Positions 1-64,000 of a stretch of DNA of 64,000 nt are shown here, in pieces. The notes below the pieces were generated by a model. It was given only the letters and a program-made list of their open reading frames with translations. It made no database searches and was not told the DNA's origin. Made by a program: the position numbers and the translations under genes. Source of the stretch: an uncultured Saprospiraceae bacterium (GTDB lineage Bacteria; Bacteroidota; Bacteroidia; Chitinophagales; Saprospiraceae); contig CALIIW010000265.1 in NCBI GenBank assembly GCA_938018185.1, forward strand, positions 1-64,000, read 5' to 3'. Position 1 is the stretch's first letter, and the number at the start of each line of letters is the position of its first letter.

Positions 1-3000
1 GCATCTGCAATTGGTTCTTCAAAATTGCAGGACACATTTACATCAAAGTCGAACGGACATGAATAAGCAGAACTATAAATTGTAAAAGTGTAAACACCAC
101 ACTCTGTTACTTCTAAATCTGGATTTGTTGTAAAGAGATCTCCACTCGCCACTATAGTTCCATTAGGATCTTTCCATTCAAATGTTTCTTCTTCAATAGG
201 AAATACGGAAGGCTGAATTAACACCATAGCGTTATTAAAACAATTCAATTCTACATTTTCAGGAATTTGTACCTCATGTAAGATTTCTTCTTGACAAACA
301 AAATGATAAGGTACTTTTGAATAGCAGCCTGTCTCAATGTTTGTAATAAATAATGTGTATGCTCCACAATCTAAATTCTGCCACGCTAGGGATTCTCCAT
401 TTGATGTAAATCCATTTGGCCCTTTCCATTCATAAGTAAAACCAGCTCCAAGATTGTATATATTTCCAAAAACGTCCCCATTTTTAAAATCACAAATGAC
501 TGAGTCTTGTAGACATTCTACACCTAGTGGGTATTCTATATTTGAGCTTACAATAGCTACAAGTTCTATGTTACATCCATTAGCATCTTTTATTGTACAT
601 GAATAGGTTCCCGCTTCACTTACAACAATAGTTTGATTTTGCTGACCATCATTCCAACAATAAATATAAGGAGCTATGCCACCTTGAGCAGTAGCATTTA
701 TTCCAACTGATTCGTTCAAACAATCCAATTCGCCATCAAGTTCAATTGTTCCTGTTAACTCTTCTGGTTGCCCTATTGTAACCGAACCAAGCTGCTCACA
801 ATTTCCAGCATCGAATACACTAACAGAATAAATTCCAGGAGTTAAATTTTCCAAATCTTCGGTTGATGCACCAGTGCTCCAAAAAAATTGGTAAGGAGAA
901 AGACCAGATATTATATTCAAATCTATGCTGCCATCTGAATCGCCAAAACAAGTAACATCAGTAGCGATCAATTCAAAATCCAGATTGCAGCCAAAGCTTG
1001 CGACTGTGCCTTGTGTTTCAAATGTACATCCATTTGCATCAGTGACTGTCAAATTAAAGTTGCCAGGTACAAGATTGTTTATGCCAGCAGTCATGGCGCC
1101 ATTAGACCAAAGATAATTATATGGAGGGGTACCTCCCGTGACTGTAGACATAATGGATCCATCATTCGCTCCAGCCAAAGTCTCATCCAAAGTCGTTAAC
1201 GTAACTTGCAATGCTGTTGGACCATTAAGTGTAGCACTGACTTCTGTGTTGCATTGGTTAGCATCAGTCACTGTAAGCGAATAGGTTCCTGCTCCAAGAC
1301 CAAAGATATCTGCTGTTGTAGCTCCATTAGACCAAAGATAAGTATAAGGTGCTGTGCCTCCACTAACATTAGATTGTATGCTACCTCCAGTATCACCGAA
1401 GCAAATTGGAGAACTTGCTATCAATTCAAGTGTTGGAGTTTCCGCTCCGTCTATAGTTATACAAGATTGGCTTGTACAACCATTGCCTGGAATTGTGATG
1501 ATAAGACAATAGTTTCCTGGAGCATCAACATTTATCTCTGATGAAGTAGCTCCAGAAACGATATTCCCATCTGTAGTAGACCATGCATAGGTATGTGGAA
1601 TGCCATTTAATATATCATTATACAACAAATCAAAGCTCACCGCTACTAAATCTCCATTACAGTTAACTGGACCAGGTATAGGCAAAACTACATCAGGCAA
1701 TTGAGGAAAATAATCTTCTATTACTTCAATGCATGATTGAATAACACATCCATTTTGAGGGTCAATAATTTCTGCACAATAGGTTCCTGCTTGGGTAACC
1801 AATATTACATTACCAGTTTGAGTCTCTCCAGAAGGTAAAGTCCAAGTAACAACTTCCATGTTTGTGGTAATTGCAGTTAATACAACTTCTGCAAACACAC
1901 AATTGAGTGCTCCTGATGAGCTTATTGAAAATGACGGCAGATTTAAATCTTCGTCAACAATAACAGATTCTTCCACCTCGCAATTATTAGAACTGTCTGT
2001 TAATTTCACAGTGTATACCCCAGGCTCAGATACAAGCACATTTTGTGATTGCGCCGTAAATCCATCTGGCCCAGTCCATACAAAAATCAAAGTTTGGCTA
2101 TCCGAATCTGTTTCAGCAAAAAGTGTTACCTCTGGATTATCACAAGTTATTATCGCCGGAGGCCCTACGGATAAATTTGGCACTTCAGATTGTCCAATTG
2201 CTATTGAGGATGTACTTTCACAGCCATTTGCACTATTCACAACTGAAAGTGTATAAGATCCTGCTTGGTTTATTGTAACAGTCGGAGTAGATGAAATAAC
2301 AGCGTTTGTATTATCCATCCAAGTAAACACAAAAGCATTATTTGGTAGGGTGGTATTGATTAAACCTTCTAGAACAATATCACTTTGATCACAATCAAAA
2401 GATGCTGAAGAAGCAGTGATTGATACAGAAGGAGATTCAAAATCTTCAATTACACTCACATAAGATTGTACCAAACAACCATTGTCAAGATTGGTTACAG
2501 TTAATTGATAAAGACCTACTTGATCCACCAATGCATTTTCAGAATTTGCTCCAGAAACAATGTTTCCATCAGTCGTACTCCATTCAAAACTTAAGTTTGC
2601 TTGAGTTGTACTTGAACCGAGAAGCATCACAGTTGCTGTTTCACAAGTAAGAATTCCATCAGCGCTTGCGGTTGCCGTTGGTATCTGTTGATCAACTGTA
2701 ACTTCAAAACTCTGTGAAGCCGTGCAGCCTGTCACTAAGCTGGTGGCTATGACAGTATACATTCCTGCTGTTGTAACTATTAATTCTGGGCCAGTGGTTG
2801 CTCCTTGATCTGACCATTGAAAAGTTAGGTTAGATTCAGTTGAACCAACTTCCAAAAGCACTTCTGTTTGATTACAATTAAGAACTGTTGTTTGAGTAAG
2901 ATCGGTTATTTCTAAATTATTAGTGAACGTTTGAATTTCTATTGATTCATTTCTGCTGCAGTCTGTATCATTATCAATTATTGTCAAGTCGTATATTCCC

Positions 3001-4796
3001 GCAAGGCAAACCTCTAGCGTCGCATTGTTTCCTCCAGATTGTCCATTAGGAAGTGTCCATTGATATAAATAATTTCCATTGGGATTTTCCAAATTTGCAC
3101 TTAAGGTAGTACAAGAGTTCGCACAAGAAAGATCATTGGAAGAATCTAAAGAAAAGTTAGGAACATCCATTGAACCTTCAATCTCTACATCTAAAGTTGC
3201 CGTACAATTATTATTATCCGTCACTGTAACTGTGTAGATTCCTGGGCTGGTAATGTTAAAATTAGAAATGGTCATATTACCATCAGGCCATGCAGTTTGG
3301 AAAGGTGGATAATCTCCGTTGATAGCAATCAAAGCTCCTCCTAGCGAAGTACAAGTAATATCCTCCTGCTCTTCAACAATAATCTCAATTGGATCAGGCT
3401 CCCCTATCGTTACTGTTGCTGTCCCAGTATTATTAGAAGCATCTGTAACCGTTACGGTATAAGTGAAAGCAGTAAGCCCTGTAGCAGTTGGCCCATTTTG
3501 TCCATCCGGCCAATCATAGTCGTAAGGCGCATTTCCATCCTGAACTTGAATACTTGCGGCACCGTCAAAATAACCATTACAAGAAGCGTTTATTATTTGT
3601 GTAACCACAACTGAAAGGGGACAATTCTGACCAGGGGTGCAAGAAATGTCAATCTTATAGATTTGTCCTGAAGCCAAACTAGCTACATACATATTTCCTT
3701 CAGCGTCTTCACCAAAAGTAGTTGGGTTGCCAGGAAAATCTTTAAATGTTATCGTATTCACATTTAGATTGCTGTCATACCAAGTTCCTTGCACTCTGCC
3801 AGAACAATAATCTGCATAAAGGTAAATGCCATAATTGGCAAAACCAGAAACAGGTCCTCGATAAACATAGCCACCTGTTATAGAACAATGTTCAAAACCA
3901 TCATGGCTATATTCCGCAATCGGTGGAGTATAAGTTGCATTACATCCATTCATATTGAAAGGGTGGTTTCCTTCCCAACAACGCCAGCCATAATTCTCTC
4001 CTCCTGTACTGAAATATGGTTGATAGTTTATTTCTTCCCAGTCTCTTTGCCCTACATCACCTATCCATAAATCTCCAGTTTGCCTATCGAAAGAAAACTT
4101 CCAAGGATTACGAAGACCGATTGCCCAAATTTCATCAAGAACATTTATTGTAGATGTGAAAGGATTCGTGCTTGGAATGCTGTAAGGATTTCCATTGTCC
4201 ACGTCGATCCTCAACATTTTCCCATGCATGGATTGCGTATTTTGTGCTCGGTTTTCAGGATCATTTGCAGATCCACCATCACCCATACCGATATAGAGGT
4301 AGCCGTCAGGTCCAAACTTTAAAGTCCCGCCATTGTGATTTGTATATGGCTGGTCTATTACCATGAGCATCATCTCAGAGTTAGGATTTGCCAGGTTCGG
4401 ATTATTCCCATTTACTGAAAATCGAGCTATAACAGAATCATCATTATTGGCAATATAATGCAGATAAAAATATCCGTTATCTTGATAATCAGGGTGGAAA
4501 GTAAGCCCCAACAAACCTTGTTCAGATTGATTGCCAGCATCATGAACCCTATCGTCTATGTCCAAGAATGGCATTGACAATGTATTTCCATTGGCATCAA
4601 TGATTTTAATCCTCCCTGATCTTTCAACAACAAATAAACGCCCATCATTTGCATGAGCGATGTCTACTGGGGAATTAAAGCCTGAATATTCAAGGGTATA
4701 ATCTAACTCGTAAGGCATTTGTGCCTGGAGGGGATTGGCTATTGATATTACTAAGTTTAGTAATAAGATTGGTAGTAAAAGCTTTAATAACTTCAT
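1..4796 (-). CDS. Secreted glucose/sorbosone dehydrogenase-like protein with SprB/PKD-type repeats (C-terminus outside window)
   Basis: The gene starts at the ATG complementary to 4794-4796 and runs off the left edge, so 1,598 codons are visible. Residues 1-26 form a signal peptide with a leucine-rich core ending in LQAQ. Residues about 28-383 resemble the PQQ-type glucose/sorbosone dehydrogenase propeller, with stretches such as ERSGRIKIID, NHNGGTLKFGPDGYLYIGMG and WAIGLRNPWKFSFD. The rest is a long series of roughly 70-90-residue repeats built on PYTYLWSNG...L..GTYSLTVTDANQC, the SprB/PKD-like pattern of large Bacteroidota surface proteins. Such proteins are usually exported by the T9SS; the expected C-terminal sorting domain would lie outside the window, so that route is inferred. 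The sugar oxidation role follows from family resemblance only, and the real substrate is unknown. The next gene is transcribed in the same direction but lies beyond about 700 bp of repeat-rich DNA. Confidence 0.85.
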   Translation of the reverse strand, partial: MKLLKLLLPILLLNLVISIANPLQAQMPYELDYTLEYSGFNSPVDIAHANDGRLFVVERSGRIKIIDANGNTLSMPFLDIDDRVHDAGNQSEQGLLGLTFHPDYQDNGYFYLHYIANNDDSVIARFSVNGNNPNLANPNSEMMLMVIDQPYTNHNGGTLKFGPDGYLYIGMGDGGSANDPENRAQNTQSMHGKMLRIDVDNGNPYSIPSTNPFTSTINVLDEIWAIGLRNPWKFSFDRQTGDLWIGDVGQRDWEEINYQPYFSTGGENYGWRCWEGNHPFNMNGCNATYTPPIAEYSHDGFEHCSITGGYVYRGPVSGFANYGIYLYADYCSGRVQGTWYDSNLNVNTITFKDFPGNPTTFGEDAEGNMYVASLASGQIYKIDISCTPGQNCPLSVVVTQIINASCNGYFDGAASIQVQDGNAPYDYDWPDGQNGPTATGLTAFTYTVTVTDASNNTGTATVTIGEPDPIEIIVEEQEDITCTSLGGALIAINGDYPPFQTAWPDGNMTISNFNITSPGIYTVTVTDNNNCTATLDVEIEGSMDVPNFSLDSSNDLSCANSCTTLSANLENPNGNYLYQWTLPNGQSGGNNATLEVCLAGIYDLTIIDNDTDCSRNESIEIQTFTNNLEITDLTQTTVLNCNQTEVLLEVGSTESNLTFQWSDQGATTGPELIVTTAGMYTVIATSLVTGCTASQSFEVTVDQQIPTATASADGILTCETATVMLLGSSTTQANLSFEWSTTDGNIVSGANSENALVDQVGLYQLTVTNLDNGCLVQSYVSVIEDFESPSVSITASSASFDCDQSDIVLEGLINTTLPNNAFVFTWMDNTNAVISSTPTVTINQAGSYTLSVVNSANGCESTSSIAIGQSEVPNLSVGPPAIITCDNPEVTLFAETDSDSQTLIFVWTGPDGFTAQSQNVLVSEPGVYTVKLTDSSNNCEVEESVIVDEDLNLPSFSISSSGALNCVFAEVVLTAITTNMEVVTWTLPSGETQTGNVILVTQAGTYCAEIIDPQNGCVIQSCIEVIEDYFPQLPDVVLPIPGPVNCNGDLVAVSFDLLYNDILNGIPHTYAWSTTDGNIVSGATSSEINVDAPGNYCLIITIPGNGCTSQSCITIDGAETPTLELIASSPICFGDTGGSIQSNVSGGTAPYTYLWSNGATTADIFGLGAGTYSLTVTDANQCNTEVSATLNGPTALQVTLTTLDETLAGANDGSIMSTVTGGTPPYNYLWSNGAMTAGINNLVPGNFNLTVTDANGCTFETQGTVASFGCNLDFELIATDVTCFGDSDGSIDLNIISGLSPYQFFWSTGASTEDLENLTPGIYSVSVFDAGNCEQLGSVTIGQPEELTGTIELDGELDCLNESVGINATAQGGIAPYIYCWNDGQQNQTIVVSEAGTYSCTIKDANGCNIELVAIVSSNIEYPLGVECLQDSVICDFKNGDVFGNIYNLGAGFTYEWKGPNGFTSNGESLAWQNLDCGAYTLFITNIETGCYSKVPYHFVCQEEILHEVQIPENVELNCFNNAMVLIQPSVFPIEEETFEWKDPNGTIVASGDLFTTNPDLEVTECGVYTFTIYSSAYSCPFDFDVNVSCNFEEPIAD

Positions 4797-4984
4797 AAGG
4801 CTAGTTTGTATTTTCTAAGATAGAAATAACATTTGACATGCTATTCGCTGCATGGGGGGAATATAATTTAAGATATATGTTTAGTGATGTTTCTTATTAG
4901 GAGTAAGAGATAATGATCACAATATGCATGATTGTCATTCATTTCACTTGCCCTTAAGGGACCAGAGGGCACCTGAGTGGATTT

Positions 4985-5141
4985 GTCATCCCTGCCGAAG
5001 TTGAGGGATCTGCATTCGTTTAATTTGAAAATTACTTTCACAAAGAAAAGTGTAAGATTTCTCCGCTGCGGTCGAAATTAATTCAAACAAACCAATTCTA
5101 TTCCTCGATTCCGCTAGCGCTTCACTCGGAATGACAATTTT
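4985..5141. repeat. Intergenic repeat element A1 (GTCATCCC...GGAATGAC ends)
   Basis: This is the first of two elements in the 700-bp gene-free stretch 4797-5493. It begins GTCATCCCTGCCG and ends CACTCGGAATGAC, so its ends are inverted copies. Its right half (about 5058-5143) matches the reverse complement of 29802-29888 almost base for base, including the motifs TTTCTCCGCTGCGGTCGAAA and TTCCTCGATTCCGCTA. It carries no open frame of note. It is best read as a non-autonomous repeat (MITE- or BIME-like). Confidence 0.75.
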
Positions 5142-5262
5142 CTATTTCACCACAAATCGCCTTTAATCATCACATCAAATTTAAGCGTAGCATTGTCAAG
5201 GATCTATCTATGACAAGTGCGGTATTAATTTAAATTATGCCAAAAAAGTTATTTTATTGATT

Positions 5263-5411
5263 GTCATCCCGCCTGCAGTGGAGGGATCTTACATTGTTTT
5301 ATGTTTCTGAAATTTTTATAAAAAATAGAACTTCACCTAAAAGGAAACAATCCAATTCGATTCCTCAATTCCGCTATCGCTTCATTCCCCGAAAGGGGCA
5401 GGCGAAATGAC
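5263..5411. repeat. Intergenic repeat element A2
   Basis: The ends are GTCATCCCGCCTGC and GCAGGCGAAATGAC; the reverse complement of the right end matches the left at 11 of 14 positions. The interior repeats motifs of element A1, such as a GAGGGATCTTAC-like left arm and TTCCTCAATTCCGCTATCGC. Upstream, at about 5190-5217, lies a GCATTGTCAAGGATCTATC segment. The reverse complement of a very similar segment flanks the element at 29.8-30.1 kb, so the shared unit extends beyond the inverted ends. Confidence 0.75.
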
Positions 5412-5493
5412 AATTTTCTATTTTAACATTTATGGTATTAGGTTAAGAGCGTGCCCTTAACTTTTGAAAAAGACCCTTCTCCTAAAAAGCCCC

Positions 5494-6354
5494 TTACCGC
5501 TTCCAAATAATTTCGGGCACCTTCTGTTCCTTCGAAATAATATCTGCGGCTCTCAAATGAAAAATGATGCTTTGAATCATCTTGTCAGACACCCAACCAT
5601 GGATTGCCCATTCTGTGCTGTGGTACCAACGATCAACATCTGCCATCTTTTGGCCATACCTTTCTGAGACCAAGGAGATAGCATTGTCGTTTTGCATGAA
5701 GCGGTCTGTGCTATCGTGTATCGTTCGAAGCATTCTGATAAGTTCGTCTGGCTTTTCGTCAATTACTTTTTGAGTAGCTGCGATCATGAAGCAAGGCCAA
5801 GGTGTAACGTATTCGCCCACTCTTTTTAGGATGCCTTTATCGACAAAAGGTTTGGTTGTAAATTTTTCCCAATAAAAAACATCTGTTTCTAAATTGCCTA
5901 AAGATTCTATGGCGCCTTCCAAGTTTTTGATGACTTTGAATTGGCTTTTATCCAACTGTTTGGCATGGCTATTGGCGTCTACGATTGCCATTAGATGGGA
6001 CCCAGATCCGAATCTGCTTATAGCATATCTTTTGTCATAAATGTTGAGGTAATTTTCCAACCTATTTTTGACTGAAGTGTGTATCCCCCAGGTCAATGGA
6101 GTGGTTACATATTGCGAAACAATTTTAGATTGATTTCCATTGATAATGTCTGCTGTAATGCCCTCTGTCAACAATATACATGCATCTACTTCGTCGGCTC
6201 TAAGAGCTTTTGTCATTTGCCCCGTCCCTCCTTTGAATGTTGTCCATTCCAATTCGATCCCTCTAGATTCGAATTCACCGTTCTCTATTGCAAGATGAAT
6301 TGGTAAATTAAAGTGTTCAGGCACACCTCCCAACCTTATTTTTGTTCGCTTCAT
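5494..6354 (-). CDS. Type 2 periplasmic-binding-protein fold protein without signal peptide
   Basis: A 286-residue protein from the ATG at 6354 (MKRTKIRLGGVPEH). A longer frame upstream adds 23 residues but has no reason to be translated. The pattern KIRLGGVPEHFNLPIHLAIE..FESRGIELEWTTFKGGTGQMTKALRADEVDACILLTEG is that of NMT1/SsuA/ThiY-type substrate-binding proteins, where an inner lobe reads small organic ligands. Unlike true periplasmic receptors it has no signal peptide or lipobox, and there is no ABC permease or ATPase gene nearby. It resembles the Ca3427-like subgroup of cytosolic binding-fold proteins as I recall it, but that assignment is uncertain. The ligand is unknown. It lies between two genes for giant secreted proteins, divergent from the metalloprotease. 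Confidence 0.7.
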   Translation of the reverse strand: MKRTKIRLGGVPEHFNLPIHLAIENGEFESRGIELEWTTFKGGTGQMTKALRADEVDACILLTEGITADIINGNQSKIVSQYVTTPLTWGIHTSVKNRLENYLNIYDKRYAISRFGSGSHLMAIVDANSHAKQLDKSQFKVIKNLEGAIESLGNLETDVFYWEKFTTKPFVDKGILKRVGEYVTPWPCFMIAATQKVIDEKPDELIRMLRTIHDSTDRFMQNDNAISLVSERYGQKMADVDRWYHSTEWAIHGWVSDKMIQSIIFHLRAADIISKEQKVPEIIWKR

Positions 6355-6538
6355 AAGAACGGCAAAGTTATAAATTTTAAAAAACCTCGCAATAGTAAGT
6401 TTTAAGATTACAATATTTAGCAAAGAATAGGCTAATACTTTGTATATTGTAAATAATTCGATATTAAAATTTCCTCTACGAAACTACTATATCCCCACTC
6501 TGGGGACCTATATTTTATTTAAAACGAAAACATTTTTA

Positions 6539-9500
6539 ATGAAAAACCATTTACTTGCAATCGCCATTTTGTGCCTATTTTCTATTAGTGCTTTTGCTCA
6601 AATAGAAACCATAAGCTTGTATCCTGAGAAAATTAAAGAATTACAAGCTAAAATTCGATCCAATGATCCTAAGGCAATTGAGTTGCCATTTATCTGCGGC
6701 CAAAAGCTTTCTTTAACTTTAAAACCCCATAATAGTTTTTCGGGAAAAATTAAGGATCAATTTCCAAATCATCACAACTATAGAGTAAGCTCTGTAGAGG
6801 ACCCACAGATTTCAGGTTTTTTACTAGACAGCCCAACTGGCATCTTTTATAATCTGAATACTTCTGAAGGCTTTGTTTCTTTTAGGCCAACTAAAAAGAA
6901 AAACACTTATCAACTTGAGAGAGGTTTTTCAGACGTCTTAGCAGATCATATTTGCGAAGTTGAAGAAGGTATAAAGCATGAACATGGGGCTGAAAGTAGA
7001 AGAGTGGATGTGCCATTTTCTCATGGAGAAATTTTAAGAATTTATCGAATGGCAATGATTGTCACAGGTGAATTTTATGAAAATAATGGAAACAATGATG
7101 ACGATGTTTTAAGTGTGGTTCAAGAAACACTTAATGGCTTAAATGCCATTTTCCAAAAAGAACTTGCTATAAATTTTGAAGTTGGTAACAGACTTCTTTT
7201 TTATACGGATAGGGAGAATGATCCATTTTTACCGGACCAAGCCGGAGGAGCATCTAGGCCTGAGCAAGCGAGTACTGTTATTAACGACAATTTTGAAGAT
7301 GACGAATTTGACATCGGACATATTCTACACAACACTTTTGACTCTGACGACTGGAGTGGTGGTGGTATTGCATCTTTGAGAGGGCTCTGTAGAAGTAATA
7401 AAGCAGCCGCATGGTCAGGATCTAGAAGGAATACCGGTAATAGCTGGATCCAATTATTTTCTCATGAAGTAGGACATCAGCTCGGTGCTAGCCATACTTT
7501 TAATGGGACAGGATCCAACTGCACCTCTGCTATTTCACTCAATAATGCCTATGAAATAGCAAGTGGAACTTCAATTATGTCTTATAGAGGAATTTGTGAT
7601 GCTATTTATAACATTCCTTATTCAGCAGATGTGGATAATTATTTTCATATTAATAGTTTGAATGCAATGATAGATCATGTAAATGATGCTGGAAATTGCA
7701 ACACAATTTTTGAAACAAATAACATTCCTCCAGACTTAGATATTAATCCATGTAATGTTGATTCTTATAGAATTCCGAAAAATACACCTTTTAAACTGAG
7801 GGCAAATGCAACAGACTTAAATGGCGACGTTATAAGCTATGCTTGGGAACAATATGATGAAGATGGAGTGGACGAAAAACCTACTCAAGGATTCATAGGT
7901 GACGAGGCTGCTAATTCAACATTAGCTCCCCTATTTAGAAACTATGCTCCGACAACAAATCCCGAACGAATCATTCCACCGATCGCTGACATTTTATCTG
8001 GTATTCAAAACCCATTCGAAGTCTTGCCCGCTGTAGAACGAAATATTACAATGCGCTTGACTGCAAGAGATAATTTTGAAGGTGGAGGAACAATCTCTGT
8101 CGATGAAATAAATATCTCAGTTGAAGATGGCCCATTAGAATTTGTAAGCCCTTCTGCCACGAATAATTTATATGAGGCAGGCAACAGTATGTTGATCGAG
8201 TGGAATGCAAATGGATCAGAATCACTTTGTGATAATGTAGATATTTATATTTCCTCTGATGGTGGATTTACATTCAACACGCCAATTGCAGAAGAGGTGC
8301 CTTTCTCAAATGGAAATTATACTTGGGACATTCCAGGTGGCTTGCAAGGCAGTGCAAACAATAGAATTAGAATAGAATGTGCAGATTATTCTTGTTTTAG
8401 TTTTTTCATCATTTCTGACGAGTTTGAAATTAATTCTGATTGTGAGGGGAATGCACATTTTATATGCAATGCTGATGACTTATTAGCACAAGAAGGCTCC
8501 GCCCTTTTGAACCTAGAATTAGAATCAGTAATTGGACAAAAAGCCTTAGGCGTAAATGTGTCAATAGATGACAATGATCCAAGTCAAGTTTTTATTAGAA
8601 CAGCACTAACTGGTGCATGTCAAATACCAACTTTCCCTAGTGGCAACCCTGTCTTCACTAATCATGAAGTTAGAAATTTCACTGTTGAAAGTACGGGAGT
8701 TTATACTTTTAGAAGGTTGTCTTCTGGGTTTTATTCTATATTTAATACTGATTTAATTTCATCTAGTGATCCTTGTGCTGGCTTTCTAGGATCAAATGCT
8801 TCCGAAGCAGCTAGCAACCCTGGAACAGTAACTACAAGTTCAAGCTCTACAGTCAGTGTTCAGTTAGAGGCTTGCGAAAACTATTCAATTTTATTCACCA
8901 CCTTTCAAACTCCTTTAGATATGGCAGTTGATGCTTCAGGAGCTGAAATTATCCAAATTAGTGATCTTCTAGAGGGAACAAGTTTTACCTATGTTGTTGT
9001 TGACATTCAATCTGATAAAGAGGAGGTTGTTTATATTTCAGAAACTGCTGATTTGCAAGATATAGATCAAGGATTTTATGAGGTCTATGGTGTACAATAT
9101 CAAGATCAATATGATCCAGAAACTTGGATTGGATTATCCTTTAGCGAAATATTAATAAAAGGAGATTGTTTCATTTCCGGGTCAAACAGTAAAGAGGTTA
9201 CTGTTCTTGATGATGGAATTGATCCTTGTGACGGTTTCTTCATTTTAACAGATAGTACTCCTTCTGATTGTGTGGAACCAAATGGTACTGCAAGTGTTCA
9301 GATAACAGAAGGGAATGCTCCTTTTGTCATTCAATGGAGCAATGGCATGACCGCTGCTACTATCTCAGGATTAACAGCCGGTACATACATGGTCACTGTA
9401 CTTGATGCAGAAAATTGCGTCAAGGAAGCTCAGGTACAAGTGGGACTTGCAGCTCCACTAGCAGTCGGAATATTAGAAAATGGTGGCATGTTAATCGCTC

Positions 9501-12500
9501 AAGTTTCTAATGGGTCTAATATGTATACTTATGAGTGGATCATAAACAATAGTCCTAGCATGGTCACTACAGAAAATATAGCCTTGCAGGAATCTGGAAC
9601 CTATATTGTTGTTGTTACGGATCTAGATTCAGGATGTATGAATAGTGCAACTTTTGAATATAACAATCCTTGTTCAGGATTAATGATAGAATCAAGCTTC
9701 AACAATCCTTCTTGTTTTGGAAGTAATGATGGAAATATTGTAATTGAAACAACTGGAGGCGAAGCACCTTACTCCTTCGATTGGAACGGATTGGGTACTA
9801 CTAATTCTTTGACGGATCTTGAAGCTGGCTTATACACTGTCGTTGTAACAGATGGAGCTAATTGTTCGGCTCAGTCAAGTTTTGAATTGACTAGCCCAGA
9901 TGAAATAGTATTGACATTAGAAAGCACCAATGAATCTAATTTGGGTGCCATGGATGGATCTGCAACAGTCAGTGTCACTGGCGGTACAGAGCCATATACT
10001 TATGAATGGTCAAACGGTACAAATACAGATAATATTACAAACTTAGAAGTTGGGGAATACTGTGTCAGTGTAACAGATGCAAATGATTGTATCGCAGAAG
10101 CATGTATTGAAATTGAAGCAGGCGCAGATCCTTGTACAGATTTTACTATTGAAGTTGAATCAAATGATGCTACTTGTTTTGACATTTCAGATGGTACGGC
10201 AATGGTTACAACTACAGGAGGTTTAGAGCCTTTTGAATATTTCTGGAGTCATTCTGTATCTGGACAGATGGTGGAAAATTTAGCACCTGGTGATTATGAG
10301 GTTACAGTAATTGACGCTAACAATTGTGAAGCGATTGAATCAATTGAAATTACACAACCTACGGAATTAGAGCTTGCACTTGAAAAAGAAAATGAAAGTA
10401 CCTTAAATGCAGCAGATGGTTCTGCAGAAACCATTGTTGGTGGAGGAACAGAACCATATACTTATGAATGGAGCAATGCAGCAGTCACTGCAAGTATTGA
10501 CATGCTTGAACCAGGTCAGTATTGCGTAACAATAACTGATGCAAATGATTGTACGATTCAAGATTGTATTACTGTTATTGAAGGAACTAATCCTTGTTCA
10601 GATTTTACCCTAGAATTTGTTAGTTCAGATATTTCTTGTTTTGATTTTGCAAACGGAACTGCCATAGCAAATCCAAGTGGAGGTATGGAACCATATACTT
10701 ATGAATGGTCTAATGGTGAAACATCCATGGCTGTAAATGATCTTGTTGCCGGTTTATACCAAGTGACTGTTTTGGATGCTAATAATTGTGAGTTAATCGA
10801 AATTTTTGAAATTGCAGAACCAGAAGAACTCGATTTACAGCTTAGCGCAACAAATGAAACCATTCTAAATGGAAGCGATGGTACAGCTACAGCCGATGCA
10901 AATGGTGGTTCAGGAGATTTTATATACTTATGGTCAAATGATGAAACAACAGCAAGCATAAGCATGCTCGCTCCGGGTCTTTATTGCGTCACTGCTACAG
11001 ATCAAGGTTTGGATTGTGATGTAGAAGATTGTATCAGAGTTGAAGCAGGAGCAGATCCATGCGTAGATTTTGAACTTTTAATCTCTACTGAAAATGTTAC
11101 TTGTTTCGGATCAGAAGATGGTACCGCTGTCGCGGAATCTACTGATGGAATGGCACCTTACACCTATGAGTGGAGCAATGGTTCTACTGAAATATCAAAC
11201 TCAGGTCTTGCCGCTGGAATATATTCTGTGACTGTAACTGATGCAAATGATTGCACAGCAACTGAAGAAGTTGAAATACTTGAAGCAGATGAATTGATTG
11301 TAAAGGTAGAGACTACGGATGAATCTTCTTTAATGTCTAATGATGGTTCTGCTATGGCAACTGCTTCAGGTGGTATGGGAGATTATAGCTATGAATGGTC
11401 AAATGGCGAAACTATACAGAGCTTTATTGATCTTGCTGCGGGAGAATATTGTGTCACCGTAACGGACATGCTTGGTTGTACGGCAGAGGCCTGTGGAGAA
11501 GTGCTTCCTGGAGACGATCCTTGTGCAGATTTTATTATAGTACCAATTGTAACACAAGCTACCTGTTTTGGTTTTGAAGACGGGTCTGTGGTAATAGAAA
11601 CTTCTGCAGGAACAGAGCCTTTTACTTTTGAGTGGAGTCATGATGTTTCTGGTCAAACAGTTAGTGATCTTGCTGCAGGAACTTATACTGTTACTGTTAC
11701 AGACGCAAATGACTGTGTGTTAATAGATGAAATTGAAATAGGCCAAAATGAAGAACTTGTTCTTGAGATAAATACTACCAATGAATCTTCTTTAATGGCT
11801 GCAGATGGAACTGCTACTGCTGTAGTTAGTTCAGATTCAGAGCCATATACTTTTGTTTGGTCTAATGGAGAAACTACAGAAAGTATCTCAGCATTAAGCC
11901 CTGGTGAGTACTGTGTCACTGTTACGGACGAGGCAAGCTGTACGGTAGAAGCTTGTATAGAAATTTTAGCTGGAGAAGATCTTTGTGGAGACTTTAGCAT
12001 AAGTGCAGGCATAGAGCTAAGTTCTTGCTTTGGTTTGGATGAAGGCGCTGCGCTTGTTGAAATCACTGGCGGCGCAGAACCTTTCACTATTGAATGGAGT
12101 AATGGTGAATCAGAACAAGTGATACTTGACCTTCCAATTGGTATTTATTCTGTTACTGTAACTGATGCCAACGATTGTGTTTTAACAGATGAAGTTGAGA
12201 TTATACAAAACGAAGAACTCCTATTAGAAATTACAATAATAAATGAGTCTGCTTTAATGTCCGCAGATGGTGCTGCCGTTGCAATCGTATCTGGAGGAAC
12301 GGCGCCATACACCTATCTATGGTCAAACGGAAATAACACCCCCGAACTAAGTGGTCTGGATGTGGGAGAATACTGTGTTACTATCACAGATAACCTCGGT
12401 TGTACTACCGAAGCTTGTGGTGAGGTGCTTGCGGGAGATGATGCTTGTGCTGACTTTAGTATAAATGTTTCTGCAGAAAATGCACCTTGTTTTGGACTTG

Positions 12501-14779
12501 ATGGTGGTGCTGCTGTTGTTGAAGTTAATGGAGGTTTAGAACCTTTCACTTATGAATGGTCAAATGGCGAAACGGATCAATTGATAGCTGATTTAGCAAT
12601 CGGTACTTACTCCGTTACTGTTATTGACGCAAATGACTGTATTTTAATAGATGAACTTGAGATCACTCAAAGTGAAGAACTGATAATAGAAATCACAACG
12701 CTTGATGAATCCGCACTTATGGCAGCAGATGGTTCTGCTAAGGCAATGGTTTCTGGTGGTACCGAACCTTATACTTATGAATGGTCAAACGGAAATGACA
12801 CTGATGAGATAATTAATCTAGACGCAGGAGAATACTGTGTTACTATCACAGACAACTTTGGTTGTTCAATCGAAGCTTGTGGCGAAGTACTTGCAGGAGA
12901 TGATCTTTGTGCAGACTTCAGCATTGGTGTTTCTGCAGAGAATGCACCTTGTTTTGGTTTCGATGATGGAGCTGCTGTTGTTGAAGTAACAGGAGGCACA
13001 GAGCCTTTCACTTTTGCATGGAGCAATGGTGAATCAGAGCAACTGATACTTGGACTTGCCATCGGTGTTTATACTGTTACTGTAACCGATGCAAACGATT
13101 GTCTTTTGACGGATGAAGTTGAGATCACTCAAAGTGAAGAACTGCTTTTAGAAATTGTAACGATTAATGAGTCTTCTCTTATGTCAGCAGATGGCTCTGC
13201 TAATGTAATGGTTTCTGGTGGTTCTGAACCTTATACTTATGTCTGGTCAAACGGAGACGTGACGGAAGAAATTAATAATCTAGGAGCTGATGAATACTGT
13301 GTAACTGTTACGGACAACTTCGGTTGTACTGCAGAAGCTTGTGGCGAAATACTTGCAGGAGATAATCCTTGTGTCGGATTTGAACTTTCTATTAGTGGAA
13401 CGGATGTAAATTGTTTTGGGGGTACTGACGGTTCCGCCGCAGTTTCTGCTACTGGTGGGACAGAGCCATATACTTATGCTTGGTCCAACGGACAAAACAT
13501 GGCTAGTGCTTCTGATCTAATTGCTGGTAACTATACAGCAACAGTAACAGACGCCAATGGATGTAGTGCAGCGTCTACTATTGATATTCAGCAAGCTGCT
13601 GCAATTTCTTTTACTCCTATCATACAATCGAACGAAACTTCTGCCGGGGCTAATGACGGGCAAATAAGCATTGCAGTGAATGGTGGAAGTCTACCTTATT
13701 CATTTGAATGGTCTAATGGTGAAACGGAGGGCAATATAGTTGGACTTTCTGCAGGCAGTTATACCGTTACTATCATAGATGGTAATGATTGCATGGCAGA
13801 AGAAACTTTTACAATTAGTACCGATGGAACAAGTAGCGGAATGGCTACCGTTCAATTCATCCATGCAGCTATGGACGAAACAGTATCGATAGATTCAGAT
13901 CAAGGTATGATCTTACCATACTTTGCAAATACAATGACAACCGCACCTATGGAAGTTCCAGCTGGTCAAAATATGCAATTAACTTTAACGCCATTAAACT
14001 TCTGGTCAAATTCTGGTCCAGCAAATGTCACTGCTAGCTTTGAAGCAGGCAAGACTTATGTTGCAATCTTTTATGGAACATTTGATGAATCTGACAACTA
14101 CCCTGTTGGCATTGCAATCAAGGAACACAATTTTGGAACATTTGGAAATAATGAAGTTTTCTTTGACTTCTTCCACGGGGCTCACGAAACACCGAGTTTA
14201 AGCTTAACTAACAACAATGATTTAGAATTGGGACAAACAGCTTATGGATCTTTTGCTACTACCACTGATCTTGCAAATGTTGCAAAAGCGTTCAAGCTGG
14301 ATCTTCACGATGCCGATGTTGAAGAATTAATCAATAGTTATTGGGCAGATTTTACTTGGTGGAAAACCAGATCCGCCGTATTATTCACGCAGGGTACCTT
14401 GTCTGAAAAAGGTGGACTTGAACTGTGGGTAGCACTAGCCGATGGAGGAGCTTACAGATTAAATGGCTACTACTTTGTTGGTGGTCGCCGTATAGGAACA
14501 ACGGGCGCAGACGCAACTGAAGGAGATCGTTTATCAATTGCCCCTAATCCTGCCAAGCAAACGCCTAATGTCAAACTTGAATTGATGGAACGATCTGATG
14601 TAGATATGCTCATTTATCACTCTAGTGGTAAACTCGTTTATAGAAATAGCTTTGCTGATCTGGGTGAAGGCATTCACGATTTGACTCCTTTAAATTTAAA
14701 TTTAGGGACTGGCAATTATTTTGTTGAGTTGAAGACGAACAGAGGGAAACATCTTGTTCCTGTGATAATTGTTGAATAG
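6539..14779 (+). CDS. Giant T9SS-secreted zinc metalloprotease with SprB repeats, DUF4397-like domain and sorting domain
   Basis: 2,746 residues from the ATG at 6539 (MKNHLLAIAILCLFSISAFAQ, a clear signal peptide); the frame is open 33 codons further up but those codons would spoil the signal. Residues 309-319 read HEVGHQLGASH, the HExxHxxGxxH zinc site of reprolysin/metzincin peptidases, with a Met-turn candidate in GTSIMSYRG. A PKD/Ig-like region follows. Then come about 20 SprB-type modules (PYTYEWSNG...GEYCVTVTDANDC...EACIEI), the last part arranged as a two-module unit of 154 residues. Near the C-terminus, VQFIHAAMDETVSID resembles DUF4397. The final 80 residues (SIAPNPAKQTPNV...LVYRNSF...GNYFVELKTNRGKHLVPVIIVE) are a type A T9SS sorting domain. 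It should be exported across the outer membrane and anchored or released. An adhesin-protease role is inferred. Confidence 0.92.
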   Translation: MKNHLLAIAILCLFSISAFAQIETISLYPEKIKELQAKIRSNDPKAIELPFICGQKLSLTLKPHNSFSGKIKDQFPNHHNYRVSSVEDPQISGFLLDSPTGIFYNLNTSEGFVSFRPTKKKNTYQLERGFSDVLADHICEVEEGIKHEHGAESRRVDVPFSHGEILRIYRMAMIVTGEFYENNGNNDDDVLSVVQETLNGLNAIFQKELAINFEVGNRLLFYTDRENDPFLPDQAGGASRPEQASTVINDNFEDDEFDIGHILHNTFDSDDWSGGGIASLRGLCRSNKAAAWSGSRRNTGNSWIQLFSHEVGHQLGASHTFNGTGSNCTSAISLNNAYEIASGTSIMSYRGICDAIYNIPYSADVDNYFHINSLNAMIDHVNDAGNCNTIFETNNIPPDLDINPCNVDSYRIPKNTPFKLRANATDLNGDVISYAWEQYDEDGVDEKPTQGFIGDEAANSTLAPLFRNYAPTTNPERIIPPIADILSGIQNPFEVLPAVERNITMRLTARDNFEGGGTISVDEINISVEDGPLEFVSPSATNNLYEAGNSMLIEWNANGSESLCDNVDIYISSDGGFTFNTPIAEEVPFSNGNYTWDIPGGLQGSANNRIRIECADYSCFSFFIISDEFEINSDCEGNAHFICNADDLLAQEGSALLNLELESVIGQKALGVNVSIDDNDPSQVFIRTALTGACQIPTFPSGNPVFTNHEVRNFTVESTGVYTFRRLSSGFYSIFNTDLISSSDPCAGFLGSNASEAASNPGTVTTSSSSTVSVQLEACENYSILFTTFQTPLDMAVDASGAEIIQISDLLEGTSFTYVVVDIQSDKEEVVYISETADLQDIDQGFYEVYGVQYQDQYDPETWIGLSFSEILIKGDCFISGSNSKEVTVLDDGIDPCDGFFILTDSTPSDCVEPNGTASVQITEGNAPFVIQWSNGMTAATISGLTAGTYMVTVLDAENCVKEAQVQVGLAAPLAVGILENGGMLIAQVSNGSNMYTYEWIINNSPSMVTTENIALQESGTYIVVVTDLDSGCMNSATFEYNNPCSGLMIESSFNNPSCFGSNDGNIVIETTGGEAPYSFDWNGLGTTNSLTDLEAGLYTVVVTDGANCSAQSSFELTSPDEIVLTLESTNESNLGAMDGSATVSVTGGTEPYTYEWSNGTNTDNITNLEVGEYCVSVTDANDCIAEACIEIEAGADPCTDFTIEVESNDATCFDISDGTAMVTTTGGLEPFEYFWSHSVSGQMVENLAPGDYEVTVIDANNCEAIESIEITQPTELELALEKENESTLNAADGSAETIVGGGTEPYTYEWSNAAVTASIDMLEPGQYCVTITDANDCTIQDCITVIEGTNPCSDFTLEFVSSDISCFDFANGTAIANPSGGMEPYTYEWSNGETSMAVNDLVAGLYQVTVLDANNCELIEIFEIAEPEELDLQLSATNETILNGSDGTATADANGGSGDFIYLWSNDETTASISMLAPGLYCVTATDQGLDCDVEDCIRVEAGADPCVDFELLISTENVTCFGSEDGTAVAESTDGMAPYTYEWSNGSTEISNSGLAAGIYSVTVTDANDCTATEEVEILEADELIVKVETTDESSLMSNDGSAMATASGGMGDYSYEWSNGETIQSFIDLAAGEYCVTVTDMLGCTAEACGEVLPGDDPCADFIIVPIVTQATCFGFEDGSVVIETSAGTEPFTFEWSHDVSGQTVSDLAAGTYTVTVTDANDCVLIDEIEIGQNEELVLEINTTNESSLMAADGTATAVVSSDSEPYTFVWSNGETTESISALSPGEYCVTVTDEASCTVEACIEILAGEDLCGDFSISAGIELSSCFGLDEGAALVEITGGAEPFTIEWSNGESEQVILDLPIGIYSVTVTDANDCVLTDEVEIIQNEELLLEITIINESALMSADGAAVAIVSGGTAPYTYLWSNGNNTPELSGLDVGEYCVTITDNLGCTTEACGEVLAGDDACADFSINVSAENAPCFGLDGGAAVVEVNGGLEPFTYEWSNGETDQLIADLAIGTYSVTVIDANDCILIDELEITQSEELIIEITTLDESALMAADGSAKAMVSGGTEPYTYEWSNGNDTDEIINLDAGEYCVTITDNFGCSIEACGEVLAGDDLCADFSIGVSAENAPCFGFDDGAAVVEVTGGTEPFTFAWSNGESEQLILGLAIGVYTVTVTDANDCLLTDEVEITQSEELLLEIVTINESSLMSADGSANVMVSGGSEPYTYVWSNGDVTEEINNLGADEYCVTVTDNFGCTAEACGEILAGDNPCVGFELSISGTDVNCFGGTDGSAAVSATGGTEPYTYAWSNGQNMASASDLIAGNYTATVTDANGCSAASTIDIQQAAAISFTPIIQSNETSAGANDGQISIAVNGGSLPYSFEWSNGETEGNIVGLSAGSYTVTIIDGNDCMAEETFTISTDGTSSGMATVQFIHAAMDETVSIDSDQGMILPYFANTMTTAPMEVPAGQNMQLTLTPLNFWSNSGPANVTASFEAGKTYVAIFYGTFDESDNYPVGIAIKEHNFGTFGNNEVFFDFFHGAHETPSLSLTNNNDLELGQTAYGSFATTTDLANVAKAFKLDLHDADVEELINSYWADFTWWKTRSAVLFTQGTLSEKGGLELWVALADGGAYRLNGYYFVGGRRIGTTGADATEGDRLSIAPNPAKQTPNVKLELMERSDVDMLIYHSSGKLVYRNSFADLGEGIHDLTPLNLNLGTGNYFVELKTNRGKHLVPVIIVE
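10127..13363 (+). repeat. Seven tandem coding repeats, period 462 nt (154 aa)
   Basis: Repeat starts marked by the codons for D/N-P/L/A-C-x-D/G-F fall at 10127, 10589, 11054, 11516, 11978, 12440, 12902 and 13364. The spacings are 462, 465, 462, 462, 462, 462 and 462 nt. Each unit holds two SprB-like modules, an A-type (CFG.DDGAAVVEVTGG) and a B-type (NESSLMSADGSA..VSGG..PYTY). Units starting at 11978, 12440 and 12902 look most alike, as expected from recent duplication. Confidence 0.9.
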
Positions 14780-14810
14780 GAATTATACCTATTCTGGTTT
14801 AAGATAAATT

Positions 14811-14856
14811 AAAAGGCCGTCTCAGAAGTAAGAACTTTGAAACGGCCTTTTTAATT
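14811..14856 (+). terminator. Rho-independent terminator of the metalloprotease gene
   Basis: AAAAGGCCGT at 14811-14820 pairs perfectly with ACGGCCTTTT at 14842-14851 and is followed by TTAATTTTTC. It lies 31 bp after the stop codon of the giant protease. The A-rich 5' side would let it work in both directions. Confidence 0.85.
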
Positions 14857-14975
14857 TTTCTTATCTGCGGATTATTTGATCCAAGCGCTTGGTTTACTAA
14901 GTCTTGAAAGCCTATTGATACCCCACAGAATGATTCATAAAAGTCTCTTCGAAATAGCATCACTTTAATAATATT

Positions 14976-15231
14976 GTCATCCTGCCTGCCCGCTGAGCCT
15001 GCCTCGGGGACTGCAGCGATAGCGAAATGGAGGGATAAACGAATTTTATTATTGTCAATTTTGCCTGCCCGTATAGGGACCGCAGCGGAGAAATCTTAGT
15101 TTTTTTCTTTTGAAAAATAAATTGCTTATTATTCGTGTACAGATTTCCCTATTCCATTCGAAATTGTTGCTAAAACCTCCCCTTTAATCGCTCCGCTTCA
15201 GTCCCCGATTACTCGGGACAGGCAGTATGAC
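14976..15231. repeat. Intergenic repeat element B
   Basis: This occupies most of the gap between the protease terminator and aroQ. The left end is GTCATCCTGCCTGCCC and the right end GGACAGGCAGTATGAC; the reverse complement of the right end matches the left at 14 of 16 positions. Inside are GACCGCAGCGGAGAAATCTT and CGGGGACTGCAGCGATAGCG, which recur in the elements near 5 kb and 30 kb. A flank at about 15275-15295 (CAAAGCACTGTTCAAGATCT) resembles the GCATTGTTnAAnATCT flank of the other copies. Confidence 0.75.
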
Positions 15232-15353
15232 AATTTTAAGTTTCAAAATTTCGATCTTTGCTATCATCCACAATTTTCAAGCAAAGCACTGTTCAAGATC
15301 TCAGAAATACAAACAAGTGTGAACCTATGTAAATAAGATTCGTATAATTGCGC

Positions 15354-15773
15354 ATGACTATATACATCATAAACGGTCCCAATTTGAACTTGCTAGGAAA
15401 GCGAGAACCGGAGGTTTATGGAGAAAGCAGCTTTGAATCTTATTTAAAGAACCTGCAAAAACTCTTCCCGGAGCATAAGTTGAAGTATTACCAGTCGAAT
15501 CACGAAGGTAAACTCATAGATAAGCTGCACGATATTGGCTTTAAGAAGATAGGCATCATATTAAATGCTGGTGGCTACTCCCACACGTCCATTGCTTTGG
15601 CTGATGCTGTGGCAGCGATTGAGGCACCTGTTATAGAGGTTCACATCAGCAATATTGCAGCCCGAGAAACATTCAGACACCATTCTTATATAACTGCCAA
15701 GGCAAGAGGCTCAATTGTTGGATTAGGCTTGGATGGCTATCGACTGGCCTTGATGCACCTTCTTACGAAATAG
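15354..15773 (+). CDS. aroQ: 3-dehydroquinate dehydratase, type II
   Basis: AroQ catalyses the reversible dehydration of 3-dehydroquinate to 3-dehydroshikimate, step three of the shikimate pathway, in the cytoplasm as a dodecamer. The 139-residue product has the family hallmarks in order: IINGPNLNLLGKREPEVYG near the N-terminus (flexible lid with the catalytic Tyr), YYQSNHEGKLIDKLH, NAGGYSHTSIALADA, and VIEVHISNIAARETFRHHS with the catalytic His. The ATG at 15354 gives the normal MTIYIINGPN start; a TTG two codons earlier is possible. The gene stands alone, and its 3' end overlaps rnpA tail-to-tail by 11 nt. Confidence 0.95.
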   Translation: MTIYIINGPNLNLLGKREPEVYGESSFESYLKNLQKLFPEHKLKYYQSNHEGKLIDKLHDIGFKKIGIILNAGGYSHTSIALADAVAAIEAPVIEVHISNIAARETFRHHSYITAKARGSIVGLGLDGYRLALMHLLTK

Positions 15774-16158
15774 AATTCTTTAATTTTTTAATGGCCAGCT
15801 TACAAGCTGTTTCTATTCCATCAAAAGACAATTCGTCTTTTGCAGTATAAATAAACATGATTTGCAATTCTCCTGTTTTTTCAGCTTGGAGTGCAGCTAG
15901 TTCAAGCTTATTCAAACGATAAGCTTCTTTAATCTTTCTTTTGATCTTATTTCTATTAACTGCTTTGGAGAAGTTCTTTTTTGGAACAGAAGTGGTACAC
16001 CGTAGGCCCTTGGATTTACTAGACCTTTCTATGGTCTTATCCAAGTAGTACATAATTCGAAATGGATAGCTTGAAAATGAATCACCTTCAGTAAAAAGCC
16101 GATTGATGGCTTTTCTACTTTTAAGTCTTTCGACTTTGTTTAGTGTAAACAAAGGCAT
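15763..16158 (-). CDS. rnpA: Ribonuclease P protein component
   Basis: The 131-residue basic protein binds the RNase P RNA and helps it mature the 5' ends of tRNAs. It shows the expected pattern: LNKVERLKSRKAINRLFTEG at the start, YPFRIMY, then the RNR-like signature SVPKKNFSKAVNRNKIKRKIKEAYRLNK, which corresponds to the RNA-binding RNR motif. It follows rpmH on the same strand with a 26-bp gap, the widespread rpmH-rnpA pair. The catalytic RNA gene is not in this window. Confidence 0.95.
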   Translation of the reverse strand: MPLFTLNKVERLKSRKAINRLFTEGDSFSSYPFRIMYYLDKTIERSSKSKGLRCTTSVPKKNFSKAVNRNKIKRKIKEAYRLNKLELAALQAEKTGELQIMFIYTAKDELSFDGIETACKLAIKKLKNSIS

Positions 16159-16184
16159 TTAAGTTATATGGCTGGTATTAAAGC

Positions 16185-16340
16185 TTATTTAGCCTTAATC
16201 TCGTCAGAAACAGTAAGCTTAACTCTACCTTTAGCTCTTCTGTTAGCTAGAACCCTACGACCGTTTTTAGTAGCCATTCTTGCACGAAAGCCGTGCTTAT
16301 TGATTCTTTTTCTTCTTGAAGGTTGGAATGTCCTTTTCAT
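16185..16340 (-). CDS. rpmH: 50S ribosomal protein L34
   Basis: A 51-residue, very basic protein read on the minus strand from the ATG at 16340. It begins [20 protein letters not shown] and continues [19 protein letters not shown], which is unmistakably L34. The C-terminus is slightly longer than the 44-46 residues common elsewhere ([11 protein letters not shown]). It heads the rpmH-rnpA pair. In many bacteria this pair sits beside dnaA; here dnaA is not adjacent. Confidence 0.97.
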
Positions 16341-16502
16341 TTTATAAGTATTTTACCCGTTTTTAACGGAGGGTCAAAGGTAATAGATATTATGCTAATT
16401 TCCTACCCCTTTCTTTAAGAATTCATCATGAAATTTGGCTAATTGTTGATTTTTTAAAGAAATACTCCATTTCTCCCTATAATTTTGCAGTTTAGCTGCT
16501 AC

Positions 16503-17120
16503 ATGCATAAGGAAGCAATAAAACAACTCAACAAAGATCCTCTTTTGCGAAAAGCCATCAAAACAGTAGGCAAATTGTCAATCGATGGAAATATGACTGG
16601 AGAAGTCTACTTTGATCTCATGAGGTCGATAGCCTTTCAACAGATTCATGGAGCTGCGGCTAGAAAGATTTTTGGCCGCTTTTTGGACCTATTTGAGGAT
16701 GGATACCCTAGACCTAATCAGGTACTTGACCTTGACATCAAGGACCTAAGAGCCGTTGGGTTTTCAAATCAAAAATCTCAGTACATCCAGAATATTGCAG
16801 CCTTTGCTTTAGAAGAAAAAATACACCTTATTGATTGGGAAAAGAAAAGCGATGAAGAGATCATTACTTTTTTAAGCCAGATAAAAGGAGTTGGCAAATG
16901 GACCGTTCAAATGGTTTTAATGGGCGGTTTGGGTCGACAAGATGTATTTCCAGCAGCAGATTATGGGATTCAACAAGCGATGATCAAACTGTATGGTATC
17001 GATGATCAAATAAAAGGTAAAAAACTGGAGAATCAAATGGAAAGTATCGCGGTCCATTGGCAACCTTATAGAAGTACAGCTGCTAGGTATTTGTGGAAGT
17101 GGGTTGATGCTCAAACATAA
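16503..17120 (+). CDS. DNA-3-methyladenine glycosylase, AlkA-like (HhH-GPD)
   Basis: This enzyme removes alkylated purines from DNA to start base-excision repair. The 205-residue protein contains the helix-hairpin-helix GVGKWTVQMVLM at about residues 126-137, followed by FPAADYGIQQAM, whose Asp is the likely catalytic residue of the HhH-GPD fold. No iron-sulphur cysteines are present, unlike EndoIII or MutY. I chose the ATG at 16503; a TTG six codons earlier is possible. A TAATTTTG box at 16480-16487 could be the -7 element of a promoter giving a very short leader, though no good -33 box lies at the right distance. It is divergent from rpmH and stands alone. Confidence 0.85.
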   Translation: MHKEAIKQLNKDPLLRKAIKTVGKLSIDGNMTGEVYFDLMRSIAFQQIHGAAARKIFGRFLDLFEDGYPRPNQVLDLDIKDLRAVGFSNQKSQYIQNIAAFALEEKIHLIDWEKKSDEEIITFLSQIKGVGKWTVQMVLMGGLGRQDVFPAADYGIQQAMIKLYGIDDQIKGKKLENQMESIAVHWQPYRSTAARYLWKWVDAQT

Positions 17121-17260
17121 ATGGAATTGGCTTTTTAGAGCAATAAAGGTGATCGGTGAAGCAGATAAGGGAAAAATATTGTTAATTGTTAAATCGCAAA
17201 AGCAATATTTTCTTATCTAGTAGTTCTTTAATTAACTTTAGACAATTTAGAACTTGATTT

Positions 17261-18199
17261 ATGGATAGAGTGATCGGCAGATATGAAGGGACTGATGCAG
17301 GCCCACTTATGATAGTTTTCGGTGCAATGCATGGCAATGAGCCTGCAGGTGTGAAAGCATTGGAGATGGTGTTCAAGATGTTAGAAGTTGAACCAATAAC
17401 TAATCCAGGATTCAAATTTATAGGCAAGATTGTAGGGCTAGTTGGAAACATAAAAGCTTACCAACAAGGGAAGAGATTTTTACTCAAAGACCTTAACAGA
17501 CAATTCACTGCCGCTAATGTAGCGAAAGTCAAAGCTTCACTGCCTTCAGAACTTGATCCGGAAGAACTTGAATTGAAAGAACTCATTGCGCAAGTCGATT
17601 TTGAAATTGAAGCATATCCGCAAGCAACAAGATTGGTATTTTTAGATTTGCATACGACTACAGCCTTTGGCGGAATCTTTACCATTCCAGCACAAGACTC
17701 AGAATCAGAAAGAATTGGAATCGCCTTACATGCTCCAGTTGTCAAAGGCCTTTTGAAAGGCATCCGTGGCACTACTTTACACTACTTTACCTCAGACAAC
17801 TTTAATCAAAAGATATCCGCTGTTACTTTTGAATCAGGCCAACACAATGAGCAGCTTTCTATAAACAGAGCAATTGCCGCGATCATAAACTGTATGCGGA
17901 CAATAGACTGTGTTGATGCAGATGATGTCGAAAACCAGCATGATAACTTGCTTATCGAATTTTCAAAAAGCTTACCCAAAGTAGCAGAGCTATTATACGT
18001 CCACCCCATCGATGAAGGAGATGACTTCGAAATGATGCCAGGATATAAAAATTTTATTTCTATCGAAAAAGGAGACTTGCTTGCCAAAGACAAACATGGA
18101 GAAATCAGAGCAAAAAATTCTGGTTTGATCTTAATGCCGCTTTATCAAAAGCAGGGAGAAGATGGTTTCTTTTTGATAAAGATGTTGGAGGCGTTTTAA
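17261..18199 (+). CDS. Succinylglutamate desuccinylase/aspartoacylase family zinc hydrolase
   Basis: A 312-residue cytosolic M14-fold hydrolase of the AstE/AspA family, which cleaves N-acyl groups from amino acids. The N-terminal motif FGAMHGNEPAG gives the zinc-binding His and Glu, NIKAYQQGKRFL.KDLNRQF fits the substrate-binding Asn/Arg region, and FLDLHTTTAFGG supplies the third zinc ligand. A C-terminal beta-rich region with ending NSGLILMPLYQKQGEDGFF is normal for the family. No arginine-catabolism genes are nearby, so whether the substrate is N-acetyl-aspartate, succinylglutamate or another acyl-amino acid cannot be told. Confidence 0.85.
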   Translation: MDRVIGRYEGTDAGPLMIVFGAMHGNEPAGVKALEMVFKMLEVEPITNPGFKFIGKIVGLVGNIKAYQQGKRFLLKDLNRQFTAANVAKVKASLPSELDPEELELKELIAQVDFEIEAYPQATRLVFLDLHTTTAFGGIFTIPAQDSESERIGIALHAPVVKGLLKGIRGTTLHYFTSDNFNQKISAVTFESGQHNEQLSINRAIAAIINCMRTIDCVDADDVENQHDNLLIEFSKSLPKVAELLYVHPIDEGDDFEMMPGYKNFISIEKGDLLAKDKHGEIRAKNSGLILMPLYQKQGEDGFFLIKMLEAF

Positions 18200-18311
18200 T
18201 CAAAAGCCTTAATGAAATATCTTTTTGTAACGCTCCTTTGAAAAAAAACAATCTATCTATTGTTTTAGGGATTGTCAGATAAAACTTAAACCATTGAAAA
18301 TCAACTTTTGA

Positions 18312-18490
18312 TACTTTTGTAATTTAAATTCTTTACCTCGTTTTTAACGATAATGTTCGAAAAACAAAGTTCTCCTCGAAAGCCATTTGTCATGATTTTT
18401 AAAAAAAATCACGCCAAATGAATTCAGCACATTTCTTGTACCCAGTGTTTACACACTGGCTATAATAATGTCACGCCTCTGGCGTTTTTG
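18312..18490 (+). other. Promoter-like box followed by three hairpins; candidate small RNA or leader in gap 18200-18602
   Basis: A TACTTTTG box at 18312-18319 fits the Bacteroidota -7 consensus, but no matching -33 box is evident. Three inverted repeats follow: 18384-18420 (17-bp arms, two mismatches), 18442-18459 (CCAGTGT/ACACTGG, perfect) and 18473-18485 (ACGCC/GGCGT) followed directly by TTTTT, which resembles a terminator. No convincing open frame exists here. It could be a small RNA, a structured leader of the lipoprotein gene, or a dispersed REP-like repeat. Confidence 0.35.
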
Positions 18491-18602
18491 GGCTTATTTC
18501 AGAATACCCTATCCAATTAAATCATAATAAATCAAATTTTCTCCTTCACACGCAACGTTTTCTATCTAAAGGCAATACTATTTAGTAAACAAAAAATACA
18601 TT

Positions 18603-19106
18603 ATGATGAAATTTAAATTAATGCTTGCTGTCGTATTGGCCTGTTTATTTTACTCTTGCCAAAAACCTGCTTTAGATACAATTCTTTTTGAAAATAGCTT
18701 CGAAAACCAAAATGAGCTAAATGAGTTTGTTTTGAATTCAGGAGAAATCTCAATAAGTGAAATGGATGCTCTAGATTCTGAGGGATGCCTTCATGTCTAT
18801 GTGCGATGTGAAACACCTAATTTATATCAAGAATTTGGCCCTTTTGAAAATGATTACTTCATCCATATTGAAAGCTGGATCAAAACTGAAAGGGGAGCTG
18901 ACTTGCATTTAAACTTAAAGGAAAAGGTAACTGAATATGTAAGAATTGAAGTTAAAAATCGCGAACTGAAATGGGAAAAATACCGCTCAGAAAAACTATT
19001 TGTTCCCCAAGGGGAATCAGTTATGTTGTATATTGACGCAAGCAATGGTTCTAAATCTCATTCTTATTTTGATGATATTAAACTAATAGCTTCCGAGGAG
19101 CCATAG
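18603..19106 (+). CDS. Predicted lipoprotein of unknown function
   Basis: A 167-residue protein with a type II signal: MMKFKLMLAVVLACLFYSCQKP, where the Cys at about residue 20 is the lipidation site. The mature part (FENSFENQNELNEF..., EMDALDSEGCLHVYVRCETPNLYQEFGPFENDYFIHIESWIKTERGADLHLNLKE, and a final SYFDDIKLI) looks like a single beta-sandwich resembling a carbohydrate-binding or Ig-like fold. Two start codons are in tandem (18603 and 18606). It stands alone, with a strong convergent hairpin after it. No specific function can be assigned. Confidence 0.75.
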   Translation: MMKFKLMLAVVLACLFYSCQKPALDTILFENSFENQNELNEFVLNSGEISISEMDALDSEGCLHVYVRCETPNLYQEFGPFENDYFIHIESWIKTERGADLHLNLKEKVTEYVRIEVKNRELKWEKYRSEKLFVPQGESVMLYIDASNGSKSHSYFDDIKLIASEEP

Positions 19107-19118
19107 TAGATAGTTGCA

Positions 19119-19165
19119 AACAGTTTATAAGCATTGCTTTAAAATAGTGATGCTTATAACTGTTG
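19119..19165. terminator. Bidirectional hairpin terminator between convergent genes
   Basis: AACAGTTTATAAGCAT at 19119-19134 pairs with ATGCTTATAACTGTT at 19150-19164 with one bulged T, and a T-rich stretch follows on the plus strand. It separates the lipoprotein gene from the minus-strand gene ending at 19168. Its plus-strand T-tract overlaps that gene's stop codon. Confidence 0.75.
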
Positions 19166-19167
19166 TT

Positions 19168-19647
19168 TTATTTTACTTTCAATAAATCAATCAGCGCTTT
19201 CATACTCACAAAAATGATTTCTCTGCCAACCGGTGTCAAGAAATCCTCTTCTTCGATTTCTAATGCATCTTCTACAAAGGCCAGTAAGTCTTCTTGGTCA
19301 TACCCTTCGAAAAAGACTGTTAACTTATCTCTGAACTTACCTTTTGTTTCCAAAAAAACAGCCCATACCTCTTCATCTTGTTTTTCTATTTCTTCCGGCG
19401 AGACTTGGTAGTATTTTTTATCTATGGTGCTTGTTGCTCTCCAGATAACCAAGGCCATATAAATTAAATGGGCTTGCTCTTCTTTGATGAGTATCTCAAA
19501 GCTGTCAGAAATTAACCAATTGTAAATGGCTCCCTGCTCCTCTTCAAATTTTTTTAAATGTTCCTCAAATTTGGAAGCTTCGCCTTCCATCTCCAAGAGG
19601 ATTTTTTCGATTACTTCTTCTGAAATAAAGTTGTTTTGATTAGTCAA
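19168..19647 (-). CDS. Acidic helical protein of unknown function
   Basis: I do not recognise this 159-residue protein. It has no signal peptide or membrane segment, is strongly acidic (for example EEHLKKFEEEQG, EDALEIEEEDF) and is predicted all-helical by eye. Its start overlaps the end of the OmpA-family gene by 8 nt, so the two are almost certainly translated from one mRNA and may act together. It could be a cytosolic partner or an unrelated passenger. Confidence 0.7.
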   Translation of the reverse strand: MTNQNNFISEEVIEKILLEMEGEASKFEEHLKKFEEEQGAIYNWLISDSFEILIKEEQAHLIYMALVIWRATSTIDKKYYQVSPEEIEKQDEEVWAVFLETKGKFRDKLTVFFEGYDQEDLLAFVEDALEIEEEDFLTPVGREIIFVSMKALIDLLKVK

Positions 19648-22576
19648 TTATCTCTATAATTTTTAATTCTACTCTTTGATTTTTCTTCCTTCCTTGTTTG
19701 TTATCATTAGAAGCAATAGGTTTTGTTTTTCCATAACCTCTATGCTTGATGCGCTCCTCTTGTATGCCATTCTCCACAAGATAATCCTCCACTTGTTTTG
19801 CTCTATCTGTGGATAATTCATGTGCAAATTCTGAAGAACACCAGCCATTGGTATGTCCACCGATTTCTACGACCAACTTATCATTATCAAATAAGAAATT
19901 TACTAGTCTATCTAATTCAGAATAAGATTCTACTTTCAAGTTTGCTTCATTAGCATCAAAGAAAATATTATTCATTGGAATTATGGCTCCAACTTTTAAT
20001 CGCACCAAAGATATCTCTTTATCTATTTTTTCAAAACCTGGCTCTATCTCTTCTATTTCTTCTTCCATAGCAACTCGACTCCCTGATTCTACCTGGCTTT
20101 CAATTTCTACTTTGAGCTGCTCTTCCATATCTTCTTTGATGGCAATCTTTGTTTCTCTTTTTAATTCTTCTTTGATTTCATCTTGCATTTCATCTTTTAA
20201 TTCTTGCTCCATTCCATCTTGCATTTGAAACCACAGATCTGCCTGCATTTCATCCTTTTCTTCCACAGTAACTTCTTCTTCAATTTCCTCTTCCCAATTT
20301 TCAATGACCTTCATCTTCACTTTCTTTTCGACCTCAGCCATATCTTGCTTCTTTATTTCTACCTGAAGATCTCTTTCTACTTCTTTTTTAATCTCCTCAT
20401 AAAACTCTTCATACAACTGCATTTTGATTTGAGGCATTAGGTCTTTTATTAATTCCTCTCTAACGGACTCTATTGTCTCGACAGTAAGTGTTTCTTCCGG
20501 TGTTTCTTTCGACTTTGTTGGTTTGGACTTAACTTCAGTTTCTTTTTTTGTATCCTCCTCATTGTAATGCTTGTTAAGCTTTGACTTCATCCTTTCTACT
20601 TCAGACATCTCTTTGTCCGATTTTGAACTTGAACTTGAATTAGTAGTTTTAGTTTTCTTTTTAGAGCCTGTCGAAGTTTTTTTCTTTTTGGCTGTTGAAC
20701 TAGTTTCTTTGCCATAATGAATATTGTATTTTTTCATTAAGGCGGCCAATTCTGCATTTTCTTCTTGACTAGATTCTGTTTCTTCTTTTTCGCTTACATC
20801 TTTGAATAATTTTTCTACTTTCTCCTTTTTTTCTTTTTCTCTTTTTGCAGAAATAAGATTAGTCTTTCTTCTTTCTTTATTCAAATCACGCAATTCTCCC
20901 TGTATGGATTCTAATTGATTTTGTAAGACTCTTAAATCTTGATTGGTAGAATAAGCATCTGTATCTTGATCCAACTCTTCGACGCTGCTACTATTATTAA
21001 GGTGATCGCTAACTGGAAAATAACCTTCAGCTTGTGCATAAAAACTGATGTTTTCTCCTTGAGGAACAACAAACTTAGCATCCTTTCCATAAGTTTGCTC
21101 TAATCGTCCATCAATGTCATTATTCAAATTTTCAAAAGTCACCTTTGCAATAACAGGCTTTTTAGTTTCTGCATCTATAAAATTCGCAGACATTAATTTT
21201 ACAGGTTCTGGCTGCGCCTCTTCTGGCAATCTGATCCTGTACAAGTCTGTATTTTTTATATGTCCCGCTGAAAAATAAGCAAAATCTCCCGAAGCTGGAA
21301 TACTAAAGCTAAGGTCATTGATGCTGCTGTTAATCGGCATCCCCAAATTTTTTGGTTTTGACCAATTTTGCCAAGTATTATCCAGTCGCTTAGTAACAAA
21401 AATATCATACCCCCCATAGCCTGGATGACCATTACTTGAAAAGTATATCGTTTTATTATCTGATGCTAGAAAGGCAGAATTCTCCGAACTGACAGTATTA
21501 ATCTGAGAGCCAAGATTTTTAGGCTCAGTCCATTCATTGCCTCTTACCTTAAAAGATACATATAAATCTCTATCCCCAAAGGTGTCCTCCCGTTTCACTG
21601 CCATCAATAAAATTTTACCATTATTGCTAACATGGTAATTGACAAATTTGCTTTCATTATAATGGTCTGTGATATTTAAACGTTTAGGCTCTTTCCATGT
21701 TCTTCCAACTTTTCTTGTAATAGACAAAGCATCTTTTTTTCCTCCAGAGTAATCATTGGCAACATACAAACTGTTTCCCGATGGATTAATTGATACCACA
21801 AAATTGTGCTTTTCATTATTTAATGGAGCACCCATGTTAATTGCCTTAGACCACTCTTCGTTTTTTTGCAAGTAAGAGACCCAAATGTCATCTTTCCCTT
21901 CATCTCCAATATTTTGAGGATGCAATTTCCTTGCGAAGAATAAAGTTTGTCCATCTGGAGTGATCAGTGGCATTCGTTCTGCAAAATTTGAATTTACGCC
22001 CGGACCTAATTTTTCTGGTTCTCCTATTTTTGAAACATCATAATTTATTGCATTTACTTTTGGCATTATATCGATCTTGCTATCTGATATTGCGATAGCA
22101 TCTATTTGATTCATTCCTGAAACTTCTTTTGTCGCCAATTCAATTTTTACTTCTTTTACTCGATAGGAAGTTTTTGGAATTTTCTTTCTAAAAACGGTAT
22201 TAAAAGAATTTGAACCAGAAGGGGATTTATTTTCAAAGACTTCGTGCTTTTTACCGTCCAGATCATACAGCCATATTTTGCTAATTGATCCTGGGCTATT
22301 TATTTCAAAGATTGCTATTTGTTGTATATGGATTGCTTTTTTAAAGCTAACATGAATGTATTCTCCTGTATTACTAGATTGCTTGGCAGGAGCCCATGCC
22401 ATATATTCTAGTCCTTTATCATAAAAAGCATTTGGCACTCCTAGTGCTTGATGTCCAGAATAATATTCATCTCCATACTCGGTAGAGTTGGCAACTAACT
22501 TATCTGCCCAATAAACTTTTTGACAAAAAATATTTGATATTGAAAAGAAGAAAAATAAAATGCTTACAAATCTCAT
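19640..22576 (-). CDS. OmpA-family envelope protein with PD40 propeller and long charged helix
   Basis: A 978-residue exported protein. Residues 1-19 are a signal peptide ending in FCQ. Residues about 20-160 resemble a discoidin-like fold (AWAPAKQSSNTGEYIHVSF...). About 175-450 hold TolB/PD40 blades (TPDGQTLFFARKLHP, DNKTIYFSSNGHPGYGGYDIF, SGDFAYFSAGH). A short CarboxypepD-like domain follows, then a low-complexity region and a very acidic/basic helix of more than 100 residues (about 690-850). Residues 870-978 are an OmpA C-terminal domain. In that domain the usual GHTD Asp that helps bind diaminopimelate is Asn910, while Arg925 is kept. The PD40 plus OmpA combination recalls the T9SS component PorE/SprE-type proteins, but the TPR part is missing. 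It is second in a LytTR-OmpA-acidic protein operon (24-nt gap before, 8-nt overlap after). Confidence 0.85.
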   Translation of the reverse strand: MRFVSILFFFFSISNIFCQKVYWADKLVANSTEYGDEYYSGHQALGVPNAFYDKGLEYMAWAPAKQSSNTGEYIHVSFKKAIHIQQIAIFEINSPGSISKIWLYDLDGKKHEVFENKSPSGSNSFNTVFRKKIPKTSYRVKEVKIELATKEVSGMNQIDAIAISDSKIDIMPKVNAINYDVSKIGEPEKLGPGVNSNFAERMPLITPDGQTLFFARKLHPQNIGDEGKDDIWVSYLQKNEEWSKAINMGAPLNNEKHNFVVSINPSGNSLYVANDYSGGKKDALSITRKVGRTWKEPKRLNITDHYNESKFVNYHVSNNGKILLMAVKREDTFGDRDLYVSFKVRGNEWTEPKNLGSQINTVSSENSAFLASDNKTIYFSSNGHPGYGGYDIFVTKRLDNTWQNWSKPKNLGMPINSSINDLSFSIPASGDFAYFSAGHIKNTDLYRIRLPEEAQPEPVKLMSANFIDAETKKPVIAKVTFENLNNDIDGRLEQTYGKDAKFVVPQGENISFYAQAEGYFPVSDHLNNSSSVEELDQDTDAYSTNQDLRVLQNQLESIQGELRDLNKERRKTNLISAKREKEKKEKVEKLFKDVSEKEETESSQEENAELAALMKKYNIHYGKETSSTAKKKKTSTGSKKKTKTTNSSSSSKSDKEMSEVERMKSKLNKHYNEEDTKKETEVKSKPTKSKETPEETLTVETIESVREELIKDLMPQIKMQLYEEFYEEIKKEVERDLQVEIKKQDMAEVEKKVKMKVIENWEEEIEEEVTVEEKDEMQADLWFQMQDGMEQELKDEMQDEIKEELKRETKIAIKEDMEEQLKVEIESQVESGSRVAMEEEIEEIEPGFEKIDKEISLVRLKVGAIIPMNNIFFDANEANLKVESYSELDRLVNFLFDNDKLVVEIGGHTNGWCSSEFAHELSTDRAKQVEDYLVENGIQEERIKHRGYGKTKPIASNDNKQGRKKNQRVELKIIEIID

Positions 22577-22600
22577 AATACAATTAGGAAAATAAATGAC

Positions 22601-23338
22601 TTAGGTTGTTAATTTTTGTAGAAGAAAGTCTTTCTTTCTTACTGACACTTCTATCTCTGTCCCATCTTTCAACTTCACATAGTTCTTTTTGCCTTTGTAA
22701 AAACTAATTATGTAATTAAGGTTTACTAAATGCGTTTTGTGCACCCTAAAAAAACCTTGCTCCGATAATATATTATCATAATGCTTTAATGTTTTTGTTA
22801 GCATTAAAAAACTGCCATCAAAAAAATAAACATTTGTATAATTCCCTTGGGCCTCGCACCTTACTATATCATTATATGAAACCAGTGTGTATCCTTCTAA
22901 AGTAGTTAGTGCTATTTTATTTATTTGTTTTGATTCTATAAGTTCTTTAAAATAGTTTAAATCTCCATTTTCGGTCGGTTCTTCTTTTTGTTTAAGAATT
23001 TGATTTACAATTTTTATTAGATCTTTTTCTTGTACTGGTTTTGTCAAATACCCTGCTGCATCTAGTTTGAATGCATCTAAGGCCGCATTGTTCTCAAGGG
23101 TTGTTAAAACAATTGATGACCTTGTAAATCTCTCATCATTTAACAAGTCTTTCCCTTTTTCCAACCAATCTTCCTTATTGACAAAAACAATATCTATTCC
23201 TTTTTCAGCAGCCAACACTATGGCATCACATTCTGTAGAACAAGCTATAATATTCTTAATCTCTGGGCATTGGCTACGGCATAATGCTTGTAAACTTTCT
23301 GCATCTTCAGAGTTGTTTTCAATAATTAGCACGTTCAT
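22601..23338 (-). CDS. LytTR-family DNA-binding regulator with degenerate receiver domain
   Basis: 245 residues. The N-terminal 120 residues have the receiver fold (MNVLIIENNSEDAE, LTTLENNAALDAFKLDAAGYLTKPVQEKDL), with the conserved Thr and Lys kept. The phosphoacceptor Asp after strand 3 is replaced by Asn54 (IDIVFVNKEDW), so normal phosphorylation looks impossible. Residues about 140-245 form a LytTR DNA-binding domain (YNDIVRCEAQGNYTNVYF, FFRVHKTHLVNLNYI). It is the first gene of a group with the OmpA-family protein and may control it. The nearest histidine kinase gene is 2.7 kb upstream on the same strand. Confidence 0.9.
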   Translation of the reverse strand: MNVLIIENNSEDAESLQALCRSQCPEIKNIIACSTECDAIVLAAEKGIDIVFVNKEDWLEKGKDLLNDERFTRSSIVLTTLENNAALDAFKLDAAGYLTKPVQEKDLIKIVNQILKQKEEPTENGDLNYFKELIESKQINKIALTTLEGYTLVSYNDIVRCEAQGNYTNVYFFDGSFLMLTKTLKHYDNILSEQGFFRVHKTHLVNLNYIISFYKGKKNYVKLKDGTEIEVSVRKKDFLLQKLTT

Positions 23339-23365
23339 TCTAGAGTTTTTGTGTTATTTGCCTTG

Positions 23366-23383
23366 CTATAGGTTTGCCTATAG
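23366..23383. promoter_or_regulatory. Inverted repeat upstream of the LytTR gene
   Basis: CTATAGG-TTTG-CCTATAG, a perfect 7-bp inverted repeat, lies 28-45 bp before the start of the LytTR gene and after the TonB-receptor gene. It may be an autoregulatory operator or a weak hairpin; nothing else supports a choice. Confidence 0.3.
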
Positions 23384-23419
23384 AACGCAAATTTCTAAAT
23401 TTTTAGTCCAAAAAAAGAA

Positions 23420-26044
23420 TTAAAATTTTGCATTCATACTAATAATGAGATTTCTCCCAGGCCCAGGGACCGCAGATGCGAAAGGAATATAGAAGTTATC
23501 AAATACATTTTCTGCTCCTAAATGAATGGTAAACTTCTCCCCAAGATCAAAAGAAGCGTAGAAATTTAAGGTAGACCAGGCAGGTGTTCCATAGAAAACC
23601 GGGTCGTAATTTTCATCAAGGTAGAATGCCGAACGATTTAAATTATCTGCTGTACCCATTCTATCAATTGTCCCATCTGCATCAATATCATTAATACTAT
23701 AATCTTCTACAGGTTTGGCCGCATTAAATCTATAAACCGCTTCAAGTGAGAATTTTTTTCCTTGTAAAACGATTCCAAAATTACCATTGTTTGGAGGAAT
23801 ATGATCAAAAGGTACTAAAGTGTCTTGAACGACTTCATTAGAAAAATCTACTAGACCTCTTATAAAATTAACTCCAGCGTAAGCTATGAATCTATCTTTG
23901 ACATTCAATTTGACGTTTGCAGATACTCCTCTAACATTTGCACTTCTCGCATTGACATTTATTTGTGTATCGTATTTATCATCGCCATCTACAATAATAG
24001 AATCTCCGTTTGGCAATGGTCCATCTACCCTAACAATGGCATCATTCAATTCTGTATTAAATGCCGTAGTACTGATTTGAAACTTTGTTCCTAAATTATT
24101 CTCCTTATCAACTTTGCCAAAAGATTTAGCCAAGGTAACTTCTGTATTGATAGATGTTTCTGGCTTAAGGTTCGTGTTTGGCACTGTAATCTTAAAGTTC
24201 TTCTCTCTAATCCTGGCAAAGTCATCAATGTTTGGAGATCTAAAGGCCTTAGCAACGTTTGCTTTTATATGCCAATTATCACTTGTTTTATAGCCCATAC
24301 CTACTGCCCAAGAAATGTCATTATTCTGCCAAGTTAAGCCTTCATAAAAATCTTCAGGCCAGGTAATTTCATCTGACCTCAAATATTTCGCATTCAGAGA
24401 TGCTGAGGTATATCTCAATCCACCATTGGCTGAAAATTTTTCATTTTTGGATTTAATATTCATATTCAAATAGGATCCTATATTAGTCATCCCACTTTCA
24501 TCAGAAGGATAACGCGTTAATCCTTCGGCTGATATCCGGTTATCTCGTATATCAACATTCCGAACTCTTGATAGGACATCATTTCTAGAAGCATCAAAAC
24601 CATAGGACAAATAGCTTCTTTCTTCTGCTCCTAAAAACTTTTTAAAGTCTGCAGTCAATGAAAATATTGAAACATCTTCTTTATTTACAGTACGCATTCT
24701 TGCAGTATATTTTCTGCTATTCCTCTCTTCATCGATTTCCTGATAAGAACCAATTATGGTTCCTCTATCAAAAAGAAAATTAGAGGCAAGTATTCTTGTT
24801 TTCAGAGAAGCCATCAGTCTCCTTTGTGGGCCATAATACCACTCTGCATATTTCAAATCTCTGCCAACTGACAAAGTGTCTAAAAGCTTATCGTACCTAG
24901 GTATGTTTGAAGAGGTTGAATATTGATAATTCGCTACGAAATACAATTTATCGTTAGGTTGAAATTTCAACTTTTGCATAAAATCTGTCTGACTGTATTC
25001 TGTAAATCGATGAATATTAAATTCGTTATTTGATAGAATTTGATCAACGCCATCTCTTACCACGTAAAATTTTCTTAAGCCATAATCGCCTAGACTGTCT
25101 GGACGATTAGCTCCTGCCCTCAAATTCTGGAAATGTGTATAACTGATTGAAGTAACAAATGCCCAATTCTCTTTTCCATAATCAATGTCAAAATGACCTG
25201 AGCCTTCCAAAGCCGCCGAAGCAAATCTTCCTTGCATGTTTACTTTCAAGCTATGGTCTTCATCAGAATAGTTTATAGTTGGATCCTTAGATCTAAAATG
25301 CACGACACCTCCAATAGCATCTGAACCATACATCAAAGAGCCTGGACCGAAAATCACTTCCATTTGTTCTAACATGGCAGGATCAACAGTAATGGAATTT
25401 TGTAAGTGACCAGATCTGTAAATGGCATTATTCATTCTTACCCCATCGACAACCAATAAAACTCTGGATGATTCAAAGCCTCTTATTATTGGAGAGCCTC
25501 CACCCATTTGAGTTCGTTGTACAACAACGCCAGCTAATTTTTCAAGTGCTTCAGCTGAAGTGGCTGGATTTTTTTTATCCATTTCTTCTCGATCAATTGC
25601 TATTACGGGATATGGGATTTCTGTTACGGATTCGTCCGTTCTTCCAATCTTTTTTGCAGTTACTAATACCTCGCCCAGTTCAGAAGGTGAAGTAGTCATT
25701 TTTATAATCCTGTTTGCCAAAAGAATTTGTTTGACAGAAATTTTTTGATCTACATAACCAATGTGGGAAATATTGATAGAGTCTTTGTAAGCTATTCCAT
25801 CGATGGCCGCAATGCCTTTTTCATTAGAAGAAGCAGTGACTTTATAATCGTCTGTAAAAATATTGACGCCAATTAAAACGTCATAATTCGATTCGTCAAC
25901 GATTTTCAATTCAAGCTCCATGAGCTGTTGAGCTCTAATAATATTTTGAGGAAAAATAAATGAAAAAACTAGGGCTAAAAAGGTCATATAGACCCCATTT
26001 AGTTTTTTGCGAAAAAAACAAACAGGTAAAAAAATAATTTTCAC
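23420..26044 (-). CDS. TonB-dependent outer-membrane receptor (haem/siderophore-receptor type)
   Basis: An 874-residue outer-membrane transporter energised by TonB. In order it has a signal peptide (hydrophobic FLALVFSFIFPQNIIRAQQ), a CarboxypepD-like domain (about 45-120), a plug domain (SAEALEKLAGVVVQRTQMGGG, IIRGFESSRVLLVVDGVRMNNAIYRSGHLQ, FGPGSLMYGSDAIGGVVHF) and a 22-strand barrel ending in a typical aromatic strand (RNLIISMNAKF). The plug wording matches haemoglobin/transferrin-type receptors, so an iron or haem ligand is plausible but not proven. The GTG at 26044 supplies the basic RKK region of the signal; the ATG at 25987, preceded by GGGG, is an alternative. It is the third gene of a DUF3089-kinase-receptor group, 9 nt after the kinase. 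Confidence 0.9.
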   Translation of the reverse strand: MKIIFLPVCFFRKKLNGVYMTFLALVFSFIFPQNIIRAQQLMELELKIVDESNYDVLIGVNIFTDDYKVTASSNEKGIAAIDGIAYKDSINISHIGYVDQKISVKQILLANRIIKMTTSPSELGEVLVTAKKIGRTDESVTEIPYPVIAIDREEMDKKNPATSAEALEKLAGVVVQRTQMGGGSPIIRGFESSRVLLVVDGVRMNNAIYRSGHLQNSITVDPAMLEQMEVIFGPGSLMYGSDAIGGVVHFRSKDPTINYSDEDHSLKVNMQGRFASAALEGSGHFDIDYGKENWAFVTSISYTHFQNLRAGANRPDSLGDYGLRKFYVVRDGVDQILSNNEFNIHRFTEYSQTDFMQKLKFQPNDKLYFVANYQYSTSSNIPRYDKLLDTLSVGRDLKYAEWYYGPQRRLMASLKTRILASNFLFDRGTIIGSYQEIDEERNSRKYTARMRTVNKEDVSIFSLTADFKKFLGAEERSYLSYGFDASRNDVLSRVRNVDIRDNRISAEGLTRYPSDESGMTNIGSYLNMNIKSKNEKFSANGGLRYTSASLNAKYLRSDEITWPEDFYEGLTWQNNDISWAVGMGYKTSDNWHIKANVAKAFRSPNIDDFARIREKNFKITVPNTNLKPETSINTEVTLAKSFGKVDKENNLGTKFQISTTAFNTELNDAIVRVDGPLPNGDSIIVDGDDKYDTQINVNARSANVRGVSANVKLNVKDRFIAYAGVNFIRGLVDFSNEVVQDTLVPFDHIPPNNGNFGIVLQGKKFSLEAVYRFNAAKPVEDYSINDIDADGTIDRMGTADNLNRSAFYLDENYDPVFYGTPAWSTLNFYASFDLGEKFTIHLGAENVFDNFYIPFASAVPGPGRNLIISMNAKF

Positions 26045-26053
26045 TAGTAAATT

Positions 26054-27199
26054 CTAAGCTTTTGGGAGCTTTATGGTGAAAGTAGTCCCTTCATTTAATA
26101 TGGAACTTTTTACAAATATCTTGCCACTATGGTAGGATTCTATGATACGCTTGGCCAAGGACAAGCCCAATCCCCAGCCTCGTTTTTTGGTTGTGAAGCC
26201 AGGTTGGAATACAGTTTTTAATTTGCTGCTTGGAATACCTTTGCCAGTATCAGAAATGTCAATGACTATGAATTCAGATTCTTCATAAATTTTGGCGGTT
26301 ATTTTGCCGGTTCCATCCATGGCATCAAGCGCATTACGGAGCAAATTTTCAACAACCCAGTCAAATAAAGGTGGATTGATTTTTCCAAATAGACTTACAT
26401 CGTCAACATTAGGGAAGTCAAATACTGTTTTCTTCGAAGCTCTCTTTTGCATGTAGACCCTGCACTTATCTAGTTCTTCAACCAAATCAATTTGGTCAAG
26501 TTTTGGCTCCGATCCAATTTTAGAAAATCGATCCGCCACCAGGTTCAATCTTTCAACATCATTTTCCAGCTCTTTGACTATTTCCATGGTTTCAACATCA
26601 GAACCCTTAGACAATTTCAAATGCTCTAACCAAGCAATAATAGCTGAAATTGGTGTCCCTAATTGATGTGCTGTTTCTTTCGCCATTCCAACCCATACTC
26701 TATTTTGCTCTGATCGCCTAGCAGAACTAAATGCCAAATAGCCTACTAAAATAAAACCCAGCAATAGCAAAACCTGAATTAATGGAAAGTATTGAAGCAA
26801 TGTCAATAATCTAGTATTCTTATAATATATTAAAGCAGCGTATCCTTCCCCTTTTATTGGAGGTGCGCCATTTGCTTTTATTTTTTCTAATTCTTTTTCT
26901 ATGTCTGCTCCTTCAGGGTAGTTTCTAGAATCAAAAATTTTTCCAGTCTCTCCTACGCTTATAACTGGAATTTTGGAATTTTCAACAATGGCTAGTTCTG
27001 TAGATAATTGATCTTCAAGATTCAAATCAGTATTATTCAAAGTATTCATAGCCATGACATACAGCTCCACTTTACCTCTTTCTCCTTCAGCTAACTTTGC
27101 AGCAATAAAATTTGTGTATACCACAGAAATAGCCAGAATAACTATTGCAGCTATTCCTAGATAAATTTTCCACCTAGATTTATTCTGGTAAATCTCCAT
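26054..27199 (-). CDS. Membrane sensor histidine kinase
   Basis: 381 residues. Two membrane helices (about 11-32 and 135-155) flank a roughly 100-residue periplasmic sensor region. The dimerisation and phosphorylation helix holds MAKETAHQLGTPISAIIAWLEHLK, where the His is the phosphosite. The ATP-binding domain has the N box NLLRNALDAMDG, the G1 box DTGKGIPSSK and the G2 box GWGLGLSLAKRI. No response regulator is directly linked; the closest is the LytTR protein downstream, whose receiver lacks its Asp. The start abuts the stop codon of the upstream DUF3089 gene with no gap, so they share an mRNA. Confidence 0.92.
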   Translation of the reverse strand: MEIYQNKSRWKIYLGIAAIVILAISVVYTNFIAAKLAEGERGKVELYVMAMNTLNNTDLNLEDQLSTELAIVENSKIPVISVGETGKIFDSRNYPEGADIEKELEKIKANGAPPIKGEGYAALIYYKNTRLLTLLQYFPLIQVLLLLGFILVGYLAFSSARRSEQNRVWVGMAKETAHQLGTPISAIIAWLEHLKLSKGSDVETMEIVKELENDVERLNLVADRFSKIGSEPKLDQIDLVEELDKCRVYMQKRASKKTVFDFPNVDDVSLFGKINPPLFDWVVENLLRNALDAMDGTGKITAKIYEESEFIVIDISDTGKGIPSSKLKTVFQPGFTTKKRGWGLGLSLAKRIIESYHSGKIFVKSSILNEGTTFTIKLPKA

Positions 27200-28222
27200 T
27201 TACTTGTTGAGTTTCTTTTTAAACGAGGCAACTCGTTTTATTGCATTTTGTCTTATGGATAAATAATAAAAATTCATATCCGCTATATGGTAATTTTTCG
27301 TTGTTATTAGAAAACTACCAGGAAACTTTGGCTTTTCACACCATAAAATCCCTTTATGTACTTGTGCTCCTACTAGAGAAGGCAACAATCCTTTTTCAAA
27401 TTTAGCAAGTACTGATCCTTTATTACGTGTTTTTTCAACTTTTACCTCATTTGTTTCCCAACTTAATGGATTTGTAACAGCTATTTTGTCTGAAAATGGA
27501 TATTTCCTAGGTAATTCTCCTGACTTATAGGTCCTCCAAGAGCAAAAACAAGTCGTTTGTTCCTCAGAAGTACACTCCGGTATTGATTTGAATGTATTTG
27601 ACAAAACAGGCATTCCTATCAAATAAGCAACAACCAGTTGTTCTTGTAGTGCTTTTTTATCAAAAAACTCTTTTATCAATCGTTCTAGATGGTTGGTCCC
27701 TTGACTATGAGATGCTAAGATGATCAACCTTCCCTTGTTCTCATTTTGCATATAATACTCGAAAGCCTCTTTCACATCTTGATAAGCAAATTCAAGTGCT
27801 CTTTCTCTTTCGTTTCTACCCTGATCGAAATAAACACTTAGGTGGGCCTGACGGTAAAATGGTGCAAACACTCTTCCACTACCATTAAAAATCGAAGCCT
27901 GATGAAGAATAGCTGTACGCAATGTTTTTGCATTAATTTTCTCATCCTCTAAACTTGCGTTCCACGGTTCTCCTTTTTTCTTTTTTCTTGTGAAGGTTGT
28001 TGGATGTACATAAAAGACATCCGTCAATCCAGTATTGTCTAACTTAAGATTGGGATCAGGTGTTTTATCAGAAGGATCCTTCTTGTTCGGATGCGCAGCC
28101 CAAAATTTCAAACTAGAATAATCCGGTTCTAATTCTTGAGCATAAGAATTTCTTATAGGCAGTGTAAACAGTAAAAATATAACAAACAAATTTAAACACT
28201 TCTTAATTACTTCTATCTTCAT
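27200..28222 (-). CDS. DUF3089-family alpha/beta hydrolase-like exported protein
   Basis: 340 residues with a signal peptide (FVIFLLFTLPIRNSYAQ). The DUF3089 pattern is clear: DVFYVHPTTF near residue 70, then LIILASHSQGTNHLERLIKEFF, where SHSQG is the nucleophile-elbow serine of an alpha/beta hydrolase, and CFCSWRTYKSGE. Substrate unknown; lipase or esterase activity is only an inference. It is the first gene of a three-gene run with the histidine kinase and the TonB receptor. Confidence 0.85.
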   Translation of the reverse strand: MKIEVIKKCLNLFVIFLLFTLPIRNSYAQELEPDYSSLKFWAAHPNKKDPSDKTPDPNLKLDNTGLTDVFYVHPTTFTRKKKKGEPWNASLEDEKINAKTLRTAILHQASIFNGSGRVFAPFYRQAHLSVYFDQGRNERERALEFAYQDVKEAFEYYMQNENKGRLIILASHSQGTNHLERLIKEFFDKKALQEQLVVAYLIGMPVLSNTFKSIPECTSEEQTTCFCSWRTYKSGELPRKYPFSDKIAVTNPLSWETNEVKVEKTRNKGSVLAKFEKGLLPSLVGAQVHKGILWCEKPKFPGSFLITTKNYHIADMNFYYLSIRQNAIKRVASFKKKLNK

Positions 28223-28258
28223 GCTTTTATGACCTTGATACCATTATTCTGAAATATA

Positions 28259-29731
28259 ATGAGAAAATTTTTCAAACTATTTTTTACGTCCTTATTTATC
28301 ATCCTTTTGGTAATATTGGCCATTGTATTGTTTAAAACTTTGACTTTCAATTCAAAACAAATAAATGCTGTAAACAAAATTCATAACACTGAAATTTCTG
28401 CTTCAGCCATTGATCGTTTTTGTTCCATATTAAAACATCCAACTGTTTCTTATCCTCACAAAATTGACACCTTGGCATTTATTGAGCAAGATAGTGCTAT
28501 CCAAAGTTTATATCCCTTACTACACAAAAGACTCGAAAGACAAACGGTAAATGATTTTAGTCTGGTATACCATTGGAAAGGAAAGGACAGCGATTTAGAT
28601 CCAATTCTATTACTTTCCCATTTAGATGTTGTCCCAATTGAGGAAGACGCTATGTCTCTTTGGGAGCATCCACCTTTTAGTGGTAAAATAGTTGATGGGA
28701 ATATTTGGGGAAGAGGCACACTAGACGTAAAGATTTCAACGATTGGTATACTAGAAGCTGTTACTTTACTTTTAGAGGAAGAGTTTCAACCTTCTAGGGA
28801 TATATACTTGGCTTTTGGACATGATGAAGAGGTAGGTGGAACGAATGGAGCAAAATCTATTTGTGCCTATTTCGAAAAACAGAATATTCAGTTTGAATAT
28901 GTTCTTGATGAAGGTTTAGTTGTATTAAAAGATGCTTTAGAAGGTCTAGAAAAGCCTTTGGCGATGATCGGTATTGCAGAAAAAGGATTCGCGAATATTA
29001 AATTAAGTGTAAAACTTCCTGATGGAGGCCACTCTTCCATGCCGCCTTCAAAGACTGCCATTGGTATGCTTAGCAAGGCAGTCAATCATTTAGAACAAAA
29101 TCAATTTCCTTCAAAAATAAATGGAGCCGTAAAAGCATTATTTGAGTATGCCGGGCCGGAAATGAGTCCATTATACAAGGTTCTATTCGCCAATTTGTGG
29201 CTAACAAAAGGCATCATAAAAAAACAGTTAGGCAAGGATGCGACCGCTGCCGCATTGCTTCGTACTACTACTGCTCCAACAATCATGAATTCTGGTATTA
29301 AATCTAATGTGCTTCCTTCGATGGCAGATGCTGTTGTCAATTTTAGAATTTTACCAGGCGAGACTGTTGCTTCAGTTAAAGAACGTGTCATTAAGATTAT
29401 TGATAATCCTCTCGTTGAAGTTAATTTGGATCCAAATTTTTCGAGCAACCCTTCCAAGGTTTCTGACCTAGATTCTTTTGGTTTTAGATCTATTCAAAAA
29501 ACTGTTCAAGAAATTTTTCCAGAGGCTGTCATTTCTCCAGGTTTGGTTATTGTTGCTACTGATAGCAGACATTATCAAACTATTGCAAATGACATTTATA
29601 GATTTTTGCCTGTAGAAATAAGTAGACAAGATATTAAGGGCATTCATGGGCACAATGAACATATTAGTATTGAGAACTTTAAAAACACGATTAGTTTTTA
29701 CAAACGATTGATTGTTAATAGTGGCAAGTAG
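28259..29731 (+). CDS. Membrane-anchored M20-family peptidase (carboxypeptidase S / PM20D1-like)
   Basis: A 490-residue zinc aminoacylase/carboxypeptidase. One N-terminal membrane helix (FFTSLFIILLVILAIVLF) places it at the inner membrane or in the periplasm. Metal-site motifs appear in order: LLSHLDVVPIE, WGRGTLDVK, GHDEEVGGTNGAKSI and VLDEGLVVL, and IHGHNEHISI near the C-terminus. Between them is the dimerisation lid domain (KLSVKLPDGGHSSMPP). Family members release amino acids from N-acyl amino acids or dipeptides. The gene is divergent from the DUF3089 gene with 36 bp between starts, and is followed by 600 bp of repeats. Confidence 0.9.
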   Translation: MRKFFKLFFTSLFIILLVILAIVLFKTLTFNSKQINAVNKIHNTEISASAIDRFCSILKHPTVSYPHKIDTLAFIEQDSAIQSLYPLLHKRLERQTVNDFSLVYHWKGKDSDLDPILLLSHLDVVPIEEDAMSLWEHPPFSGKIVDGNIWGRGTLDVKISTIGILEAVTLLLEEEFQPSRDIYLAFGHDEEVGGTNGAKSICAYFEKQNIQFEYVLDEGLVVLKDALEGLEKPLAMIGIAEKGFANIKLSVKLPDGGHSSMPPSKTAIGMLSKAVNHLEQNQFPSKINGAVKALFEYAGPEMSPLYKVLFANLWLTKGIIKKQLGKDATAAALLRTTTAPTIMNSGIKSNVLPSMADAVVNFRILPGETVASVKERVIKIIDNPLVEVNLDPNFSSNPSKVSDLDSFGFRSIQKTVQEIFPEAVISPGLVIVATDSRHYQTIANDIYRFLPVEISRQDIKGIHGHNEHISIENFKNTISFYKRLIVNSGK

Positions 29732-29804
29732 TCCCCGAGCACTCGGGACAGGCAGGATGGCAATCATTTTAAGATAACTTTCATCAATGTTGAAATAAAA
29801 AATT

Positions 29805-30107
29805 GTCATTCCGAATGAAGCGATAGCGGAATTGAGGAATCCAATTTGTTTGTTTGAATTAATTTCGACCGCAGTGGAGAAATCTTATGAGTTACTTTAT
29901 AGTTGCAAGTTTTTCAATTTAAATATGGAATTCATTGGAATCAAATTTACAATATAACATTTTTGTGTCCCATAAGCTAGACGGCATAGATTTCTCCACT
30001 CGTTTTTCGCCTTCGGTAAACTCGGTCGAAATTAGATCAAAAAGAATCGATTTATCCCTTGACTACACTGCGTTTCGCTCCCCGAGGGAAGGGGCAGGCG
30101 GGATGAC
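29805..30107. repeat. Intergenic repeat element C
   Basis: This fills most of the 626-bp gap 29732-30357. The ends are GTCATTCCGAATG and CAGGCGGGATGAC. Its left 87 bp (29802-29888) is a near-identical reverse-complement copy of 5058-5143. A partial unit, GAGCACTCGGGACAGGCAGG (29735-29757), precedes it, and ATCATAGATAGATCCTTAAC at about 30123-30142 repeats the flank seen at 5.2 kb. A stretch at 29935-30117 is open but has no coding character. Confidence 0.75.
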
Positions 30108-30301
30108 AATCAATTAAAAAGTTATCATAGATAGATCCTTAACAAGGCTTTACTTGTAAATTTAGGGTGATGACAATCTTATATTATAACACTAGTGACT
30201 CATTTTCATTTCTCCAATTTTTCAAACAATGCATTGTTTAAAATCTATCTATGATAAATGTAATTATCCTCTCTAAGAATATTTAGATGATTTTTTTGTT
30301 T

Positions 30302-30357
30302 GTCATCCTGTCTGCCCTTGAGCTTGCTTTGGGGACCGAACTAAAGCGGAGCGGCGT
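30302..30357. repeat. Half repeat element D abutting the VWA gene
   Basis: It begins GTCATCCTGTCTGCCCTTGA and runs through GGGGACCGAACTAAAGCGGA to the stop codon of the minus-strand VWA gene at 30358. The sequence GGGGACnGAnnnAAGCGGAG also occurs, inverted, in element B. Only one end of the usual element is present, so the element appears truncated at, or fused to, the gene end. Confidence 0.65.
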
Positions 30358-31482
30358 TTAAGCATCAAATTTTCTAGATTTATTATGAGTTATTTTTTGC
30401 CCGTTTATTGCCTGTTCCAACAAGTTTGGGAACAGATCAGGTGTACATGCAAAACTAGGGATATCCATTTTCGACAGTTGCTTAGCGACATCTTCATCAA
30501 AGACTGGGGTGCCCTTGTCTGATAGAGCTAGGAGACAAATGACTTTCACTCCTTGTTGCTTTAAACCATAAAACCGCTTTAGCATTTGTTTTTCTGATCC
30601 CCCTTCAAATAAATCAGTAATAATGAAAAGTATGGTTTCAGAAGCATTATAAATCATCGCTTCCGAAAATGCTAGTGCTGCCCCAATATCTGTTCCTCCT
30701 CCCAGTTGTGCGCCAAAAAGTAATTCAACAGGATCATGCAACAATTCTGTCAAATCAAGTTGTGTTGTATCAAAAACGATTAGGTTGGTTTTAAGCGTTT
30801 GAATAGTACTTATGATCGAGCCAAAGATTCCAGCATATACAACTGATTCATTCATCGACATGGATTGATCTACCAGCAGCATGATGTGTTTTAGGGCTTT
30901 ACCCTTTCTGCCTTGATCTATAAATATTTCTGGAATTATTGTTTTTAGATCCTTATTGTAATGTTTTAGGTTAGCCTTTATGGTCCTGGGCCAGTCAATG
31001 TCTTTAGGAAATTTTCTCTTACGTCTATTGTGTTTATTTAATGCTCCTTGTATAGCAGATTGTGTTGGGTATTTTAATTTCTTTTCTACCTCTTCCACAA
31101 CTTTTCTAACAACTTGCCTTGCCGTTTCTTTAGTTTTTTCTGGAAGAATCTTATTCAGCGATAAAATGGTATTCACCAAATTTATATCTGGCTCAAATGC
31201 TTCTAATAACTCAGGCTCTAAAAGTAGTTCTTCTAAGCCTAACTGCTCCATGGCATCTTTTTGCATGATTTGGACCACTGGTTTTGGAAAATATTTGCGA
31301 ATATCCCCTAACCATCGATTTACAGAAGGAGAGGACCTTCCGAGACCTCCTTGCTTCTCAGAATCATAGAGTGCCTCCATCACCGCCTCCATTTCTACCT
31401 CTTCTGACTCCATTTCTACCTTATTTTCTGAATCTGACTCAGCTCCGAGAATGAGTTTCCACTTTTTTTGTTTATCCTCCAT
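30358..31482 (-). CDS. CoxE-like von Willebrand factor A domain protein
   Basis: 374 residues, cytosolic. The C-terminal half is a VWA domain with a complete metal-ion site: LLVDQSMSMNES (DxSxS) at about residue 209 and LGGGTDIGAAL for the Thr and Asp. The N-terminal half is helical (LSLNKILPEKTKETARQVVRKVVEEVEKKL). CoxE-type VWA proteins normally work with a MoxR AAA+ ATPase encoded next door as a metal-dependent chaperone; no ATPase gene is present here. The stop codon coincides with the edge of repeat element D, so the last residues (KSRKFDA) may have been set by that insertion. Confidence 0.8.
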   Translation of the reverse strand: MEDKQKKWKLILGAESDSENKVEMESEEVEMEAVMEALYDSEKQGGLGRSSPSVNRWLGDIRKYFPKPVVQIMQKDAMEQLGLEELLLEPELLEAFEPDINLVNTILSLNKILPEKTKETARQVVRKVVEEVEKKLKYPTQSAIQGALNKHNRRKRKFPKDIDWPRTIKANLKHYNKDLKTIIPEIFIDQGRKGKALKHIMLLVDQSMSMNESVVYAGIFGSIISTIQTLKTNLIVFDTTQLDLTELLHDPVELLFGAQLGGGTDIGAALAFSEAMIYNASETILFIITDLFEGGSEKQMLKRFYGLKQQGVKVICLLALSDKGTPVFDEDVAKQLSKMDIPSFACTPDLFPNLLEQAINGQKITHNKSRKFDA

Positions 31483-31574
31483 TGATTAATCTTACTTTTG
31501 CAAAGAAGTTGAATAATAGCGGCTATTTTGAAAGTCGCTGTTAAATCACTTTAAAGTAATAAATAATTGATGAG

Positions 31575-32993
31575 GTGAGTAGAAGAAATCAATCAATATT
31601 TGGTAGTATAGATTGGATTAGTTTTTCTCTATACTTAAGTTTGATAGCCATTGGTTGGCTCATGATCTATACGGTAGGTCTTGGGGAGGGATATCCTATA
31701 AGTAAAATCGATTTTCTTTTTGAAACAACTGTAGGCAAACAGTCCTTTTTTATCTTAGCAGCACTCGGTATCTTGTTTTTCATTCTAGTTATTGAATGGA
31801 AGTTTTGGAGAACCTTTGCCTTTCCTATATATGCTTTTTTTATTGCTGGACTATTGTTGGTGCTTATTTTTGGAAATACCATCAAAGGTGCTACCTCTTG
31901 GTTTTCTCTCCCTGGTGGTTTCACACTACAGCCATCTGAGTTTGCCAAATTTGGAACCTGCTTGGCCTTGGCCGCCTACTTAAGTACTTTTAGCACAAAC
32001 ATTAACAGCATTAAACATCAGCTGATCGCCTTCGGTATTGTTGTTTTGCCAATTGGCTTAATATTTCTACAACCAGATGCTGGGTCAGCCTTGGTATTCC
32101 TGTCCTTTTTTATAGTGCTCTTTCGGGAAGGAATGCCAGCTTTCCCTTATTTGATAGGACTTCTCTTATTTTTCTTATTTATTAGCACTTTGACATTAAC
32201 TGCCCCTATTACGGTATTAATCTATTTCTGTCTTATAATATTCTTATTAATTTCAAACCTTAGAAAAGCAAATCTATATCACTTTTTAGCTTTTGCCATG
32301 CTTCTTGGTTTTACTATTGCAGCCACACAACTTAGTTTCACCATTTACGCATTAGTGGCAAATGGAATTGTATTAATAGGTTTAGCAGTTTATCATTGGT
32401 TAAATAGACAAACAAGGTTAGGTATTGGAACCAGCATTGGTGCTTTAATAGGAGCTAGTTATGCTTACTTTGTAGCTTATGCTTTTAATAACATTCTTAA
32501 ACCACATCAACAGGATCGTTTGAATGTCTGGTTAAATCCAGAAAAATGTGATCCACAGGGATCTTTATATAATGTTTTACAATCAAAATTGGCAATAGGA
32601 TCAGGTGGACTATATGGAAAAGGTTTTTTACAAGGCACTTTGACAAAGTTGAATTATGTTCCTGAACAATCTACAGATTTTATCTTTTGTACGATTGGTG
32701 AGGAACAAGGTGTTATAGGAACAATAGCAATCATATCTTTATTTATTATTTTCATACTTAGAATAATAGCATTGGCTGAAAGGCAAAAGAGTGATTTTTC
32801 TAGAGCCTATATGTATGGTGTCGCAAGCTTATTGTTTCTGCATTTTTTCGTGAATATAGGTATGACTATGGGTATCGTTCCGATCATAGGTATACCTTTG
32901 CCTTTTATTAGTTATGGCGGCTCTTCCCTTTTAGGGTTTTCCATCATGTTTGCGGTTGTTTTAAAACTGGATAGCAATAGATATGCTGTTTAA
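31575..32993 (+). CDS. rodA: Peptidoglycan glycosyltransferase RodA (SEDS family)
   Basis: A 472-residue inner-membrane protein of about 10-12 helices that polymerises lipid II during side-wall growth with PBP2. Recognisable signatures are LQPSEFAKFGTCLALAAYLS, FLQPDAGSALVFLSFF, LNVWLNPEKCDPQGSLYNVLQSKLAIGSGGLYGKGFLQG, VPEQSTDFIFCTIGEEQG and PIIGIPLPFISYGGSS. It is longer than E. coli RodA (370) because of extra helices in the middle, as is usual in Bacteroidota. Translation starts at GTG 31575 preceded by GAG. PBP2 (mrdA) is not adjacent; tgt follows after 65 bp. Confidence 0.93.
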   Translation: MSRRNQSIFGSIDWISFSLYLSLIAIGWLMIYTVGLGEGYPISKIDFLFETTVGKQSFFILAALGILFFILVIEWKFWRTFAFPIYAFFIAGLLLVLIFGNTIKGATSWFSLPGGFTLQPSEFAKFGTCLALAAYLSTFSTNINSIKHQLIAFGIVVLPIGLIFLQPDAGSALVFLSFFIVLFREGMPAFPYLIGLLLFFLFISTLTLTAPITVLIYFCLIIFLLISNLRKANLYHFLAFAMLLGFTIAATQLSFTIYALVANGIVLIGLAVYHWLNRQTRLGIGTSIGALIGASYAYFVAYAFNNILKPHQQDRLNVWLNPEKCDPQGSLYNVLQSKLAIGSGGLYGKGFLQGTLTKLNYVPEQSTDFIFCTIGEEQGVIGTIAIISLFIIFILRIIALAERQKSDFSRAYMYGVASLLFLHFFVNIGMTMGIVPIIGIPLPFISYGGSSLLGFSIMFAVVLKLDSNRYAV

Positions 32994-33058
32994 AGCCGCA
33001 TTGCTTAAAATAAATCTATAAAGACTCGTATTATATAAAGCAGAGTTAAAAAATTTGT

Positions 33059-34189
33059 ATGAAATTTACAATAGAAAAAAAAGATCCTCAGACCTCTGCG
33101 CGAAGCGGTTTTATTGATACGGCACATGGTAGAATTCAAACGCCTATTTTTATGCCCGTTGGCACTTTGGGTACTGTCAAAGGTGTTTTGCAAGAAGATA
33201 TTGAGGCGCAAATAAAAGCACAAATAATTTTAGGCAACACATATCATTTATATTTAAGACCAGGTACAGATATTCTGACCAAGGCTGGCGGCTTACATAA
33301 ATTCATGAATTGGAATAAACCAATTTTGACCGACAGCGGAGGTTATCAAGTTTATTCTCTTGGCGAAATGCGAAAAATCAAAGAAGAAGGGGTAACCTTT
33401 AAATCACACATTGATGGGTCAAAGCATGTTTTCACTCCTGAAGGTGTGATGGATATTCAGCGAAAAATAGGCGGTGATATTATTATGGCATTTGACGAAT
33501 GTACGGCATATCCTTGTCCAAAAAATTATGTGAAAAAATCGATAGGTTTAACCCACCGGTGGTTAAAAAGATGTGTCGATCATTTTGACAACACAGGTCC
33601 TATTTATGATTATGAGCAAACTCTAATACCTATTGTCCAAGGATCTGTTTACACTGATCTAAGAATAGAGTCAGCAAAGGTTATTTCGGATTTTGACATG
33701 CCAGCAAACGCGATAGGTGGGCTTTCAGTTGGAGAACCAGCGGAAGAAATGTACGCCATGACTGAGGCTGTATGCAACATATTGCCTACTGAAAAGCCAC
33801 GTTATCTTATGGGAGTTGGGACACCTGACAATATTCTTGAATCAATTGCCCTAGGTATAGATATGTTTGACTGTGTTTTGCCAAGTAGAAATGCTAGACA
33901 CGGTTTAGTATATACTTCTCGAGGCATTATGAATATGAAAAATGCTAAATGGAAGGAAGATTTTACGCCAATAGACGAAGAAAGTACAGCTCCAATTGGC
34001 AAGCAATATAGTAAGTCTTATGTTAGGCACTTGTTCCATTGCGGCGAAAGAATAGCGGGACAAATAGCTACGATACTTAACCTAAGTTTTTATCTATGGT
34101 TGGTCACTGAAGCAAAAAACAAAATTGAGTCTGGAGAGTTTGCAGAATGGAAACAAATGATGGTTAAAAGGGTAAAAACTCGTTTATAA
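33059..34189 (+). CDS. tgt: Queuine tRNA-ribosyltransferase, zinc site missing
   Basis: Tgt exchanges G34 for preQ1 in tRNAs with GUN anticodons. The 376-residue protein has the full catalytic core: LGNTYHLYLRPG, TDSGGYQVYSL (Asp), IMAFDECTAYPC, GGLSVGEP and DMFDCVLPSRNARHG (nucleophilic Asp). The C-terminal zinc site is not there: where CxCxxC is expected the sequence reads STAPIGK (about 309-315), and the His of the usual T-I-H-N-L is Leu340 (TILNLSFYL). This may be a feature of the phylum or of this species. The stop is 1 nt before the next start, so it is cotranscribed with the LptF/G-type permease. Confidence 0.93.
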   Translation: MKFTIEKKDPQTSARSGFIDTAHGRIQTPIFMPVGTLGTVKGVLQEDIEAQIKAQIILGNTYHLYLRPGTDILTKAGGLHKFMNWNKPILTDSGGYQVYSLGEMRKIKEEGVTFKSHIDGSKHVFTPEGVMDIQRKIGGDIIMAFDECTAYPCPKNYVKKSIGLTHRWLKRCVDHFDNTGPIYDYEQTLIPIVQGSVYTDLRIESAKVISDFDMPANAIGGLSVGEPAEEMYAMTEAVCNILPTEKPRYLMGVGTPDNILESIALGIDMFDCVLPSRNARHGLVYTSRGIMNMKNAKWKEDFTPIDEESTAPIGKQYSKSYVRHLFHCGERIAGQIATILNLSFYLWLVTEAKNKIESGEFAEWKQMMVKRVKTRL

Positions 34190-34190
34190 G

Positions 34191-35279
34191 ATGCTAAAAA
34201 AGATAGATCGCTATATAATCAAGAAGTACTTGGTCACACTAATATTCATAGTTTTGATCTTTACAATTATTGCGGTTGTTATTGATTTTAGTGATAAGGT
34301 TGAAAAATTTATAGAAAAAGATTGTACTAAATCGGAAATCTTCTTTGACTATTATTTAAACTTTATTCCTTATATAAACAGTCTTCTGATTCCATTATAT
34401 GCGCTAATCGCCGTAATATTTTTCACCTCTAGAATGGCTGCTAATTCAGAATTCCTCTCCATTTTAAATGCGGGAATTCCCTATCGAAGAATTACTAGGC
34501 CATATTTGATCGCAGCATTTATTGTCACTGCTATACAATTGGTTGGAAACCATTATTGGATTCCTTCAGCAAATAAGACACGTTTGGCTTTTGAACACTC
34601 TTATATCTGGACTGGAACTGATAAAATGAAAAAGAGAGACATCCATATGTTCATCTCACCGGATACAAAAATCTATATCCGTCTCTACAAAAAGGACGAA
34701 AACTATGCTACTGATTTTAGAATGGAAACTTTTGATGATGGCAAGCTAGTTAGTTATTTAAAAGCTAGTAAACTCAAATGGCTTGGCCCTCCTGACAAAT
34801 GGCAATTGGATAATTATGAACTCAGAAAGTTCGATGGTGTCAACGAATCCTTCGTAATTGGAAAAGGAGAAAAAATTGACACGACTTTAGCAATTGCTCC
34901 AAAGGATTTTATCCGTTACAAAAGGCACATGGAGATGATGTCTACACCCGAGCTAAAAGAATTTATTGCTCAAGAAAAAACGAGGGGACTTGGAACATCT
35001 CAAGCCTATGAAGTTGAAGTTCACCAAAGAACTTCTGAGCCTGTTACAACGATCATACTTACCTTGATTGGTTTGACTTTGGCTTCTCGAAAAATCAGAG
35101 GAGGATTGGGTTTAAACTTAGCTTTGGGCTTAGCCATTGGTGCCACTTTCTTCTTTCTTTCAAAGTTTGCCGAAACTTTTGCCACTAACCTTGATTTGCA
35201 TTCCGCAATAAGTGTTTGGATTCCAAACATAATTTTTGGCTGTATTGCTGTATATCTATACATGATTGCACAGAAATAG
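34191..35279 (+). CDS. LptF/LptG-family lipopolysaccharide export permease
   Basis: A 362-residue inner-membrane subunit of the LPS transporter. It has the family start DRYIIKKYLVTLIFIVLIFTIIAVVIDFSDKVEKFIE, helices at about 13-33, 57-77 and 100-120, a periplasmic beta-jellyroll domain (about 125-250) and three C-terminal helices beginning EPVTTIILTLIGLTLASRKIRGG. LptF and LptG are hard to tell apart by eye, and other Lpt genes are absent here. It follows tgt by 1 nt, a pairing that looks like an operon. Confidence 0.88.
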   Translation: MLKKIDRYIIKKYLVTLIFIVLIFTIIAVVIDFSDKVEKFIEKDCTKSEIFFDYYLNFIPYINSLLIPLYALIAVIFFTSRMAANSEFLSILNAGIPYRRITRPYLIAAFIVTAIQLVGNHYWIPSANKTRLAFEHSYIWTGTDKMKKRDIHMFISPDTKIYIRLYKKDENYATDFRMETFDDGKLVSYLKASKLKWLGPPDKWQLDNYELRKFDGVNESFVIGKGEKIDTTLAIAPKDFIRYKRHMEMMSTPELKEFIAQEKTRGLGTSQAYEVEVHQRTSEPVTTIILTLIGLTLASRKIRGGLGLNLALGLAIGATFFFLSKFAETFATNLDLHSAISVWIPNIIFGCIAVYLYMIAQK

Positions 35280-35456
35280 CAACAAATAGTTACTTAATAT
35301 AGACTTATAGTTAGTCAAACCCCCCTATCTTTCATTATTTTCTGAAAATAAAATAACCAAAACCCGTCCTAAATGGCTGTAAAGTTGCGTTTTTATGCAA
35401 AAATGAGTCGCGAAACGATATATTTGGAAAAATTCGTAATTTTGTTTAACTTTTAC

Positions 35457-35487
35457 TTGCATTATGTTTAACCTTTTTATACTTTTG
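35457..35487 (+). promoter_or_regulatory. Bacteroidota-type promoter of the sigma factor gene
   Basis: TTG at 35457-35459, a 20-nt spacer and TACTTTTG at 35480-35487 match the TTG-N19-21-TAnnTTTG pattern of the phylum's main sigma factor. The start codon is 31 nt downstream. The gene is therefore probably transcribed by the housekeeping enzyme. Confidence 0.7.
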
Positions 35488-35518
35488 GAGTATCTTAGAA
35501 AACCATCAAAATTAACTT

Positions 35519-36064
35519 ATGTCTACAGTAGAATTTTATAATAAATTTGAAGAGCTTAATATTTTACTACATTCTTTTGCTTATAAGTTGACAAAGAACA
35601 TAGAAGACTCGAAAGACTTATTTCAAGAGACTGCTTTCAGAGCTTTAAAAAATAGGGAGAAATTTCGGGTCGGCACTAATTTTAAAGCTTGGACTTTCAC
35701 TATTATGAAAAATATTTTCATAAACAACTATAGGAAAAAGCTTAAAGCGAATACCGTTATTGATTCAACAGACAATGATTATTACATAAATAGTGGTGCT
35801 AATTCTATTACAAACTCTGGGGAATCAAGTATAATGATGAAGGAGTTAAACAAAATGATTAATGAACTTGAGGATGAAATTAAGATTCCTTTCGTCATGC
35901 ACTATACTGGTTATAAGTATCAAGAGATTGCCGACCACCTAAAGCTTCCATTAGGAACCATTAAAAGTAGAATCTTTTTTGCAAGAAGGGATTTAAAGAA
36001 AAAACTTGTTAATAAATACAACAGTTTAGAAGACGCTAGATCTTTTGCGACAAGTTCTTTTTAA
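35519..36064 (+). CDS. ECF-type RNA polymerase sigma factor
   Basis: 181 residues. Region 2 is SFAYKLTKNIEDSKDLFQETAFRALKNREKFRVGTNFKAWTFTIMKNIFINNYRKK, with the -10-reading helix and the DxxQ-like ETAF core. Region 4 is LEDEIKIPFVMHYTGYKYQEIADHLKLPLGTIKSRIFFARRDLKKKL, a helix-turn-helix. No anti-sigma gene is adjacent, which is unusual for ECF sigma factors, and a housekeeping-type promoter precedes it. mutY begins 21 nt later, so the two may share a transcript. The short Ser/Asn-rich linker between regions is normal. Targets unknown. Confidence 0.92.
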   Translation: MSTVEFYNKFEELNILLHSFAYKLTKNIEDSKDLFQETAFRALKNREKFRVGTNFKAWTFTIMKNIFINNYRKKLKANTVIDSTDNDYYINSGANSITNSGESSIMMKELNKMINELEDEIKIPFVMHYTGYKYQEIADHLKLPLGTIKSRIFFARRDLKKKLVNKYNSLEDARSFATSSF

Positions 36065-36084
36065 AAGAATATATTTGATTTGTA

Positions 36085-37140
36085 ATGAGCAAATCAAATC
36101 ATTTTTCTAAAAAACTGCTGAATTGGTACGATCCAAAGGCAAGGAGTCTTCCATGGAAGTTCATAAAAGACCCATACAAAATCTGGGTTTCTGAAATCAT
36201 TCTTCAACAAACAAGAGCGGAGCAAGCCACTCCTTTCTACCGTAATTTTATTCAGCTATTCCCTACTGTTGGAGCACTTGCCAAAGCAGAACTTGATCAA
36301 GTATTAAAAGCCTGGGAAGGTCTTGGCTATTATAGTCGGGCACGAAACTTACACCATGCTGCTAATTATGTTCAAAATAACTTTGCTGGTAAAATACCAT
36401 CAACGTACAAAGAGCTTCTCACTCTAAAAGGAGTAGGCCCTTATACAGCTGCTGCTATTTCTTCCTTTGCTTTTGGAGAAGCGCAGCCTGTTTTAGATGG
36501 AAATGTCTTTCGAGTTCTTTCAAGAGTTTTTGGAATAGAGGCCCCAATTAATGTTGGCTCGTCGAGGAAAATTTTTCAAAAACAATTAAACAAAATTTTC
36601 GACAAGAAAAGACCTGCCCTATTTAATCAAAGCATTATGGATTTTGGGGCCACTTGTTGTAAGCCAAGTGAACCTTCTTGCCCCAGCTGTCCAATGGCTG
36701 ATTTTTGCTTTGCTTTAAAAAACAAACAGATTCATCAATTACCTAAGAAACTAAAGCCCCCTAAAAAGAAGATTAGGTATTTTAATTTTTTGTTCCTTAC
36801 CTCTGGAAAAAAGTTATTGATAGAACAACGAACCGAGAAAGATATCTGGCAGAACTTATACCAGTTCCCATTGTTGGAAAGCAAGGAACTTGTTCATGAA
36901 GATTTCATCAAGGATAATTTCAGATCTAATCTGAATCTAAATAAATCCATAAATTTTGATCTGGTTTATTCAACAACACGAATTTTAACACATCAAAAAC
37001 TATATGTTCAAATTTGGGCTGCAAATCTTCGAAAGAAAGATTTTACAGAAAAAGAGGGAGCTTTGTGGGTCAATAATAGTGATTTGCATAAATTTGCTTT
37101 TCCTAAGTTGTTTGATTTGTTTTTCAATGATATTTGTTAA
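36085..37140 (+). CDS. mutY: A/G-specific adenine glycosylase
   Basis: MutY removes adenine mispaired with 8-oxoguanine. The 351-residue protein shows VSEIILQQTRAEQA (catalytic Glu), the helix-hairpin-helix LKGVGPYTAAAISSFAFGE, the catalytic-Asp region PVLDGNVFRVLSR, and the 4Fe-4S ligand set CKPSEPSCPSCPMADFC with exact C-x6-C-x2-C-x5-C spacing. The last about 110 residues are the NUDIX-like domain that reads 8-oxoG. It opens the mutY-ssb-gldE-gldD run, an order also known from flavobacteria. Confidence 0.96.
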   Translation: MSKSNHFSKKLLNWYDPKARSLPWKFIKDPYKIWVSEIILQQTRAEQATPFYRNFIQLFPTVGALAKAELDQVLKAWEGLGYYSRARNLHHAANYVQNNFAGKIPSTYKELLTLKGVGPYTAAAISSFAFGEAQPVLDGNVFRVLSRVFGIEAPINVGSSRKIFQKQLNKIFDKKRPALFNQSIMDFGATCCKPSEPSCPSCPMADFCFALKNKQIHQLPKKLKPPKKKIRYFNFLFLTSGKKLLIEQRTEKDIWQNLYQFPLLESKELVHEDFIKDNFRSNLNLNKSINFDLVYSTTRILTHQKLYVQIWAANLRKKDFTEKEGALWVNNSDLHKFAFPKLFDLFFNDIC

Positions 37141-37167
37141 TTTAGTAAACACGAAACTTATAATTCT

Positions 37168-37614
37168 ATGGTCAATAAAGTAACATTAATAGGCAATCTT
37201 GGAAGAGATGTTGAAGTAAGAAGATTAGAAAATGGTACAGCAGTTGCTAAATTCTCAGTTGCCACCAACGAGTCATATAAAGACAATAAAACTGGGGAAT
37301 GGAAAAAGCAAACAGAATGGCATGATGTAATTTGCTGGAGACACCTGGCAGAACGGGCTGAAAAACAGCTTGCTAAAGGTAAATTGGTCTACATTGAAGG
37401 CAAACTAACACATAGAAAGTACCAAGATAAAGAAGGAATAGATAGATATAAAACAGAAGTTGTTGTTGGTACGTTTAGATTACTAGAAAAAAGAACCGAC
37501 GATTCTTTCACCAACTCGAATTCTTTTCCGTCTAATAAGGAACAAAGTACTGCAACAAGTAGTACAAATGAAGAACTAGAAACAAAGAAAGATGATGGAG
37601 ACCTGCCATTTTAG
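37168..37614 (+). CDS. ssb: Single-stranded DNA-binding protein
   Basis: A 148-residue OB-fold protein that coats single-stranded DNA in replication and repair. It starts VNKVTLIGNLGRDVEVRRLENGTAVAKFSVATNE, has the WHDVICWRHLAERAEKQLAKG core, a disordered Ser/Thr/Asn-rich linker, and the acidic tip DDGDLPF that recruits partner proteins. It lies 27 bp after mutY and 60 bp before gldE. Confidence 0.97.
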   Translation: MVNKVTLIGNLGRDVEVRRLENGTAVAKFSVATNESYKDNKTGEWKKQTEWHDVICWRHLAERAEKQLAKGKLVYIEGKLTHRKYQDKEGIDRYKTEVVVGTFRLLEKRTDDSFTNSNSFPSNKEQSTATSSTNEELETKKDDGDLPF

Positions 37615-37674
37615 GCAAGATTTTGGCTAAATTACTTTTGCTAATGTTTCCTTCAGTATTAAATAAATAAATTT

Positions 37675-39096
37675 TTGGAAGCCGAACCTGACAGTCATAG
37701 TTTAATTTACTCTTGTGTTCCTCTGTTGATACCATTATTGGTATTTAATTCACTCACCGTAATCTTGCTGTTGGTATTGATCTTATTGATCATTTGCTCT
37801 GCTGTAATTTCGAGTTCTGAGGTTGCCTATTTTTCATTGGGCCCTAGCGAAATCAAGACCTTTCAAGGTGATTCTACTAAAGTATCCAAACGTATATTGA
37901 AATTACTTGAAAAGCCAGGTATGCTGCTGGCCACTATATTGATCAGTAACAACTTGATTAATGTTGCTATTATTCTAGTATCAGAAAACCTGGTTTCTCA
38001 ATTGTGGCCTGAAAGTTTCTTTATCGAGATCGGAGAAAAATTAGCAAATACAGCTATTCTAAACAATATTAGTGCTGGCTCCTGGGCTTCCACAGTAAAT
38101 GTATTAATCACTGTAGGTCTAGTAACTTTTATTCTTGTCTTATTTGGAGAAGTAATGCCTAAGGTATATGCAAAGTTAAATAATGCTAAAATTGCTAGAA
38201 TGACTTCTGGCACTTTGGTCTTTCTGAATAATATGTTTTTTCCATTTAGCAAATTGATGGTCAATGGGACTAACTTTATTGAAAACAGACTCTTGTCCAA
38301 AGCAGGAAATGGGACTACTTCTATGCAAGACATTGATGAAGCCATTGCCCTAGCAGTTGGTGACGAAAAGCATGCTGAAGAAGATAAAGGTATTTTGAAG
38401 GGGATTATCAAGTTTGGAGATGTTCCTGTTACACAAGTAATGAAATCTCGTGTTGATGTTATCGCCGTTGATTTCAGAATAAAGTTTTCCGAATTAATGC
38501 AAGTTATAAGAGATTCGGGTTATTCTCGTATACCTGTTTTTGATGAGGAATTTGACAATGTAACCGGTATCCTATATGTCAAAGATCTTCTTGAACACTT
38601 GGATAAAGGGGATGAATTTGAATGGCAAGAAATCATTAACTCAACAGTTTTCTATGTTCCTGAGGCGAAAAAGCTAGATGACCTTTTACGAGAGTTTCAA
38701 AAGCAGAAGCAACACATTGCAATTGTGGTAGATGAATATGGAGGAACCTCTGGCATCGTGACGCTCGAAGATGTTTTGGAAGAAATCATTGGTGATATAA
38801 AAGATGAGTTTGATCAAGATTCAGAAGTTGACTTTAGAAAACTAGATGATCGGAATTATATCTTTGAAGGAAAAACGATGCTTAATGATGTATTTAGAAT
38901 AATTGGTGCTTCCTCAGAGTCATTTGAAGATCTTAGAGGGGATGCTGATTCTCTTGCAGGATTGGTTTTAGAAATGGTCGGACTCATTCCTAAATCTGGA
39001 GAAGTCTTCGAATCCTCAGGATATACTTTTAAAATAGTAACGGTCAATAAAAAAAGAATAGAACAAATACTTATAACCATTCCTGAAGAAATTTAA
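37675..39096 (+). CDS. gldE: Gliding motility-associated CBS-domain protein GldE
   Basis: A 473-residue inner-membrane protein of the HlyC/CorC family. A DUF21 membrane domain with about four helices (residues 15-200; for example VILLLVLILLIICSAVISSSEVAYFSL) is followed by a CBS pair (FGDVPVTQVMKSRVDVIAVD, DSGYSRIPVFDE, QHIAIVVDEYGGTSGIVTLEDVLEEIIGDI) and a C-terminal CorC_HlyC domain. In flavobacteria, gldE overexpression partly rescues some gldD point mutants, and the two genes sit together as here. The start is TTG at 37675; the MEAEPDS beginning resembles other GldE proteins. Its stop overlaps the gldD start by 1 nt. Confidence 0.92.
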   Translation: MEAEPDSHSLIYSCVPLLIPLLVFNSLTVILLLVLILLIICSAVISSSEVAYFSLGPSEIKTFQGDSTKVSKRILKLLEKPGMLLATILISNNLINVAIILVSENLVSQLWPESFFIEIGEKLANTAILNNISAGSWASTVNVLITVGLVTFILVLFGEVMPKVYAKLNNAKIARMTSGTLVFLNNMFFPFSKLMVNGTNFIENRLLSKAGNGTTSMQDIDEAIALAVGDEKHAEEDKGILKGIIKFGDVPVTQVMKSRVDVIAVDFRIKFSELMQVIRDSGYSRIPVFDEEFDNVTGILYVKDLLEHLDKGDEFEWQEIINSTVFYVPEAKKLDDLLREFQKQKQHIAIVVDEYGGTSGIVTLEDVLEEIIGDIKDEFDQDSEVDFRKLDDRNYIFEGKTMLNDVFRIIGASSESFEDLRGDADSLAGLVLEMVGLIPKSGEVFESSGYTFKIVTVNKKRIEQILITIPEEI

Positions 39097-39695
39097 TGAA
39101 ACAGCCTAGATCTATTATCCTATCTTTTTTATTTCTAATCCTATTTTCCTGTTCTTCTGATGGTCCTGTATTAGCTCCTAAGCCTAGGGCATTCCCAAGA
39201 ATTGACTTTCCCGAACGAGGAACTAAACCTTTCAATGAAACTTATTGTCCCTTTAAATTTGAGTATCCGAAATATACCCGGCTTGTAAAAGACACTTTGT
39301 TCTTTAATGACAAACCTGAAAACGAGTGTTGGTTTGACCTACACTGCCCTTCTTTAAATTCTTATTTACATTGTAGCTATTATCCGATTGACAAGGTCAA
39401 TACTTTTGACAAATTAGTTACTGATGCTTTTGTACTCAGCAACAAACACAATATTAAGGCAAACTATATTGATGAGATTCCAATCCAAAAACCTGGCGGA
39501 GTTTCGGGTTATGTATTTGACCTTGACGGCTCTGTTGCTTCACCTTTTCAATTTTATCTAACAGATAGTACTGACCACTTTCTTAGGGGCTCCTTATATA
39601 TTCGTGCGAAAGCTAGACCAGATAGTTTAGCTCCTGTCTTTGACTTCCTCAAAAAGGATGTTATGGCTATGATTAATACATTTGAGTGGAAGTAG
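39096..39695 (+). CDS. gldD: Gliding motility lipoprotein GldD
   Basis: 199 residues. A type II signal (IILSFLFLILFSCSSDG) lipidates the protein at about residue 19. The mature part has the GldD wording PKPRAFPRIDFPERG, CPFKFEYPKYTRL, NECWFDLHCPSLNSYLHCSYYPI and GVSGYVFDLDGSVASPFQFYLTD. GldD is needed for gliding and, in several species, for T9SS function; its exact role is not known. It is coupled to gldE by an overlapping TAATG. The rest of the gliding machinery (gldA-C, gldJ-N) is not in the window. Confidence 0.93.
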   Translation: MKQPRSIILSFLFLILFSCSSDGPVLAPKPRAFPRIDFPERGTKPFNETYCPFKFEYPKYTRLVKDTLFFNDKPENECWFDLHCPSLNSYLHCSYYPIDKVNTFDKLVTDAFVLSNKHNIKANYIDEIPIQKPGGVSGYVFDLDGSVASPFQFYLTDSTDHFLRGSLYIRAKARPDSLAPVFDFLKKDVMAMINTFEWK

Positions 39696-39734
39696 GACAG
39701 TCGGATATCGGATGAATTAAAGCAACTGTAGTTT

Positions 39735-40424
39735 TTAAGAGCTAAAATTATCTAATTGTTCTTCCCAAGAATATTCTTTGTACTTAATTTTATAATCAGA
39801 AATATTTTTATCTAGTTGTTTTTTAAAAATCTCTCTTATCCCATCGGTACCGCCAAAATCTGCAGAAAACCATTTGAACAATGCTGTTGTGTGGACAACT
39901 TTTTTTTCATCATCAAAGATAGATTCTCCTTCTAAAAATGCTTGAGTTGCCGTGTCAAGCTGAGCATTGATTTTTTCGTGATTATAAAAAGCTATTGGAG
40001 GACAACTCTTAGCTCCGCAATTTAAAGCAAAGTGAATTCGGTAATCAATTTCTTCAACTGCTATTTCTTTAATGAATTTTGGGGCAAGCAAGTTTGCAAA
40101 AAGACCTATTGAATATTTGTATCTATATTTTCTTAAGATACCATGCTCCACATCGTCCAGGCTGAACATTTTGTTTGCAATTGTGAACAGTTTCTTTTTG
40201 TAGATGTCTGGCTTACTAATATTTTTCTCCTTTCTTAAAATCTGATAATATGCATTGTATATATTAATCCAAAAGGCTTTTTTCTTTTCATCAGAAGTTA
40301 AGCTACTGACTATAGTACTTGTTTCCAATTCCTCGAGTTGTGATTGTATCGAAGAACTATCTTCTTGCATTTTTACTTTGAGGAGGATTTGTTCGGACAA
40401 AATATTTATATCAAATGAATCCAT
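39735..40424 (-). CDS. DUF547-family protein
   Basis: 229 residues, no signal peptide. The DUF547 core is evident: FWINIYNAYYQI, FSLDDVEHGILRK, IHFALNCGAKSCPPIAFYN (the conserved Cys region) and a C-terminal WFSADFGG. The family has a papain/transglutaminase-like fold and no firmly known reaction. It lies convergent to gldD with a 39-bp gap and 18 bp downstream of the 109-residue gene, which suggests one transcript. Confidence 0.85.
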   Translation of the reverse strand: MDSFDINILSEQILLKVKMQEDSSSIQSQLEELETSTIVSSLTSDEKKKAFWINIYNAYYQILRKEKNISKPDIYKKKLFTIANKMFSLDDVEHGILRKYRYKYSIGLFANLLAPKFIKEIAVEEIDYRIHFALNCGAKSCPPIAFYNHEKINAQLDTATQAFLEGESIFDDEKKVVHTTALFKWFSADFGGTDGIREIFKKQLDKNISDYKIKYKEYSWEEQLDNFSS

Positions 40425-40442
40425 TACTATCGCAGTTTTTCA

Positions 40443-40772
40443 TCAATTTAAAATCAATGGAGGCCAGGAGAATGCTTGCATCATAGAACCTTCTTGAAAA
40501 ACTTCGCCCCTGTGCATGACGATTCTAGGATAATCATAAGATAGCATCAAGAGATACAATTCTTCCAATAATTCATCTGGTGCGAATTCGACTTCCAACA
40601 AATTATGTTTAGAGATTATTTCCTTAGGAATTTTTTTTATAAATCTTGCTGTTGAATAGCCTGCATTAAAGTCTTCAAATTCCTCGTAAAATTCTTCTGC
40701 CTCATCTTTTGACCAAGCGTAAACAAACCAGTCTTCATGATGACATGGAGTAGATAGCCAATATAGTTTCAT
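40443..40772 (-). CDS. Small acidic protein of unknown function
   Basis: 109 residues beginning MKLYWLSTPCHHEDWFVYAWSK and ending FSWPPLILN. No signal peptide or membrane helix; many Glu and aromatic residues (EEFYEEFEDFNAGYS). I do not recognise the family. It is followed after 18 bp by the DUF547 gene and sits beyond the recA terminator, so it probably forms a two-gene unit with DUF547. Confidence 0.7.
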   Translation of the reverse strand: MKLYWLSTPCHHEDWFVYAWSKDEAEEFYEEFEDFNAGYSTARFIKKIPKEIISKHNLLEVEFAPDELLEELYLLMLSYDYPRIVMHRGEVFQEGSMMQAFSWPPLILN

Positions 40773-40834
40773 AACTTTAATTTTATTTCTATTAATATTT
40801 TCTTCCTCAATTTTAATTGAGACTGAAAATATTT

Positions 40835-40872
40835 AAAAAAAAGTAGGCCTAAGGGCTTACCTCAGACCTACT
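40835..40872 (-). terminator. Rho-independent terminator of recA
   Basis: On the minus strand AGTAGGTCTGAG pairs with CTTAGGCCTACT through a 12-bp stem with G-T wobbles, followed by a run of T. It lies 35 bp after the recA stop codon. Confidence 0.85.
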
Positions 40873-40906
40873 CCCAATTTTCTAATTACTTTTTTGTCTT
40901 TAATTC

Positions 40907-41995
40907 TTATTCGTCTGCACTGGCAGTTTCTTTTCCTTTGTCTTTATCCTTGCTAGCGTCAGAAGGTTTCTCTTCAGTTGTTTCTCTCTGTCCAACACCT
41001 GTTATTCTCTGCTTGATCATTTCTTCTACTTCTTCTGCAAGTTCTGGATTATCTCCAAAGAATAGCTTGGCTGCTTCTCTTCCTTGAGCAATTTTAGCTC
41101 CGTTGTAGCTATACCAAGAACCACTCTTCCCGACAATGTCGTGTTCTACTCCGATATCAACAATCTCTCCCGTTTTAGAAATACCTTGACCATACATGAT
41201 GTCGAACTCTGCAATTCTGAATGGCGGAGCTAATTTGTTTTTCACCACTTTCACCTTGACGTGATTACCCATCACATTACCTTCTTTATCTTTAATTGCT
41301 GCTCCCGATCTTCTAATATCTAATCTAATTGAAGCATAAAATTTAAGTGCATTACCACCAGTTGTTGTTTCTGGATTTCCGAACATTACACCGATCTTCT
41401 CTCTAAGTTGATTGATGAATACACAACAACAACCTGTTTTTCCAATAGCACCTGTTAACTTTCTCATTGCTTGAGACATCAACCTCGCTTGAAGACCCAT
41501 TTTTGAATCTCCCATCTCTCCTTCTATTTCTGCTCTTGGTACTAGTGCAGCAACAGAGTCAATAACTATAATATCTATTGCTGAAGAACGGATCAGGTTT
41601 TCAGCAATTTCTAATGCTTGCTCTCCATTGTCTGGCTGAGAAATAAGTAAATTTTCTGTGTCTACGCCTAAGGCTTCCGCGTAGCTTCTATCAAAGGCAT
41701 GCTCTGCATCAATGAAAGCTGCGATCCCTCCTTGTCTCTGACAAGCCGCAATTGCATGGATAGCTAGGGTTGTTTTTCCTGATGATTCTGGTCCATATAT
41801 TTCAACGACTCTGCCTCTTGGCAAACCATTTACCCCAAGTGCTATATCTAAGCCTAGGGATCCTGTTGAAATAGAATCAACCTCTACTATTTTTTTATCC
41901 CCCAATTTCATCACTACTCCCTTACCGTAAGATTTTTCCAATCTGTCAACGGTAAGTTTGAGTGCTTTTAGTTTTTCGTCTCTTTCTTTTGACAT
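40907..41995 (-). CDS. recA: Recombinase RecA
   Basis: 362 residues. RecA forms ATP-dependent filaments on single-stranded DNA for homologous recombination and SOS signalling. Walker A is GPESSGKTT (residues 68-76); other marks are [57 protein letters not shown] and a C-terminal [17 protein letters not shown]. The tail is acidic and low-complexity ([17 protein letters not shown]). It has its own consensus promoter and terminator, so it is a single-gene unit. No LexA-like box was evident. Confidence 0.98.
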
Positions 41996-42048
41996 GTCTC
42001 TTTAGTTTATTTCTGTAAAATTTAATACATTTTGTTTTAACTCGCACA

Positions 42049-42079
42049 CAAATATAAATAATTTGTTGTTTATATCAAA
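42049..42079 (-). promoter_or_regulatory. Bacteroidota-type promoter of recA
   Basis: Read on the minus strand: TTTG (42079-42076), a 19-nt spacer and TATATTTG (42056-42049). This matches the phylum's TTTG-N19-TAnnTTTG promoter. The recA start codon is 54 nt further on. Confidence 0.75.
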
Positions 42080-42110
42080 TTATTTCTCAAAATAATATGT
42101 TTAAAATAAA

Positions 42111-42145
42111 AAAGCCCCTATCGAAATAATCGACAGAGGCTTTTT
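42111..42145 (-). terminator. Terminator of the 76-residue gene
   Basis: Minus-strand AAAGCCTCTGTCGA pairs with TCGATAGGGGCTTT (14 bp, two G-T wobbles only in this orientation), flanked by T/A runs. It lies just after the stop at 42161. Confidence 0.85.
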
Positions 42146-42160
42146 CCTGTGTTTACAACT

Positions 42161-42391
42161 TTAAACCTGAACAGTAGATTGAGCGCTGTATTTCAATATA
42201 TTTGAAATACATTGAGTTGAAGGGCTGAAAGTAGCTTTCGGTAGCTCTTTATAAGCGTGAAGAATATCTTCATATTGCTCATTAAGATTCCAATCCGTAG
42301 CTAAGGCCGCCTCAATTGCTCCTTTTTCTGAATTAGTAATTTCTTTGTAAACATACCTTAAAAGGTCATTTTTTGTAAAGCTTAGCTCCAT
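42161..42391 (-). CDS. Small conserved-looking protein of unknown function
   Basis: 76 residues, MELSFTKNDLLRYVYKEITN... with ATDWNLNEQYEDILHAYKEL and a C-terminal TQCISNILKYSAQ. It is helical and soluble, and resembles the cytosolic N-terminal parts of anti-sigma or anchoring proteins only loosely. Its own terminator and its position upstream of recA suggest an independent unit. I cannot assign a function. Confidence 0.65.
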   Translation of the reverse strand: MELSFTKNDLLRYVYKEITNSEKGAIEAALATDWNLNEQYEDILHAYKELPKATFSPSTQCISNILKYSAQSTVQV

Positions 42392-42468
42392 GTAGGTAAA
42401 TTTGGTTATTAAATAAAATGTACCCTATAAACAGTCGCAACTTTAATTTTATTGCTTTGGCAACTAAA

Positions 42469-42900
42469 CTATTTCACCCTATACCAGTTCTGCGATCGTC
42501 CAAGTGCTGAAATACCAATATATCCTCGCAAAACAAGCTTATCTGCTCCATCCGCCCACACACTGCATTTATACTCTTTTCCATTTTCAGGATCCAAAAT
42601 CCTCCCATAGCTCCAATAATCCTTATATGATTCTAGTTCTCTTAAAAGAATCATTCCTACTAAGGGCTGGTCTTTTTTTGCCCCAGGGCACTTTTCACAT
42701 ACTGTATCTGCTGGCTTTAAAAGCAACTTTTGAACCTTGCCATAATACTTACCGTCCTCTTCATAAATTTCTACATATGATTTTGCATCTCCGGATACAT
42801 CATCGATTGTTTTCCATGTTCCTGTTATATCACTTTGTCCGCTGCAAATACATACACTAAAAAACAAAATGACAACGAGCGTTTGAATTTTTAAAAGCAT
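42469..42900 (-). CDS. DUF2147-family exported protein
   Basis: 143 residues. A signal peptide (TLVVILFFSVCICSGQ) is followed by the DUF2147 pattern: DITGTWKTIDDVSGDAKSYVEIYEEDGKYYGKVQKLL, CEKCPGAKKDQPLVGMILL and RILDPENGKEYKCSVWAD..KLVLRGYIG. The fold is a small lipocalin-like beta-barrel, expected in the periplasm or outside the cell. Function unknown. It is transcribed toward recA and lies 44 bp after rlmN, so it may share that transcript. Confidence 0.88.
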   Translation of the reverse strand: MLLKIQTLVVILFFSVCICSGQSDITGTWKTIDDVSGDAKSYVEIYEEDGKYYGKVQKLLLKPADTVCEKCPGAKKDQPLVGMILLRELESYKDYWSYGRILDPENGKEYKCSVWADGADKLVLRGYIGISALGRSQNWYRVK

Positions 42901-42944
42901 AATTTTCTTATTTGTTATTAAATTTTTGTGCTAATCGGGATAGA

Positions 42945-43985
42945 TCAATTTTTATTTGCTAACTGCCCGCAGGCCGCATCAATGTCTTTACCTCTACTTC
43001 TTCTCAAAGTGACCATCAATCCTTTATTCCTTAAATATAAGGCAAACTGATCAATCTTTTGTTCATCTGCTTTCGTATAGGTGACGTTTTCCACAGGATT
43101 GTACTCGATAATGTTGATAGTTACCGGAAAATTCGAGCAAAGCTTTGCCAATCTTTCAGCATCTCCAATCCCATCATTAAAGTCCTTAAAAGCAATGTAC
43201 TCAAAACTGATTTTAGTGTGATTGCTTTGGTGAAAGACTTTGATGGCTTTCATTAATGTTATTAAATCATTTTGCTCATTGATGGGCATGATCTCCGATC
43301 TCTTAATATCGTCTGCCGCATGAAGAGACAAGGCTAGATTTACCCTCAAACCTTCTTCCGAAAGGCGAAGGATCATTTTAGCTATTCCAACCGTACTCAA
43401 GGTTATCCTTCTTGGTGACATCCCTAGCCCATCTTCTGCACTTATTTTTCGAATGCTTTCAATCGTGTTGTTATAATTCAGCAAAGGCTCTCCCATTCCC
43501 ATATAAACTATATTGGTCAGTTTATGCCCATAGACTTCTTCGCAAACTTTATTCACAGCAACGACTTGATCAAATATTTCTGCTGCATCCAAGTTTCTCA
43601 TTCGCTTCATCTGTCCCGTTGCACAAAACTTGCAACTCAAACTACAACCTACCTGCGAACTCACACAAACCGTAAAGCGCTTATCTTTTTCTACTGGTAT
43701 TAAAACCGATTCTATAAAATTTCCGTCATGAAGTTTAAATCTAAACTTTATAGTTCCATCTACACTTCTTTGTTCCTTGTCTAAACTTATCGGCAAAATT
43801 AGATAATGCGCCAGAAGGGTTTCTCTAAACGTTTTTGAAAGATTGGACATTTTATTGAAATCTGTTTCTCCTTTCTGCCAAAGCCATTCATACAATTGTT
43901 GTGCTCGAAATGATTTTTCCCCAAGTGATTTCACTTGTTCTATCATTTCCTCTTTTGACAACTTTCTAATGTCTAATTTCTCCAA
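42945..43985 (-). CDS. rlmN: Dual-specificity 23S rRNA/tRNA methyltransferase RlmN
   Basis: A 346-residue radical-SAM enzyme that methylates C2 of A2503 in 23S rRNA and A37 of some tRNAs. The 4Fe-4S motif is CSLSCKFCATGQM (CxxxCxxC). Other family marks are QLYEWLWQKGETDFNKMSNLSKTFRE, VYMGMGEPLLNY, SLHAADDIKRSEIMPIN and the second catalytic Cys near GKDIDAACGQL. It starts 3 nt after dtd ends, so the two are cotranscribed. Confidence 0.96.
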   Translation of the reverse strand: MEKLDIRKLSKEEMIEQVKSLGEKSFRAQQLYEWLWQKGETDFNKMSNLSKTFRETLLAHYLILPISLDKEQRSVDGTIKFRFKLHDGNFIESVLIPVEKDKRFTVCVSSQVGCSLSCKFCATGQMKRMRNLDAAEIFDQVVAVNKVCEEVYGHKLTNIVYMGMGEPLLNYNNTIESIRKISAEDGLGMSPRRITLSTVGIAKMILRLSEEGLRVNLALSLHAADDIKRSEIMPINEQNDLITLMKAIKVFHQSNHTKISFEYIAFKDFNDGIGDAERLAKLCSNFPVTINIIEYNPVENVTYTKADEQKIDQFALYLRNKGLMVTLRRSRGKDIDAACGQLANKN

Positions 43986-43988
43986 GTC

Positions 43989-44441
43989 TTATTCTTTTTG
44001 TTTGCTATCTATCCAGATTGTCACTGGGCCATCATTCAATAATTGAACTTTCATATCCGCCCCAAAGATTCCTGTTCCTATTTCTTTGCCAAAGTTAGTC
44101 TTTAATTGCTCTACAAATTTTTCATATAATGGAATCGCCACCTCTGGTCTTGCCGCTTTTATATAAGAAGGTCTATTTCCTTTTTTTGTACTTGCGTGTA
44201 AAGTAAATTGGCTTACCACAATTATATCCCCATCAATATCACGAACTGATTTGTTCATAATCCCCTTTTCATCATTAAATATCCGAAGATTAAGCACCTT
44301 ATTACACAACCATTCAATGTCCTGCTCCACATCTTCATTTTCCACACCTAATAATATTAACAGGCCTTCTTCTATTTGAGAGACAATTTCATAATCGACT
44401 GTTACTGAGGCTTCTTTTACCCTTTGTATGAGTATTCTCAT
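43989..44441 (-). CDS. dtd: D-aminoacyl-tRNA deacylase
   Basis: 150 residues from the ATG at 44441 (MRILIQRVKEASVTV), the normal start and length; an ATG seven codons earlier (MWIKKKR) is less likely. Dtd hydrolyses D-amino acids wrongly attached to tRNA. The active-site motifs are SQFTLHASTKKGNRPSY and a GP-cis motif in NDGPVTIWID. It is the first gene of the dtd-rlmN unit and borders the proposed replication origin. Confidence 0.96.
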   Translation of the reverse strand: MRILIQRVKEASVTVDYEIVSQIEEGLLILLGVENEDVEQDIEWLCNKVLNLRIFNDEKGIMNKSVRDIDGDIIVVSQFTLHASTKKGNRPSYIKAARPEVAIPLYEKFVEQLKTNFGKEIGTGIFGADMKVQLLNDGPVTIWIDSKQKE

Positions 44442-44462
44442 CCGCTTTTTTTTAATCCACAT

Positions 44463-44850
44463 TCATTATGTGAATAACTGTTAATTTAGGCTTACTTATC
44501 AACAATGACTGTCCTCTTTTTATCCTTAAAACTCAAGGGCAATATCTTCATTGAATTTTAGACATAAAATATCGATTTATACACCTCAGACTAAATCCTT
44601 GTCCTAATATATATATCAACTTCTACTTATTCACAGCTAAAACTGTGTAATTGTTGACAAACTGCTTATAATGCTGCCTGTCAACTAGTTAACCAGTGTC
44701 ATATGGTGTTAATAAGCATGTGAGTTTCGTTAACAACGTAATTTAATAACTTAATTTCATTTGTTTTTCAACGAATTAACACCACTGATGATGATAATAG
44801 ATGATTTATATTAAAAAAAAATTATCATTATTAAGAATATGACAAAAAAG
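44463..44850. other. Candidate chromosome replication origin (oriC)
   Basis: This gene-free region lies between divergent dtd and ctaA. DnaA-box matches (TTATNCACA): perfect TTATTCACA at 44469-44477 (minus) and 44627-44635 (plus); one mismatch at 44496-44504 (TTATCAACA) and 44707-44715 (TTATTAACA on the minus strand). A perfect TTATCCACA lies just beyond in ctaA (45450-45458). From about 44741 to 44850 the DNA is very AT-rich with GATGATGATAAT, suitable as an unwinding element. Three parS-like sites lie 6-10 kb to the right. dnaA is not nearby. Single boxes also occur by chance elsewhere in the window, so the cluster rather than any one box is the evidence. Confidence 0.5.
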
Positions 44851-44904
44851 TGAAGAGAGAAAAAAGAAAATTTTGGCTCTTAATTGTTTACTTTAAAAAA
44901 GAAA

Positions 44905-45969
44905 ATGTTGGAAGTAAAAAATCCTGTCAAAATTTGGTTGATCATTGGACTCGTTTTGATTTTTGTACAAATCATAATTGGAGGCATTACACGATTGACA
45001 GATTCCGGTTTATCTATAACGGAGTGGGAAATCATCAAAGGAACTATTCCTCCATTGAATGAGCAGAGTTGGATGGACGCTTTTGATAAATATAAACTTT
45101 CTGCAAAGAAGCAGCATGAGAGTCTTCATGCTGATATGTCCTTAAAGGAATTTAAGAAAATATATTTTTGGGAATGGTTCCACAGATTATGGGCCAAGAG
45201 TATGGGATTTATTTTCTTGTTTCCATATTTATTTTTTTTATACAAAAAGATGATGCCTCTTTGGCTTAGCAAAAGATTGGGCATTGTTATTCTCCTTGCG
45301 GTCTCTGTTGCTGTATTTGGATGGATCATGGTCGCCTCTGGTTTAAATGAAGATAATAGAACCTGGGTTTCGGCTTATAAGTTATTAACACATCTAATTT
45401 TAGCCAGCATTCTTTTTGGATATTTATTTTGGACCTGGCTAAAAGCGTCTTATCCACAGGCTTTAGTATATCAAGACAAAAAATTACGAGTATTTTCTAG
45501 AATTGTTGTTGCTGTAGTCTTGTTTCAAATTGCTTTAGGAGCTCTTATGGCTGGTATGCGCGCTGGTTTATTACATCCTTACTTTCCAATGTTTATAAAG
45601 TTTGAAAATCTGTTAGCATCGCTTACAATGGATTCTGCTGATTTATCTGATAAAGTAATTAATTACGAAACAGGAACATATATGAAAGGGATTGTCCAAA
45701 TTGCACATCGTTCAATGGCATATATTCTATGTTTTCTGATACCAATTTTTTATTTCAAGTGTAAACGCTTGTTTCATTTTCAAAAAGTCAGACTTACCAA
45801 CAACTTGTTAGTAAGCATGTTAGTAATTCAGTTTATTCTTGGAGTCCTTACTATTATTAATTGTTTTGGTAAAATTCCGATTGTTTATGGGGTATTACAT
45901 CAGGCTGGCGCCCTTCTTTTATTGATAATATCCTTGTCTTGCGCTTATTTTTTAAGAAAAAATGATTAA
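44905..45969 (+). CDS. ctaA: Haem A synthase (COX15/CtaA family)
   Basis: A 354-residue inner-membrane enzyme that oxidises haem O to haem A for cytochrome oxidases. It has about eight helices in two four-helix halves, with haem-coordinating His in FWEWFHRLWAKSMGFIFLFPYL and in QIAHRSMAYILCFL, plus THLILASILFGYLFW and VLHQAGALLLLIISL. The motif GGITRLTDSGLSITEWEIIKGTIPPL is the COX15 signature. The ATG at 44905 is preferred over an upstream TTG. The partner ctaB and oxidase genes are not in the window. Confidence 0.92.
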   Translation: MLEVKNPVKIWLIIGLVLIFVQIIIGGITRLTDSGLSITEWEIIKGTIPPLNEQSWMDAFDKYKLSAKKQHESLHADMSLKEFKKIYFWEWFHRLWAKSMGFIFLFPYLFFLYKKMMPLWLSKRLGIVILLAVSVAVFGWIMVASGLNEDNRTWVSAYKLLTHLILASILFGYLFWTWLKASYPQALVYQDKKLRVFSRIVVAVVLFQIALGALMAGMRAGLLHPYFPMFIKFENLLASLTMDSADLSDKVINYETGTYMKGIVQIAHRSMAYILCFLIPIFYFKCKRLFHFQKVRLTNNLLVSMLVIQFILGVLTIINCFGKIPIVYGVLHQAGALLLLIISLSCAYFLRKND

Positions 45970-46089
45970 TTGTTAATAAGTCTTTACAAATTATGTATTC
46001 TTTAAATAGTCCAAAAATTATTAGAATATTTGTTTCTTTGTTTTAAATAAAATTGATTTATAGTTATATCAATTTATCTATATTAAAAA

Positions 46090-46863
46090 ATGAAATACGA
46101 ATTAAAAGAGGAAGGCAATTTTAAGTATATCGAAACAGGAGGAGATGGAGAAAATCTATTATTGCTTCATGGGCTATTTGGTGCCCTAAGTAATTTTGAA
46201 GGTATAATTAACCATTTTGCAAAGACTCATAATGTAATAGTACCAATGCTACCCATTTTTGAAATGCCTATTAGGCAAGTTTCACTTAATGGATTAGTAG
46301 ATCATATAAATGCTTTTGTCATTCATAAAGAATATAAAAGTGCCCATGTCATGGGAAATTCATTAGGCGGCCACCTTGCATTGCTTTTTGGTTTAGCTAA
46401 ACCAGATTTTGTGGATACCATCACCTTAACTGGATCTTCTGGATTATTTGAAACAGGAATGGGTTCTACCTTTCCGAAAAGAGGAGATTATGAATACATA
46501 AAAACTAAAACTGGAGAAACTTTTTATGACCCTTCTGTTGCTACGAAAGAATTGGTAGATGAAGTTTTTGATATCGTTAACGATCGAAATAAAGCCATTA
46601 GAATAATCTATACTGCAAGATCCGCTCTCAAGCACAACCTTGCTGACAAATTGCATCAACTAAAGATGCCGGCTCTTTTGATTTGGGGAAAACAGGATAC
46701 AATCACACCTCCTTTTGTTGGGGAAAAGTTTCAGGAATTAATTACAAATGCTGAATTACATTTTGTTGATAAATGTGGACATGCCCCTATGATGGAGCTA
46801 CCAGATCATTACAATAATATATTTGCAGACTTTTTAGATAGAAATAAAAAGGTCTCCGTTTAA
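46090..46863 (+). CDS. Alpha/beta hydrolase
   Basis: A 257-residue cytosolic hydrolase. LLLHGLFGALSNFEG forms the oxyanion region, GNSLGGHLALLFG the nucleophile Ser elbow, LLIWGKQDTITPP the acid, and DKCGHAPMMELPDHYN the catalytic His. The substrate cannot be told from sequence; esterases and C-C hydrolases of this type are common. The last 4 nt overlap the convergent M1 peptidase gene. Confidence 0.88.
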   Translation: MKYELKEEGNFKYIETGGDGENLLLLHGLFGALSNFEGIINHFAKTHNVIVPMLPIFEMPIRQVSLNGLVDHINAFVIHKEYKSAHVMGNSLGGHLALLFGLAKPDFVDTITLTGSSGLFETGMGSTFPKRGDYEYIKTKTGETFYDPSVATKELVDEVFDIVNDRNKAIRIIYTARSALKHNLADKLHQLKMPALLIWGKQDTITPPFVGEKFQELITNAELHFVDKCGHAPMMELPDHYNNIFADFLDRNKKVSV

Positions 46864-49208
46864 TTTGTTCCCGATTTTTTACTTTGTTTTCCTTTAGCTC
46901 TTTTATCTTTTTGCATGGCATTTTCAGATTGAGATCTATTTTCCTTAAAAAGCTCAAATCTATTGATTTGTTGTTTGGGAGGAAAATAATTATTTTCTCT
47001 ATCCGTATCTGCAGTTTCTAAATAAGGATCAAGTACGATTTCTTTTAATTCTTTATTTGAGACAAATACTTTTGTTATTTCATCTTTTGACATCTTCCAA
47101 ATTTCTGCTGGTATTCTTTCAATCTTTGAACTTCCATCTTTGTATTTAAATTCAATAATTAAGGGCATAACTAGACCTCCTATATTTTCAAAAGTTAATT
47201 CGTAGTAATTTTTACCTGATTGCAATATTTGTTTTTCCTCATCCGATAATTTTGAAAAATACTTTTTATAAGATTCTTTATCCAGACTAGTTACATCTAA
47301 TGGATCATAAGTAGAGTAAAAATCTACCAAAGATCTATCTATTTCATCCTGTGTTTTATTAATTGCTTCTTTGTTCTTAATACTTTCTACAGTTATCGTT
47401 GATTGATTCCTTTCTTCCTTTTTTGCTATGTTTTCTATTTCTGGATTCTTAGTATCTAACTTCATCCATTTTACATCTTTCAATGCAATATCTACATGAT
47501 CTGTGGTATAAAACCAACCTCTCCAAAACCAATCTAAGTCAACTGCAGAAGCATCTTCCATTGTTCTAAAAAAGTCTGCGGGCGAAGGATGTTTAAACAT
47601 CCATCTTTTGGAATAAGTTTTAAAGGCGTGATCAAACAATTCTCTTCCCATTACAGTTTCTCTAAGTATATTTAAAGCTGTAGCTGGTTTACCATAGGCA
47701 TTATTTCCAAATTGCCAGATCGATTCTGAATTACTCATTATGGGACTAATGAATTCTTTATCGCCTTTCATATAATCCACAATTTTGTAGGCTGGTCCTC
47801 TTCTTGAAGGATAATTTCTTTCCCATTGTTGCTCTGCTAAATATTGTACAAAAGAGTTCAATCCTTCATCCATCCAGGTCCATTGACGCTCATCTGAATT
47901 GACAATCATTGGAAAATAATTGTGGCCTACTTCATGTATAATTACGCCTATCATTCTGTACTTGGTTCTCTTAGTATAGGTACCATCTTTTTCTGGTCTA
48001 CCAAAGTTAAAGCAGATCATTGGGTATTCCATTCCTATGCTTTTAGCATGAATTGACCAGGCAACAGGATATGGATAAGCGAATGTATAATGCGAATACC
48101 ATTTTAAAGTATGAGCTACTGCCTTGGTAGAATATTGTTCCCATAGTGGATTTCCTTCTTTAGGATACATAGACATTGCCATCACGGTAGTTCCATCTTC
48201 TTGTTCTACGTTCATGGCATCCCATATAAATTTTCTTGAACTTGCAAAAGCAAAATCTCTAACATTATCTGCATGAAATATCCATGTGTTAGTAGACTTT
48301 GATTTTTTTGACTCTCTTTGTTCGGCTTCTTTTTGACTGGCAATTATTACAGGATTTTCAAATTCTTTTTGTGCTTGTTCATATCGCTCTTTTTGTTCTG
48401 CGGTTAAAACATCAGATGGGTTTTGAAGCGTGCCTGTTGAGGCTACCAGATGATCATCGGGGACCGTAATTTCAACTTCGTAATCTCCAAAAGTTAGAGA
48501 GAATTCTCCCCTACCCAAAAATTGTTTATGCTGCCAGCCTTCAACCTCATTATAGACTGCCATGCGTGGAAAAAACTGAGCAATGGTATATAGGTAGTTA
48601 TCATCTTCTTCAAAGTATTCGTATCCGGATCTTCCTCCAATTTTCATTCGATCATTAACATTGTACCACCAATTAATAGAAAAAGAAATTTGTTCACCTG
48701 TTTTTAAAGATTGATCTAAATCTATCCGCATCATTGTTTTATTAATGGTATGATTCATTGGATTACCATTCGCATCCTTCACAGATTGAATCTTAAATCC
48801 CCCGTCAAATGTTGGTTCCAATCCCTTTAATGATCTAATTGATGCTTTATCAGAAATACTTGAATTTCTAATTTTATGACTATCAGAATCTTTTGATCGC
48901 ATATTCTGATCCAATTGTAGCCATAAATAGTCCAAAGCATCAGGAGAGTTATTAAAATATGTTATAGTTTCCGCACCTTCAATTTTTTGTTTTTCATCAT
49001 CAAGTACAATAGTTATTTTATAATCTGCCTTTTGTTGCCAATATTCATGACCTGGCGCTCCAGATGCTGCACGGTATACATTAGGTGTCGGTAACTCCTG
49101 ACCTAGCTGTTTAAATTTATTATCATTTGTATTCTGGCCAAAAATCAGGGATACTGATAAGCAAAGGCTTAACAAAGTAAGTAGCAGCTTGTAATTCATA
49201 TTATTCAA
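46860..49208 (-). CDS. Exported M1-family zinc metallopeptidase
   Basis: 782 residues. Signal peptide LLTLLSLCLSVSLIFGQ. The M1 core includes IGVIIHEVGHNYFPMIVNSDERQWTWMDEGLNSF, where HEVGH (425-429) and the downstream Glu bind zinc. An N-terminal beta domain has YKITIVLDDEKQKIEGAETITYFNNSPDALDYLWLQLDQN. The usual GxMEN exopeptidase loop appears as IGMEYPMICFNFG, so cleavage preference may differ from classical aminopeptidases. The C-terminus is very basic (DKRAKGKQSKKSGTN) with no T9SS domain. It probably degrades peptides in the periplasm. Confidence 0.92.
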   Translation of the reverse strand: MNNMNYKLLLTLLSLCLSVSLIFGQNTNDNKFKQLGQELPTPNVYRAASGAPGHEYWQQKADYKITIVLDDEKQKIEGAETITYFNNSPDALDYLWLQLDQNMRSKDSDSHKIRNSSISDKASIRSLKGLEPTFDGGFKIQSVKDANGNPMNHTINKTMMRIDLDQSLKTGEQISFSINWWYNVNDRMKIGGRSGYEYFEEDDNYLYTIAQFFPRMAVYNEVEGWQHKQFLGRGEFSLTFGDYEVEITVPDDHLVASTGTLQNPSDVLTAEQKERYEQAQKEFENPVIIASQKEAEQRESKKSKSTNTWIFHADNVRDFAFASSRKFIWDAMNVEQEDGTTVMAMSMYPKEGNPLWEQYSTKAVAHTLKWYSHYTFAYPYPVAWSIHAKSIGMEYPMICFNFGRPEKDGTYTKRTKYRMIGVIIHEVGHNYFPMIVNSDERQWTWMDEGLNSFVQYLAEQQWERNYPSRRGPAYKIVDYMKGDKEFISPIMSNSESIWQFGNNAYGKPATALNILRETVMGRELFDHAFKTYSKRWMFKHPSPADFFRTMEDASAVDLDWFWRGWFYTTDHVDIALKDVKWMKLDTKNPEIENIAKKEERNQSTITVESIKNKEAINKTQDEIDRSLVDFYSTYDPLDVTSLDKESYKKYFSKLSDEEKQILQSGKNYYELTFENIGGLVMPLIIEFKYKDGSSKIERIPAEIWKMSKDEITKVFVSNKELKEIVLDPYLETADTDRENNYFPPKQQINRFELFKENRSQSENAMQKDKRAKGKQSKKSGTN

Positions 49209-49335
49209 GTTAATGTGTCATAAATATACCAATACAAAAGCAAGAATTGGTAGCTAATAGCTTAGAAGCCACTAAAATACGTTGAAAGACTATGTACATT
49301 CTTTATCGAATTAAATATTTTTAGCATAAAATCGT

Positions 49336-51843
49336 CTAAAAACGAAATTGAAAAGACGGTTGGGGCAAGAATTTATATATATCGGGATTTTCTAAATATG
49401 ATAATCTCCAAGTAAAGTCTATTCTCCCTAATTTAAAAATATTCTCAATTCCAAAGCCGGTTTCGTAATACGGTTGTTGAATTGGAAAACTTGTATTTGG
49501 ATAAGCAAACTTTTGTCTGTCAAAGGATTTTGACAACTTTCCAAAATATGCTTTTCCAAAAATAAAAAGTCGCCATTTTAAATTTTTGATAAGTGGAACT
49601 TTGTTTAAAATCAACCCTTCAAAATGATGGGTTAAATGTATACTAGCATATTCATCACTAATAAATTCTACATAGTTCATTAAATTAAAAGCTACTGCAT
49701 CATTGAGGATGGATTGATTTCCGAAGGGTACTGTCAAATATGGATATGGAACTTGCCCCCATATTTTACCTATTTCAATTCTGTAATCTAAATAGCCAAT
49801 TTTCCTAAATCTTTGTTGATGTTCAATTCTTATTCTCAATTTTTGAAAATCTAAAGCTTCTTTTTGAAAAGACGAAAAAGAAGTATTAAGTGCTAAAGAA
49901 ATTACTGGATATCTTAACATAAATAGCTTCGAAGTATTTTCTTCAAATCCTGAATTTATATTTTTCTCCTCAAAGGCAAATCTTAAAGACAGATTAATAC
50001 CACTTGTTTTATAATCTCTTTTAATAATCTCATTATTAGTATCTATTTCGTACTCAATGAAGGTCGTATTCCCATATGGGTTTATTTCTTCATTATAGAA
50101 TGAAAGTTTGCTCAGCATTCCAGTGAACCATTGCCTTTCGAAAAATATTTCTGCACCTGTCTTAAAGATTCTATTATTAAAAGCAGATGTTGTTAGAAGA
50201 GAGGTGAGAATATGATCAATAGGCATTATGTTATAACTACGACCTATTTGTTCTATGTCTTTTTTATAAGAAAGACCAATACGATTGCTAGCTGTTTTTG
50301 ATTTGGCAAACTGATAGCTCAAACTACCAGCATATTTATATCTTTCGTCCTTAAAACCATATGCTCCATATGCAGAAATTTTTAAATCGGGGCTAAAATT
50401 TTTATTTGTTCTAAAGCCAATTTTAGCCCTTGAACCTTCAAATTCATTTTGACTATAGAAGCTAAATACATGACCAATATCTATTGGACCTACTGGCAAC
50501 CATCCTGTACCGATTAATGTAAACAGGCTTTTAATTACTTTAAAATTATTTGATTGTTCAATACTATCAACAAGAACGGCAATGTTGGTTTCTTCCTTGC
50601 TCAAACTATCCACTCGATAGTTAGTCCAAAAGGATTCAGACCGAATATGTGAACTATCAGTAATGCTCGTAGTTTCTATTGATTTAAAATACTTTTTATC
50701 TATCGACTTATTTATTTGATGATCTTTATACTTACTATACCTTCTTCCAAAGAAACCTGTGAGTTCAGTGGCATTTTCTGCAACTGTAAAGTCTGCTAAA
50801 ACATAAGATTCATCATTGACCCATTTACCAGCTGATGTTTGTTTATAGTTCATTTTGAGATAAAAACTTCTTACAAAATTCACATTAGCATCAATGCTAA
50901 AAGTTAGTTCAACTTTATTGACACCAAATGTTTCCTCTTCTATAAAGATTCTTCCAGTGAATGCAACGTCAGATGTTCCACGTGGAATAAATTTGATGTT
51001 ATGGCAACTTTTGCCATTAATGATTTCTTTATCATCGGCCAGATAATACCGATAATGTTGGCCTAGGTTTTTATTTAAAGGGCTTGGAAAATTTTTATTA
51101 AGTATTACCAGAAAATCCTCATAGACATTTGGGTTTAGATATAGTTCTTCTATAAATTCCTCAATTTTAGGCCCTTTAAAAAATTGCAATGTCTTTTGTC
51201 CTTGAATTACTTCTTTATAGGATTTTGGTTTTTTTCTAAAATAATGATCTCTAACATTTTCTTTCAAAAGAAAAGGTAAATATTTGACACCATTTGCCAT
51301 CGAATCTTGATACTCCCAAATAAAAGGAAAAGGCTTAAATAAAAAGTTCTTTTTAATTTTTTCAGTAAAGTTGTTTAGATCAAATTGGACTTTATTGTAA
51401 GAGCTGTACGAAATAGATTCATACTGTTCTGGATTGTTCTCTGATTTTCTGGCAATGGCCTCTTTTAATATATCATAGGCTGGGTCTTCTCCAGCAATTA
51501 CAACAATTTCGTCAAGGGCGTAATCAGCAGAAGTTAAAATTATATTTATTTCTTGAGAAACGTATTTAGTGATGAAAGTGTCTTTTGTTTCATAACCTAT
51601 TATTCCTGCAGAAAGTGTATCATGGCCTTCACTTGTCTGTATCGTATAAGAGCCTAGTTCATCTGTTGTAACCCCTATAGTTGTTCCTTTAAAATAGACA
51701 TTACAAAAGCCAATAGGGCTGCCTGAAGCCTTATCCGTCACTCTTCCATAAATCAGTGTTTCTTGTGCATCAATTGAAGTACTGGAGGAACAGAATATAA
51801 GCGTCAGAAAAAAATAAAAACTAGATTGGTAAATAAATTGCAA
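49336..51843 (-). CDS. DUF5686-family outer-membrane protein with CarboxypepD-like domain
   Basis: 835 residues. After a signal peptide (FYFFLTLIFCSSSTSIDAQ), residues 27-110 form a carboxypeptidase regulatory-like beta-sandwich (IYGRVTDKASGSPIGFCNVYFKGTTIGVTTDELGSYTI). Then come the DUF5686 region (PAYDILKEAIARKSENNPEQYESISYSSYNKVQFDLNN, FIPRGTSDVAFTGRIFIEEETFGVNKVEL) and a C-terminal beta-barrel ending in an aromatic Phe (FLPQPSFQFRF). Function unknown; such proteins are common in Bacteroidota envelopes. A ParB-type site lies inside the coding sequence at 50974-50989. It is read toward the M1 gene with a 127-bp gap. Confidence 0.88.
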   Translation of the reverse strand: MQFIYQSSFYFFLTLIFCSSSTSIDAQETLIYGRVTDKASGSPIGFCNVYFKGTTIGVTTDELGSYTIQTSEGHDTLSAGIIGYETKDTFITKYVSQEINIILTSADYALDEIVVIAGEDPAYDILKEAIARKSENNPEQYESISYSSYNKVQFDLNNFTEKIKKNFLFKPFPFIWEYQDSMANGVKYLPFLLKENVRDHYFRKKPKSYKEVIQGQKTLQFFKGPKIEEFIEELYLNPNVYEDFLVILNKNFPSPLNKNLGQHYRYYLADDKEIINGKSCHNIKFIPRGTSDVAFTGRIFIEEETFGVNKVELTFSIDANVNFVRSFYLKMNYKQTSAGKWVNDESYVLADFTVAENATELTGFFGRRYSKYKDHQINKSIDKKYFKSIETTSITDSSHIRSESFWTNYRVDSLSKEETNIAVLVDSIEQSNNFKVIKSLFTLIGTGWLPVGPIDIGHVFSFYSQNEFEGSRAKIGFRTNKNFSPDLKISAYGAYGFKDERYKYAGSLSYQFAKSKTASNRIGLSYKKDIEQIGRSYNIMPIDHILTSLLTTSAFNNRIFKTGAEIFFERQWFTGMLSKLSFYNEEINPYGNTTFIEYEIDTNNEIIKRDYKTSGINLSLRFAFEEKNINSGFEENTSKLFMLRYPVISLALNTSFSSFQKEALDFQKLRIRIEHQQRFRKIGYLDYRIEIGKIWGQVPYPYLTVPFGNQSILNDAVAFNLMNYVEFISDEYASIHLTHHFEGLILNKVPLIKNLKWRLFIFGKAYFGKLSKSFDRQKFAYPNTSFPIQQPYYETGFGIENIFKLGRIDFTWRLSYLENPDIYKFLPQPSFQFRF
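50974..50989. other. parS-like ParB-binding site 1 (15/16)
   Basis: TGTTCCACGTGGAATA differs from the exact parS TGTTCCACGTGGAACA only at position 15. It lies within the DUF5686 gene, where the complementary strand encodes P-R-G-T. Confidence 0.7.
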
Positions 51844-51969
51844 AGTATTGCTGTTAGTTTGAGATTAAAATTAGGTTTAAAATTGAGATTTTTCAAACAT
51901 TAACTTCTTTGATAAAAAGTTTAAGTATACTTTCATAATTAGTAAGAGAAATTAAACATAGAATACAAG

Positions 51970-53043
51970 ATGCCGTTTCATTTTTTAGCAGGAGCTAATT
52001 TGTTGCACTTTATAAGATTACTTTATAAGAACAAGCTTAGCATTAGCTTGCTATCACTATTTAGAATTATTAGTTCTTTATCACTGATAATTCTAATGGC
52101 ACCTTTTAGTTTATTGGAGGGTTTGCTGTTTAAAAAAAACATAGAGCAAACGGAGATAGAAACTGCAGTTTTCATAATTGGTCATCCTAGAAGTGGCACT
52201 ACTTATTTACATTATCTTTTGAGTAAAGATTCTCAATTTACTTTTTGCTCTATCGTGCAATGTTTTTTCCCAAATACTTTTAAGCTTTTTGGATGGTTGC
52301 CAAAAATTTTCTTCAAAATATCCTTACCAGAAAAGAGGCACATGGACGATTTAAGGCTTAGTTATGACGCAGCCTTTGAGGAAGAGTTTGCTTTAGGAAA
52401 TCAGATTGAACAGTCCATGGCATGTGGTTATTATTTCCCTAAAAAGTTGAAGCATTATTTTACAAAAGGTGTCTTACTTAAGGAGCAAGCTGATAAGAGC
52501 AATTGGCAGAAGCACTGGTCATTTTATTTAAAAAAGATAGCTTGGCTAAATAAAAGGAATAAGTTGGTTGTAAAAAGTCCTTATAACATTTGTAGAACGG
52601 ATGCTATTTTGGAAAAATTTCCAAACGCAAAATTTATTCATATCTATAGAGATCCCTTGGCTGTTTATGCTTCTTCAAAGAAGTTGCTAGAAAAAATTCT
52701 TCCTGAGATGGCATTACAGAATTGGACCAATGAAACAATCGAAGCATTTGTGTTAAGTTCCTATAAAGATACCATGCAAACGTTTTTAGATGCCAAGGGA
52801 AATATACCTAAAGGTCAGCTGGTAGAACTTTCATATTCGGATCTTGTAAGTAATCCAAGCGAACAAATAGAAAAGATATACAATGACTTGAATATCAACG
52901 GTTTAAGCGAGTCGGTAGAAAAAATTGAAATGGAAATAGATAGCTATTCTACTTACAAAGCAAGTAAGTATCATCTTTCTAAAAAAGTGGAAGAAGAGTT
53001 AAAAGAAAAATGGAGATTTATTTATGAAGCATATAATTTTTAG
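51970..53043 (+). CDS. PAPS-dependent sulfotransferase
   Basis: 357 residues. The 5'-phosphosulfate-binding loop GHPRSGTTY (71-79) and the 3'-phosphate motif FIHIYRDPLAVYASS (about 222-236) identify a sulfotransferase of the Sulfotransfer_3 type, which moves sulfate from PAPS to an alcohol or amine. An N-terminal hydrophobic stretch (ISLLSLFRIISSLSLIILMAPFSLL) suggests membrane association. It overlaps tail-to-tail by 26 nt with the HHxxxD acyltransferase, and together they may modify one lipid or secondary metabolite; that link is an inference. PAPS-synthesis genes are not in the window. Confidence 0.88.
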   Translation: MPFHFLAGANLLHFIRLLYKNKLSISLLSLFRIISSLSLIILMAPFSLLEGLLFKKNIEQTEIETAVFIIGHPRSGTTYLHYLLSKDSQFTFCSIVQCFFPNTFKLFGWLPKIFFKISLPEKRHMDDLRLSYDAAFEEEFALGNQIEQSMACGYYFPKKLKHYFTKGVLLKEQADKSNWQKHWSFYLKKIAWLNKRNKLVVKSPYNICRTDAILEKFPNAKFIHIYRDPLAVYASSKKLLEKILPEMALQNWTNETIEAFVLSSYKDTMQTFLDAKGNIPKGQLVELSYSDLVSNPSEQIEKIYNDLNINGLSESVEKIEMEIDSYSTYKASKYHLSKKVEEELKEKWRFIYEAYNF

Positions 53044-54316
53044 AAAGGGAATTTTCCATTTCAATTAATTGAATAATTGTTTCAAGTAGCTTATCGATTT
53101 CTTTATCTGTTACAACTTGTTTGTCGAAGTTTATACTCAGTTTTAAGCAGCCATTATTTTCTGCAAAGACAAACGATATTCCAGGTGGACTTGGCGAGGT
53201 GGCGTAATTGGTTATGTCTAGAACTTCTCTTCCAAAAAGTGTTTTCAGTTCTTTAAAAGGCTGTCCTAAATAGGATAACGTGAAGGTAAGCAACTTGCCT
53301 CTTGAAGGTCCTTTAAACATCCAATAATAAATTGGCATAGGAATTCTTCTATAGACTGATAAGAAAGTATCTTGATCATGCGGGAGTCTTTGCTTTATCT
53401 GATATTTCATTTGGGAAATATTCCTTTCAAAGGTTGCATCTATGGAGTGAAGATTCTCTCTATACATTTTGAAATAAAGGAAAGAGATTTTATTGCCAAA
53501 GATATACTCTTCGGAACCCTTGGGTTTTAAATCTACAGGGATTGGCACCCACATGAATTTATAATTTGGATCTGATTTTTCTAAGAGTGGCGCAATTGCT
53601 GTAGCAGTCAATGCAGAAAGATAGGCTCCAGGAAATTCAATAGCGGACCCTTTTGTAAAATTGGTTTTGATTCTTGCACTTTGAGTTTCTGTAAATTTGT
53701 GCACCCTTGTTTTTCTATTTGCATTTTTAGAGGAGGTGCAAAGAGTGCCCATTTCTTTGGTTGCATAAGTATAAGAGAACTTTGCAATTTTGTATAGGCC
53801 TTTTAGTTTGTTTCTCCAGCTGAGTTTTTTTTCTTTTGCAAAGTAATTGCTTGTTTCATCTCCTTTTGACAAGGTTTTAATAATTGCGCAGACAGATCTA
53901 TTGTCAAATAAGGCATGATGAAAAGAAAAAAGGATACTGAATCTGTTATTGTTTTTATGTAGCAGCCATATTTTAAAGCCAGCTTCTTTAAGAATATCTA
54001 TGGGTTCATTCATTATTTCATGAGGGATGCTATCTCCATCAATAAATGCTGATTTAATTGAAATCTCTTCTGGATTATTTATAGTTATCCACTTAGGCAA
54101 AGAAAACCACTTTTGAGGGCTTAAACGGATAGAGCTTAAATACTTTAGGGATTTATTATTCTTCAGTCGATCTTGAACATCTTCTTTGGTAAGCGCTTTG
54201 TTTAATGCTATCTCGAGACGAATTACATTAGTACCTCCCCCATTGCAGCTCATGTGGTGCTCCAACAATAGTTGTAAATAGTCTGCTCCGGAAAGGTTTT
54301 TAATTTTATTACTCAC
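53018..54316 (-). CDS. Condensation-domain / WS-DGAT-like acyltransferase
   Basis: 432 residues. The motif SFHHALFDNRSV (H133, H134, D138) is the HHxxxD active site shared by condensation domains, PapA-type and wax-ester/DGAT acyltransferases, which move acyl groups from CoA or carrier thioesters to alcohols or amines. The N-terminal half (ADYLQLLLEHHMSCNGGGTNVIRLEIALN) and the YKFMWVPIPVDLKPKGSEEYIFGNKISFLYF region fit a stand-alone condensation fold. No NRPS or PKS genes are nearby. It overlaps the sulfotransferase gene convergently. The parS palindrome lies upstream, between this gene and thrC. Confidence 0.78.
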   Translation of the reverse strand: MSNKIKNLSGADYLQLLLEHHMSCNGGGTNVIRLEIALNKALTKEDVQDRLKNNKSLKYLSSIRLSPQKWFSLPKWITINNPEEISIKSAFIDGDSIPHEIMNEPIDILKEAGFKIWLLHKNNNRFSILFSFHHALFDNRSVCAIIKTLSKGDETSNYFAKEKKLSWRNKLKGLYKIAKFSYTYATKEMGTLCTSSKNANRKTRVHKFTETQSARIKTNFTKGSAIEFPGAYLSALTATAIAPLLEKSDPNYKFMWVPIPVDLKPKGSEEYIFGNKISFLYFKMYRENLHSIDATFERNISQMKYQIKQRLPHDQDTFLSVYRRIPMPIYYWMFKGPSRGKLLTFTLSYLGQPFKELKTLFGREVLDITNYATSPSPPGISFVFAENNGCLKLSINFDKQVVTDKEIDKLLETIIQLIEMENSLSKNYMLHK

Positions 54317-54386
54317 CTGGTTTAATGTTTATCATTTTGCCAACATCCCTACAAATGCAAATATAACGTTTGAAGTATATATAAAA

Positions 54387-54402
54387 TGTTCCACGTGGAA
54401 CA
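54387..54402. other. parS ParB-binding site 2 (exact, in a 40-bp palindrome)
   Basis: TGTTCCACGTGGAACA is an exact parS sequence. It is the centre of a perfect 40-bp palindrome (54375-54414) with AT-rich arms. The palindrome ends 1 nt before the thrC stop codon, in the 99-bp gap before the acyltransferase gene, so it might also act as a hairpin for thr transcripts. Confidence 0.88.
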
Positions 54403-54415
54403 TTTTATATATACT

Positions 54416-55726
54416 TTATTTGTTTTGAAGAAGCCAAGATTTAAAATTTTCAAAGGATGTAGAAAGCAAAACTGCTTCTTTCTTCTTATCTAACACGGCA
54501 CAAAGGCTTTCAGGGATGTTTATTTTTTTATTTAGAGCCTCTTCTACATCGCTTAAAAATTTTGCAGGGTGGGCTGTCTCTAATATGATTCCTTGACTGT
54601 TCTTTATATAGCTTTGGTATTGGCGATAAGCCAAATACCCTATAGCGCCGTGAGGATCTATTGTATAGTCGTATAGCGCATCAACTTCCTTTATAGCTGC
54701 TCTTGTGTAGGCATCAGAAAACCTAAAGCCTTTAATGTCCATTCTCATATTGTTCCACGTGGAACCAAGTCCAGAATATATATTCTTTAATCGTCCAAAA
54801 TTGGACGGATTCCCAACATCCATTGCATTAGACATTGTTCTTACGGATGCTTTAGGGATGAATTCTCCGGATTCTAAGTATGTAGGAATAACATCATTTG
54901 CATTGGTTGCAGCTAAAAAATGCTTGACAGGTAGCCCCATTTCTTTAGCAAATACTCCAGCGGTTAAGTTTCCAAAGTTTCCACTAGGGATAGAAAAGAC
55001 AACATCGTTCTCTTTTGTAGGAAGCTGTTTGTAGGCTTCAAAGTAATAAAATGATTGAGGAATTAATCTTGCAATATTTATAGAGTTGGCAGAACTAAGT
55101 CTTATTTTTTCTCTGATGTCTAAATCTAAAAAAGCTTGCTTAACCATTGCTTGACAGTCATCAAAGGTTCCTTCTATCTCTAAAGCAGTTATATTTTTAC
55201 CTAAGGTCGTAAGTTGTTTTTCTTGGATATCACTTACTTTTCCTGAAGGGTATAGGATTACTACTTCCACACCAGGGGTGTTATAAAAACCAGCAGCAAC
55301 TGCTCCTCCGGTATCTCCTGAAGTTGCAACCAGTATTGTAAGTGTTGTATTTTGGTACTCATTGTAGTGACCCATCAGTTGAGCCATAAATCTTGCACCA
55401 AAATCTTTAAATGCCATGGATGGGCCATGAAACAACTCAAGAACGAAGGTATGGTCATCTAAGGCCACAATTGGCGCAGGAAAGTTAATGGCATTGTCTA
55501 TTATTCTTTTAATCGTATGGTCTTCTAAAGAATCTCCAATTAAGTGCTTACTTACTTCATATGAGATCTCTTTGAAAGTCATACTTTCTAAAGAGACAAA
55601 GAAAGACTTATTTAGTTTTTCAATCCCTGCGGGCATAAAGAGCCCATTGTCATCAGGTAAACCTTTCATGACAGCTTCTTCCAAGCTAAAAAAGCTTGTT
55701 TTGTTTTTTGTGCTATATAGTCTCAT
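54416..55726 (-). CDS. thrC: Threonine synthase
   Basis: A 436-residue PLP enzyme making L-threonine from O-phosphohomoserine. The PLP lysine lies in FHGPSMAFKDFGARF; further marks are TILVATSGDTGGAVAAGF, FSIPSGNFGNLTAG and LAATNANDVIP. The C-terminal DPHGAIGYLAYRQY and ILETAHPAKF are typical. It is last in thrA-thrB-thrC; its ATG overlaps the thrB stop by 1 nt. A ParB-type site lies inside the gene and another, exact, just after it. Confidence 0.96.
   Translation of the reverse strand: MRLYSTKNKTSFFSLEEAVMKGLPDDNGLFMPAGIEKLNKSFFVSLESMTFKEISYEVSKHLIGDSLEDHTIKRIIDNAINFPAPIVALDDHTFVLELFHGPSMAFKDFGARFMAQLMGHYNEYQNTTLTILVATSGDTGGAVAAGFYNTPGVEVVILYPSGKVSDIQEKQLTTLGKNITALEIEGTFDDCQAMVKQAFLDLDIREKIRLSSANSINIARLIPQSFYYFEAYKQLPTKENDVVFSIPSGNFGNLTAGVFAKEMGLPVKHFLAATNANDVIPTYLESGEFIPKASVRTMSNAMDVGNPSNFGRLKNIYSGLGSTWNNMRMDIKGFRFSDAYTRAAIKEVDALYDYTIDPHGAIGYLAYRQYQSYIKNSQGIILETAHPAKFLSDVEEALNKKINIPESLCAVLDKKKEAVLLSTSFENFKSWLLQNK
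54751..54766. other. parS-like ParB-binding site 3 (15/16)
   Basis: TGTTCCACGTGGAACC differs from exact parS only at the last base. It is inside thrC, where the minus strand encodes G-S-T-W-N, a different frame from the site in the DUF5686 gene. Confidence 0.72.
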
Positions 55727-56658
55727 TATAATAAGTACGTTCCAGTTTGATTTATTTCACTAACAAATAAGTCTGATTTAATCTTCAAATCTTGAAAGAC
55801 TTTCTGCATGGCAACACCAATGTTTTCAGCTATGAGATTATTTGCTGATAATGCAAAGATGGAAGGACCAGCTCCAGATATGCTACAACCTAATGCGCCT
55901 GCTTTTAGAGCTGCTTCTTGAACCTGAAAAAAGCCAGGTATCAACTGAGCCCTTTGTGGTTCAATAATTACATCTCTCAATGATCTACCAATTAAGTCAA
56001 AGTTTGAATTGTACAGGCCTAAAATTAAACCTCCCAGATTTCCGCTTTGTTCGATGTGTTGATCCAGTTTAAGCATGTCCCCTAAAATACCTCTGGAGTC
56101 TTTTGTAAGAACTTTTACATGCGGGTAAATAACACTTACATAAAGTCCTTTTGGAACTGGGACTCTATGCACATCAAGTTCTTTATTTGACCTAATGAAA
56201 ATTATGCCACCCATGAGAGACGGAGCGACATTGTCTGCATGATAGGCTCCATCGGCGACCTGCTCACCCAAAACTGCAAAAGGTAATAACTCTCTCCTTG
56301 TCAGAGGCCTTTTTAAAACTTCATTTACAGCCATGACTGCTGCACAGGCAGAGGCAGCACTAGAGCCAAGGCCAGAACCAAAAGGCATCCTTTTGTGAAT
56401 CTCTATGTCGATTCCAAATTTATCTTCTCCCAAAAACTCCAAGAGTTTTTTTGCTGCCGTACCAGCAGTGTTTTTTTCGACTTCATAGGGCAACTTACCT
56501 TTAGCGCCGCTTATTTTCGAAATTACAACCCCAGCCTTATCTACCTGTTTTGCTATAATTTCATCACCAGGGCCATCGATTGCCAAGCCTAAAATGTCAT
56601 ATCCACATGCTAAATTTGCTACACTAGCAGGAGCAAAAACTTTAACGCCAACACTCAT
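55726..56658 (-). CDS. thrB: Homoserine kinase
   Basis: A 310-residue GHMP-family kinase that phosphorylates homoserine. VKVFAPASVANLACGYDILGLAI opens the fold, HKRMPFGSGLGSSAASACAAVMAVNEV is the ATP-binding glycine-serine loop, and GALGCSISGAGPSIFAL is motif 3. The gene starts 19 nt after thrA ends and overlaps thrC by 1 nt, so translation is coupled. Confidence 0.96.
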   Translation of the reverse strand: MSVGVKVFAPASVANLACGYDILGLAIDGPGDEIIAKQVDKAGVVISKISGAKGKLPYEVEKNTAGTAAKKLLEFLGEDKFGIDIEIHKRMPFGSGLGSSAASACAAVMAVNEVLKRPLTRRELLPFAVLGEQVADGAYHADNVAPSLMGGIIFIRSNKELDVHRVPVPKGLYVSVIYPHVKVLTKDSRGILGDMLKLDQHIEQSGNLGGLILGLYNSNFDLIGRSLRDVIIEPQRAQLIPGFFQVQEAALKAGALGCSISGAGPSIFALSANNLIAENIGVAMQKVFQDLKIKSDLFVSEINQTGTYLL

Positions 56659-56677
56659 TTAATATATTGATTATCAG

Positions 56678-59134
56678 TTAGTTAGATATCATGTTGCCAA
56701 TGGTCAGGATTTCTGCAAAAACACCCGCAGAAGTAACTTCTGCACCAGCACCAGGACCTCTAATGACCAAAGGTCTTTCTTTATAACGTTCTGTCGTAAA
56801 TGAAATCATATTGTCGGAACCACTCAAAGAATAAAACGCATGTTCCATTCCTACGGCCACCAATTTAATTTCAGCTTTACCTCCTTCAAGTTGAGCAACC
56901 ATTCTTAATACCTTCTGGTCTTTGTCTGCTGATGCTTTCATCTTTTCAAAATATGCTTCCTCAGCTTTTAAGGTTTCAAAAAGATTTTCAACGGTTTTTG
57001 CTTCTTGACAAGAGCGTGGTAAAATACTTTCAATCTTCACATCCTCAGGCTCTATCTTTAATCCAATTTCTCTAGCAAGGATAACAATTTTTCTTTTTAC
57101 ATCAATGCCATTAAGATCCGTTCTTGGATCAGGTTCTGTTAAACCCAATTCTTGAGCTTCCTTTACAACTTCGTAAAAACTTTTGTTTCCCTGGAAATTA
57201 TTAAAAATGTAAGAAAGCGAACCGGATAATACTGCCTCCAATTTGATGATTCGATCTCCACTGTTAATTAAATCTCTGAGGGTCGAAATAACAGGAAGCC
57301 CTGCTCCAACATTTGTTTCATACATAAAATAAACTCCCCTCTTATTGGCAATGTTTTTCAGCCGAGTATATTGTAAGTAGGAAGATGAGGTGGCAATTTT
57401 ATTTGGTGTACTAATGCTTATACTCGAATCTAAGATTGACTCGTAATGATCCGCTATCCTTGGATCCGCTGTGTTGTCTATAAATATAGAATTGCTGAGA
57501 TTTAATTCTTTGATTTTATCTACATAAGTCGTAATGGACATTGCTTGATCAGATGCTTCTAGATGTTCCTGCCAAGATGATAAGTCTATTCCTTCTGGAT
57601 CGAAAACCGATTTCCTACTATTCGCAAGGCCTACAACCTTCACTTCCACGGCGTGCTTTTCTATTAAGTAGTCTGCTTGTTGTTTGATCTGTCTAAGTAG
57701 ACTTGAGCCTATAAGACCTACACCAACAATGAAAATATTTAACTCTCTTGTGTTAGAAAGAAAGAAGGCTTGATGCAAAACATTGAGCGCCTTAGTTTCA
57801 TCCGTATTGCTGATCACTACTGAAACATTCAACTCTGAGGATCCTTGTGCTATTGCTATAATATTTATCCCGTTTTTACCTAGTGCCTGAAAAAGTCTGC
57901 CAGCTATTCCTGGTTGAGAACGCATATTCTCACCAATGACTGCGACTACAGCTAGGTCCTTTTCTATTTTTACATCAGCGATATAACCTGTAGATCGCTC
58001 ATATTCAAATTCTTTATTTACTTGAGATTTTGCTCTATAAGCATCTCCTGGACTTACAGCAAAACTAATAGATGACTCCGAGGAACCTTGGGTGATTAGA
58101 ATGACATTTATTTTAGCTTGAGCTAAACTAGAAAATAATCTAGCAGCTATACCCGGTACTCCAAACAATCCAGATCCATGCAATGTCAGAAGAGAAATAT
58201 CACTCACAGATGAAATCCCTTTAACAGCTTTACCGTTTCCAGAATCTTTAGAAATAAAGGAACCTTCAAATTCCGGTTTAAATGTGTTCTTGATATAGAT
58301 TGGAATGTTCTTAGCCATGGCCGGAACAAGGGTAGGAGGATAAATAACCTTCGCCCCAAAATGAGACATCTCCATCGCTTCCGCATACGATAATGCTGGA
58401 ATTGTAAATGCCTTTTTGACCTTCCTTGGGTCTGAGGTGAGAACACCATCTACATCCGTCCAAATTTCGATGTGTTTGGCCTCTAAAGCTGAAGCCAAAA
58501 TAGAAGCAGTATAATCAGAACCTCCTCGCCCTAGCGTGGTCGTTAAGCCAGCTTCAGTAGAGGCGACAAAACCTGTGACGATTTTAACGCCAGGGGTATT
58601 TTTATAAAAAGTATTAATTTTTTCATTGGTCGCTTCAAAGTTTACTTTCGCTGAGCCAAAAGATTCGTCAGTAACGATGACTTTTCTGGCATCAAGATAA
58701 GTAGTCGTTATTCCTTCTTGCTTCAGAGCCTGACTTATAATATAAGCCGAATTCCTTTCTCCAAAACTCAAGACATAATCCATTGACCTAGGAGTAGCTT
58801 CTTTGACCAAATATATTCCATGAAGTAAATCTTTGAGAACAGCGTGATTTTCCTCTAGATCAGAAATTGCTCCAGCAAGCGAACCGTTTTTTAAAAGACT
58901 GGAAGTAGCTTCCTTGTGTCTCTGACTAAAATTATTTAAATGATCAATATAAGCCTCATCTCCATTGGCTGCTGATCTACTCATGCGGAGTAAAGAATCA
59001 GTTACACCTCCAAAAGCTGAAAAAACAACAGTGAAGTTGATTCCTTGCTCATAATAGCTTTTAAGAATTCCTGCTATTTGATTAATTCGCTCTGGGCTTG
59101 CTACAGAAGAACCGCCAAATTTTAATACCCTCAT
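56678..59134 (-). CDS. thrA: Bifunctional aspartokinase/homoserine dehydrogenase
   Basis: 818 residues carrying the first and third steps from aspartate to threonine. Residues 1-295 are aspartokinase (MRVLKFGGSSVASPERI, TTLGRGGSDYTASILASALEA, EIWTDVDGVLTSDPRKV). About 310-455 are two ACT domains (LLTLHGSGLFGVPGIAARLF, VAVIGENMRSQPGIAGRLFQALG), the likely threonine-feedback site. About 462-815 are homoserine dehydrogenase (IFIVGVGLIGSSLLRQI, YMYETNVGAGLPVISTLRDL, LTEPDPRTDLNGIDVKRK). It leads the thr operon. No attenuator or threonine-rich leader peptide is visible in the 284 bp upstream. Confidence 0.97.
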   Translation of the reverse strand: MRVLKFGGSSVASPERINQIAGILKSYYEQGINFTVVFSAFGGVTDSLLRMSRSAANGDEAYIDHLNNFSQRHKEATSSLLKNGSLAGAISDLEENHAVLKDLLHGIYLVKEATPRSMDYVLSFGERNSAYIISQALKQEGITTTYLDARKVIVTDESFGSAKVNFEATNEKINTFYKNTPGVKIVTGFVASTEAGLTTTLGRGGSDYTASILASALEAKHIEIWTDVDGVLTSDPRKVKKAFTIPALSYAEAMEMSHFGAKVIYPPTLVPAMAKNIPIYIKNTFKPEFEGSFISKDSGNGKAVKGISSVSDISLLTLHGSGLFGVPGIAARLFSSLAQAKINVILITQGSSESSISFAVSPGDAYRAKSQVNKEFEYERSTGYIADVKIEKDLAVVAVIGENMRSQPGIAGRLFQALGKNGINIIAIAQGSSELNVSVVISNTDETKALNVLHQAFFLSNTRELNIFIVGVGLIGSSLLRQIKQQADYLIEKHAVEVKVVGLANSRKSVFDPEGIDLSSWQEHLEASDQAMSITTYVDKIKELNLSNSIFIDNTADPRIADHYESILDSSISISTPNKIATSSSYLQYTRLKNIANKRGVYFMYETNVGAGLPVISTLRDLINSGDRIIKLEAVLSGSLSYIFNNFQGNKSFYEVVKEAQELGLTEPDPRTDLNGIDVKRKIVILAREIGLKIEPEDVKIESILPRSCQEAKTVENLFETLKAEEAYFEKMKASADKDQKVLRMVAQLEGGKAEIKLVAVGMEHAFYSLSGSDNMISFTTERYKERPLVIRGPGAGAEVTSAGVFAEILTIGNMISN

Positions 59135-59418
59135 TTGAAATCGATTTATTGTAAATGAAGATAAGCCCTGTAGATGCTAGGCTTCCACAAGACAAATCAT
59201 ATTTAATTTAAAATGCAAGTATATACCTTAAAAATCACGCCAATAACTGCGGTAAAAATCTGTACCTAAGCATAATAAATAGGAAGGCATTCTTGAAATT
59301 TGCAAAAGCATAAACTAAAAACCATACTTTTATTCAAATTTGCTCTCGGGCTTCGTGACAAACAACAATGATTCACGTACTAAGCTTTAGTTGATTTAAA
59401 ATGTAAATTGAAATTAAT

Positions 59419-60213
59419 ATGATATTTCCAATTGGTGATGATCAAGTCAAAGGAGGTTTTTTTCCGCTATTTAGTTATCTATTCATTGGTCTCAATGTAG
59501 CTATCTTTATTTTCCAATTTATATCAAATCCACAGACATTATTGGTTTGTGAATTTGGTTCTATTCCGGGAGAAATTTTAAGAGGAGAAGACCTGTATAC
59601 TTTATTTACTTCTATGTTCATGCATGGAGGTTGGATGCATCTAATTGGCAATATGCTTTTCTTATGGGTATTTGCCGATAATATTGAAGCAACCTTAGGG
59701 CCTTTTATATTTGTTTGTTTCTATTTGTTAGGCGGACTTGCAGCAACAGGGGCTCATATTTTTATAGGTGCAGCAGGAGCTGACTTGGCCGAATGTTGCA
59801 GAGTCTGTGCTGACCCTCCATGTTTGCAAGGTATGACAGCTTGCGCTAAAAGTATTCCCTCGGTTGGGGCATCAGGCGCTATAGCCGCAGTATTAGGAGC
59901 GTACTTACTTATGTTTCCAAGATCAAAGGTTAAACTGTTGGTTCTCTATTTTATGCAATCGTTTAAGATTCCTGCCATCTTTTTTCTAGGCTTCTGGATC
60001 GCACAGCAATTGTTTAGTGGGGTTCAAGCATCTTTACCTGGAGCTGAAAGTGGAGGTGTTGCCTGGTGGGCACACATTGGAGGTTTTGCCTTTGGAGTTT
60101 TATTTGGGCTCTTTTTTAGAAATGATCCACGTGTAAAAGCAGCGAGGTCAGGAAAAGTATTGGATGGCGGGAAAAGTACTCCAGCTAAAGGTGCAGGCGA
60201 TAATTTTGTTTAA
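59419..60213 (+). CDS. Rhomboid-family intramembrane serine protease with Cys-rich loop
   Basis: 264 residues, six membrane helices. The L1 and TM2 motif is MHGGWMHLIGNMLFLW; the catalytic Ser is Ser152 in VGASGA and the His is His219 in WWAHIGG. Between TM3 and TM4, directly before the active-site Ser, there is an insert with five cysteines (126, 127, 130, 135, 142; AECCRVCADPPC...TAC) that is not part of the basic fold and could form disulphides or bind metal. The substrate is unknown. It is divergent from thrA and 69 bp before pheS. Confidence 0.92.
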   Translation: MIFPIGDDQVKGGFFPLFSYLFIGLNVAIFIFQFISNPQTLLVCEFGSIPGEILRGEDLYTLFTSMFMHGGWMHLIGNMLFLWVFADNIEATLGPFIFVCFYLLGGLAATGAHIFIGAAGADLAECCRVCADPPCLQGMTACAKSIPSVGASGAIAAVLGAYLLMFPRSKVKLLVLYFMQSFKIPAIFFLGFWIAQQLFSGVQASLPGAESGGVAWWAHIGGFAFGVLFGLFFRNDPRVKAARSGKVLDGGKSTPAKGAGDNFV

Positions 60214-60252
60214 TTCAGCCTTAATGCATGGCATTAAAACGATTTAAAGATT

Positions 60253-60260
60253 TAACTTTG
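60253..60260 (+). promoter_or_regulatory. Possible -7 promoter box of pheS-hisS
   Basis: TAACTTTG fits TAnnTTTG and lies 22 nt before the pheS start. No TTG or TTTG box is seen 19-21 nt upstream, so the call is tentative. Confidence 0.35.
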
Positions 60261-60282
60261 AGCAAACTAAAGGCAATAATAC

Positions 60283-61320
60283 ATGTCATCAGAAATATTT
60301 ACAAAGGTTAATCAGATCAAAGAGGAAATTGAAAATGCTAAAGTTTCTTCTTCGGAAGAATTGGAGCAATTCAGAATTAAATATTTGGGCTCGAAAAATA
60401 TTCTCAAACCGCTGTTTGGCGAGATTAAGAATATCGATAACGATAGGAAAAAAGAGTATGGCCAACTAGTTAATGAAGTAAAACAAATTGCCGAAGCCCA
60501 ATTTCAACAAGTTAAGGAAACGCTGGACAGTAGTTCCACGGAGAACATTAAATCCTCCATGGATTTAACAGCGCCTCCTAGACCTAGACCTTTGGGTTCA
60601 AAGCATCCTATCTCTACTACTATGAATAGGATCATGAACATCTTTGAAAGAATAGGTTTTGTCATCGAAGAAGAAAGAGAAATAGAGGACGACTGGCACA
60701 ACTTCACCGCCATGAATACACCACCAGATCATCCTGCAAGAGACATGCAGGATACTTATTATCTAATGAATGATCCCAATAGACTGTTAAGAACGCATAC
60801 TTCTTCTGTGCAGGCTAGAGTGATGAAAAAACAAAAACCACCAATTAGAATAATTGCACCCGGAAGAGTATATAGAAATGAAACTATTTCTGCAAGATCC
60901 CATTGTCAATTTCATCAAGTTGAAGGACTTTATGTGGATGAGAATGTTTCATTTGCAGATATGAAACAAACCCTACTCTACTTCGCACAGGAAATGTATG
61001 GCAAGGATGTTAAGATCAGACTTAGACCTTCCTTTTTTCCTTTCACTGAGCCATCTGCAGAAATGGATGTTTATTGGGGATTAAAAAATGAAGACGACTA
61101 TAGAATTACAAAGGGAACGGGTTGGTTAGAAATATTAGGTTGCGGAATGATAGATCCTCAAGTACTAATAAACTGCGACATTGATCCGGAAAAGTATACA
61201 GGCTTTGCTTGGGGAATGGGAATCGAAAGACAAGCAATGTTGCTGTATGGAATTAATGACATAAGATTGTTTTTTGAAAACGATGTCAGGTTTTTACAAC
61301 AATTTAAATCGGCTAAATAA
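60283..61320 (+). CDS. pheS: Phenylalanine-tRNA ligase alpha subunit
   Basis: 345 residues. An N-terminal coiled coil (about 1-95) that contacts tRNA is followed by the class II catalytic domain: MNRIMNIFERIGFVIEEEREIEDDWHNFTAMNTPPDHPARDMQDTYY, RTHTSSVQARVM, RVYRNETISARSHCQFHQVEGL (motif 2) and WGMGIERQAMLLYGINDIRLF (motif 3). The beta subunit gene pheT is not adjacent; instead hisS overlaps its stop by 1 nt. Confidence 0.97.
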   Translation: MSSEIFTKVNQIKEEIENAKVSSSEELEQFRIKYLGSKNILKPLFGEIKNIDNDRKKEYGQLVNEVKQIAEAQFQQVKETLDSSSTENIKSSMDLTAPPRPRPLGSKHPISTTMNRIMNIFERIGFVIEEEREIEDDWHNFTAMNTPPDHPARDMQDTYYLMNDPNRLLRTHTSSVQARVMKKQKPPIRIIAPGRVYRNETISARSHCQFHQVEGLYVDENVSFADMKQTLLYFAQEMYGKDVKIRLRPSFFPFTEPSAEMDVYWGLKNEDDYRITKGTGWLEILGCGMIDPQVLINCDIDPEKYTGFAWGMGIERQAMLLYGINDIRLFFENDVRFLQQFKSAK

Positions 61321-62675
61321 TGAAGCCATCAATTCCGAAAGGAACCCGGGACTTTGGTCCAGCAGAAGTCAGAAAAAGAAATTACATATTTAATGTCATG
61401 AAAGAGGTGTTTGTGAAATTTGGCTTCCAGCCAATTGAAACACCTGTGATGGAAAACCTTTCTACTCTTACTGGGAAATACGGTGAAGAGGGAGATAAGC
61501 TTCTGTTCAAGGTTTTGAATAATGGGGACTTTTTAAGTAAGGCAAATGAAGAAGCACTTACAGAAAAAAATTCTACTAAACTGATTCCAAGTATTTCTAA
61601 ACGTGGACTTAGGTATGACCTTACCGTTCCATTTGCTCGCTTTGTTGTCATGAACCAACAACATATATCCTTTCCTTTCAAGAGGTATCAAATCCAACCA
61701 GTATGGAGAGCAGATCGTCCTCAAAAAGGACGTTACCAAGAGTTTTATCAATGTGATGTTGATGTTGTTGGCTCAGACTCTTTAATGTATGAAGCGGAAC
61801 TGGTTCAGATCTATGACGAGGTATTTGCAAAACTAGGTATCAAAAGTATTATTAAAGTCAACAATAGAAAAGTTCTTGAAGGTATAGCAGAGGTTGCTGG
61901 CATTCAAGATAAGTTTATGGATATGACCATCGCAATCGACAAACTTGACAAAGTTGGAATAGAAGGCGTGATGGAAGAAATGGCTAAAAGAAACATTGGT
62001 CTAGATGCGATTGAAAAGATAAAGCAAGTATTAGAAATTAAAAAATTAGATACACTTGAAAAAATGATAGGAGCTTCTATCATTGGTAAAAAAGGTATTG
62101 AAGAACTAAGAAGCTTTCACAAGTATCTAGACCAAAAGCCAACGAGGAATAAAGTTGAGTTTGATATTACATTGGCTAGAGGGCTGAACTATTATACCGG
62201 TTGCATTTTTGAAGTTGTGGCAGATAAAACGCACTATCCAGATTTAGTAATGGGTTCCATTGGAGGTGGAGGAAGGTATGATGATTTAACTGGAGTATTT
62301 GGACTTAAAAATGTTTCCGGTGTTGGAGTTTCATTTGGAGCTGCAAGGGTCTATGATGTAATGAATGAATTATCTCTTTATCCAGAATCTACAAATACTG
62401 GAATAAAAGTTTTATTCATTGCAATGGATGAAGCCTCACATAAGTATGCCTTTAATTGCTTAAATAAAACCAGGACAGCAGAAATAGCTTCAGATCTATA
62501 TCCGGTTCCTGCTAAGATGAAAAAGCAAATGAAATATGCCAATGACATTAATTGCCCTTTCGCTGTGATAATCGGAGAAACTGAATTGGAAACAGGCATG
62601 CTTGTTTTAAAAAATATGGAAACAGGTGAACAAGAGCAGCTCAATTTGGACACTATTATAGAGCGATTGATCTAA
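61320..62675 (+). CDS. hisS: Histidine-tRNA ligase
   Basis: 451 residues. Class II motifs: PSIPKGTRDFGPAEVRKRNYI and TPVMENLSTLTGKYGEEGDKLLFK at the N-terminus, RADRPQKGRYQEFYQCDVDVVGSDS (motif 2), LARGLNYYTGCIFEV (histidine site) and GVGVSFGAARVYDVM (motif 3), then an anticodon-binding domain (LFIAMDEASHKYAFNCLNKTR...). The ATG overlaps the pheS stop (TAATG), so translation is coupled. Confidence 0.97.
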   Translation: MKPSIPKGTRDFGPAEVRKRNYIFNVMKEVFVKFGFQPIETPVMENLSTLTGKYGEEGDKLLFKVLNNGDFLSKANEEALTEKNSTKLIPSISKRGLRYDLTVPFARFVVMNQQHISFPFKRYQIQPVWRADRPQKGRYQEFYQCDVDVVGSDSLMYEAELVQIYDEVFAKLGIKSIIKVNNRKVLEGIAEVAGIQDKFMDMTIAIDKLDKVGIEGVMEEMAKRNIGLDAIEKIKQVLEIKKLDTLEKMIGASIIGKKGIEELRSFHKYLDQKPTRNKVEFDITLARGLNYYTGCIFEVVADKTHYPDLVMGSIGGGGRYDDLTGVFGLKNVSGVGVSFGAARVYDVMNELSLYPESTNTGIKVLFIAMDEASHKYAFNCLNKTRTAEIASDLYPVPAKMKKQMKYANDINCPFAVIIGETELETGMLVLKNMETGEQEQLNLDTIIERLI

Positions 62676-63121
62676 AGAATGGCCCAATTCAATATATTAT
62701 AAAAAATAAATTATGTTAAATGTTTACATTTTTCATGAAAATTATCTGCTTTTCATTGCTAAAGAGACGAAATATTAGACGGAAATATTCAAAAAGCCAA
62801 ATATAATATCATGCCTCTTGAGCTTGGTTGTTAAAAAGCCTAATTTTACTTTTTCCTAACAAAACACTCACCAAATAAATACCAAATCTGTTCCTTAAAT
62901 TTGCGACGCATTAATCTTTGGAATAAATATTGAAAGTATAATACATTGATAGCAAATGTGTTATATAGGTAGAAGAAAAGTAAAGTAATTTATAATTCTT
63001 TTATTCAAATTGAGATTCCTTAATGTAAACATCCATTTTATCAGCTTAGACTTTTAAAATGTGAAACACTTAAGAAACACTATATTGAAATGGGCAAAAC
63101 CCATGAACAGAATTATATCCT
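62676..63121 (+). other. Gene-free stretch upstream of the MltD-like gene
   Basis: This is 446 AT-rich bases with no believable open frame and no tRNA-like structure. A TAAATTTGCG box at 62896-62905 fits the -7 promoter element, which would give the lytic transglycosylase a leader of about 210 nt; no clear -33 box is present. No repeat of the GTCAT family is seen here. Confidence 0.4.
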
Positions 63122-64000
63122 ATGTACAATAAATTAATCAAAAGCACTTTGGTGCTTTTACTAATGTTTATTGCCTTTTTCCTTTTCGCAGCAGAACCCC
63201 CTTTTGCGAAGAAGAAAAAATCCTATAAGATTCCATCTTATTCCTCCAATATTATTCTTGACAGAATATGTGATTTGGATATGCAAATGGATTTCCGATT
63301 AAATGGAAAAGTCAAAGCGCATATATTGGAATACACCACAAGAGGTAAAAAAGGAACAGAAAAAATTCTTGGCCTTACAACAAGATATTTTCCAGCATTT
63401 GAATATTACAACGACCACTATAATTTGCCAAAAGAGCTAAAATCTTTAATGATCATTGAATCAGGTTTGAATCCAATGGTAAGCTCTCCAACAGGTGCTA
63501 GAGGTCTTTGGCAACTAATGCCAGCTACAGCTAGATCTTACGGTTTGCAAATCAATGATTATGTAGACGAAAGATGTGATCCTTATAAGTCAACCGAAGC
63601 CGCACTGAAGCATTTGGGTGTTTTGTTTGATCAGTTTGGTGACTGGACTTTAGCTATATCTGCATACAATTGTGGAAGTACAAGAGTAAGAGCTGCTATA
63701 AAAAAAGGTAAGAGTAAAAACTTTTGGAAAATTAAAAAGCATCTGCCAAAACAAACACAGGATTATGTACAAAAATTTATAGCTGTCAACTACTTGGTTA
63801 ATTACTATATGTTTTATGACCTAAGACCGCAATATCCTGACTATACTTATCAGATCACTGAACCTACTGTTGTTTTTTCATACACTAAACTTTCTCGAAT
63901 TAGCCAAAAACAAGGCATCGACCTAGAAGTTTTGTATGAATTGAATCCATCTTACGTGAATGGCATCGTTCCACCTAATGAGAATGGAAACATAGTTTTG
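63122..64000 (+). CDS. MltD-like lytic transglycosylase with LysM (C-terminus outside window)
   Basis: 293 codons are visible from the ATG at 63122. Residues 1-23 are a signal peptide (LVLLLMFIAFFLFAAEPPFA). The SLT domain contains LPKELKSLMIIESGLNPMVSSPTGARGLWQLMPATARSYG, in which Glu113 is the catalytic acid, and AISAYNCGSTRVRAAI. A LysM-like repeat begins near residue 245 (VVFSYTKLSRISQKQGIDLEVLYELNPSY). MltD enzymes cleave the peptidoglycan glycan strand with 1,6-anhydro ring formation in the periplasm. The rest of the gene, probably with more LysM repeats, is beyond the right edge. Confidence 0.92.
   Translation, partial: MYNKLIKSTLVLLLMFIAFFLFAAEPPFAKKKKSYKIPSYSSNIILDRICDLDMQMDFRLNGKVKAHILEYTTRGKKGTEKILGLTTRYFPAFEYYNDHYNLPKELKSLMIIESGLNPMVSSPTGARGLWQLMPATARSYGLQINDYVDERCDPYKSTEAALKHLGVLFDQFGDWTLAISAYNCGSTRVRAAIKKGKSKNFWKIKKHLPKQTQDYVQKFIAVNYLVNYYMFYDLRPQYPDYTYQITEPTVVFSYTKLSRISQKQGIDLEVLYELNPSYVNGIVPPNENGNIVL

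Follow-up and report, generated by a model that had tools for sequence, protein, structure and literature searches.

A candidate chromosomal replication origin beside ctaA in an uncultured Saprospiraceae bacterium

The classical bacterial origin lies in the intergenic region between dnaA and dnaN. Adjacency to dnaA is common among origins but is not required, and in Bacteroidota it is not a defining feature. For Prevotella intermedia OMA14, an origin was predicted at the skew switch, away from dnaA and with multiple DnaA boxes, and the authors of that work describe origins away from dnaA as common in Bacteroidota (PMC4755523). In Mariniflexile litorale, the predicted origin is likewise situated at the GC-skew switch and off dnaA (PMC11278836). 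In the basal unwinding system (BUS), a DnaA box, in many cases with a weaker one behind it, precedes a spacer whose length peaks at 10-13 bp and trinucleotides that have a constant middle adenine and are read 3'-NAN-5'; the published search rule tolerates at most 2 mismatches in the box (PMC8287927). The string "Bacteroid-" is absent from the text of that study (Pelliciari et al., 2021; PMC8287927). Origins off dnaA in Bacteroidota (PMC4755523) and the BUS are already known. Among the matches inspected in text searches of open-licence papers, a scope outside which DoriC lies, neither an oriC at ctaA nor a family-wide element was found.

The 64-kb stretch of DNA analyzed here (hereafter the window) comes from a Saprospiraceae bacterium. 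An initial annotation had singled out the gap between dtd and ctaA as the best origin candidate in the window. This choice is supported by a cluster of DnaA boxes, a conserved single-copy element, the skew of relatives and the neighboring parS sites, and the gap very probably forms the core of the chromosomal oriC of this bacterium (probability about 0.93).

The dtd-ctaA gap and its DnaA boxes

The candidate region is a divergent gap, and its 460-bp extent assumes that Dtd starts at MRIL (44444). The coordinates first given for the region proved correct on re-check, and the 460 bp do lack a gene, as had been reported. The gap and its gene order are common to many relatives.

43989..44444, minus strand: dtd, D-aminoacyl-tRNA deacylase, left of the gap (TIGR00256, E 3e-59)
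44445..44904, no strand: gene-free dtd-ctaA divergent gap, 460 bp, candidate oriC core with the top DnaA-box cluster
44905..45969, plus strand: ctaA/COX15-type heme A synthase, right of the gap (NF045570, E 6e-65, under the model's own cut-off)

Elsewhere in the window, a plus-strand open reading frame (6440-14779, 2779 aa) contains many similar repeats and resembles the repeat-rich surface proteins of gliding Bacteroidota.

A box scan of the gap and the adjoining ctaA gene gave the following DnaA boxes.

44453..44461, plus strand: DnaA-box-like TAATCCACA, one mismatch
44469..44477, minus strand: DnaA box TTATTCACA, exact
44496..44504, plus strand: DnaA-box-like TTATCAACA, one mismatch
44577..44585, plus strand: DnaA-box-like TTATACACC, one mismatch
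44627..44635, plus strand: DnaA box TTATTCACA, exact
44707..44715, minus strand: DnaA-box-like TTATTAACA, one mismatch to TTATNCACA
45450..45458, plus strand: DnaA box TTATCCACA within ctaA, its exact position not strictly conserved in the family

The two perfect boxes of the initial annotation (44469-44477 and 44627-44635) and its perfect TTATCCACA at 45450 in ctaA were recovered. Its two one-mismatch boxes are present too, but the count was too low, as the gap has four relative to TTATNCACA (44453, 44496, 44577 and 44707). The cluster is above chance, as is expected of an oriC: the 500-bp box score is 12 at the gap, the highest in the window (runner-up 6), and first-order Markov simulation of the window, run 300 times, never gave this value (mean of the maxima 5.4, largest 11). 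The whole window contains 8 exact boxes against 3.3 expected, a number attained by 1 of 100 shuffles.

Across the family, exact boxes reach a density of 2.21/kb over the 600 bp preceding ctaA, 0.44/kb inside the gene and 1.86/kb over the 130 bp that follow it, compared with 0.034/kb in sampled DNA away from the origin; boxes inside ctaA are enriched across the family. In that 600-bp upstream stretch, 78 of 120 loci have at least one exact box and 42 have none. Single boxes shift position among relatives, and their positions are not kept even within the genus of the window. Conservation of the boxes, which had been proposed as a check, holds for the enrichment upstream of ctaA and for the 44-bp element described below, but not for individual boxes. 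Two exact DnaA boxes separated by 10-14 bp are found 10-80 bp past the ctaA stop codon in L016, L017, L022, L028, L127, L139, L150 and L178; the same interval in the window has no exact box. Because of these paired boxes directly downstream and the boxes inside the gene, the sequences suggest that the Saprospiraceae origin spans ctaA, having boxes before, within and after the gene.

A conserved 44-bp element and its gene neighbors

An alignment of ctaA-upstream DNA covering 119 family members revealed a conserved element composed of two degenerate DnaA boxes, a short spacer and trinucleotide repeats, followed by AT-rich DNA.

44762..44805, plus strand: putative conserved 44-bp unwinding element, family consensus nnTTTATCnACAAATTAACAnCnCTAATGATGATnG..TTTTT
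44765..44773, plus strand: degenerate first box TTTTCAACG, three mismatches, family consensus TTATCnACA
44773..44781, plus strand: degenerate second box GAATTAACA, four mismatches, family consensus AAATTAACA
44785..44799, plus strand: DnaA-trio-like repeat CTG ATG ATG ATA ATA, lower strand 3'-NAN-5' throughout
44799..44842, no strand: AT-rich DUE candidate, containing an inverted copy of the trio repeat at 44821-44832 (inverted repeat I12)

The initial annotation had noted an AT-rich flank with GATGATGATAAT. This sequence is present at 44787-44798, but it belongs to the conserved element as its trinucleotide portion and is not a plain flank. Easily melted AT-rich DNA, another expected feature of an oriC, adjoins the boxes, and the 60 bp from 44790 rank fourth least stable in the window. 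The inverted copy of the trio repeat (ATGATGATAAT / ATTATCATTAT, 44788-44798 and 44821-44831, 22 bp apart) flanks the AT-rich stretch, and ATTATTAAT-type stretches also come after the trios in relatives. A reading of GATGATGAT as a canonical 3'-GAT-5' trio was rejected on account of its opposite polarity, the lower strand being 3'-GAC TAC TAC TAT TAT-5'.

Of 119 family loci, about 111 have the element ahead of ctaA, usually 100-250 bp before the gene, and in 8 its score is under the profile cut-off. It is also present in Lewinella cohaerens, Neolewinella and Aureispira (Saprospiraceae). With a weight matrix trained without the genus of the window, the window copy scores 39.3 bits and the second-best place in the window 0.4; in long samples of relatives' DNA (3.1 million strand-positions), more than 20 bits was reached only at nine sites upstream of ctaA. 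A profile model built from 46 relatives, all outside this genus, has one match only in the bacterium's own 5-Mb genome, the window copy (E 1.9e-7). When Chitinophagales were scanned, 88 of 199 genomes were positive, each with exactly one match; with the stricter filters used, 111 of the 199 gave none.

The genes beside the element vary. In G569 (L362), it lies between dtd and a hydrolase gene at a locus without ctaA, which makes a ctaA promoter very improbable. A single match was also obtained in each of five genomes where ctaA escaped detection, a count subject to the incompleteness of MAGs. In a sister family within the order, the element adjoins nadA. Elements adjoining nadA were seen in other Chitinophagales families (L293, L294, L296-L298, L304, L346, L347, L352, L356-L358, L365 and L367), and the nadA side is probably the location of the origin there. 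In two other Bacteroidota families, the element is situated between dnaA and dnaN (L302, L321 and L319). The match in L302 is strong (E 1e-4); in the phylum-wide scan, matches above E 1e-3 were not relied on, with the exception of three weaker ones at dnaA-dnaN, in L319 and L321. Since the profile was made from ctaA-side copies only, its matches in dnaA-dnaN gaps mean that it recovers origins of the known type.

The matches in family f5 (L315-L317, E about 0.003) were set aside, as they resemble coding DNA at a gene start. The Lutibacter ctaA loci (L283, L285 and L287) lack the element, so placement at ctaA is not phylum-wide. BUS-like elements with TTATCCACA boxes were also observed in other Bacteroidota families beside genes for a competence-type protein and an AMP-binding enzyme (L307, L309 and L312); these are possible origins. 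On balance, we lean toward the wider view that in much of Bacteroidota the origin is marked by a single-copy, BUS-like element of ~44 bp, whose neighbors have changed between families (ctaA, nadA, dnaA-dnaN), with the Saprospiraceae origin extended over ctaA.

GC skew, parS and the placement of the origin

The bacterium's own genome is a MAG of 345 contigs. Because of this fragmentation, skew was tested in four near-complete relatives, the global skew being sampled in 20-kb stretches. In every one of these genomes (G057, G062, G127 and G125), the sign goes from minus to plus where ctaA lies, as is expected at an oriC; the bacterium's own contig gives a local view only. In contiguous 60-80-kb stretches, the cumulative-skew minimum lies 265 bp from the element in G062, 301 bp in G057, 14.6 kb in G127 and 19.4 kb in G125. 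G125 is the weakest case because two sampled stretches of plus sign precede the switch. In two complete genomes of the sister family, the skew switches at the nadA-side element, clearly in G414 and weakly in G182.

Within the window, the raw cumulative skew is lowest near 60 kb. This local minimum was rejected as a sign of the origin because a third-codon fit attributed it to gene direction; in that fit, the residual is clearly worse at 59.25 kb (115.8) than at 44.75 kb (92.3). A change point in the window is supported (permutation p 0.016, gene direction as covariate), and the direction-corrected third-codon skew favors 49.3 kb for it and ranks 44.8 kb next. The GC-skew check proposed in the initial annotation is thus borne out by the switch at ctaA in the four relatives, but the window itself does not put the gap first.

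A parS scan found three sites in the window.

50974..50989, no strand: parS-like site, one mismatch
54387..54402, no strand: parS, exact palindrome TGTTCCACGTGGAACA
54751..54766, no strand: parS-like site, one mismatch

They lie 6-10 kb from the gap, as had been noted, and the proximity is kept in relatives, where parS matches occur within about 30 kb of ctaA wherever both share a contig; parS in the vicinity is a further expected feature of an oriC. The parB gene (G000:C284 and relatives) is distant from parS and from the origin in complete relatives, unlike the common arrangement of parAB near the origin.

The initial annotation also rightly stated that dnaA is not adjacent: the gene is on a separate contig (C162) in this genome and far off in complete relatives. 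DnaA itself retains the GGRDHSTV motif. Of 9 genomes, 8 lack an exact box at the dnaA locus, no element match was found at dnaA in the family genomes scanned, and the sampled stretches of near-complete relatives have no change of skew sign there. Genome records usually assign the origin to dnaA. Those of G057, G062 and G125 contig 1 are numbered from this gene, with the skew-based origin about 2.0-3.8 Mb off; such records would mislead tools that take dnaA as the mark of the origin.

These observations also bear on what else the gap might be. DnaA can serve as a transcription factor at its boxes, and in most of the family the element precedes ctaA by about 100-250 bp, which would suit a regulatory region of ctaA and/or dtd, acting as a promoter or in DnaA-controlled expression, with no origin involved. 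Such a role is very unlikely to be the whole explanation, given that the element persists in G569 without ctaA and once in each of the five genomes where ctaA was undetected, that it stands at nadA in the sister family and at dnaA-dnaN elsewhere, and that the skew switches at it. Only a shade less improbable is an origin elsewhere in the region, for example in the divergent gap at 59135-59418 or at ~49.2 kb, the dtd-ctaA gap then being an accessory cluster for DnaA binding or titration. In its favor are the raw skew minimum, situated near 60 kb at a point where genes also diverge in direction, and the direction-corrected optimum at 49.3 kb; the poorer third-codon fit at 59.25 kb, the absence of exact boxes near 49 and 59 kb, the failure to find a second element in the genome and the minima at most 301 bp from the element in G057 and G062 speak against it.

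An origin at dnaA would agree with the numbering of three of the four near-complete relatives. With the skew data contradicting it, and with neither the element nor, in 8 of 9 genomes, an exact box at dnaA, this is by far the least probable placement. The dtd-ctaA gap therefore remains the preferred location of the origin core.

Proposed initiation and comparison with described origins

By analogy with the BUS, DnaA would bind at the dtd-ctaA gap, the DNA would unwind and replication would start there. DnaA supplied from its distant locus may bind the box cluster (44453-44715) as well as the weak tandem pair (44765-44781), and then polymerize on one strand along the trinucleotide repeats, starting at 44785. 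The AT-rich DNA at about 44785-44842 would melt and receive the helicase, and two forks would depart in opposite directions. ParB bound to the parS sites 6-10 kb off would segregate the new origins, and the boxes inside and just past ctaA may extend the origin in this family.

If the wider view is true, sequence alone would suffice to call origins in fragmented genomes. With the dtd-ctaA gap as origin core, the origin of the large and mostly uncultured Saprospiraceae is placed beside ctaA, and records numbered from dnaA misplace it. The short profile locates the origin in draft genomes, allowing origin-based estimates of growth rate and analyses of replication strands, and DnaA-trio unwinding in Bacteroidota becomes straightforward to test.

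The element resembles the Bacillus subtilis type of BUS in its tandem boxes, with the better match upstream, in the AT-rich DNA past the trios and in its spacer of 11 bp, which is inside the published 10-13 peak. In element columns, the first box occupies 4-12 and the trios begin at 24; columns 25, 28 and 31, which hold the middle T of trios one to three (complement of the middle adenine), are invariant in the 46 relatives. The repeat at 44785-44799 thus contains three or more NAN trios whose middle base is conserved, as a BUS does. The trios past the first differ from the described ones, being mainly 3'-TAC/TAT-5' and not GAT. Within 16 bp of the trios, the window has no box with 2 or fewer mismatches (TTTTCAACG has 3 and GAATTAACA has 4), although several relatives have one, such as TTATCCACG in L016 and TTATCCACA in L160. 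Since the degenerate boxes of the window fail the published rule, the element is best described as BUS-like and not as a strict BUS, and it may work in a similar way. The dnaA-dnaN intergenic origins carry the same element, whereas in Saprospiraceae it is situated at ctaA with dnaA distant. As in P. intermedia OMA14 and M. litorale, the skew switches with dnaA elsewhere; those origins are single-genome Ori-Finder calls, whereas the present one is marked by a family-wide element beside ctaA.
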